Virus record (IMG/VR): IMGVR_UViG_3300006875_001953
Location: 1-28,633 of that record
DNA length: 28,633 bases
Direction: 5' to 3' (one strand)
Source of the DNA: a virus
Below the pieces are notes generated by a model that was not told the origin of the DNA, ran no database searches, and saw only the letters and a list, made by a program, of their open reading frames with translations. This document shows positions 1 through 28,633 of the stretch, piece after piece. The position numbers were made by a program, and so were the translations under genes. How positions within the stretch are numbered: the first letter of the stretch is position 1; the number at the start of each line of letters is the position of its first letter.

Positions 1-1
1 T

Positions 2-1213
2 ACTGTTGCTACTCCACTCGGAACAAGTTATGGATATGAAGTTAATCTGCAGGCATTGCAAATGCTGATCGATGAAGCACGTCTCGAACGTCCCGCAGAA
101 TTTGATCTGTATGAGCTAGGCGCTGGTCTGCTAGTTGCAGCAATTGCAGTGGTAACGATCTGCTACCTAGGATATGGCATCGCTGGCCTGATCTTTGCTG
201 TACTTGCTGCTCTGCCGATCGGCGCAGGATTCTATCTGTTTAATCTGGGTATGCTTGCCGACTATACCTGGATCGTGGGCGCGTTGATTGCAAGCTGGGG
301 ATCTGCGCTGTTTATGCGCTTCGTGATGGAATTCAAGCTCAAGCAGCAAATCAAGAAGCAGTTCGAGACATACCTCTCACCGGATCAGGTCGCACAGCTG
401 CAGAAGAATCCCGATGCACTCAAGCTGGGTGGCGAGGAACGCGAGCTCTCGATTATGTTCACTGATGTCCGCGGATTCACCGCGATCTCTGAGCACTACG
501 GAAAGAACGTGCAGGGACTGACGCAGATTATGAACCGCTATATGACTGCAATGACGCGCTCGATCATTGAAAAGAAAGGCACACTTGACAAGTACATCGG
601 TGATGCTCAGATGGCATTTTGGAATGCGCCGCTTGATGATAGTTCTCATGCCATCCATGCCGTCGAGACAGGACTTGAAATGATGGGTAGCCTCAAAGCG
701 TTCAATGAAGAGATCGCAAGGGAAGGTGTGCCGGCATTCGGTATGGGATTGGGAATTAACACTGGTACTGTAGTCGTAGGCAATATGGGATCTGAGCAGC
801 GGTTCGACTACACCTGTCTAGGCGACCACGTCAATCTTGCTTCTCGCCTTGAGGGTCAGTCAAAACCGTACGGCGTCAAAATTGTGCTTGGACCAGTGAC
901 ACGAGAGAAGGTCAAGGATGTCTATCCTACGCTCGAGCTCGACTGCATTGCAGTGAAAGGCAAGAAAGAAGGCGTGAAGATCTACACTGTTTTCGATAAG
1001 GGTACTAGTACCTATTCTAGCAGCCATGACCATTTCTTGGAATACTACCGCGCACGCCAGTGGGACAAAGCGATTGCACTGGCAAAAGACCTTGCTACTC
1101 GGATGGATTTCATGGCTGGATACTATGAGATGATGATCGAACGAATCGAGTATCTGCGCGACAATGACCCGGGCGAACAGTGGGATGGCGTCTACAGAGC
1201 GACATCTAAGTAG
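2..1213 (+). CDS. Class III adenylate/guanylate cyclase with CHASE2-type sensor remnant and membrane helices (5' partial)
   Basis: Makes a cyclic nucleotide (probably cAMP) from an NTP at the inner membrane. The frame is open to the window edge, so the start lies upstream; a TTG at 56 is not the real start. The first residues (TPLG...Y.VNLQALQMLI) look like the end of an extracellular CHASE2 sensor. Counting from that TTG, three hydrophobic segments lie at about 23-40, 43-63 and 70-90, followed by the linker with YLSPDQV (about 106-112). The catalytic domain has metal-binding Asp137 (FTDVRGF) and Asp183 (YIGDA), and transition-state Asn260 and Arg264 (VNLASR). Base-selecting positions Lys179 and Thr253 favour ATP. 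The C-terminal tail with WDKA and a Trp-Asp-Gly-Val element is usual for bacterial enzymes of this type, so the part seen looks intact and active. Whether it belongs to the phage core or is a recent host acquisition cannot be decided here. Cyclase identity is very secure; the CHASE2 assignment is moderate. Confidence 0.93.
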   Translation, partial: TVATPLGTSYGYEVNLQALQMLIDEARLERPAEFDLYELGAGLLVAAIAVVTICYLGYGIAGLIFAVLAALPIGAGFYLFNLGMLADYTWIVGALIASWGSALFMRFVMEFKLKQQIKKQFETYLSPDQVAQLQKNPDALKLGGEERELSIMFTDVRGFTAISEHYGKNVQGLTQIMNRYMTAMTRSIIEKKGTLDKYIGDAQMAFWNAPLDDSSHAIHAVETGLEMMGSLKAFNEEIAREGVPAFGMGLGINTGTVVVGNMGSEQRFDYTCLGDHVNLASRLEGQSKPYGVKIVLGPVTREKVKDVYPTLELDCIAVKGKKEGVKIYTVFDKGTSTYSSSHDHFLEYYRARQWDKAIALAKDLATRMDFMAGYYEMMIERIEYLRDNDPGEQWDGVYRATSK

Positions 1214-1214
1214 A

Positions 1215-1275
1215 TCAACGACTTACGTAACTTTCTTTCCTGTACTTTTAGCTCAAGGTATGTAGTGTAGTGATA
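1215..1275 (+). promoter_or_regulatory. Leaderless-type phage promoter, copy 1
   Basis: An upstream box TCAACGACTTA (1215-1225) is followed by a T-rich tract, a -35 TGTACT (1241-1246), a 16-base spacer and a -10 TAGTGT (1263-1268). Only 7 bases separate the -10 from the ATG at 1276, so the predicted transcript starts at or next to the start codon. The same arrangement recurs before the genes at 1594, 1912 and 2307. No Shine-Dalgarno sequence is present. Confidence 0.6.
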
Positions 1276-1530
1276 ATGAAACTGCACTACTTTACCTCGG
1301 ATCAATTCAAGTGGAAGGGTACTCACGGTACTGCTAAGATTAGTGATATACTGAGCAACCGTCACGAGAACATCAGCCGGTTTGCCATTACTTCTATTCG
1401 TACTGGACAAACTCGTTTCTACGAGATCGATACCAATGCGCCTGGGTATGAAGACGGATGGGACGGCGAATTCAAGTGCTATACCGACAATCTTTTCGAT
1501 GGTACTCGGATTACTATAGTGAACGACTGA
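1276..1530 (+). CDS. Small protein of unknown function (84 aa)
   Basis: The function is not recognised. The product is a small soluble protein rich in aromatic residues, starting MKLHYFTSDQFKW and ending in a short beta-like tail (TRITIVND). There is no signal peptide or membrane segment. A GTG at 1270 is in frame, but the ATG at 1276 is chosen because it sits at the same distance from the -10 box as the starts of the neighbouring genes. It is the first of four consecutive single-gene units with related promoters, which suggests an early-expressed accessory protein, perhaps acting on the host. That role is inferred from position only. Confidence 0.7.
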   Translation: MKLHYFTSDQFKWKGTHGTAKISDILSNRHENISRFAITSIRTGQTRFYEIDTNAPGYEDGWDGEFKCYTDNLFDGTRITIVND

Positions 1531-1533
1531 TAG

Positions 1534-1593
1534 TCAGTTACTTACGTAACTTTCTTTCCTGTACTTTTTGAGCCATTTGTGTAGGATATTGCC
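1534..1593 (+). promoter_or_regulatory. Leaderless-type phage promoter, copy 2
   Basis: A diverged upstream box (TCAGTTACTTACG, from 1534) is followed by -35 TGTACT (1560-1565), a 16-base spacer and -10 TAGGAT (1582-1587), then 6 bases to the ATG at 1594. The stretch from the -35 to the ATG is almost identical to copy 3. AGGA inside the -10 could also act as a Shine-Dalgarno if transcription began further upstream. Confidence 0.62.
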
Positions 1594-1848
1594 ATGATGA
1601 ATGCTAAGCAACTTGCCGCTCGTACTAATGTCGTGACATCCTTTGTCTCTAAATCTTGGATGACTGACGGTACGCGAACTGTAGTTCAGTTTTTGCCGCG
1701 CGAAAAGCAAGTTATTGGACAGACACAAACTCGCGAGCGCGAGATCATCGCTAGCTCGGTCTTGCCCGTCAAAGAAGACGACTGGGCGTTGCTCTACAAA
1801 GTTTTTGCAACTAACACGAGTTTTGAGCGTTGGGAGATGTCCTACTGA
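1594..1848 (+). CDS. Small protein of unknown function (84 aa)
   Basis: The function is not recognised. It begins MMNAKQLAARTNVV, has a Ser/Thr-rich first half and a more acidic second half ending RWEMSY. No membrane segment, signal peptide or cysteine motif is visible. The tandem ATGATG leaves the start uncertain by one codon; the first ATG fits the promoter spacing. It is a single-gene unit between two nearly identical promoters. The equal-sized neighbouring units suggest it belongs to an accessory early-gene cluster. Confidence 0.68.
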   Translation: MMNAKQLAARTNVVTSFVSKSWMTDGTRTVVQFLPREKQVIGQTQTREREIIASSVLPVKEDDWALLYKVFATNTSFERWEMSY

Positions 1849-1851
1849 GCA

Positions 1852-1911
1852 TCAACGGGTTACGAACTTTTCTGTCCTGTACTTTTTGAGCCATTTGTGT
1901 AGGATATTGCT
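1852..1911 (+). promoter_or_regulatory. Leaderless-type phage promoter, copy 3
   Basis: The upstream box TCAACGGGTTA (1852-1862) lies 60 bases before the ATG. The -35 is TGTACT (1878-1883), the spacer 16 bases and the -10 TAGGAT (1900-1905), with 6 bases to the ATG at 1912. It shares about 36 consecutive bases with copy 2, so the pair may come from duplication or be maintained by recombination. Confidence 0.65.
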
Positions 1912-2202
1912 ATGATGAAAAACGAACTGAAGACTGTCAAGTACAATGGTGTCCGCTATCGCATCACGCGAAACAATGGCGTGGAGCTCGTACTTGTGCC
2001 GCGTCGTGCGAAGAATGACGACAAGAAAGTCACTGTAAAAATCTCCGATCTCTCCAAGCGTCTTCGCGACCGCCTCAAGGCTGGCAAGAACGCAACTGAT
2101 TACCACTACGTGCGTAGCGCGATGAACGGTGCTCTCGTCAAGGAAGACATTGCTACGCCGTACGGCTGCTCTGTGGGCGATGAGGCCTACTGGTGTAACT
2201 AA
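1912..2202 (+). CDS. Small basic protein of unknown function (96 aa)
   Basis: The function is not recognised. The N-terminal part reads as short beta strands (VKYNGVRYRITRNNGVELVLVPRR). A strongly basic amphipathic stretch follows (ISDLSKRLRDRLKAGKN), then an acidic C-terminus with two cysteines (YGCSVGDEAYWCN). The basic helix would suit nucleic-acid or protein binding, but no named domain is visible. The start is the first of two adjacent ATG codons, set by the promoter spacing. It is the third of the promoter-per-gene units. Confidence 0.7.
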   Translation: MMKNELKTVKYNGVRYRITRNNGVELVLVPRRAKNDDKKVTVKISDLSKRLRDRLKAGKNATDYHYVRSAMNGALVKEDIATPYGCSVGDEAYWCN

Positions 2203-2209
2203 TTGGTAG

Positions 2210-2306
2210 TCAACGGGTTAGAAAAACTTAGCGTGCCTGTTGGCTATCAACGGGTTACGCAACTTAAATAGCTTTACTTTTTGCTCAGAGTGTGTAGCAT
2301 AGTCTT
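2210..2306 (+). promoter_or_regulatory. Leaderless-type phage promoter, copy 4, with doubled upstream box
   Basis: The 11-base box TCAACGGGTTA occurs twice, at 2210-2220 and 2247-2257. The second copy lies 60 bases before the ATG, as in copy 3. The -35 is TTTACT (2273-2278), the spacer 16 bases and the -10 TAGCAT (2295-2300), with 6 bases to the ATG at 2307. No Shine-Dalgarno is present here, so this copy favours the leaderless reading over the alternative that AGGA in other copies serves ribosome binding. Confidence 0.6.
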
Positions 2307-2735
2307 ATGAAAATGATACTTGCGCTTCTTGCTCTGACGACCGCTGCGGCTGCTGCCGACCAGTCGCGTCTGATTGATGCGTTGATCCGCGTCGAGTCAA
2401 ATGGCAACGCCGCTGCGGTGGGCGACTCCGGCAAAGCTCTCGGCATTCTTCAGATCCATGCGATTACTGTCGCCGAGGCTAACCGCCTGTCTGGCAAGCA
2501 CTTTACGCATCGTGAGATGCTCGACCCTACTAAGGCGCGCGCTGTTGCCGAGATTGTGCTAAGCCATTACTCTAAACACATTAGCAAAACGACCGGCCGT
2601 GATGCGACCAACAAGGAATTGGCGTTCATCTGGAACGGTGGTGCGGGCGCATGGAAGCGAGTCGCCAATCCGGTGGCCGACGCCAAGCAGAAGAACCTCG
2701 AGAACTACTGGAACAAAGTTTCGCGGTCGCTGTAA
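2307..2735 (+). CDS. Secreted lytic transglycosylase-like endolysin
   Basis: Predicted to cut the glycan strands of peptidoglycan. Residues 1-17 form a short Sec-type signal peptide (one Lys, a hydrophobic core, then an Ala run before DQ), so export without a holin channel is possible. The mature 125-residue part has the SLT/lysozyme-like signature: catalytic Glu30 in IRVESNG, the GILQI strand (46-50) and the W-N-G-G turn (109-112). The size is that of a single compact SLT domain with no separate cell-wall-binding domain. The tail spike in this window lacks a lysozyme domain, so this is the only muralytic enzyme visible. It has its own leaderless-type promoter. Start fixed by that promoter; an in-frame ATG two codons later is less likely. 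Confidence 0.85.
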   Translation: MKMILALLALTTAAAAADQSRLIDALIRVESNGNAAAVGDSGKALGILQIHAITVAEANRLSGKHFTHREMLDPTKARAVAEIVLSHYSKHISKTTGRDATNKELAFIWNGGAGAWKRVANPVADAKQKNLENYWNKVSRSL

Positions 2736-2743
2736 ATCAAACA

Positions 2744-2938
2744 ATGAACGACTCACATCTTCAACCTCCCCAATCAGACATTGACTCTGCACTTAGAATT
2801 GAAAAGAGTGTGAAGCAAAATGAGCGAGCACACTATCTGGAATTCATGAACGATGTTCCGATGTCTGCTCGTAAGACACCAAGAGAATTGCGTGATGGTT
2901 GCATCTTGAGCCATCTTTTCGATCGGTCGAGGCAATAA
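2744..2938 (+). CDS. Small hypothetical protein (64 aa)
   Basis: The function is not recognised. The chosen ATG at 2744 begins MNDSHLQPPQSDIDSAL. A longer frame upstream only overlaps the endolysin gene in another frame, and that part reads as out-of-frame shadow. The product is hydrophilic and probably helical, with an acidic first half and a basic second half (SARKTPRELRDG). It starts 8 bases after the endolysin stop and its stop directly abuts the next start, so it is probably co-transcribed with both. Whether it helps lysis is unknown. Confidence 0.6.
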   Translation: MNDSHLQPPQSDIDSALRIEKSVKQNERAHYLEFMNDVPMSARKTPRELRDGCILSHLFDRSRQ

Positions 2939-3160
2939 TTGTTTACCGTGAAAGCAAAAACTAAAGTCGAGTACCGCCTTGAGTGGCGCGCAGTATGGCC
3001 TGAGCCAAGTTGGGAGCCAGCTGGCCGATTCGTCAATCCTGTCTCTATGAGAGAAGCAGTCAAGAAAATGATGAAAGATGGCAATAAAGTTCGCGTCACT
3101 AAGATAGTTTCTGAACGCACAATCCACACGCCCAAAGGTTGGAAAAACTCGCTAGAATAA
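2939..3160 (+). CDS. Small basic protein, TTG start with a real Shine-Dalgarno (73 aa)
   Basis: The function is not recognised. The frame begins with TTG at 2939, one base after the previous stop. A GAGG at 2929-2932 lies 6 bases upstream, one of the few convincing ribosome-binding sites in this part of the window, and it favours TTG over the GTG at 2948. The product is basic, with a Trp-rich stretch (EWRAVWPEPSWEPAGRF) and a Lys-rich middle (VKKMMKDGNKVRV). The alternating charged/hydrophobic pattern suggests a small beta-alpha fold. Its last codons overlap a late-promoter-like word. Confidence 0.62.
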   Translation: MFTVKAKTKVEYRLEWRAVWPEPSWEPAGRFVNPVSMREAVKKMMKDGNKVRVTKIVSERTIHTPKGWKNSLE

Positions 3161-3310
3161 ATACCTTTGTTCTGTGAAATGAGCCTACTTCTAGTAAGTA
3201 GATCAAGATATACGTTTCGGCCTTCGTTCACAAGATGACACTGTTGGCCTAGTTAACATAAAAAGATACTTCAACTCAGATTGAGGTAGGCTCATTTGAC
3301 AGAACTTTTT
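3156..3310 (+). ncRNA. Candidate structured RNA or inverted-repeat element in a gene-free gap
   Basis: Two arms of 20 bases (3169-3188 and 3286-3305) are reverse complements with one mismatch. The left arm starts GTTCTGTGAAATG, the right arm ends TTTGACAGAAC, and 97 bases lie between. Inside, CTACTT/AAGTAG (3185-3201) and CTCA/TGAG (3275-3285) form small hairpins, and GGCC occurs at 3219 and 3246. The right arm is followed by TTTTT. An AATAAATA word (3156-3163), one base off the T4 late promoter, would start RNA near the left arm. A small RNA, an attenuator, or a MITE-like insertion would all fit. No reading frame fills this gap. The structure is seen; the function is inferred. Confidence 0.45.
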
Positions 3311-3312
3311 GA

Positions 3313-3341
3313 TTTACATTCCGTGCCGTTTATGGCAGGAT
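3313..3341 (+). promoter_or_regulatory. Probable promoter for the 3349 gene, short leader
   Basis: TTTACA (3313-3318), a 17-base spacer and CAGGAT (3336-3341) are followed by 7 bases to the ATG at 3349. The geometry matches the four upstream leaderless promoters, but the TCAACG box is absent. AGGA here is also at workable Shine-Dalgarno distance (8 bases), so the leaderless reading is less certain than for copies 1 and 4. Confidence 0.45.
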
Positions 3342-3348
3342 CTACACT

Positions 3349-3639
3349 ATGACTAAGACTAAATACACTCGCGAGCAGTTGCTCAAAGTTCTTCGCGCCG
3401 GAGATCCGGTTGTTGTGACATTCACCAAGGTTGATGGAACTAAGCGAGATATGCGCTGCACGCTCAACGACATTCTCGTACCAGAGGATAAGCATCCGAA
3501 GGGCACAAAGCAGATCAAAGAGAATCTGGATGTCATTCGCGCTTACGATCTTGATTCAGATGGCTGGCGCTCGTTCCGTGTCGATTCTGTCACTGGTTAC
3601 ACGCCCGCGCCACTTGAAGTAAATCTGAACCTGATCTAA
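3349..3639 (+). CDS. WYL_2/DUF2693-like small phage protein (96 aa)
   Basis: Resembles the DUF2693 family (renamed WYL_2, Sm-like SH3 beta-barrel), common as a small protein in T4-like phages and of unknown role. Visible pattern: an N-terminal helix (YTREQLLKVLRAG), strands VVVTFTKVDGTKRDMRCTL, a loop with ILVPEDKHPKG, and a C-terminal VIRAYDLDSDGWRSFRVDSV, the usual closing strand pair. It heads a tight group that runs into the next gene after one base and on towards gp33-59-32. The family call rests on the recalled motif order, not on a search. Confidence 0.65.
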   Translation: MTKTKYTREQLLKVLRAGDPVVVTFTKVDGTKRDMRCTLNDILVPEDKHPKGTKQIKENLDVIRAYDLDSDGWRSFRVDSVTGYTPAPLEVNLNLI

Positions 3640-3640
3640 T

Positions 3641-4831
3641 ATGGCGCGCAAAGCAAAAGTTCCGAACACAAGCTACAAGATCCGCGCCATCGACACTCGG
3701 TATACAGGTGACGAGCCTGTCTGGGATGGCTGGGAGCGTTGGGATCTGGAGAAGTTCAAGAAAGAACGTTCTCGCGCATTCAATTTTTACAACTACTACT
3801 TGGATGCGGTGCAGACGAAAGGCGCTGTCTTTGAGTGGATGGAGCGCAACAGTTATTCTAAGGATGACATTGCTGCAGTAAAAGCTGCGCCCGACTATCT
3901 TCCGGGTATTACTGCTGGCACGTTGTGCATCTGTATGAACCGCGGTATGCCGGCGCTGCATCCTGAACTTGAAAACGAGCAACCTTCTGACGCAGCATTT
4001 GTCTCTGATGCACTGATCAAAGCGATTGCAGAAGGCCGGCGTGCTAAGCAGCCAGATACTGTGGCAGTAGATACTGCGCCAGCTATTTCGCCGATGCTTC
4101 TTCTGAAGGCCAAGGCGCAGCGCACAGTCATCATGGATCTTGATGTTCTGCTTGATGACTGGATGCGAACCAAGGGGCAGAAGGTGCGCCGCATCGATCT
4201 GTATGAGACGATGAACGGACACGATCTATCCGCCCTAGCTTGCCCGCTCGTTGAACGCTGGCTGACGCGGCAGCGCGATGAAATGGTTGCTGCGCGTGAC
4301 AAGACTGACCCCGATCTGGTTGAAGGCTATCGCTATCTGACAGGGCCTGAGCTGCGTGACCGCATCGATGCGACAGAACAGATGCTCGCTGATCTGAGCC
4401 GTTACTGCCATGCTGCAAAAGCAACTCGTGCACCGCGCAAGAAGCGTGCTAAGTCTGCAGACAAGCAGATCACCAAGCTCAAATACCGCAAAGAAGACAC
4501 CGAGTATAAGATTGCATCGATCAATCCGACACGAGTTGTTGGTGCATATCGTTTGCTAGCATTCAATACCAAGAAGCGTATGCTGCTTGACTATGTTGCT
4601 CAGTCAGCGGAAGGTTTCTCGATCAAGGGAACCTCGCTCAAGAACGTCGATGAAACTAATAGTCGTTGCACTCGTCTGCGAAAGCCTAACGAATTCCTGG
4701 AGGTTGTGCTGAATAATACCGCCAAGCAGATTGAAAAGGCCTGGGAAAAGCTGACTACGAAGGAAGGTAAACCCAAGGTACGAATCAATGAGGATGTAGT
4801 ACTGCTACGAGTCTTCGATAAGAAAGATTAA
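3641..4831 (+). CDS. Conserved T4-like phage protein of unknown function (396 aa)
   Basis: The function is not recognised. Three parts can be seen. Residues 1-190 are mixed charged, mostly helical, with aromatic runs (FNFYNYYLDAV). The middle (about 190-270) is helical and ends in a very basic linker (ATRAPRKKRAKSADK). The C-terminal 120 residues look like a compact domain (VVGAYRLLAFNTKKRML..., then SIKGTSLKNVDETNS and LRKPNEFLE). That C-terminal pattern is one I recall from hypothetical proteins of cyanophage-type and other large myoviruses. The basic linker would allow nucleic-acid contact. It starts one base after the previous stop, ahead of gp33-like and replication genes. Confidence 0.7.
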   Translation: MARKAKVPNTSYKIRAIDTRYTGDEPVWDGWERWDLEKFKKERSRAFNFYNYYLDAVQTKGAVFEWMERNSYSKDDIAAVKAAPDYLPGITAGTLCICMNRGMPALHPELENEQPSDAAFVSDALIKAIAEGRRAKQPDTVAVDTAPAISPMLLLKAKAQRTVIMDLDVLLDDWMRTKGQKVRRIDLYETMNGHDLSALACPLVERWLTRQRDEMVAARDKTDPDLVEGYRYLTGPELRDRIDATEQMLADLSRYCHAAKATRAPRKKRAKSADKQITKLKYRKEDTEYKIASINPTRVVGAYRLLAFNTKKRMLLDYVAQSAEGFSIKGTSLKNVDETNSRCTRLRKPNEFLEVVLNNTAKQIEKAWEKLTTKEGKPKVRINEDVVLLRVFDKKD

Positions 4832-4849
4832 TAGCTAATAGCTTTATCC

Positions 4850-4878
4850 TTTACAAGATTTAATCAAGGCTGTATTAT
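4850..4878 (+). promoter_or_regulatory. Sigma70-like promoter ahead of the gp33-59-32 group
   Basis: TTTACA (4850-4855), a 17-base spacer and TATTAT (4873-4878) make the closest match to a standard bacterial promoter in the window. Predicted transcription starts near 4885, about 15 bases before the ATG at 4900. Confidence 0.6.
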
Positions 4879-4899
4879 ATCATCTTGGAATCACAACTA

Positions 4900-5130
4900 A
4901 TGTTAGATAACATCTTAACTAAAACTACATTAACTCAACGAGTAGAAGAACTTGTTAAAGTTGAGAAGATGACTTACATCGAGGCAGTGCTACATATCTG
5001 CAATGAGCATCAGATCGATCCTGCCGATATTGGCAAGCTGATCGTGCCGTCGATTAAAGCTAAGATTGAAGCTGAAGGTATGGCATCTAATCTTCTTCCT
5101 AAGTCTAACTCGCTGAATAACTTTTTATGA
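4900..5130 (+). CDS. 33: gp33-like late-transcription coactivator (76 aa)
   Basis: In T4, gp33 bridges RNA polymerase and the gp45 sliding clamp and, with sigma factor gp55, turns on late promoters. This protein has the short-helical pattern I associate with cyanophage-type gp33: a helix with VEELVKVEKMTYIEAVLHICNEH, then DIGKLIVPSIKAKIEAEG, then a tail ending NNFL. A hydrophobic C-terminal tail is where gp33 binds the clamp. It is shorter than T4 gp33 (112 aa). The position just before gp59 and gp32 matches the T4 order. ATG 4900 is preferred; an in-frame TTG at 4885 would add five residues and lies at the predicted transcription start. The late promoters found elsewhere in the window support the assignment. 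Confidence 0.6.
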   Translation: MLDNILTKTTLTQRVEELVKVEKMTYIEAVLHICNEHQIDPADIGKLIVPSIKAKIEAEGMASNLLPKSNSLNNFL

Positions 5131-5321
5131 GCACAGAACAAACCGTAAACATTACCGCTAATCCCGATGGTTCGCTGGCCGCTACGCCCGCTAAGATTCC
5201 ACTGAAGTTTCGTCCTCGCCGCGGCCGCCATCCTGATGTTACGCCTGGCGCGTTTGGCAATGGCCGCAAGCACAATGGCATCAAGTACCGTCGTAGCTCC
5301 CTGATCCGTCGTTTTCAATGA
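5127..5321 (+). CDS. Small highly basic protein (64 aa)
   Basis: The function is not recognised. It overlaps the preceding gene by 4 bases (ATGA), typical of translational coupling. The second half is rich in Arg, Lys and His (KFRPRRGRHPDVTPGAFGNG and KYRRSSLIRRF) and probably disordered, which suggests RNA, DNA or ribosome binding. T4 encodes the DNA-binding protein DsbA in the same 33-59 neighbourhood, but no sequence similarity is evident to me. Confidence 0.62.
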   Translation: MSTEQTVNITANPDGSLAATPAKIPLKFRPRRGRHPDVTPGAFGNGRKHNGIKYRRSSLIRRFQ

Positions 5322-5569
5322 TGAAGGTCTACACACTCGATCAGAACGATCTGCAGAGGACCGGTCAAGCGGCCACCACTGCATTTCTGAATACGGCTCT
5401 GGCTGATAAAGTCATCACTCAGGAGCAATACAATGAACTCTCGAAGTACAGTATGATCTGCCATACCCCGAACGGATTCATTGAACGGCTGAAAACCGCC
5501 ATTGGATTCAACAAGGAAGAGAATGGGTATGAGAAGATCTACTGGACTTCGCATCAACTGACAAGGTAA
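5318..5569 (+). CDS. Small hypothetical protein between gp33-like and gp59 (83 aa)
   Basis: The function is not recognised. The start is one of two tandem ATG codons overlapping the previous stop, and its own stop shares a base with the gp59 ATG (TAATG), so translation of the cluster is coupled. It is mostly helical: LDQNDLQRTGQAATTAFLNTAL, then EQYNELSKYSMI, then a terminal EKIYWTSHQLTR. No metal-binding or membrane motif is seen. Its location makes a role in replication or late transcription plausible. Confidence 0.68.
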   Translation: MMKVYTLDQNDLQRTGQAATTAFLNTALADKVITQEQYNELSKYSMICHTPNGFIERLKTAIGFNKEENGYEKIYWTSHQLTR

Positions 5570-6189
5570 TGCAGCCTTGGGAGGCATATCAGATATATAC
5601 TGCGCTGAAGCTGCACTTTGAGTCCGAATCTTACGACGCCTTAAAGTACAACTTTAGAACTTCTGCTAGCCAGAAGTCGTTCCTTCAAAGACGGGATCGC
5701 TTTCACTTCGCCAAGCTGGCTAAGAAGTATCCCGAACAAAAAACTTTGGTTGACTTCCTAGTTGCTAACTTCTCTAAATGGGGACGCAGCACCTGGGCAG
5801 GCAACCTGCTCGATAACACGGGTGAAGAAGTATACCGAGACTGGCTCAAAAAGCGAGACTCGTTCACGTACTTCTTTACAAGTGAGGTCGACAAACTCGC
5901 TGACTATTGTGAGAAGAACTCGCTGACATTCGATCAATTATTTGCTCGCGATGGCACGAATCATCCTAAAATAGTCAAGCTTTTCGGTGAAAACGAAATC
6001 TCAAAAGAGACAATAACTGTCTTTGATGAGCTACTCAATTTTATGAAGCATCAGAACGTAACAGAGACGATCTTCTGGCCAGAATTTGAGAAGTCAATCC
6101 GAAAATACCGGCCCTTTCTCCGTCAAAACGTAGACATTAGTAAGTGCAAGTCTATTGTGCTGAAAAGGTTTGCAAACGGAGGACGCTAA
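5569..6189 (+). CDS. 59: gp59 helicase loader
   Basis: Loads the replicative gp41 helicase onto gp32-coated forked DNA during T4-type recombination-dependent replication. The length (206 aa) is close to T4 gp59 (217 aa). The N-terminal half shows the conserved pattern of an aromatic helix, then YDALKYNFRTS, then QKSFLQRRDRFHFAKLAKKY, matching T4 YDVIKYNW and YQKRRDKYFFQKLSEKY. The C-terminal helical half ends with an IRKYRPFL segment comparable to T4 LKAYRKIL. It lies immediately before gp32, its physical partner. Confidence 0.88.
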   Translation: MQPWEAYQIYTALKLHFESESYDALKYNFRTSASQKSFLQRRDRFHFAKLAKKYPEQKTLVDFLVANFSKWGRSTWAGNLLDNTGEEVYRDWLKKRDSFTYFFTSEVDKLADYCEKNSLTFDQLFARDGTNHPKIVKLFGENEISKETITVFDELLNFMKHQNVTETIFWPEFEKSIRKYRPFLRQNVDISKCKSIVLKRFANGGR

Positions 6190-6225
6190 CATACAATACC
6201 ATACGCAATCATACACTAAAATACT
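6190..6225 (+). promoter_or_regulatory. Unstructured gp32 leader, candidate autoregulatory operator
   Basis: The 36 bases between gp59 and gp32 contain one G only and repeat CATAC three times, with AATAC-type variants. No Shine-Dalgarno is present. T4 gp32 represses its own translation by binding cooperatively to unstructured RNA around its start; this G-poor leader fits the same mechanism. The match is in logic, not in sequence. Confidence 0.5.
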
Positions 6226-7155
6226 ATGTCATTCGCTGACCTAAAAAAGAATCGCTCCGCAAACCAAATCGCGCACCTGCAATCGCAGGCTGCTAAAGCC
6301 GCTGGCAATGGCGGCGGTGAAAAGTCCTATAAGGACGACACGCTCTGGAGCCCGACTGTTGACAAGGCTGGTAACGGTTATGCCGTGATCCGCTTTCTTC
6401 CTGCGCCGAAGGGCGAGGAACTTCCCTGGGTCCGTTATTGGAACCATGGCTTCAAGGGTCCCACGGGCAAGTGGTATATTGAGAACTCTCTGACATCTAT
6501 CGGTCAGAAGGATCCGGTTGCTGAGCTCAATTCGAAGCTTTGGAATTCCGGACTTGATTCCGATAAGGAACTCGTCCGTGAGCGCAAGCGTCGTCTGCAT
6601 TATGTCGCCAACATCTTGGTGATCTCCGACCCGTCTAATCCGAATAACGACGGCAAGGTATTTCGCTTCAAGTTTGGCAAGAAGATCTTTGATAAGATCC
6701 TCGACTTGATGCAGCCGCAGTTCCAAGACGAGAAACCCGTCAATCCGTTTGACTTCTGGGAGGGTGCTGACTTCAAGCTCAAGATCCGCAACGTTGAGGG
6801 ATACCGCAACTACGACAAGTCTGAGTTTGCTGCTCCTACTCCATTGTTCGGAGGTGATGAAGGTAAGCTGGAAACAGTCTACAATCAGCTGCACTCGCTT
6901 GCTGAGTTCATCGATCCGAAGAACTACAAGTCATATGACGAGCTGTCACGCAAGCTGATGGATGTTCTGGGTGAATCGGGCCAAGTGCTCACCACTGCGG
7001 AACGTACTCAGCTCGATGAGACAGCGCCTGCTCCGCGTCGTGCCTCTGCTGAGGCTGCTCCGATGCCTGCCCGCAAGGCAGCTGTTGAGGCTGATGAGGA
7101 AGCTGGTGACGAGGATACACTGAGTTACTTCGCGAAGCTCGCGAAGGAAGACTAA
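6226..7155 (+). CDS. 32: gp32 single-stranded DNA-binding protein
   Basis: Coats ssDNA during replication, recombination and repair, and recruits gp59. 309 aa against 301 in T4. The N-terminus has a Lys/Arg/Ser patch (LKKNRSANQ) comparable to the LAST motif used for cooperativity. The core carries the family blocks WYIENSLTSIG, KVFRFKFGKKIFDKI, PVNPFDFWEGADFKLKI and GYRNYDKSEF. The C-terminus has an Ala/Pro/Arg linker, then an acidic tail (EADEEAGDEDTLSYFAKLAKED), the protein-interaction tip. Unlike T4 gp32, which binds zinc through one His and three Cys, this protein has no cysteine at all, so the zinc site is lost. A terminator follows 31 bases after the stop. Confidence 0.94.
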   Translation: MSFADLKKNRSANQIAHLQSQAAKAAGNGGGEKSYKDDTLWSPTVDKAGNGYAVIRFLPAPKGEELPWVRYWNHGFKGPTGKWYIENSLTSIGQKDPVAELNSKLWNSGLDSDKELVRERKRRLHYVANILVISDPSNPNNDGKVFRFKFGKKIFDKILDLMQPQFQDEKPVNPFDFWEGADFKLKIRNVEGYRNYDKSEFAAPTPLFGGDEGKLETVYNQLHSLAEFIDPKNYKSYDELSRKLMDVLGESGQVLTTAERTQLDETAPAPRRASAEAAPMPARKAAVEADEEAGDEDTLSYFAKLAKED

Positions 7156-7186
7156 TAGTTTTCTCAGTCTAGCGTCTCAAACGAAG

Positions 7187-7210
7187 AGCGGTCGAAAGGC
7201 CGCTTTTTTT
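7187..7210 (+). terminator. Rho-independent terminator after gp32
   Basis: A 7-bp stem (AGCGGTC / GGCCGCT, one G-U pair) closed by a GAAA tetraloop at 7187-7204 runs into seven T residues ending at 7210. It stops plus-strand transcription before the convergent nuclease gene, whose stop codon begins three bases further on. No T-run serves the minus strand. Confidence 0.9.
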
Positions 7211-7212
7211 AG

Positions 7213-7644
7213 TTACAAGTCTTTCGGCAATTCGCCGCGCTCGATTAGCTTTTTCTTGTTTGCCTGATGACCTTCCTGAACGAGTTCTTTATTCTCGCCT
7301 TGATAAGGAACCGCATAGTTATTCTCGATTAGCCATTTATTGACATTAGTGCCGTCATCTAAAATAAACTCGCCGAGAATACGGCCAAACTTATCGTCGT
7401 TGCCATCATCCCGTTGCGTATTAATCTTGACCCAAGATCCAATAGGTAGCTTTTCGCCTAATTTCTTTTTAGAAAGTGTGCCGCGTACTTTTTCTTCCTT
7501 ATCGGCTGTGCGCGATTCAGGAGTATCCACTCCCAGCATACGAACTCGCTGATTTGCGAGCACAATATTGAAGCCTAAATCCAGATCGATATCGACTGTG
7601 TCACCATCGAGGACCTTATTGATTCTGCATTTGTATTGGTACAT
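7213..7644 (-). CDS. Staphylococcal-type (thermonuclease) nuclease
   Basis: Ca-dependent DNA/RNA endonuclease family. In 143 residues, all catalytic elements of staphylococcal nuclease are visible, by coincidence almost at the same numbers: VLDGDTVDIDLDLGF (11-25), Arg35 in RVRMLGVDTPE, Glu43, and Arg88 in KFGRILGEF. The C-terminal helix region WLIENNYAVPY is also typical. There is no signal peptide, so it acts in the cell or in the virion. It follows the tape measure by 3 bases at the end of the minus-strand tail operon, so it is probably expressed late. Host DNA breakdown, or work on packaged or injected DNA, are possible jobs. Confidence 0.9.
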   Translation of the reverse strand: MYQYKCRINKVLDGDTVDIDLDLGFNIVLANQRVRMLGVDTPESRTADKEEKVRGTLSKKKLGEKLPIGSWVKINTQRDDGNDDKFGRILGEFILDDGTNVNKWLIENNYAVPYQGENKELVQEGHQANKKKLIERGELPKDL

Positions 7645-7647
7645 AGA

Positions 7648-9915
7648 TTATATTCCGTAAGGTGATGCTTTGAAGATCATTCCAGTTCTATCAGGAATTG
7701 ACAGACCACCGCCGTAAGTAACAGACTGATTGTTGTTCGTTACGTTGGTGCGGCTACTTGCATCTACAACTGATGTATTATTTGCGACACTTGCAGCATC
7801 CTTCATCGCCTGAGTTGATTGAGACGTTTCATTTAAAGAAGCACCAGTTACATTAGCCATCGGTGTAATGCTTTCCATTGCCAAGCGCTTATCAAGTGCA
7901 GTTGTTGGCTTAAGAGTGCTCGCATATGCATCGATACGATCTAGTGCTGGTGACCCGGATTCTGAAGGGGGAGTAGAAGATGTGGGCGTGGCAGCAGCAC
8001 TACCGCCGCCAGTAGCAGATGCCTCGCCGCCCAGGCCAAGCATATCCAATGCTTTCTTCGTGATATCAAATCCTACAAGTTTGCCAAGCGAATTGACTGG
8101 TGCAAGTAATACCTTTATCAATCCAGCGACAATACTCTTGAAGAAGTCTACGAAATCAATCTTACCAAGTAGCATATCCTTTAATCCCACGAATATGCCC
8201 TTGAAGCCTTCCCATATTTCTTTAAAGTAACCAGAGATTACATCGGTTATTTTACCGACTAATTCTGGCAACGTGTTCATAAAGAAATTGAATATACCTT
8301 CAAACATTTCTTGTCCGACGTTTATGAACTCTCTAATGAAGTCCTTAAAGTTGAACATATCAAGTTCTTTTTCAATTTCTTTAAATCCAAGTTTGCCTGC
8401 AATCCAGCTGATGATGCTTTTTGGTATATCGACCATCCATCCGATTAGGCCGTTGACTAATCCAACCATACCTTCTTTAAACTTGTCAGCGATGCTGCCT
8501 TCCTTTTCGCTGAATCCTTTAAAGAAGTCCCAGATTCCCATAATGATTGTTAGCGGCAAGAATAACTTGGCTGCAAGCTTGCCTAGGAATCCGAACACCT
8601 TTCCTGCAAGCGATCCGAGTGCTTCACCAAGCTGAAAGAATACCTTAAACGGCTTTGTGATCGCGCCCCAGATTCCTTTTAGAGTATTGAGCGCCTTGCC
8701 GATGATACCAATCGAATCACCAGCAGCATCAGCACCTTTTACCAGATTCTTGACAGCATCAAACTTCGATACGACATTTGCGAATGCTTCCTTAACTGGC
8801 TTAAATGCATCCGCCACGAACACGAAGAAATTCTTGACGCCATTGACTGCTGCAGTAATCTTATTTCCTACAGCGCTTAACAGTGTTCCAACTTTAGCAA
8901 CTGTCTTTTCGACAGCTCTAAAGATAGGATTGTCAGATATCAGACGAATATATGCTCTAAACTTAGAGATCATTCTTTCGCCTATCTTCATAAAGTTTTC
9001 AAACGCAGTAGCTATATTCTGCCCTAAGCGCGAAAACATCTCAGGCAATTTAGATGCAATCAGTCTAGGAAGCGCTTTGATTCTGCTCCATGCACGTTCA
9101 AACGCTTTCCCCAGATTATCGATGAATCTACCAATTGCTTGTCCGAGCTTTGACTCCTTCACCATCTTGATGATGTTTTTGAAGATAGCGCCTAGTTCCT
9201 TTGCAAGCCCAACGATGAAACCACTTGCTGCGCCTAGCAATCCAGCAACCCAACCCATCAGACCTAATTTACCATCCTCGTCTTTGTCCTTATCTTTCTT
9301 TTCTTTTTCTGGTGGACGCTTTGTTATTTTTTCAAGCAGCGCCATGAATTCGCGCCGATTTTCTTCTTCTTGCTGGCGACGAGCATCTGCTAATTCTAGA
9401 TCCTGCGCCATCATATTGGTAATGTGGCCGATGTCATTAGCGATTGCTATAATTGGTCGATAAAGATCAATTACTATCGAAGATGTAGCAAATGATGTAC
9501 CTTTGATTTCTATCAGGCAGTTCAATATTTCATTGAACATTCCAACGTCAAGTTTAGATTCTTCTTTTTCTTCGGCTGCTGGGGCTGCAACTGCTGCTGC
9601 AGCGATAGGAATAGTCGCTGGCCCAGTCTTTGCCAAGAAATCAGAAATGTCTGTCGCTATCATTTCAGTCCATGTTGAGACATCATTCATCTCAATACGG
9701 AGCTTTTCCATCTTTTCTGTTAACTTCTTTAACCCATCGCTTGATGACTTAGCTGCCTTGCTTGATGTTGCTGATCCGCGTTTCTTTGCAGCAGGCGCTT
9801 TCTTGGTTGATGCTGATCTTGTTTCTGCTACGGGCGCAGCGGTGGGCGTGATGGACGAGGCTGTAACATCGGGCGATGATACTATTGGATCTGTTGTCTT
9901 TTTTGTCTCGTCCAT
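7648..9915 (-). CDS. Tail length tape measure protein (gp29-like)
   Basis: Sets tail length and occupies the tube lumen until injection. 755 aa. Residues 1-60 are Ala/Ser/Thr/Lys-rich and low complexity. A helical part follows, with a charged run (KEKKDKDKDEDGK, about 205-217). From about 218 to 640 there are many amphipathic and hydrophobic helices (GLMGWVAGLLGAASGFIVGL, FLPLTIIMGIWDFF, GLIGWMVDIPKSIISWI). The C-terminal 110 residues are Ser/Thr/Asn-rich. This composition and the position right after gp26/gp51-type genes mark a tape measure. At the usual 0.15 nm per residue, the tail would be about 110 nm. Sequence similarity to T4 gp29 (590 aa) is not obvious by eye. Start ATG is 6 bases after the upstream stop. 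Confidence 0.82.
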   Translation of the reverse strand: MDETKKTTDPIVSSPDVTASSITPTAAPVAETRSASTKKAPAAKKRGSATSSKAAKSSSDGLKKLTEKMEKLRIEMNDVSTWTEMIATDISDFLAKTGPATIPIAAAAVAAPAAEEKEESKLDVGMFNEILNCLIEIKGTSFATSSIVIDLYRPIIAIANDIGHITNMMAQDLELADARRQQEEENRREFMALLEKITKRPPEKEKKDKDKDEDGKLGLMGWVAGLLGAASGFIVGLAKELGAIFKNIIKMVKESKLGQAIGRFIDNLGKAFERAWSRIKALPRLIASKLPEMFSRLGQNIATAFENFMKIGERMISKFRAYIRLISDNPIFRAVEKTVAKVGTLLSAVGNKITAAVNGVKNFFVFVADAFKPVKEAFANVVSKFDAVKNLVKGADAAGDSIGIIGKALNTLKGIWGAITKPFKVFFQLGEALGSLAGKVFGFLGKLAAKLFLPLTIIMGIWDFFKGFSEKEGSIADKFKEGMVGLVNGLIGWMVDIPKSIISWIAGKLGFKEIEKELDMFNFKDFIREFINVGQEMFEGIFNFFMNTLPELVGKITDVISGYFKEIWEGFKGIFVGLKDMLLGKIDFVDFFKSIVAGLIKVLLAPVNSLGKLVGFDITKKALDMLGLGGEASATGGGSAAATPTSSTPPSESGSPALDRIDAYASTLKPTTALDKRLAMESITPMANVTGASLNETSQSTQAMKDAASVANNTSVVDASSRTNVTNNNQSVTYGGGLSIPDRTGMIFKASPYGI

Positions 9916-9921
9916 CGTAGT

Positions 9922-10113
9922 TTACTTTTTAGAATTGAGCTTTTGAATTCTTTCGTTTTCCTGCTTAACGTGTTCCGATAGCAGGTGAACGTAGATTTCC
10001 CTCTCCCATGGCAGCATATCCTCAAGCTCAGTTAAACTGTAGTGGTGATGCTGCATCATTGCAAAATTAGTCTGATAGTAGTTCAGAAGATTGTCGTGAG
10101 AGAGGGCTAGTTG
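9922..10113 (-). CDS. gp51-like chaperone segment, probably made by -1 frameshift from gp26
   Basis: A 63-codon open frame lies between gp26 and the tape measure. It reads QLALSHDN...NFAMMQHHHYSL, then TELEDMLPWEREIYVHLL, and ends in a charged helix (KQENERIQKLNSKK). The HHY...PWERE block resembles the small gp51-type hub assembly protein of cyanophage-like myoviruses and the T segment of tail-assembly chaperones. No ATG, GTG or TTG precedes it in frame from the last stop (10138-10140) until ATGATG at 10054-10059, which has no Shine-Dalgarno and would cut the segment to 45 residues. A slippery TTTTTTC at 10113-10119 leads into exactly this frame. The coordinates give the part after the slip; the fusion with gp26 would be 295 aa. 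Confidence 0.7.
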   Translation of the reverse strand, partial: QLALSHDNLLNYYQTNFAMMQHHHYSLTELEDMLPWEREIYVHLLSEHVKQENERIQKLNSKK

Positions 10114-10808
10114 AAAAAATTCTGCAAACCTGAGATCTCAAATTCGTTTTCCTTCTTGCACTTTTCGCATTTGAACTTGATGTCCATTTGTAGCTTAGGC
10201 ATGCTGGAAATGAATTCCTGAATCTTCAGAAATTGTGCCTGATTCAGCGAGTCTACGAATTCAGCAAGTTCTTCACGCTTATGCTCTGCTGCGTGATATA
10301 CTCCGTCCTTATCGTAGATCGTATCGATACAAGCAATAATGACACTAGTGATTGTTTCTGGTGTAAGCTTTCCATCTTGGTCAGAAAGGAAATCAGCCTT
10401 TGGATAGTTCAGCGTGATACCGACTTCGTCATTTAGCTGAATCTTCTTTTCGACCTTTTCAGGAAACAGCACTTGTACCTCATCGAGATTGATCTCAATC
10501 TTATTGACGGCCTCACAGTGTTTGCACTTGATGCCCACACGAGAAACTTCACCAACGGACTTAGAACGCAACTTGAGGAACAGGTATTCCAGATCAAACG
10601 TGCAAAGCTTGTCAGGATCAATTTTATTGAAAGTGCAAGAAGAAACAATGTCCTTCATTGCAGTCATGATCTGCGAGTTATTCTTTGACTCGAGCGCGAT
10701 CATAAGTATCTTCTCTTCCTTGACCAGATAAGGACGGTACATAACCGTCTTTCCGGTTGACGGAATCTTCACTTCATACTTTGGTATATCGATTTTTGGT
10801 AATGCCAT
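10107..10808 (-). CDS. 26: gp26-family baseplate hub / tail-assembly protein
   Basis: Belongs by pattern to the T4 gp26 baseplate-hub family (Pfam T4 baseplate protein). 233 aa against 208 in T4. It begins LPKIDIPKYEVKIPSTGKTVMYRPYLVKEEKIL, the family's usual opening. Two Cys-x2-Cys pairs (Cys95/Cys98 and Cys214/Cys217) form a probable zinc ribbon. The C-terminus ISGLQNFFN ends on a slippery run. Its place directly before a gp51-like frame and the tape measure is the place of the G and GT chaperones in lambda-like phages, so it may load the tape measure and not remain in the virion. No clear Shine-Dalgarno precedes the ATG. Confidence 0.82.
   Translation of the reverse strand: MALPKIDIPKYEVKIPSTGKTVMYRPYLVKEEKILMIALESKNNSQIMTAMKDIVSSCTFNKIDPDKLCTFDLEYLFLKLRSKSVGEVSRVGIKCKHCEAVNKIEINLDEVQVLFPEKVEKKIQLNDEVGITLNYPKADFLSDQDGKLTPETITSVIIACIDTIYDKDGVYHAAEHKREELAEFVDSLNQAQFLKIQEFISSMPKLQMDIKFKCEKCKKENEFEISGLQNFFN
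10113..10119 (-). other. -1 ribosomal frameshift site (T TTT TTC)
   Basis: On the minus strand the last gp26 codons are CAG AAT TTT TTC AAC TAG. The heptamer T TTT TTC is in the phase needed for -1 slippage (X XXY YYZ), and the stop codon is two codons later. After slipping, CAA CTA GCC follows and stays open for 63 codons. No strong downstream stem is obvious by eye. Confidence 0.65.
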
Positions 10809-10826
10809 AATAATTACGGGTTAAAT

Positions 10827-11348
10827 TCAATTCACTTCATAATCAGTAAATGCCATGGTAACTGTCATTTTCTGCACTGAATTCTCTGCAGCATTATCGA
10901 AGCCGATTGAGCTTACAGTAATTGGAAATGCTTCTTTTAGCTTTACTTCGTAAACAATAGAATTTTCTTTGTCGAGTTGCTGAATGATGATATCTGTTGC
11001 ATAATCATTCTTATATGCTACTCTATACCGATTCATGTCTAATACAGTATCAAGCCATGATTCAAATATTCTTTTCATCGAATATTGATTTGTTAGCAAG
11101 AACGTAAATACCACTTCCTCGTTCATATAACCAGTTGGCATTTTTTCTGTTTGCCGCAATAATCCGTAATCAGCAGTCAGTATTTGCTTTCCTGGGAAAC
11201 TTGCATTTTCACAAAGGATAGTAAATTCTTGGGCAATCGAATTGATATTCCTCGGCGGAGTCATTATGACGTTAAACCGATTCGTGACAGCAAGACCGTT
11301 TCCTCGCGAAATAGCTGCCTTTAAATCTTCTATTGAATTCAGCGCCAT
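10827..11348 (-). CDS. Tail tube family protein (gp19-like)
   Basis: 173 aa, close to T4 gp19 (163 aa), and built like a contractile-tail tube subunit. Visible are FNVIMTPP, LCENASFPGKQI, a YGLLRQTEKMPTGYMNEEVVFTF segment, and the run W-x3-VLDMNRYRVAYKNDYATDIII ending in beta strands (QKMTVTMAFTDYEVN). In gp19 proteins these are the opening strand, the PG loop, the beta meander and the inner sheet. It might be the main tube protein or a tube paralogue at the baseplate end (gp54/gp48 side), since it sits with gp26 and the tape measure and no sheath gene is nearby. It starts 2 bases after the upstream stop. Confidence 0.72.
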   Translation of the reverse strand: MALNSIEDLKAAISRGNGLAVTNRFNVIMTPPRNINSIAQEFTILCENASFPGKQILTADYGLLRQTEKMPTGYMNEEVVFTFLLTNQYSMKRIFESWLDTVLDMNRYRVAYKNDYATDIIIQQLDKENSIVYEVKLKEAFPITVSSIGFDNAAENSVQKMTVTMAFTDYEVN

Positions 11349-11350
11349 GA

Positions 11351-11947
11351 TTATGCCTTTTGGTAAATTGACTTAGAGTCTCTCCAGACAACAGTCTTTT
11401 GAGCACCCTTGAAATGTTCTGTTGGCAGAAAGATTGCGGTTTCCCAGTCCGGAGCCATGATCTGTGCTGGGCGCGATTTCATCTGCTCAAACAGATAATG
11501 CTTTAAACATGGAGCAAAATAGCGCATCTTTCTTGCTCTATTAAGCAATTCATATCGAACTCTTAACCGAGTTCGCTCTGTCAGCGTATCATCAGAAATT
11601 GTTTCAAGCAGACGATCTAGAAATATTGCACGGATGCGCGGATGTAAGTAATGCAGATTCATCCCCAGAAATCCACCAGGTGCTGGCGCAAGCATAATCA
11701 CAAGCGGAAACCTGTCAAAGTATGGCAGCGTTTCTTTGTGCTTCGCATCATAGAGGAACATATACATAAATCCCCATTTTGGGAGATTCTGTTGTTTCAC
11801 CTCTGTGTCTCTAAGTAACTTGTTGCGGTTGATGCGCCCGTTTAGTTCTTTGACTCTTTCTACGAACCAGTCTCTCGCCTCCTTTGAGCGAGCAGCATAA
11901 CCAGTGCCCTGAAGCTCCTGGCGAAGCGATGAGAATAGCGATGGCAT
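11351..11947 (-). CDS. Conserved T4-like virion-assembly protein of unknown function (198 aa)
   Basis: The function is not securely recognised. Features: a helical basic N-terminus, then WGFMYMFLYDAKHKETLPYFD, FPLVIMLAPAPGGFLGMNLHYL, a helix with RAIFLDRLLE, and a C-terminus with FAPCLKHYLF and DWETAIFLPTEHF. The pattern is one I recall from small conserved proteins of cyanophage-like myoviruses. In T4 the neighbours of gene 4 are genes 2 (DNA end protector) and 3 (tail terminator), so either role is conceivable, but I cannot support one from sequence. A late-promoter word lies 9 bases upstream of the ATG, leaving almost no leader. Confidence 0.68.
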   Translation of the reverse strand: MPSLFSSLRQELQGTGYAARSKEARDWFVERVKELNGRINRNKLLRDTEVKQQNLPKWGFMYMFLYDAKHKETLPYFDRFPLVIMLAPAPGGFLGMNLHYLHPRIRAIFLDRLLETISDDTLTERTRLRVRYELLNRARKMRYFAPCLKHYLFEQMKSRPAQIMAPDWETAIFLPTEHFKGAQKTVVWRDSKSIYQKA

Positions 11948-11956
11948 CGTGGCATC

Positions 11957-11964
11957 TATTTATA
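11957..11964 (-). promoter_or_regulatory. T4-type late promoter (minus strand)
   Basis: TATTTATA on the plus strand reads TATAAATA on the minus strand, an exact match to the T4 late -10 consensus. The predicted start lies about 6 bases beyond, leaving a leader of roughly 3-5 bases before the ATG at 11947. Confidence 0.72.
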
Positions 11965-11972
11965 GCCCATCC

Positions 11973-12413
11973 TCAAAGTATTTTGATCCCCAGTCCCTTC
12001 AGTGTTTCCTCAGTCCATACCTCAAACTTCCATCCTCTGTCAAGCGCATAAGCATTTGCGGCTTCCCACTTACTGATGTTCTTAGCATATGTCATTACCT
12101 CGGTAATATACTTGCGCGTTTTCTTACCTGGGTTCTTAGGTGGTTGAGATTCTTTCTTGGGTTTGATTTCAACAAGTAAAATTCGACCATCAGTAAACTC
12201 AATCTTTGCATCGACAAAGTAACGGTGAACGCGGCCATCTGTCTTACAGCGGTATGGCACGATTACTTCCTCTGATGACCATGTCTTTACAAAATCTGCT
12301 GAATCTAGCCAGCGAAACAGCTGTCTTTCCCACAAAGATCGGTATACGATATTACCAATATCGCCTCGATACTTTGATGGATTCTGCGGTGAGAATTTAC
12401 CCTTGTAAGACAT
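11973..12413 (-). CDS. 4: gp4 head-completion nuclease-like protein
   Basis: Needed in T4 (also called gp50) to finish packaged heads before tail joining. 146 aa, near the T4 size of 150. The opening YKGKFSPQNPSKYRGDIGNIVYRS and LWERQLFRWLD match the family, and the nuclease core is visible: Glu29 in WER, Asp68 in HRYFVDAK, and Glu82-x-Lys84 in LLVEIKPKK, a PD-(D/E)xK arrangement as in the TnsA-like fold. It is the first gene of the minus-strand late operon and diverges from the plus-strand baseplate operon through a 36-base shared promoter region. Confidence 0.88.
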   Translation of the reverse strand: MSYKGKFSPQNPSKYRGDIGNIVYRSLWERQLFRWLDSADFVKTWSSEEVIVPYRCKTDGRVHRYFVDAKIEFTDGRILLVEIKPKKESQPPKNPGKKTRKYITEVMTYAKNISKWEAANAYALDRGWKFEVWTEETLKGLGIKIL

Positions 12414-12452
12414 ATAAATAGTTTGATTCCTCGAGTCTTCTAACTATTTATG
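12411..12452. promoter_or_regulatory. Palindromic bidirectional late promoter
   Basis: The left arm CATATAAATAGTT (12411-12423) and right arm AACTATTTATG (12442-12452) form an inverted repeat centred near CTCGAG (12430-12435). TATAAATA at 12413-12420 points right to the ATG at 12450. CATAAATA on the minus strand (12445-12452) points left to the ATG at 12413. Each promoter overlaps the start codon of the opposing gene. Leaders of about 24-26 bases are predicted both ways. Confidence 0.75.
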
Positions 12453-13301
12453 CCCTCCAATTCCGAATCTAGTTTGCGAAATATTGCGGCTGCAGCCACA
12501 AATATGTTGGAGACATCGGGCGCGCGAGTAACTGCTGAGGCACGTGCTGTCAGAAATATCGAACGATATACTACAGCAGGATCAGGCGGCCTGCTTGTTT
12601 TTCCATCACATATGAGAAACAATTCTGCGGGTTATCCTCATATGGCATTCAGAACTGGATCTACGTATATTTACTTTCCAATTCCTGCAGGTCTTACGTT
12701 TTCGGATCAGGCAGAATACTCGTCAGTTGATCTTGGCTTGTTGGGAATTGAACCAGACAAAGGCATGGGCCCCACAGCAAGTCAGGGATTAGGAAAAAGC
12801 GTGGGTATTGCAGCCGGTATTGGCGCATCAATTCTCGCAAAAGCAAAAGGATATCAAAAGACTGCCGACGCGCTCACACTTGGTACTGGGAGACTAATGT
12901 CTCCTAATAAAAGAACGTCGTTTCAAGGAATGTCGATTCGTTCATTTGAGTTTGCATTTAAGATGATGGCTAAGAACGAAAGAGATGCTGCACTTATACG
13001 CGATATCAACACAATCTTTCGCCTGAACATTTATCCAAGCACCGAGTTGGGCGGCGCAATTCTTAACTTTCCTCCTACGTGGTCAATTAAATTCTATAAT
13101 ATAGATGGTTTAGAAAATACTCATATTCCTAGAATTTACGATGAATGCTTTTTGACAGCAGTAAATTCGACTTATAATGCAGGATCAAATCTATTCCATG
13201 CCGATGGTTCGCCAGTTGAAGTAGATATTACTGTACGATTTGAAGAGGCAAAGGCTCTTACTCGTGATGACCTTTACAAGCTTGCAGACTATTCATCTTA
13301 A
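12450..13301 (+). CDS. Baseplate tail-tube cap/initiator (gp48/gp54 family)
   Basis: In T4, gp48 and gp54 stack on the hub and nucleate tube polymerisation. This 283-residue protein shows family features: an N-terminal helix region, RTGSTYIYFPIPAGLTFSD (about 68-86), a Gly/Ala-rich loop region (about 115-150), then the tube-like half with RSFEFAFKMMAKNERDAALIRDINTIF, YPS, FPPTWSIKFYN and CFLTAVNSTYNAG, closing with LFHADGSPVEVDITVRFEEAKALTRDDL. The last block is very typical. The choice between gp48 and gp54 is uncertain, as T4 has both (364 and 320 aa) and only one is seen here. First gene of the plus-strand late operon. Confidence 0.78.
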   Translation: MPSNSESSLRNIAAAATNMLETSGARVTAEARAVRNIERYTTAGSGGLLVFPSHMRNNSAGYPHMAFRTGSTYIYFPIPAGLTFSDQAEYSSVDLGLLGIEPDKGMGPTASQGLGKSVGIAAGIGASILAKAKGYQKTADALTLGTGRLMSPNKRTSFQGMSIRSFEFAFKMMAKNERDAALIRDINTIFRLNIYPSTELGGAILNFPPTWSIKFYNIDGLENTHIPRIYDECFLTAVNSTYNAGSNLFHADGSPVEVDITVRFEEAKALTRDDLYKLADYSS

Positions 13302-13306
13302 AGCAT

Positions 13307-14152
13307 ATGTCATTCTTCAGACAGTTTCCTAAAACTCAGTACGACTTCTTTAATCGAGGAGTCAACTACGAGATTACCGACTTCTTCAGATACGTCACCG
13401 GAGATATTAAATTGTTAGATGACGTTTCAGTGTATTCGTATTATAGAGTTCAAAATGGTGAACGGCCTGATGTAGTATCAATGAAGCTGTATGGAACGCC
13501 GGAATATTATTGGACATTCTTTGTCATCAACGACCATTTAAAGTGTGGAATAGCAACTTGGCCATTGTCTCCAGAAGCATTTGAAGATTATATGAAAGAA
13601 GAATATGATGGCTATGCTATTAGTTCTAAGGTGAATGTTAGAGTAAATGAAGACGGCGAGCGCCTTGAGACTACAACACTTGCAGATGAATTCCCCATTG
13701 GCACGCCAGTGATTGCAACTCACGTACCTGAAGGAACTAATACAAGCATCACAACTTCAACTGGTGGAGTAGTGTATGCTAGAAATCCTCAATTATATCA
13801 GCTTATAATTAAAGGAGATATAGTAAAAACTTCGGGATCGCATCTAACGCCATTTGTAGCAACCGGCAAGATTAAGAGTGATAAAAACGAAATGTCAATT
13901 GAGCAATGGACCGAATTTAGAAATGCGGTTCATCATTACGAAGATTCAGAAGGTAATTTGACATACGATCCATATTATTTTGACCCAGACGAAACGGAAG
14001 GAAAAGTAGAAAACTTAGGGCCTCTTACTGCTATTTCTAACTATGAATATGAGAGTAATCTGAATGATGCGCGTGCTGACATTAGAATTATTAAGCCATC
14101 GCTCATCAATCAGTTTGCGCACCAATATCGCACTCTGATCAATGCTAACTAA
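13307..14152 (+). CDS. 53: Baseplate wedge protein gp53
   Basis: A wedge subunit that locks neighbouring wedges around the hub. The N-terminal half matches T4 gp53 in layout: FPKTQYDFF, then EITDFFRYV, then YSYYRVQNGERPDVVSMKLYGTPEYYWTFFVIND, comparable with T4 YYIKGSPRPEELANAIYGNPQLYWVLLMCND. At 281 aa it is longer than T4 gp53 (196 aa). The extra length is a beta-rich, Thr/Gly-rich insert of about residues 110-200, which looks like a small LysM- or Ig-like module. The C-terminus (ADIRIIKPSLINQFAHQYRTLI) is the usual closing strand and helix. The stop overlaps the next start by 11 bases. Confidence 0.85.
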   Translation: MSFFRQFPKTQYDFFNRGVNYEITDFFRYVTGDIKLLDDVSVYSYYRVQNGERPDVVSMKLYGTPEYYWTFFVINDHLKCGIATWPLSPEAFEDYMKEEYDGYAISSKVNVRVNEDGERLETTTLADEFPIGTPVIATHVPEGTNTSITTSTGGVVYARNPQLYQLIIKGDIVKTSGSHLTPFVATGKIKSDKNEMSIEQWTEFRNAVHHYEDSEGNLTYDPYYFDPDETEGKVENLGPLTAISNYEYESNLNDARADIRIIKPSLINQFAHQYRTLINAN

Positions 14153-15548
14153 TGTCAATCTTTCTCCTGGTAGGTCAGCAGGTGTTAATCCTGCAGCTTA
14201 TCGGATCAATAAGATTATACTAACTAATCACGGCGGAAGAGAAGTAGATATTGCTGGTTTAGTTACAGATTTTTTCATCACCGAAAGCATATATTCTCCA
14301 TTTCTGACACTTGAAATGAATGTCAGAGATGATGTTAACTTCATTGAGGAATATCAGATATCTGGGCAAGAAAAGATTCTAGTATCATTCTCGAAGAACG
14401 AATATCAGGAAGATATTTTTCCTGAACTTAGCACATTAGATGAAGTTACAATTGAGCACACCTTTGTAGCAACTGAGTATCCAGTATATGCAAAGGCATC
14501 TAATAACCGTTCTCAGGCATTTGTAATTCGTGGTGTATCTGTCCATGCATATCTAGCCAAGTTCAAAAAGATATCTCGTGCATATAATGATACTGCAGTT
14601 AATATTATTAAAAACATTCTAATAGACGATCTGGGCTATGATGAGAGCAAGATAATTGTATCGAGTGCAGCATCTCCGCAGATGCGTGTCATTATTCCAT
14701 ATCTTGATCCACTGAGCGCAATTGCATGGATATTGCGTCGTAGCTTTGATGAGAATTCTGCGCCAATTTTTTGCTACGAAACACTATCAGATAAGCTAAT
14801 GATACAGTCATACTCTGACTTTGTATCTTCAGCAAATAGTCCACATCGTGAGTATCGAGAGGGTAAGTTCTTCACGAATGAACTTATCGATGACTATACT
14901 CAGTCTTATCTGCAGATGTCCTCGCGCATTCTAAATATATCATCAAATATACAGCTTTCGAAGTTTGTGCCAGGATCTCAGGGCGCATACTCCTCAAAGA
15001 CGCGCTATACTGACATTGCAAAGAAAACATACCGAGATGATATCTTCGATTACGTCGGCGAGTTTGACTCGATGGTTTGGATTGATAGGGGCAAATCAAT
15101 TTCCACGCAATTTAAGCTAAGCGAAAACGAGCGATCATTGAATGAGTATGAAGAAGCTAAGGTAAACTTTGTTTCGCTGAATACTCTTGCGTTTGACGAA
15201 GAAAGCGGTGAATACAATTATCATCAGCCAACTGTCGGTAATGTGTTAAACAAAGCCGGATCTTATATCGAGAATCTTGATTCTATCATACACGAGCTGC
15301 AGTTATATGGTGACGCACTAATGCGCTCGGGCAAGTGTGTAAATCTTCAGCTAGTAAAAGCACAGGATCCAGATGTAGAAATGCGCGAGGATAAAGCTCG
15401 TGGGAGTCAATCAAAGGATGAGTTTCTATCTGGGCGTTACATTGTTAGCGGAATCAAACATTCGTTTGGCAATGAGTACTATATGCAGATTAGAGTAAAG
15501 AAGGATACCTTCTCTTATATTTTTGAAGAATACGATGAATACGATTGA
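14142..15548 (+). CDS. 27: Baseplate hub protein gp27-like
   Basis: Forms the trimeric ring that adapts the sixfold tube to the threefold spike. 468 aa against 391 in T4. Visible blocks are an N-terminal beta domain (YRINKIILTNHGGREVDIAGLV), TDFFITESIYSPFLTLEMNVRD, a second tube-like domain with IIPYLDPLSAIAWILRRSF, and a C-terminal part ending GRYIVSGIKHSFGNEYYMQIRVKKDTF. The final strand pair is shared with gpD/VgrG-type hubs. It starts inside the end of gp53 and overlaps the spike gene, so hub and spike are probably translated together. No Shine-Dalgarno is visible. Confidence 0.8.
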   Translation: MLTNVNLSPGRSAGVNPAAYRINKIILTNHGGREVDIAGLVTDFFITESIYSPFLTLEMNVRDDVNFIEEYQISGQEKILVSFSKNEYQEDIFPELSTLDEVTIEHTFVATEYPVYAKASNNRSQAFVIRGVSVHAYLAKFKKISRAYNDTAVNIIKNILIDDLGYDESKIIVSSAASPQMRVIIPYLDPLSAIAWILRRSFDENSAPIFCYETLSDKLMIQSYSDFVSSANSPHREYREGKFFTNELIDDYTQSYLQMSSRILNISSNIQLSKFVPGSQGAYSSKTRYTDIAKKTYRDDIFDYVGEFDSMVWIDRGKSISTQFKLSENERSLNEYEEAKVNFVSLNTLAFDEESGEYNYHQPTVGNVLNKAGSYIENLDSIIHELQLYGDALMRSGKCVNLQLVKAQDPDVEMREDKARGSQSKDEFLSGRYIVSGIKHSFGNEYYMQIRVKKDTFSYIFEEYDEYD

Positions 15549-17007
15549 CCATTTTGTAGGCGGGCAGTTTTCTTGGTTTACTGGAGTAGTCGAAGATATC
15601 CTTGATCCAAAAGAAATGGGTCGAGTACGAGTTCGTTGCTTTGGATATCATTCCGAAAGCAAAGATGAAATTGCTACAGAAGATCTTCCATGGGCGGTCG
15701 TGATGACACCGATTCAGTCAGCCTCCATGTCTGGAATTGGTTACTCCGCAACCGGTATTCTACAGGGATCGTGGGTTGTTGGATTCTTTCGCGACGGACC
15801 TTCTGCGCAAGATCCAATCGTGCTAGGTACTATTCCTTCTATTTCTAGCGAGGCAGATACCACGAAAGGATTTGCTGATCCGGATGGTAAGTATCCGTTG
15901 CCCGCGCTAATTGGCGAGCCAGATATGCCACAGGAAGCGCGTTCAGTATATAAAGATGCTCCTGCATATGTTATCAGAAACGATTTACGTCAGGAGGATA
16001 TTGAAACCGCTATTCCGCCTAAGGTTGAGTCAGTTGTTCCTGCTGGAGCAGATAGCTATTATGAAAGAAAGACCTGGAGTGTATGGGATGTAGATCAGGT
16101 AGCAAATCCTGTCTATCCAATGAACCATGTCTATCATTCTGAATCTGGGCATGTTCGAGAGATCGATGATACTCCATACTATGGCCGCATTATGGAGATG
16201 CATCGTTCTGGTACATATACAGAGATCAATAATGCAGGCGATAAGACCACAACTATCGTGGGCGACAATTATGTAGTTGTGCTGGGGAACGATAATATCT
16301 ACATTAAAGGCTCAGCAAATATTACTGTCGATGGTGACCTAAGACAACTGATCAAGGGTAATTACCACATTGAGGTGGAAGGCAACAAGACAGAATATAT
16401 TAAGGGTACACGCCAATCAAAGATCGGTCAATCTGAGCATATCGAAATTGGTCAGGATTATGCATCAAACGTCATCAATGACAGAATTTCGCGCATCGGT
16501 GGAAATACTACTATCATTCGAGACGGAAATAAAGACGAAACGATTGCAGGAAACTCAGATGTTCTTGTCAACGGAAATGATGGCCATATCGTAATTGGAG
16601 AACGGCAGGAGTATACTGGCTCACACTTTGAATGTACTACAACAGGTCACTTAATTGTAGTATCAAATGAGTTTATGTCGTTGAGCTCAGCGTCAACGTT
16701 AGAAATGGATATTACTGGGAACGTCACGCAGACATTTGGCGCAGCGCAAACAGTAAATGTTACTGGTGCAGTATCCGAAACAATTGGCGGTAATCAATCC
16801 ACGAATGTCAGCGGCACTCAAACGATGTCAATTAGCGGTACACAAAGTATTACTGCTTCTGTCACGAATATTGGTAATAACGTCAACGTTACTGGCGTGC
16901 TTGCAGCAACATCAAATGTCACCGCTGGCCCAACATCAATTTCACTGACAACTCACAAGCACGTTGGTGTTCAGACTGGATTAGGATTAACTGGCCTGCC
17001 GCAATAA
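15535..17007 (+). CDS. 5: Tail spike gp5-like: OB domain and beta-helix, no lysozyme domain
   Basis: The needle that pierces the outer membrane. Residues about 10-105 are the OB-fold (FSWFTGVVEDILDPKEMGRVRVRCFGYHS... to PIVLGTIPSI). A linker with prolines follows, then from about 200 to 455 a triple-stranded beta-helix with V-x-G-type repeats (NITVDGDLRQLIKGNY, NVTGAVSETIGGNQSTNVSG). The C-terminus THKHVGVQTG...GLTGLPQ contains a His-x-His tip resembling the iron-binding apex of P2 gpV-type spikes. T4 gp5 has a lysozyme domain between OB and helix; here it is missing. ATG 15535 is chosen over the TTG at 15523 because GAAGA lies 4 bases upstream; it overlaps gp27 by 14 bases. Confidence 0.9.
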   Translation: MNTIDHFVGGQFSWFTGVVEDILDPKEMGRVRVRCFGYHSESKDEIATEDLPWAVVMTPIQSASMSGIGYSATGILQGSWVVGFFRDGPSAQDPIVLGTIPSISSEADTTKGFADPDGKYPLPALIGEPDMPQEARSVYKDAPAYVIRNDLRQEDIETAIPPKVESVVPAGADSYYERKTWSVWDVDQVANPVYPMNHVYHSESGHVREIDDTPYYGRIMEMHRSGTYTEINNAGDKTTTIVGDNYVVVLGNDNIYIKGSANITVDGDLRQLIKGNYHIEVEGNKTEYIKGTRQSKIGQSEHIEIGQDYASNVINDRISRIGGNTTIIRDGNKDETIAGNSDVLVNGNDGHIVIGERQEYTGSHFECTTTGHLIVVSNEFMSLSSASTLEMDITGNVTQTFGAAQTVNVTGAVSETIGGNQSTNVSGTQTMSISGTQSITASVTNIGNNVNVTGVLAATSNVTAGPTSISLTTHKHVGVQTGLGLTGLPQ

Positions 17008-17008
17008 T

Positions 17009-17869
17009 ATGCCAATTAAAATTCCAGATATACCATCGACTCCGATTCAGGTTCCACAGATTCCTGCGCCGCCCAAGCTCCTCTGCGATGCCAATGCAGC
17101 GCTGACGCAGGTTACTCAAGCAAAGAAGCAAATTAAGGAATTGCTGAAGAACAAGAAAGCAGCAACCGCGACACTTCTGGGCTTAATACCTGAAGTAAAT
17201 AGCGTGATGAACGACGTTAAGGCAATACAAGAAACAGTATCATCGTTTCAATCAGAACTTAAAGCAATATCTACATCTAAGAATCCAGTACAAATTGCCC
17301 AGTTTATTGAAAAGTGGTCTGGATCGGTAAAAGGCCTTACTTCATTAGTTTCTCAGGCACAAGCAATTTCAAATGATCCGAAAGCAATATTCAATTATTG
17401 CACCGATGCTCCAAACTTTAATCTTAATCCGCTAACGGGCAAAGTAAAGCTAGGATCGCTATCTGCTATCATTCCTAATACAAACCCAACAGAAGCAGAA
17501 TCGTTGGTAAATAGTATAGTCGATAATACAAAGAAAACGACAACAGGAGCATCCGGCACGTCCTTTTCAGAAGTAAGAAAGTATACTACTAATGTTTCAT
17601 CTAAGATACACGATATCGCAAAAACGATTACTGATCCTCGCGAGCGTAACAAAGTATTGACATATGCAGACCGCAAAACTGCTGCAGTTGGCGGTGTATT
17701 ACCCGAGGAAAACTTAAACACATATAGAGAAAATATCGTTGCTGATTCTGAGTATCCAGAAGATTCAGCACTTGCTGGTAAACTTGATGAAATCGACGCG
17801 ATACTAGAAGGACAAGAGACTACAGTTGCTCCTTATGCTCGGTATATGCAAAACGATTCAATAGATTAA
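17009..17869 (+). CDS. Late structural or assembly protein of unknown function (286 aa)
   Basis: The function is not recognised. The first 25 residues are Pro/Ile-rich (IPDIPSTPIQVPQIPAPPK). A predicted long helical or coiled-coil part follows (about 28-125; KKQIKELLKNKKAATATLLGL, VMNDVKAIQETVSSFQSELKAI), then a Thr/Ser-rich stretch and a C-terminal acidic part (ADSEYPEDSALAGKLDEIDAILEG). It starts one base after the spike stop and precedes gp25, so a baseplate hub or assembly role is likely from context only. The proline-rich tail at the N-terminus could bind the spike or hub. Confidence 0.7.
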   Translation: MPIKIPDIPSTPIQVPQIPAPPKLLCDANAALTQVTQAKKQIKELLKNKKAATATLLGLIPEVNSVMNDVKAIQETVSSFQSELKAISTSKNPVQIAQFIEKWSGSVKGLTSLVSQAQAISNDPKAIFNYCTDAPNFNLNPLTGKVKLGSLSAIIPNTNPTEAESLVNSIVDNTKKTTTGASGTSFSEVRKYTTNVSSKIHDIAKTITDPRERNKVLTYADRKTAAVGGVLPEENLNTYRENIVADSEYPEDSALAGKLDEIDAILEGQETTVAPYARYMQNDSID

Positions 17870-17883
17870 TTCTCAAAAATTTT

Positions 17884-17891
17884 GATAAATA
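17884..17891 (+). promoter_or_regulatory. T4-type late promoter, one mismatch, for gp25
   Basis: GATAAATA differs from TATAAATA in the first base only. The predicted start is about 17897, three bases before the gp25 ATG at 17900, again an almost leaderless arrangement. Confidence 0.5.
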
Positions 17892-17899
17892 GCTGAAGC

Positions 17900-18352
17900 A
17901 TGAGCTCCGCAATTTCAGACTATAACGTAAACGAGCTTTACGTCAGCCGTCGATCATCAGTCGTATCGAAGAAACGGTTGTATTCTGACCTAGATCTCTC
18001 ACTTGCTCTAAATCTGAATTTCCGCGATATCGTGCCACTGGTTGACATTGATGCGGTTAAGAACTCAATCAAGAATCTTATCTTAAGCAATTTCTATGAT
18101 CGGCCTTTTCAGCCTGCGCTAGGGTCAAATGTATCTGCGCTACTATTTGAGCCTGCTGACAATTTTACTATGTCGGCAATGCGCGAGGAAATCAAGCGCG
18201 TAATTAAAAAGTTTGAGCCGCGTGCTGACAGCGTGGTTGTAGAGATTTTGGATAATTCTGACAGAAACGCATACAATATCAATATCGGCTTTCGCGTCAT
18301 CGCAATCGATCAAAGAGTGGATATAACTCTTTACCTTAAGAGAATCCGCTAA
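17900..18352 (+). CDS. 25: Baseplate wedge protein gp25
   Basis: Nucleates the sheath at the baseplate; related to TssE of type VI secretion and to gpW of P2. 150 aa (T4: 132). Family features are clear: YSDLDLSLALN (28-38), DAVKNSIKNLILSN, YDRPFQPALGSNV, FEPADNFT and the conserved Glu106-Pro107-Arg108 core motif (KKFEPRADSV). The final strands are INIGFRVI and DITLYLKRIR. The gene starts 30 bases after the unknown gene, with its own late-promoter-like word, and is followed by gp6, its usual wedge partner. Confidence 0.93.
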   Translation: MSSAISDYNVNELYVSRRSSVVSKKRLYSDLDLSLALNLNFRDIVPLVDIDAVKNSIKNLILSNFYDRPFQPALGSNVSALLFEPADNFTMSAMREEIKRVIKKFEPRADSVVVEILDNSDRNAYNINIGFRVIAIDQRVDITLYLKRIR

Positions 18353-18364
18353 TACTTTCTACCT

Positions 18365-20257
18365 ATGGCACAGATCAATGTCTCAGAACTCGACTTCACG
18401 ACACTTAAAGAGTCGATCAAGTCACACTTCAAGAATCAAAGCAAGTATAACGACTGGGACTTTGATGGATCTGGCCTGTCAATTTTACTCGACGTTCTAG
18501 CGTATAATACGCACTACAATGCCGTCACGGCACATCTAGCGCTGAACGAAGCATTCTTGGATTCTGCACAATTGCGCGGTAACGTTGTTTCTCACGCTAA
18601 ACTTCTGGGATATGTTCCACGTTCCACCATTGCATCTACTGCAGTCGTGAATGTAGTAGTAACAGCGCCAACATCTAATCCTCCGCCATTTTTAACGCTT
18701 GATAGAGGACACAAGTTCAGCACAGTTGTTGACTCATCTAAGTATACATTTGTAGTATTGGAACCAAAACCAGCTGTTCCTTTAAACACAACGACGAATA
18801 CTTACACATTTACTAACGTAGTTCTTAAGCAGGGTACGTTAAAGAAAATGCTTTATCGTGTAGATGAATTGATTGAGAATCAGAAATATGAAATTCCTGA
18901 TACTACTGTAGATTCTACTACAATGAGAGTTCGCGTCAACGACGGCGAGGAATTTTCAATTTATACGCAGTTTAGTACTCTGATTGGTCTAAATAACACC
19001 TCAAAGGTTTATTTCCTTCAGGAAAATGCCGATGGCCGATATGAAGTATATTTTGGCGATAATAATTTAGGTATTAAGCCTGGATCAAATAATATTGTTG
19101 AGATCGAGTACGTTTATACAAATGGCAGGATTGCAAACGGTGCTGCCAATTTTCAATCCGCGCAAGCATTTACATACGGAATACCTGGATCAACGACCGG
19201 TGCAACAGCAACGATTCCAGTAAATAGCGCTGTAGTAACTACTCTAACAAATTCGTATGGTGGTGCAGAAAAGGAAAGCACGGAATCGATTCGTTATAAT
19301 TCTCCACTGGCATTTATCACGCAAAATCGTGCTGTGACTGCTGAAGATTATCGCGCAATTATTCTGCGCGAGTTTGGAGGAATTGATGCTATTTCTGTTT
19401 GGGGCGGTGAATCAGATCCTGAACCAAATTACGGTAAAGTGTATATTGCAATCAAGCCATCTGGCAAAGATTTTCTTAACACTGCAGAAAAGCTGCAAAT
19501 CACAGATAGTATCTTAAAGGGTAAGAACGTTGTATCAATTGAACCAGTAATCATTGATCCAGAATTTACTTATCTTGAAATTGAAACATTTATCAAGTAT
19601 AATTCAAATTTGACTGATAAAACAACTGCTGCATTGGAATCTTATGTTCGTGATATCATCCGTAACTACAATGACCAGAACTTGCAGAAGTTTGACGGTG
19701 TATTTCGTTTCTCTCAGTTTCTAGGATCGATTGATAGTTCTGAACCATCAATTCTAAATTCGGTAGCTCGGCCATATATGTTTAAGTGGATCACACCAAA
19801 AGCAAATGGTCTGATGAATTCATTTACACTTGATTTTCCAGTGCCAACATACACGACAACATCGACAAGCGCTGTTCTTTCTTCATCAGGCTTTATGATG
19901 GGTGGTCTGGAACACTTTTTCGGTGATGAGCCAATTGTCGGTACAACTGACAGAAATGTCTATATTTACAGAGTAATAGAAGGTAACCGCAAGAAAATAG
20001 CAAATGCTGGCAGAATATATTCTACTATTGGTAGAGTAGTGTTAAATCGTTTTACAGTAGACTACACAACTGTAAACGTGAATCCTCCAGATATTAGAAT
20101 TATTGCTTTACCAAACTCGTTTGACATTGCTCCCAAAAGAAATCAGCTACTAGAAATCAATCAGGCGTATGTTACTGTAAAAGCTGAAATCGATGCAATC
20201 GCTGTTTCAGGCGCAGCAGGAACAAGTTCATATACCACGACACCTCGACATCGCTAA
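18365..20257 (+). CDS. 6: Baseplate wedge protein gp6
   Basis: Forms the inner iris of the baseplate that links wedges into a ring; related to P2 gpJ and TssF. 630 aa against 660 in T4. The opening is diagnostic: [46 protein letters not shown], then [28 protein letters not shown]. Further on, SAQAFTYG..., [27 protein letters not shown] (about 321-347) and [25 protein letters not shown] match the gpJ-like core. The C-terminal third is beta-rich. It starts 12 bases after gp25 and has no evident Shine-Dalgarno. Confidence 0.93.
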
Positions 20258-20259
20258 TT

Positions 20260-22584
20260 ATGTCCTACGTTGAGTCGACAGTTAGTGCTAAAAAGAAAAC
20301 AAAAGAAGCAATAAGAGTTGAGACTCTTATACCTGATGCACTGCGCGAAAAATCAGCAGTGCTAGTACAATTTCTAAAGGACTATTATGACCTTGTAAAT
20401 CGAGATGGTAAAACTTCGTTTTTTATTACAGTTCAGGCTGGAATAGGCCAATATACTATTGGCGAAGAAGTAGAAATGAATACTTCTGTTGGTGGTATTA
20501 TTACTGCAACTGTTGCTAAGTTTGAGAATAATATTCTATTGGTGCATAACGCCGATGGAGAGTTTGTTCGTGGAGAAGCTTTAGTTGGCACAGAATCAAA
20601 TTGTACTAGAAATATTTCTACTATTCAAAACATTTACGATAATCCAAGTTTTGAGATTAATCGTATTATGGAAGAACGAGATATCGATAGAGCAACAAAT
20701 CGATATCTCGAGGTGCTGCAACGCGAAACAGCAATTAATGTTCCAGGTAAATTTACTGCAGATACTATCAATCTGTATAAAAATTTATTAAAGTATTATT
20801 CAATGAGAGGCTCAGAAAACTCAATCGAGCTTTTCTTTAGAATTATATTTCAACAAAGCGCCGAAGTATATTATCCTTTTAACGATACTTTTAAGCCATC
20901 ATCTGGTAATTGGACTTCAGTTAATAGTAATTTTACCGGATCTATTGCAGGCACTACACTTACTGTATCATCTGTCGAATCTGGATCGTTGGATGAGGAT
21001 GTATTGATTACCGGAGCTGGAATTGCTCCTGGAACAATCATTAATGGTTTAGGAACTGGCACAGGATATACTGGAACATATTCAGTTGGCGTAAGCCAAA
21101 ACATCGGCAAGACGCCAATGAATAGTTCTGGTGCTTATTTTACCGGATCTATTTCGGGAAATACTTTGACTGTTACTGCAGTACAATCTGGCACAATAGC
21201 AATAGGAATGGTTCTGTCCGGCTCAGGAATTACATCAAACGTAAAAATTTCTCAATTAGGCACTGGTACCGGTGGTGTAGGAACTTATACTTTGGTATGG
21301 ATACCTAGCACTTTTACAGGATCGATTTCTGGAACAACGCTAACAGTTACTTCGATGGGCGTTGGTTCTTCGGATATTGAAATAGGTACGCAGATTACTG
21401 GCACAGGGGTTACTGCCGGTACAACTATCGTAAAACCACCTGCAGTCGTTACGGCTATCAGCAATTATATTGCAAACGGAACAACCACCGTAACTGCAAC
21501 AGTCGCTTCGACGAGTGGATATACTAATGGAGATGTTATTACAATTTCTGGAGCTACAGGTGTAGAACAATTAAAACTAAATGGCACGTGGACTATTGCA
21601 TCTATTCCAAATAGTACTACTTTTACATTTGTAGTTTTTAATTCTATTACTGCAGCAACGTATACTGCCAATCTGGGTACTGCAACAATAACCAAAACTA
21701 CAACTGGCGCTGGAGGAATTGGAACGTATATCGTCAATTCTAGCCAAACCGTAAGTTCAACTACTTTAACTCAGATTATTAATTCTACAACTATTTCTGC
21801 GTCTGGGGCAGAATTTACTGGTAGTATATCCGGAGCAATACTGACTGTTAGCGGCATAAAATCCGGCGCTGTCACAATTGGATCGAAGATTTATGGTGGT
21901 AGAGTTTTACCGGGAACAACAATCAAACAATTTGGACCATCGACTACGGGTGGAGTGGGTACTTATATAGTAGGTGTCGATCAAACAGTATCTTCTACAT
22001 CAATCAGCGGAGTTTCGCTATCAGCTTCTCAATACTCTGATGCAAATGGATTTACGTCTAACATTAAGAAACTACACGATTCGTATTATTATCAAAGATA
22101 TTCATATGTAGTAAAGACGGGTTTGAATGTTGATGCATGGAAAGATCCTTTTAATCGTCTAGTACATCCTTCTGGATTTATATTTTTCGGCCAAATTTTC
22201 CTTGTACTCGAAGCAATTCAGAAACTAACAGAAAAGCTGAATAGCAGAATGCCACTTAACCAGCCCGGATTGATTTCTGCTGCCGACCTTGTCTATCTGC
22301 TTGAACTTGCTTATGCAGATTATATCACTGTTAATCCTGATGGCGATTCTATTCTAAACTATCAGAATATGAAAGCATTGGCAGAGTATGCTGTCAAGCT
22401 TATACTTCAGTTTGAAGGACAAAATCCTGGGTTGCAGTTTGTTACTCTGCGAAGATTAGAATCCACGAAGTTTATCAACGAAAACCCGATAGATCGTTTC
22501 ATTCAATACACTATCCAGGACTCTATAAATAACGTCATTCCTTACTACAATACCGGAGCGGTAATTCTAAAACGCAATTTCTAA
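20260..22584 (+). CDS. 7: Baseplate wedge protein gp7-like with inserted beta repeats
   Basis: In T4, gp7 starts wedge assembly and clamps gp6. This 774-residue protein matches the C-terminal part of T4 gp7 (1032 aa) in two places. [21 protein letters not shown] (177-197) corresponds to T4 YDFYSTKGIEASYKFLFKVLY, and [27 protein letters not shown] (614-640) corresponds to T4 YYVMKIKSNLPSSRW...IRFVHPVGF. Between them, residues 224-582 carry four [11 protein letters not shown] repeats absent from T4. The large N-terminal domain of T4 gp7 is missing. The first 130 residues instead hold [21 protein letters not shown] and a beta module. It lies between gp6 and gp8, as in T4. Confidence 0.82.
20929..22005 (+). 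repeat. Four tandem beta repeats inside gp7, the third split by a nested domain
   Basis: Copies begin at residues 224, 293, 351 and 518 of the gp7-like protein, each of the form FTGSISG-x-TLTV, then SGTGI-x-PGTTI, then GTG-GTY. The third copy stops after GTTIVKPP (391). About 88 unrelated residues intervene (21436-21699, with [16 protein letters not shown]), and the copy resumes as [17 protein letters not shown]. The repeats are common decoration modules in phage tail proteins. Confidence 0.8.
22524..22531 (+). promoter_or_regulatory. T4-type late promoter inside gp7 for gp8
   Basis: An exact TATAAATA lies in the last 60 bases of the gp7-like gene. The predicted transcription start is about 22537, 54 bases before the gp8 ATG. 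Chance occurrence inside a coding region is possible, but the word is rare in the window and sits just before a gene. Confidence 0.5.
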
Positions 22585-22590
22585 GTCACT

Positions 22591-24285
22591 ATGTCAGCCA
22601 TTATCACATCAGACTTTCGCAATCTAAACGCGAAGAACTTCAAGAACAACATCACGTCCGACTCCGAGAACGTATATCTTTTCATCGGAAAGTCTGACAA
22701 GTGGTCAACATCGCTTACAGGCACAACTGATGTTGCGCCAAACAGTGGTAATCCAGTCGACTCACTTCTGACAACCCAGGATGCTGATCGTAATATGATT
22801 GCTTTGAAGAGCATCACAGGCACTGATGTTATCAACCTGATTCCTCGTTATAATTGGGTTTCAGGAACACGGTATTCCGCGTGGGACGATAATGATCCTA
22901 CTATCTTTGACCGCGGAAACGACAATCCTTTTTACGTACTAACTGATTCATTTACAGTATACAAGTGTCTTTACGCTCCGTATGGCCCTACTGGAGCTTT
23001 AATTACTTCTACAGTAAAGCCAACTCATAATCCAACTACTCCAGGAGGAGTGCTTACCGGAGACCCCGTCGAATACGCAGATGGTTATATCTGGAAGTAT
23101 ATGTATAAAGTTAGTGCTACAGAAGCAGCAAAGTTCTTGACAAACAATTATATTCCAATTAAAACAATTGTTGGAGGAAGTACGATTGTTTTAACTGGTA
23201 GCGGAACAGTTCCATCTGTAAACGATACTATTGTTGGTGCAACATCTGGTGCTACTGCAAAAGTATTTTCTGTCAATTCAAATACGCTAATAGTATATAA
23301 CGTAAGAGGTACTTTCACAGTCACTGAAGCAATTGTTGGAGCTGGCGGAAAAACAATTTCAAGCATTACACTCAATAATGCTACGACGGTGGGCGAATTT
23401 GGAACAATCGATACCGATGATACTGCACGTCTTGAGTTTCAAAATGCTGCAACCTCGACGATCAAGGGTAAGATCTATAGCATTGCAATTGATCCTGATG
23501 ATCCAACCGCAACGACACTTTCTTATGGTGGTAGCGGATATACTTCCGCTCCAACAGTAACAATTCTTGGTGATGGCTCCGGAGCACAAGCAACTGCAAC
23601 TGTTTCCGGTGGAAAGGTAGTAAGAATTGTTGTCACGAATCCAGGATCAAACTATAACGTTGCATATGTTACACTTAGCGGTGGTAATGGTGCCGGATGT
23701 GTTGCTCGCGCAGTATTATCGCCAAAAAATGGTCATGGCTCAGATCCTGCTGCTGAACTTGGTGGTTATTATATTGGTATTGCAGCAACGCTAACAGGCG
23801 AAGAAGGCGCGGGTGACTTTGCAGTTGATACACAATTCCGACAGGTAGGACTAATTAGAAAGCCAAAGGAACTTTCCGGCGGAAATTCTATTCCTGCAGT
23901 CGCGAGTACTTTATCAGCATTGACATATCTGACACTTAACAGCGGTTCAACTGGAACATTTAATGTTGGAGATTACATTACCAATGGTGCGCAAACGCCA
24001 GCAATTGGATTCATTGATTCTGTAACTACTTTATCAGGCGGTATAAAGAAATTAGGAATTCATCAAAATGATAAAACTGGTTATACAGCGTTTTTGACTG
24101 GTAATACTATTAATGCATATACTGGCGCCGCTCAAACTTCATCTGCTAGTGGAGTAATAAACACAATTACTGCATCGGAATATGTGCACTTTTCTGGAGA
24201 CATTGTATTTCTGGAAAATCGTACATCTGCAATTCAACGTACTGAATCTCAGATTGAAGACATTCGTATCATCGTTGAGTTCTAA
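22591..24285 (+). CDS. 8: Baseplate wedge protein gp8-like with a large insert
   Basis: gp8 forms a dimer in each wedge and contacts gp7 and gp10. The T4 outline is recognisable: IITSDFRNLNAKNF at the start, then YLFIGKSDKW, IALKSITGTDVINLIPRYNW (T4: PSMLDAVIPRRDW), YADGYIWKYMYKVS (T4: PGDGYVWEYLFEI), FRQVGLIRKPKEL (T4: FRQISIITNPLEA) and the C-terminus FSGDIVFLENRTSAIQRTESQIEDIRIIVEF (T4: GEMIYMENRPPIIMAMDQTEEINILFTF). It has 564 residues against 334; the extra part (about 190-400 and 430-535) is Gly/Thr-rich beta structure including SGYTSAPTVTI-type modules. Start ATG is 6 bases after gp7, without Shine-Dalgarno. Confidence 0.87.
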   Translation: MSAIITSDFRNLNAKNFKNNITSDSENVYLFIGKSDKWSTSLTGTTDVAPNSGNPVDSLLTTQDADRNMIALKSITGTDVINLIPRYNWVSGTRYSAWDDNDPTIFDRGNDNPFYVLTDSFTVYKCLYAPYGPTGALITSTVKPTHNPTTPGGVLTGDPVEYADGYIWKYMYKVSATEAAKFLTNNYIPIKTIVGGSTIVLTGSGTVPSVNDTIVGATSGATAKVFSVNSNTLIVYNVRGTFTVTEAIVGAGGKTISSITLNNATTVGEFGTIDTDDTARLEFQNAATSTIKGKIYSIAIDPDDPTATTLSYGGSGYTSAPTVTILGDGSGAQATATVSGGKVVRIVVTNPGSNYNVAYVTLSGGNGAGCVARAVLSPKNGHGSDPAAELGGYYIGIAATLTGEEGAGDFAVDTQFRQVGLIRKPKELSGGNSIPAVASTLSALTYLTLNSGSTGTFNVGDYITNGAQTPAIGFIDSVTTLSGGIKKLGIHQNDKTGYTAFLTGNTINAYTGAAQTSSASGVINTITASEYVHFSGDIVFLENRTSAIQRTESQIEDIRIIVEF

Positions 24286-24305
24286 GATATCTTATACTTT
24301 CTAAC

Positions 24306-27300
24306 ATGGCGATCACCTATTTCAACGAATCACCCTACTGGGACGACTTTAATAAAGATAAGAACTATCTGAGAGTTCTTTTCCGTCCTGGTTATTCGGT
24401 CCAGGCGCGTGAACTTACTCAGCTGCAAACCTCAATTCAGGCACAAATTGAGCGTTTCGGTAATCACTTCTTTAAGGACGGAACGAAGGTAATGGGTGGC
24501 TTAGCCACGATCAATAATAAGATTGCTTACGTTAAAGTAGAATCTTCAAGCCAATCTACCTCGTATGACAGCAATACTTATTCCGGAAACGAGAGCTTAT
24601 ATCTGGAAAAAGATGCAAATGGAAGCTATGTTTTAATTGGTGCAACTCTATTTGGAGTTACAAATGGACTTCATGCCAAGATTATCGATATTGTGCCTCC
24701 TGAAGGTGCAGAACCGCTAACACTTTACGTCGAGTATCTTAATTCTGGTGGAGCAAATACTACAAATGCCGGTCTAGTAAAGGCATTTGCTGCCCAAGAA
24801 TATATTTTGCTGCAAAAATATAATCCAGATACTGGAGCAGTAACACAGCGAATTGCATTTCGTGCAAAGCCACAAGAAAATGGAAATGTCAATCCTACGG
24901 GGTTTGGCACCCGTGTGTCAGTTGAAGAAGGCGTTTACTACCTCAACGGATGTTTTGTTCATACTCCAGCATCAAGTATCATCGCGTCTCGCTATCGTCA
25001 AAATCCATGGTGCAGAATTGTTTACCGTGTTGAGGAAAGAAAAGTCACTCCAGTTGATGATACCACACTGAATGATAATGCGCTAGGAACTCCAAACACT
25101 GGTGCGCCTGGTGCGCACCGTTATCAGATTCTGATGAATCTGGATGTAGAAAATTGGAATCCAGCTCAGTACGATGATACGCTCGATAATTTCATCCTAG
25201 TGATGACTATCGAGGATGGAAAAGTAAAGAAACTAAATCGCACAGAATACACTGAGATCATGAAGACCATGGCTCAGCGTACCTATGAGGAATCTGGTAA
25301 TTACGTCGTAAATCCATTTAAGATTGATGTCCGCGAGTATCTGAATACTTACACCAATGGCGGCTTATATACTGCGAATCAGATTCAGAATGCCGTCGCT
25401 GGTATCAATACCGCTAATCAGGCAGCAACTTATGCATCAAATAAGCTTGCCGCGGGGCTAGAACCTTCTGTTGCATACATCAATGGATTCCGCGTAGAAT
25501 TGCAATCTACTGCTTATGCAATCCTGAAGAAATCGCGCAGCTTTAAGAGTCTTACTAATGCAGTAATCGATGCTGGTTATGGTAATTACCTTACTGTTTA
25601 TAACGTAACTGGTCTTCCAGATATTACCAATTTTAGTTATGTTAATTTGAAGGATGCTATTACGGGTGGCGGCAATATCATTGGTACTGCGCGTGTTCGC
25701 TCAATGGAGCGTATTTCTGGTAGTAACTTTAAGTTGTATATTTTTGACGTTACTCTGAATTCTGGTAAGTCAATGGCACAAGTTAGAAGTGTCACAAGTG
25801 CTACTGTAACATTTACTGCAGATACGTATGTTATCGGAACAGGCGGATCACAAGTTGCTGGAGCTGAGGTGCAAGATGCATCATCTGTTTCGCTGCTTTA
25901 TAAGCTACCATATGATGTTATCAAGTCGACAGCAGATCTGACTTATACAGTTCGTCAATCATTCTCTGGCACCATCACTGATGGCGGCGGAGGAAATGAT
26001 ACAATTGTTTTAAATCCTACTGTTGATAATCAGTACTTTATTTCGGAAGCTGCTTCAGATTATATTGTAGCAAAGAGTGATGGAACTATTATTGTTCCAA
26101 CATCTGTCGATGTCGAAAGCGTAAGTGGGCAAAACTATAATAAAGTAACGCTTTATTTTTCTTCTGCTACTGTTGCGTCAAATACATCTGTGACAGTAAT
26201 TGCGTCAACGCAGCGCTCGCTTTCGCCAAAGACGAAGACACTGGCGATCAATCAAACACTACCAATTACAAGTCCAAATACTGTTGCTAGCGCTAGCACA
26301 TATGATAGCTTAAATACTGTTGATGTTATTCGCATCAAGGCAATTCATATGTCTGCTGATTTTAGTACAGCTGCTACTACATCCGATCCTGATATTTCCG
26401 ATCGTTATGTTCTTGATACTGGTCAGCGCGACACATACTACGATTACAGCACTCTGCAACTTAAGGCAGGCGTAAATCCACCTACTGGTAGATTACTTGT
26501 CGTATTTGACAAGTATACGCATGGAAATGGTGATTACTTTGCAGTTTCTTCATACACAAATTATGAGGATATTCCAACATTTACTTCATCGCGCGGCACA
26601 GTAGCTTTAAGAGATTGCCTAGATTTTCGTCCTGCAGTAACAGCGTTTTCATCAACGAAAATGTCTGCGCCTCGTCCAAATATTACTACCGATATGGAGT
26701 ATTATCTTGGACGAGTGGACAAGCTGTGCCTAGATCAGTACGGAAATGTTAAGATCAAAGAAGGTGTACCATCATTAAATCCAGTTGCTCCTCCTGATAT
26801 TCAGGATGCGCTGACGATGTATATCCTAACGATTGCTCCATACACCTTTAGCACGCAAGACGTAAAGGCAAAGAGTTTAGATCATCGGCGCTATACGATG
26901 CGCGATATTGGTCGTATTGAAAAGCGCGTGCAGAAGCTTGAGTATTATACTGCACTTTCACTACTAGAAAAAGAAACAGCAAATAAGCAAATCCTGGATG
27001 CTGATGGCGTAGATCGTTACAAGAACGGATTCGTTGTTGACAGTTTTACCTCGCACGGAATTGGCGCCGTAGCACATCCAGATTACAGCGTGGCCGTTGA
27101 TAAAGTCAACGGATTGATTCGTCCTCTATTTTACGAGGAGTCTGTCAATCTACGTCTGAATACTGCTCTTTCGCAAAATTACCGTCAAAGCGGTCCATTA
27201 GTTACTTTAGATTATTATTCTGCTCCTGTCATTACTCAGCCATTTGCCTCTTATGAGCAGGACGTAAATCCATTTGCGGTAAATACTTGGACTGGTAAAA

Positions 27301-28633
27301 TTAAGCTATATCCTGGTACAGACGAATGGAATGAAAATCACATCGCTCCAGACGTCAAGATCGATGCCGCCAATGGCGCATACGATTCACTCAAGTTCTT
27401 CAGCACTCCAGAACTTGCTACGGGTACGCTATGGAATTACTGGGAAACCAATTGGTACGGTACTGACCGCAACAACGGAACAGATACAGAAAATCTATCA
27501 GTTGGGCCATCAGGAATTGATCCGGCATACAAAAATACTACTGCACAACTGACCTCCGGCACTAGCGTTGGTCTTGCTCCAGGAACAACTGAATCATACA
27601 ACGCAGATCGTGCTGTAGAAATTAACGTTGTTCCATACATTCGCTCACGCAAGATTTACTTCAAAGCTACAAACTTACGCCCAAATACTAAGTTTTATGC
27701 ATTCTTCGATGGCGCAAATGTCGGTAAGTATGTTCGCCAGGAGCACGTATTTCCAGCATATTTGCTAGCATACACGGGTACGAGTGATGCAATTGATCCA
27801 TCTTATATCAATCGTAATGATCCGACATTCTTCCAGGATTATATTAATTATACTCAGCATCCTATGGGATATACTGAGTTATTCTCGAATGAATATGGAG
27901 AAATTGCTGGATCATTTGTTATTCCGAATAACAGCCAGATTAAATTCCGCGCCGGCCGCCGCTTATTTACTTTAGTAGATATCGGAAATGGTGACAAGCG
28001 TTTAGCATCATCTTATGCCGATGTTGCATATGATGCGCGTGGTCAATTCACTCCAACACTTCGTCCAGTCGAGCCTTCATATGAAGATGCTCCAGTTGAT
28101 ATTCGTCAGGATGACCAGCCTATTGTTGCTCCACCTCCTGCTCCTCCGCAGCCTATTGGAAAACTGGTCGAAATTGATACAGATACAAATACGATAACAC
28201 CAGTTGCTCCGCCTCCAACTGCTGTAGAAGTAATTGATGTTATTCCAACTACATTGGTAAATCCTACTACAGTACCGCCAAATGAAGTAATTATTTGCCC
28301 TCCTTCGAAATGGAATGACACAATTGAAACTAAGGGATCAACTATTACTCCGCCGAACGGCCCAACAACGACACCTGAACCGCCATGGCAGCCAACGAAC
28401 ATCACGGTTACTGTTCCGCCTGAAGAAGCAAGAAAAGGATGGTATCCTATCGAGGCATATCCTCCTTATACAAATAGATCGCCATATCTCGTATGGGATT
28501 ATCCTCCACAACCAAGGCCTGTTGAAGAAGTGCACGAAGAGGCAGTAAAGAAAGGCTGGTATCCATCAGAAGCTTATGGTCAAGCACCTGGAGGTTTAGT
28601 ATACGGATATCCTCCTTCACCAAATCAATTCTT
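24306..28633 (+). CDS. Large DUF4815-like baseplate/tail structural protein (3' partial)
   Basis: The frame opens at ATG 24306 (MAITYFNESPYWDDF) and stays open to the window end, at least 1442 residues. The N-terminus (DKNYLRVLFRPGYSVQARELTQLQTSIQAQI, then FGNHFFKDG) is the DUF4815 signature. Later, LRDCLDFRPAV (about 767-777) and YTMRDIGRIEKRVQKLEYYTALSLLE (about 863-888) are the long-protein hallmarks known from cyanophage-type structural proteins. Near the C-terminus, FYAFFDGANVGKYV and GEIAGSFVIPNNSQIKFRAGRRLF precede a Pro/Thr-rich region with KGWYP repeats. It probably belongs to the outer baseplate or fibre network, in the place T4 has gp9-gp10. The exact role is inferred from position, and the end is not seen. 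Confidence 0.8.
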   Translation, partial: MAITYFNESPYWDDFNKDKNYLRVLFRPGYSVQARELTQLQTSIQAQIERFGNHFFKDGTKVMGGLATINNKIAYVKVESSSQSTSYDSNTYSGNESLYLEKDANGSYVLIGATLFGVTNGLHAKIIDIVPPEGAEPLTLYVEYLNSGGANTTNAGLVKAFAAQEYILLQKYNPDTGAVTQRIAFRAKPQENGNVNPTGFGTRVSVEEGVYYLNGCFVHTPASSIIASRYRQNPWCRIVYRVEERKVTPVDDTTLNDNALGTPNTGAPGAHRYQILMNLDVENWNPAQYDDTLDNFILVMTIEDGKVKKLNRTEYTEIMKTMAQRTYEESGNYVVNPFKIDVREYLNTYTNGGLYTANQIQNAVAGINTANQAATYASNKLAAGLEPSVAYINGFRVELQSTAYAILKKSRSFKSLTNAVIDAGYGNYLTVYNVTGLPDITNFSYVNLKDAITGGGNIIGTARVRSMERISGSNFKLYIFDVTLNSGKSMAQVRSVTSATVTFTADTYVIGTGGSQVAGAEVQDASSVSLLYKLPYDVIKSTADLTYTVRQSFSGTITDGGGGNDTIVLNPTVDNQYFISEAASDYIVAKSDGTIIVPTSVDVESVSGQNYNKVTLYFSSATVASNTSVTVIASTQRSLSPKTKTLAINQTLPITSPNTVASASTYDSLNTVDVIRIKAIHMSADFSTAATTSDPDISDRYVLDTGQRDTYYDYSTLQLKAGVNPPTGRLLVVFDKYTHGNGDYFAVSSYTNYEDIPTFTSSRGTVALRDCLDFRPAVTAFSSTKMSAPRPNITTDMEYYLGRVDKLCLDQYGNVKIKEGVPSLNPVAPPDIQDALTMYILTIAPYTFSTQDVKAKSLDHRRYTMRDIGRIEKRVQKLEYYTALSLLEKETANKQILDADGVDRYKNGFVVDSFTSHGIGAVAHPDYSVAVDKVNGLIRPLFYEESVNLRLNTALSQNYRQSGPLVTLDYYSAPVITQPFASYEQDVNPFAVNTWTGKIKLYPGTDEWNENHIAPDVKIDAANGAYDSLKFFSTPELATGTLWNYWETNWYGTDRNNGTDTENLSVGPSGIDPAYKNTTAQLTSGTSVGLAPGTTESYNADRAVEINVVPYIRSRKIYFKATNLRPNTKFYAFFDGANVGKYVRQEHVFPAYLLAYTGTSDAIDPSYINRNDPTFFQDYINYTQHPMGYTELFSNEYGEIAGSFVIPNNSQIKFRAGRRLFTLVDIGNGDKRLASSYADVAYDARGQFTPTLRPVEPSYEDAPVDIRQDDQPIVAPPPAPPQPIGKLVEIDTDTNTITPVAPPPTAVEVIDVIPTTLVNPTTVPPNEVIICPPSKWNDTIETKGSTITPPNGPTTTPEPPWQPTNITVTVPPEEARKGWYPIEAYPPYTNRSPYLVWDYPPQPRPVEEVHEEAVKKGWYPSEAYGQAPGGLVYGYPPSPNQF
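28422..28631 (+). repeat. Tandem KGWYP repeats in a Pro-rich C-terminal region
   Basis: Two units start at 28422 and 28536, each with EEA-x-KGWYP-x-EAY followed 12-20 residues later by YPP-x-P. The first unit is 38 residues; the second runs to the window edge, so more copies may follow. The preceding stretch is rich in Pro, Val and Thr. Confidence 0.6.

Follow-up and report, generated by a model that had tools for sequence, protein, structure and literature searches.

A candidate -1 frameshift joining gp26 to the C-terminal domain of gp51 in an uncultured T4-type phage

We propose that gp26 and its fusion gp26-51 are the short and the long tail assembly chaperone of a T4-type phage, very probably produced, as with G and GT of phage lambda, through a -1 slip at the heptamer T TTT TTC. 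The DNA analyzed, here called the window, is the whole 28,633-nucleotide stretch of the viral record IMGVR_UViG_3300006875_001953. While decoding T TTT TTC at 10119-10113, a minority of ribosomes would slip one base back, miss the TAG that lies one codon on and read 63 codons in the -1 frame; the product would be a long chaperone of 295 aa whose C-terminal domain is helical. On the model of lambda G/GT, the short form would coat the tape measure protein, whose gene follows, and the long form would deliver tail tube subunits to that protein. The original prediction had described gp26 and gp26-51 as the T4-superfamily counterparts of G and GT; the signal, its conservation, the selection on the -1 frame and the homology set out below speak for this, while slippage, its rate, the function in the tail and the binding partners of both products are what we infer.

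The proposed slip site and its surroundings in the window

The features concerned are the following.

10827-11348, minus strand: tail tube-like protein, directly upstream of gp26 (phrog_45, tail tube, E 1.4e-34)
10107-10808, minus strand: gp26-like short form (TAC-N), an ORF of 233 aa (PF12322, E 7.6e-63; phrog_150, baseplate hub, E 1.1e-68)
10113-10119, minus strand: slippery heptamer T TTT TTC, in 0-frame phase AAT TTT TTC, kept as T TTT TTN in 192 of 194 loci
10107-10109, minus strand: 0-frame stop TAG, one codon (AAC) past the heptamer
9922-10113, minus strand: -1 frame extension (gp51 C-terminal domain, TAC-C), 63 codons from CAA at 10113 plus the stop TAA (phrog_634, E 3.4e-26)
10054-10059, minus strand: first two ATGs of the -1 frame (extension residues 19 and 20), giving a product of at most 45 aa, with no Shine-Dalgarno-like motif flagged
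7648-9915, minus strand: tape measure protein of 755 aa, adjoining the extension on its 3' side, 6 bases on (PHROG matches)

On the minus strand gp26 ends with the codons CAG (10124), AAT (10121), TTT (10118), TTC (10115), AAC (10112) and TAG (10109-10107), and this codon listing places the heptamer, in its -1 phase, to the base where it had been predicted. The gp26 product, which contains two CxxC pairs, scored 212.6 bits against PF12322 (T4_baseplate), for which the curated Pfam cut-off is 24.5, and is thus a member of that family. Among 27 ORFs of the window (7642 codons), hand-picked as likely genes, an in-frame pattern of the T TTT TTN type occurs twice, i.e., at the end of gp26 and, as GAT TTT TTC at 14268-14276 on the plus strand, at codon 43 of the ORF 14142-15548.

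In the -1 frame, no stop interrupts the stretch between TGA (10140-10138) and TAA (9924-9922). The earliest ATG, GTG or TTG in it is the ATG at 10059, with the ATG at 10056 immediately next. The listing agrees with the original prediction on the absence of these start codons between the stop at 10138-10140 and 10059, as well as on a frame of 63 codons whose stop lies 6 bases 5' of the tape-measure ATG. Read from the slip, the extension is a peptide of 63 residues (QLALSHDNLL...LNSKK), which together with 232 residues of gp26 makes a fusion of 295 aa, and the lengths foreseen for the two forms, 233 and 295 aa, hold. The extension matched positions 58-117 of the 121-position profile of phrog_634 (baseplate hub assembly catalyst, gp51 family). 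A second match (E 1.7e-6) lies at the C-terminal end of phrog_150, whose profile exceeds gp26 in length.

As expected of a chaperone of the G/GT kind, gp26 lies directly 5' of the tape measure gene, which matched phrog_1272, phrog_305, phrog_58 and phrog_4200, all of them tail length tape measure families, with E-values from 1.9e-13 to 5e-9. Further neighbors are of T4 type and include a DNA end protector, a head closure protein, gp5-like and gp6-like proteins, gp32 and gp59. Directly after the tape measure gene, at 7213-7644 on the minus strand, a staphylococcal nuclease-like protein is encoded (PF00565, E 1e-9). At the edge of the window, the plus-strand ORF 56-1213 matches the adenylate/guanylate cyclase catalytic domain PF00211 (E 9.9e-21) and the uncharacterised phage family phrog_35576 (E 1.2e-123), and represents a class III nucleotidyl cyclase in a T4-type phage. 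Since PF12322 matched only once in the 28,633-base record, the T4 pattern, in which the long form is a complete gene of its own, was not found in it; the record may be a fragment, and a second copy could lie elsewhere.

Conservation of the heptamer and selection on the -1 frame

Relatives were taken from a scan of viral_contigs (the best 80 of 333), from further scans with gp26 of Cr30, HTVC008M, phi-Grn1, BUCT608 and S-PM2 (97 more loci) and from named phage records (21 more loci). With L081, a second copy of the window, left out, 199 sequences (198 loci and the window) were examined, and the end of gp26 could be located in 194. Of the remaining five, L088 and L096 (T4 and Mineola) have their match on the opposite strand, L095 and L097 lacked a match at E 1e-5, and the sequence of L114 is cut short. 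The 194 include the window and its copies of 98-100% identity (L001-L009), and later counts use representatives. Among 654 matching phage records, all of them below 60%, the best-ranked has 42.8% identity over gp26, with very near records possibly lying outside the search.

Aligning the gp26-gp51 junction across relatives, the check that had been suggested for the prediction, revealed an in-phase T TTT TTN before the gp26 stop in 192 of the 194 loci, the window and its near copies counted, and two loci without it. The heptamer is TTTTTTC in 132 loci, TTTTTTT in 58 and TTTTTTG in 2, and the 0-frame stop follows after one codon in 172, directly in 19 and after eight codons in a single locus. The extension lies in the -1 frame in 79 of the best 80 of 333 viral_contigs relatives, L010 ending too early to match, and the same offset was present in 16 of the 18 named phage records read. 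A conserved in-phase slippery site near the 3' end followed by an open extension in the shifted frame, as found here, is a trait of the G/GT kind.

After the two loci without a heptamer had been dropped, the other 192 were clustered, which left 92 representatives at a threshold of 90% identity and 52 at 70%. The site was defined by its amino acids as the last FF or FL near the end of gp26, a rule that in L089 picks the pair one codon later. At this site the first Phe codon is TTT in all 52 representatives at 70% identity, compared with 317 TTT and 188 TTC for Phe elsewhere in the same genes, and the codon preceding the site, whether it encodes Ser, Asn, Asp or Phe, ends in T in all 52. Internal FF pairs of these genes are written TTTTTTC in just 1 of 31 cases. 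Under independence, 52 consecutive TTT codons have a chance of ~3e-11 by hand calculation, the loci being independent only in part.

Selection was measured over extension codons 4-18, situated between the gp26 stop and the ATG of residue 19 or 20. Over 42 disjoint nearest pairs, drawn from 89 of the 92 representatives at 90% identity, pN/pS was 0.174 in the -1 frame versus 1.31 and 1.66 in the other two. In 44 of these 89, among them the window, no ATG, GTG or TTG occurs up to and including residue 17; here pN/pS was 0.167 versus 1.60 and 1.86 (21 pairs), so that the lack of start codons noted in the prediction extends to relatives in which the residues are still under selection. At 70% identity, 51 representatives had a long enough extension; 28 of them lack ATG, GTG and TTG up to and including residue 14, and 38 lack an ATG in this range, while 23 have a start codon in it, three of these with a Shine-Dalgarno-like motif near one. 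As about half of the representatives, the window among them, lack an early start and nevertheless conserve the early residues, these residues are hardly reachable except from gp26. Judged by sequence, translation in the -1 frame is already under way ahead of its first ATG.

The strongest rival reading takes the gp51-like frame as a separate small gene of ~45 residues that begins at the ATG at 10059 or 10056, the T run being incidental. Of the 51 representatives, 27 do have an ATG at extension residue 19 and 33 have one at residue 20, and S-RSM4, Melnitz-3, HTVC008M and Mosig have gp51 annotated from an ATG at one of these residues. Such a start, however, does not account for the purifying selection on codons 4-18, which persists in the 44 representatives without an earlier start, and it leaves the fixed heptamer unexplained. 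Moreover, the AlphaFold model of the extension shows a single helix over residues 2-23 (mean pLDDT 81.8) that would be truncated if translation began at residue 19, and the ATGs of the window carry no flagged Shine-Dalgarno-like motif. A separate gene is therefore very unlikely. For phages of the window's kind, an internal gp51 start was rejected because the codons upstream of it are under selection also in genomes that lack any earlier start codon; for the remaining 45 of the 89 representatives the sequence would permit an early start.

Possible stimulators and predicted structures

For a slip by ribosomes, an upstream Shine-Dalgarno-like motif is a known stimulator. Pairing with the anti-Shine-Dalgarno was stronger than in synonymous shuffles in 36 of the 51 representatives (Wilcoxon p 2.5e-4), whereas control stretches went the opposite way (51/153). 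Of 29 loci that carry a motif within 30 nt upstream of the heptamer, 25 have it at a distance of 8-10 nt. Downstream folding reached a mean z of -1.36 in the 51 representatives versus -0.36 in one random gp26 window each. Both stimulators are enriched in the family, and we claim neither for the window, where downstream RNA structure was not notable (z -0.4) and the upstream pairing, -3.2 kcal/mol against a shuffled mean of -2.75 kcal/mol, did not go beyond what the peptide gives. With neither stimulator, the slip in the window would depend solely on the heptamer and the stop close by, and its rate is likely to be low.

The motif at 8-10 nt upstream in some relatives also bears on whether it is RNA polymerase, rather than the ribosome, that slips on the T run, which would yield the same fusion protein. 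The site is indeed a homopolymer run, with 6 to 8 T in the 52 representatives. Against this, 36 of the 52 have only 6 T, and runs known for efficient polymerase slippage are longer; in addition, the phase of the heptamer is kept exactly, two loci have T TTT TTG, and a Shine-Dalgarno-like motif stimulates ribosomes. Polymerase slippage, too, is very unlikely. As for a sequencing or assembly error or a decayed gene, homopolymer runs are error-prone and locus L119 is one T short of its close relative L118, but the -1 offset and the heptamer, conserved across the loci counted above, refute such an origin of the split frame.

With regard to a chaperone fold, the structure of gp26 was predicted with confidence (pLDDT 92.6, pTM 0.85). 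When 993 solved chains were re-aligned to this model, the best were 3fgx (Z 8.1), 2ob9 (Z 7.3) and 3klu (YqbN; Z 6.8), with the next at Z 2.8, values under 8 being, by the tool's own caution, ones that may reflect a common arrangement. We take 3fgx and YqbN to be relatives of the PBSX-type chaperone. The chain 2ob9 is the tail assembly chaperone of HK97; residues 1-85 of the gp26 model align with it (84 residues, rmsd 4.1) at 10% identity, and the remainder of gp26 is uncovered. With Foldseek alone, the chaperone fold was not significant (2ob9, E 1.5), and a sequence search of solved structures with gp26 gave a best E of 0.3. The resemblance to a known tail assembly chaperone is suggestive at the level of a model. 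For the extension, a fold search in BFVD returned at best the baseplate hub assembly catalyst of Acinetobacter phage ZZ1 (E 0.61).

Departures from the site and comparison with known systems

In T4, genes 26 and 51 are separate, as the original prediction had stated, and lie on opposite strands. Both products match PF12322 (E 8.8e-64 for gp26 and 3.9e-52 for gp51), and the profile of the fusion aligned with T4-type gp51 (T4, Aes508 and Mineola) over template positions 6-252 of 252 (hhalign probability 99.5, E 4.2e-22), while the extension alone aligned with the C-terminal end of gp51 (probability 96.2, E 2.7e-9). Based on the PF12322 match and this near whole-length alignment, T4 gp51 seems to be the long form, gp26-like N-terminal part included, encoded by a gene of its own. 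The -1 frame that the original prediction called gp51-like corresponds only to the C-terminal part of T4 gp51, the whole of which is the long form. At the end of gp26, T4 has GAG TTC TTT and Klebsiella phage Mineola GAA TTC TTT, so EFF and a few residues are kept and the heptamer is absent; in Aes508 the FF is lost as well. The heptamer is absent where it is not needed, as expected of a slip signal, although three phages are a small sample. In Campylobacter phage CJLB-14 (L097:1856-2596), a single 246-aa protein in one frame has an N-terminal match to the gp26 profile and a C-terminal match to the gp51 profile, like T4 gp51.

Other departures occur among the relatives themselves. In L119 the run has one T fewer than in the close relatives L118 and L091 (Stenotrophomonas phage locus), and the missing T is either a natural change or a homopolymer sequencing error. 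Vibrio phage K364 (L098) has CTT TTT and a TAATGATG overlap, and its extension matched the extension profile weakly (E 0.0065 in a one-sequence search). Two Vibrio phages recorded as Ackermannviridae and related to K364 (L200 and L201) have a gp26 that ends much like that of K364, with CTT TTT and then CGN or GCG across the three, and Salmonella phage GG32, Klebsiella phage UPM 2146 and Dickeya phage PP35 (L202, L203 and L204; Ackermannviridae) end in ATT TTC ATT TAA. These six phages, five of them recorded as Ackermannviridae, have an open -1 extension without a standard in-phase heptamer. Furthermore, 11 of the 194 loci (L089, L090, L091, L092, L094, L098, L102, L103, L116, L117 and L118), several of which are near copies, have a stop-start overlap, i.e., an ATG in the -1 frame that shares the last base of the stop (TGATG or TAATG), and ten of them retain the heptamer. 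Coupled re-initiation at such an overlap could supply a free C-terminal domain as well.

It is possible, although we hold this only tentatively and with more doubt than conviction, that frameshifting is ancestral across the gp26 superfamily and that lineages left it by different roads. T4-type phages would have done so through gene duplication, into a short gp26 and a long gp51, with silent loss of the heptamer, the Campylobacter phage through an in-frame long form and the Ackermannviridae through an uncharacterised slip that needs no standard heptamer. Certain phages of Rhizobium, Caulobacter, Stenotrophomonas and Vibrio would have kept the heptamer and added a stop-start overlap.

The findings are of practical use for the annotation of phages with the slip site. 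In the annotation tables of 16 such named phages, gp26 and the extension are not marked as joined in any of their rows; the tables begin the extension at an internal start codon or at one that overlaps the stop, and ACG-2014e leaves it out. Cultured cyanophage and pelagiphage relatives make the slip directly testable.

Frameshifting reportedly appears conserved in several T4-like groups, with T4's own group using genes 26 and 51. Presumably, the T4-like TAC-N/TAC-NC genes belong to the same gene family as the window's gp26, and a 2016 review by Atkins and others treats the subject. According to that review (PMC5009743), long-tailed phages broadly conserve frameshifting of the G-T kind, T4 being the exception, and both the short and the long form of lambda G/GT work on the tape measure protein. 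The gap left by this exception is filled by a slip site in T4-type phages, but work of 2022 had already done so: PMC12846349 and PMC10885494 both cite Vladimirov, Gautam and Davidson (2022, Virology 566:9-15) on T4-like tail assembly chaperone genes, a paper whose title announces a mechanism other than frameshifting for T4-like phages. Citing it, PMC12846349 mentions polyT slip signals in TAC-N genes of T4-like phages, and PMC10885494 states that in some T4-like phages a short gene and a long fused one take the place of frameshifting. A T4 review (PMC3004832) lists gp26 and gp51 in a table as hub assembly chaperones, while its text holds that genetic studies support gp26 in the hub, a point against a pure chaperone role.

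T4 itself resembles the window in that both gp26 and gp51 match PF12322 and that gp51 corresponds to nearly the whole fusion; it differs in having separate genes on opposite strands, hence no joining frameshift, and a gene 26 without the heptamer. The lambda heptamer is G GGA AAG, whereas the window has T TTT TTC and a gp26 of 233 aa with two CxxC pairs. What lambda gpG/gpGT, as described in PMC5009743, and the window would have in common is that a short and a long form arise through a -1 slip where a gene ends. The T4-like TAC-N/TAC-NC genes (Vladimirov et al. 2022) share polyT slip signals with the window, going by the statement in PMC12846349. We know of no difference in kind between them and the window, an uncultured relative, and a slip-made chaperone pair in T4-like phages is accordingly not new in kind; the window adds an uncultured member to the known frameshifted chaperones.
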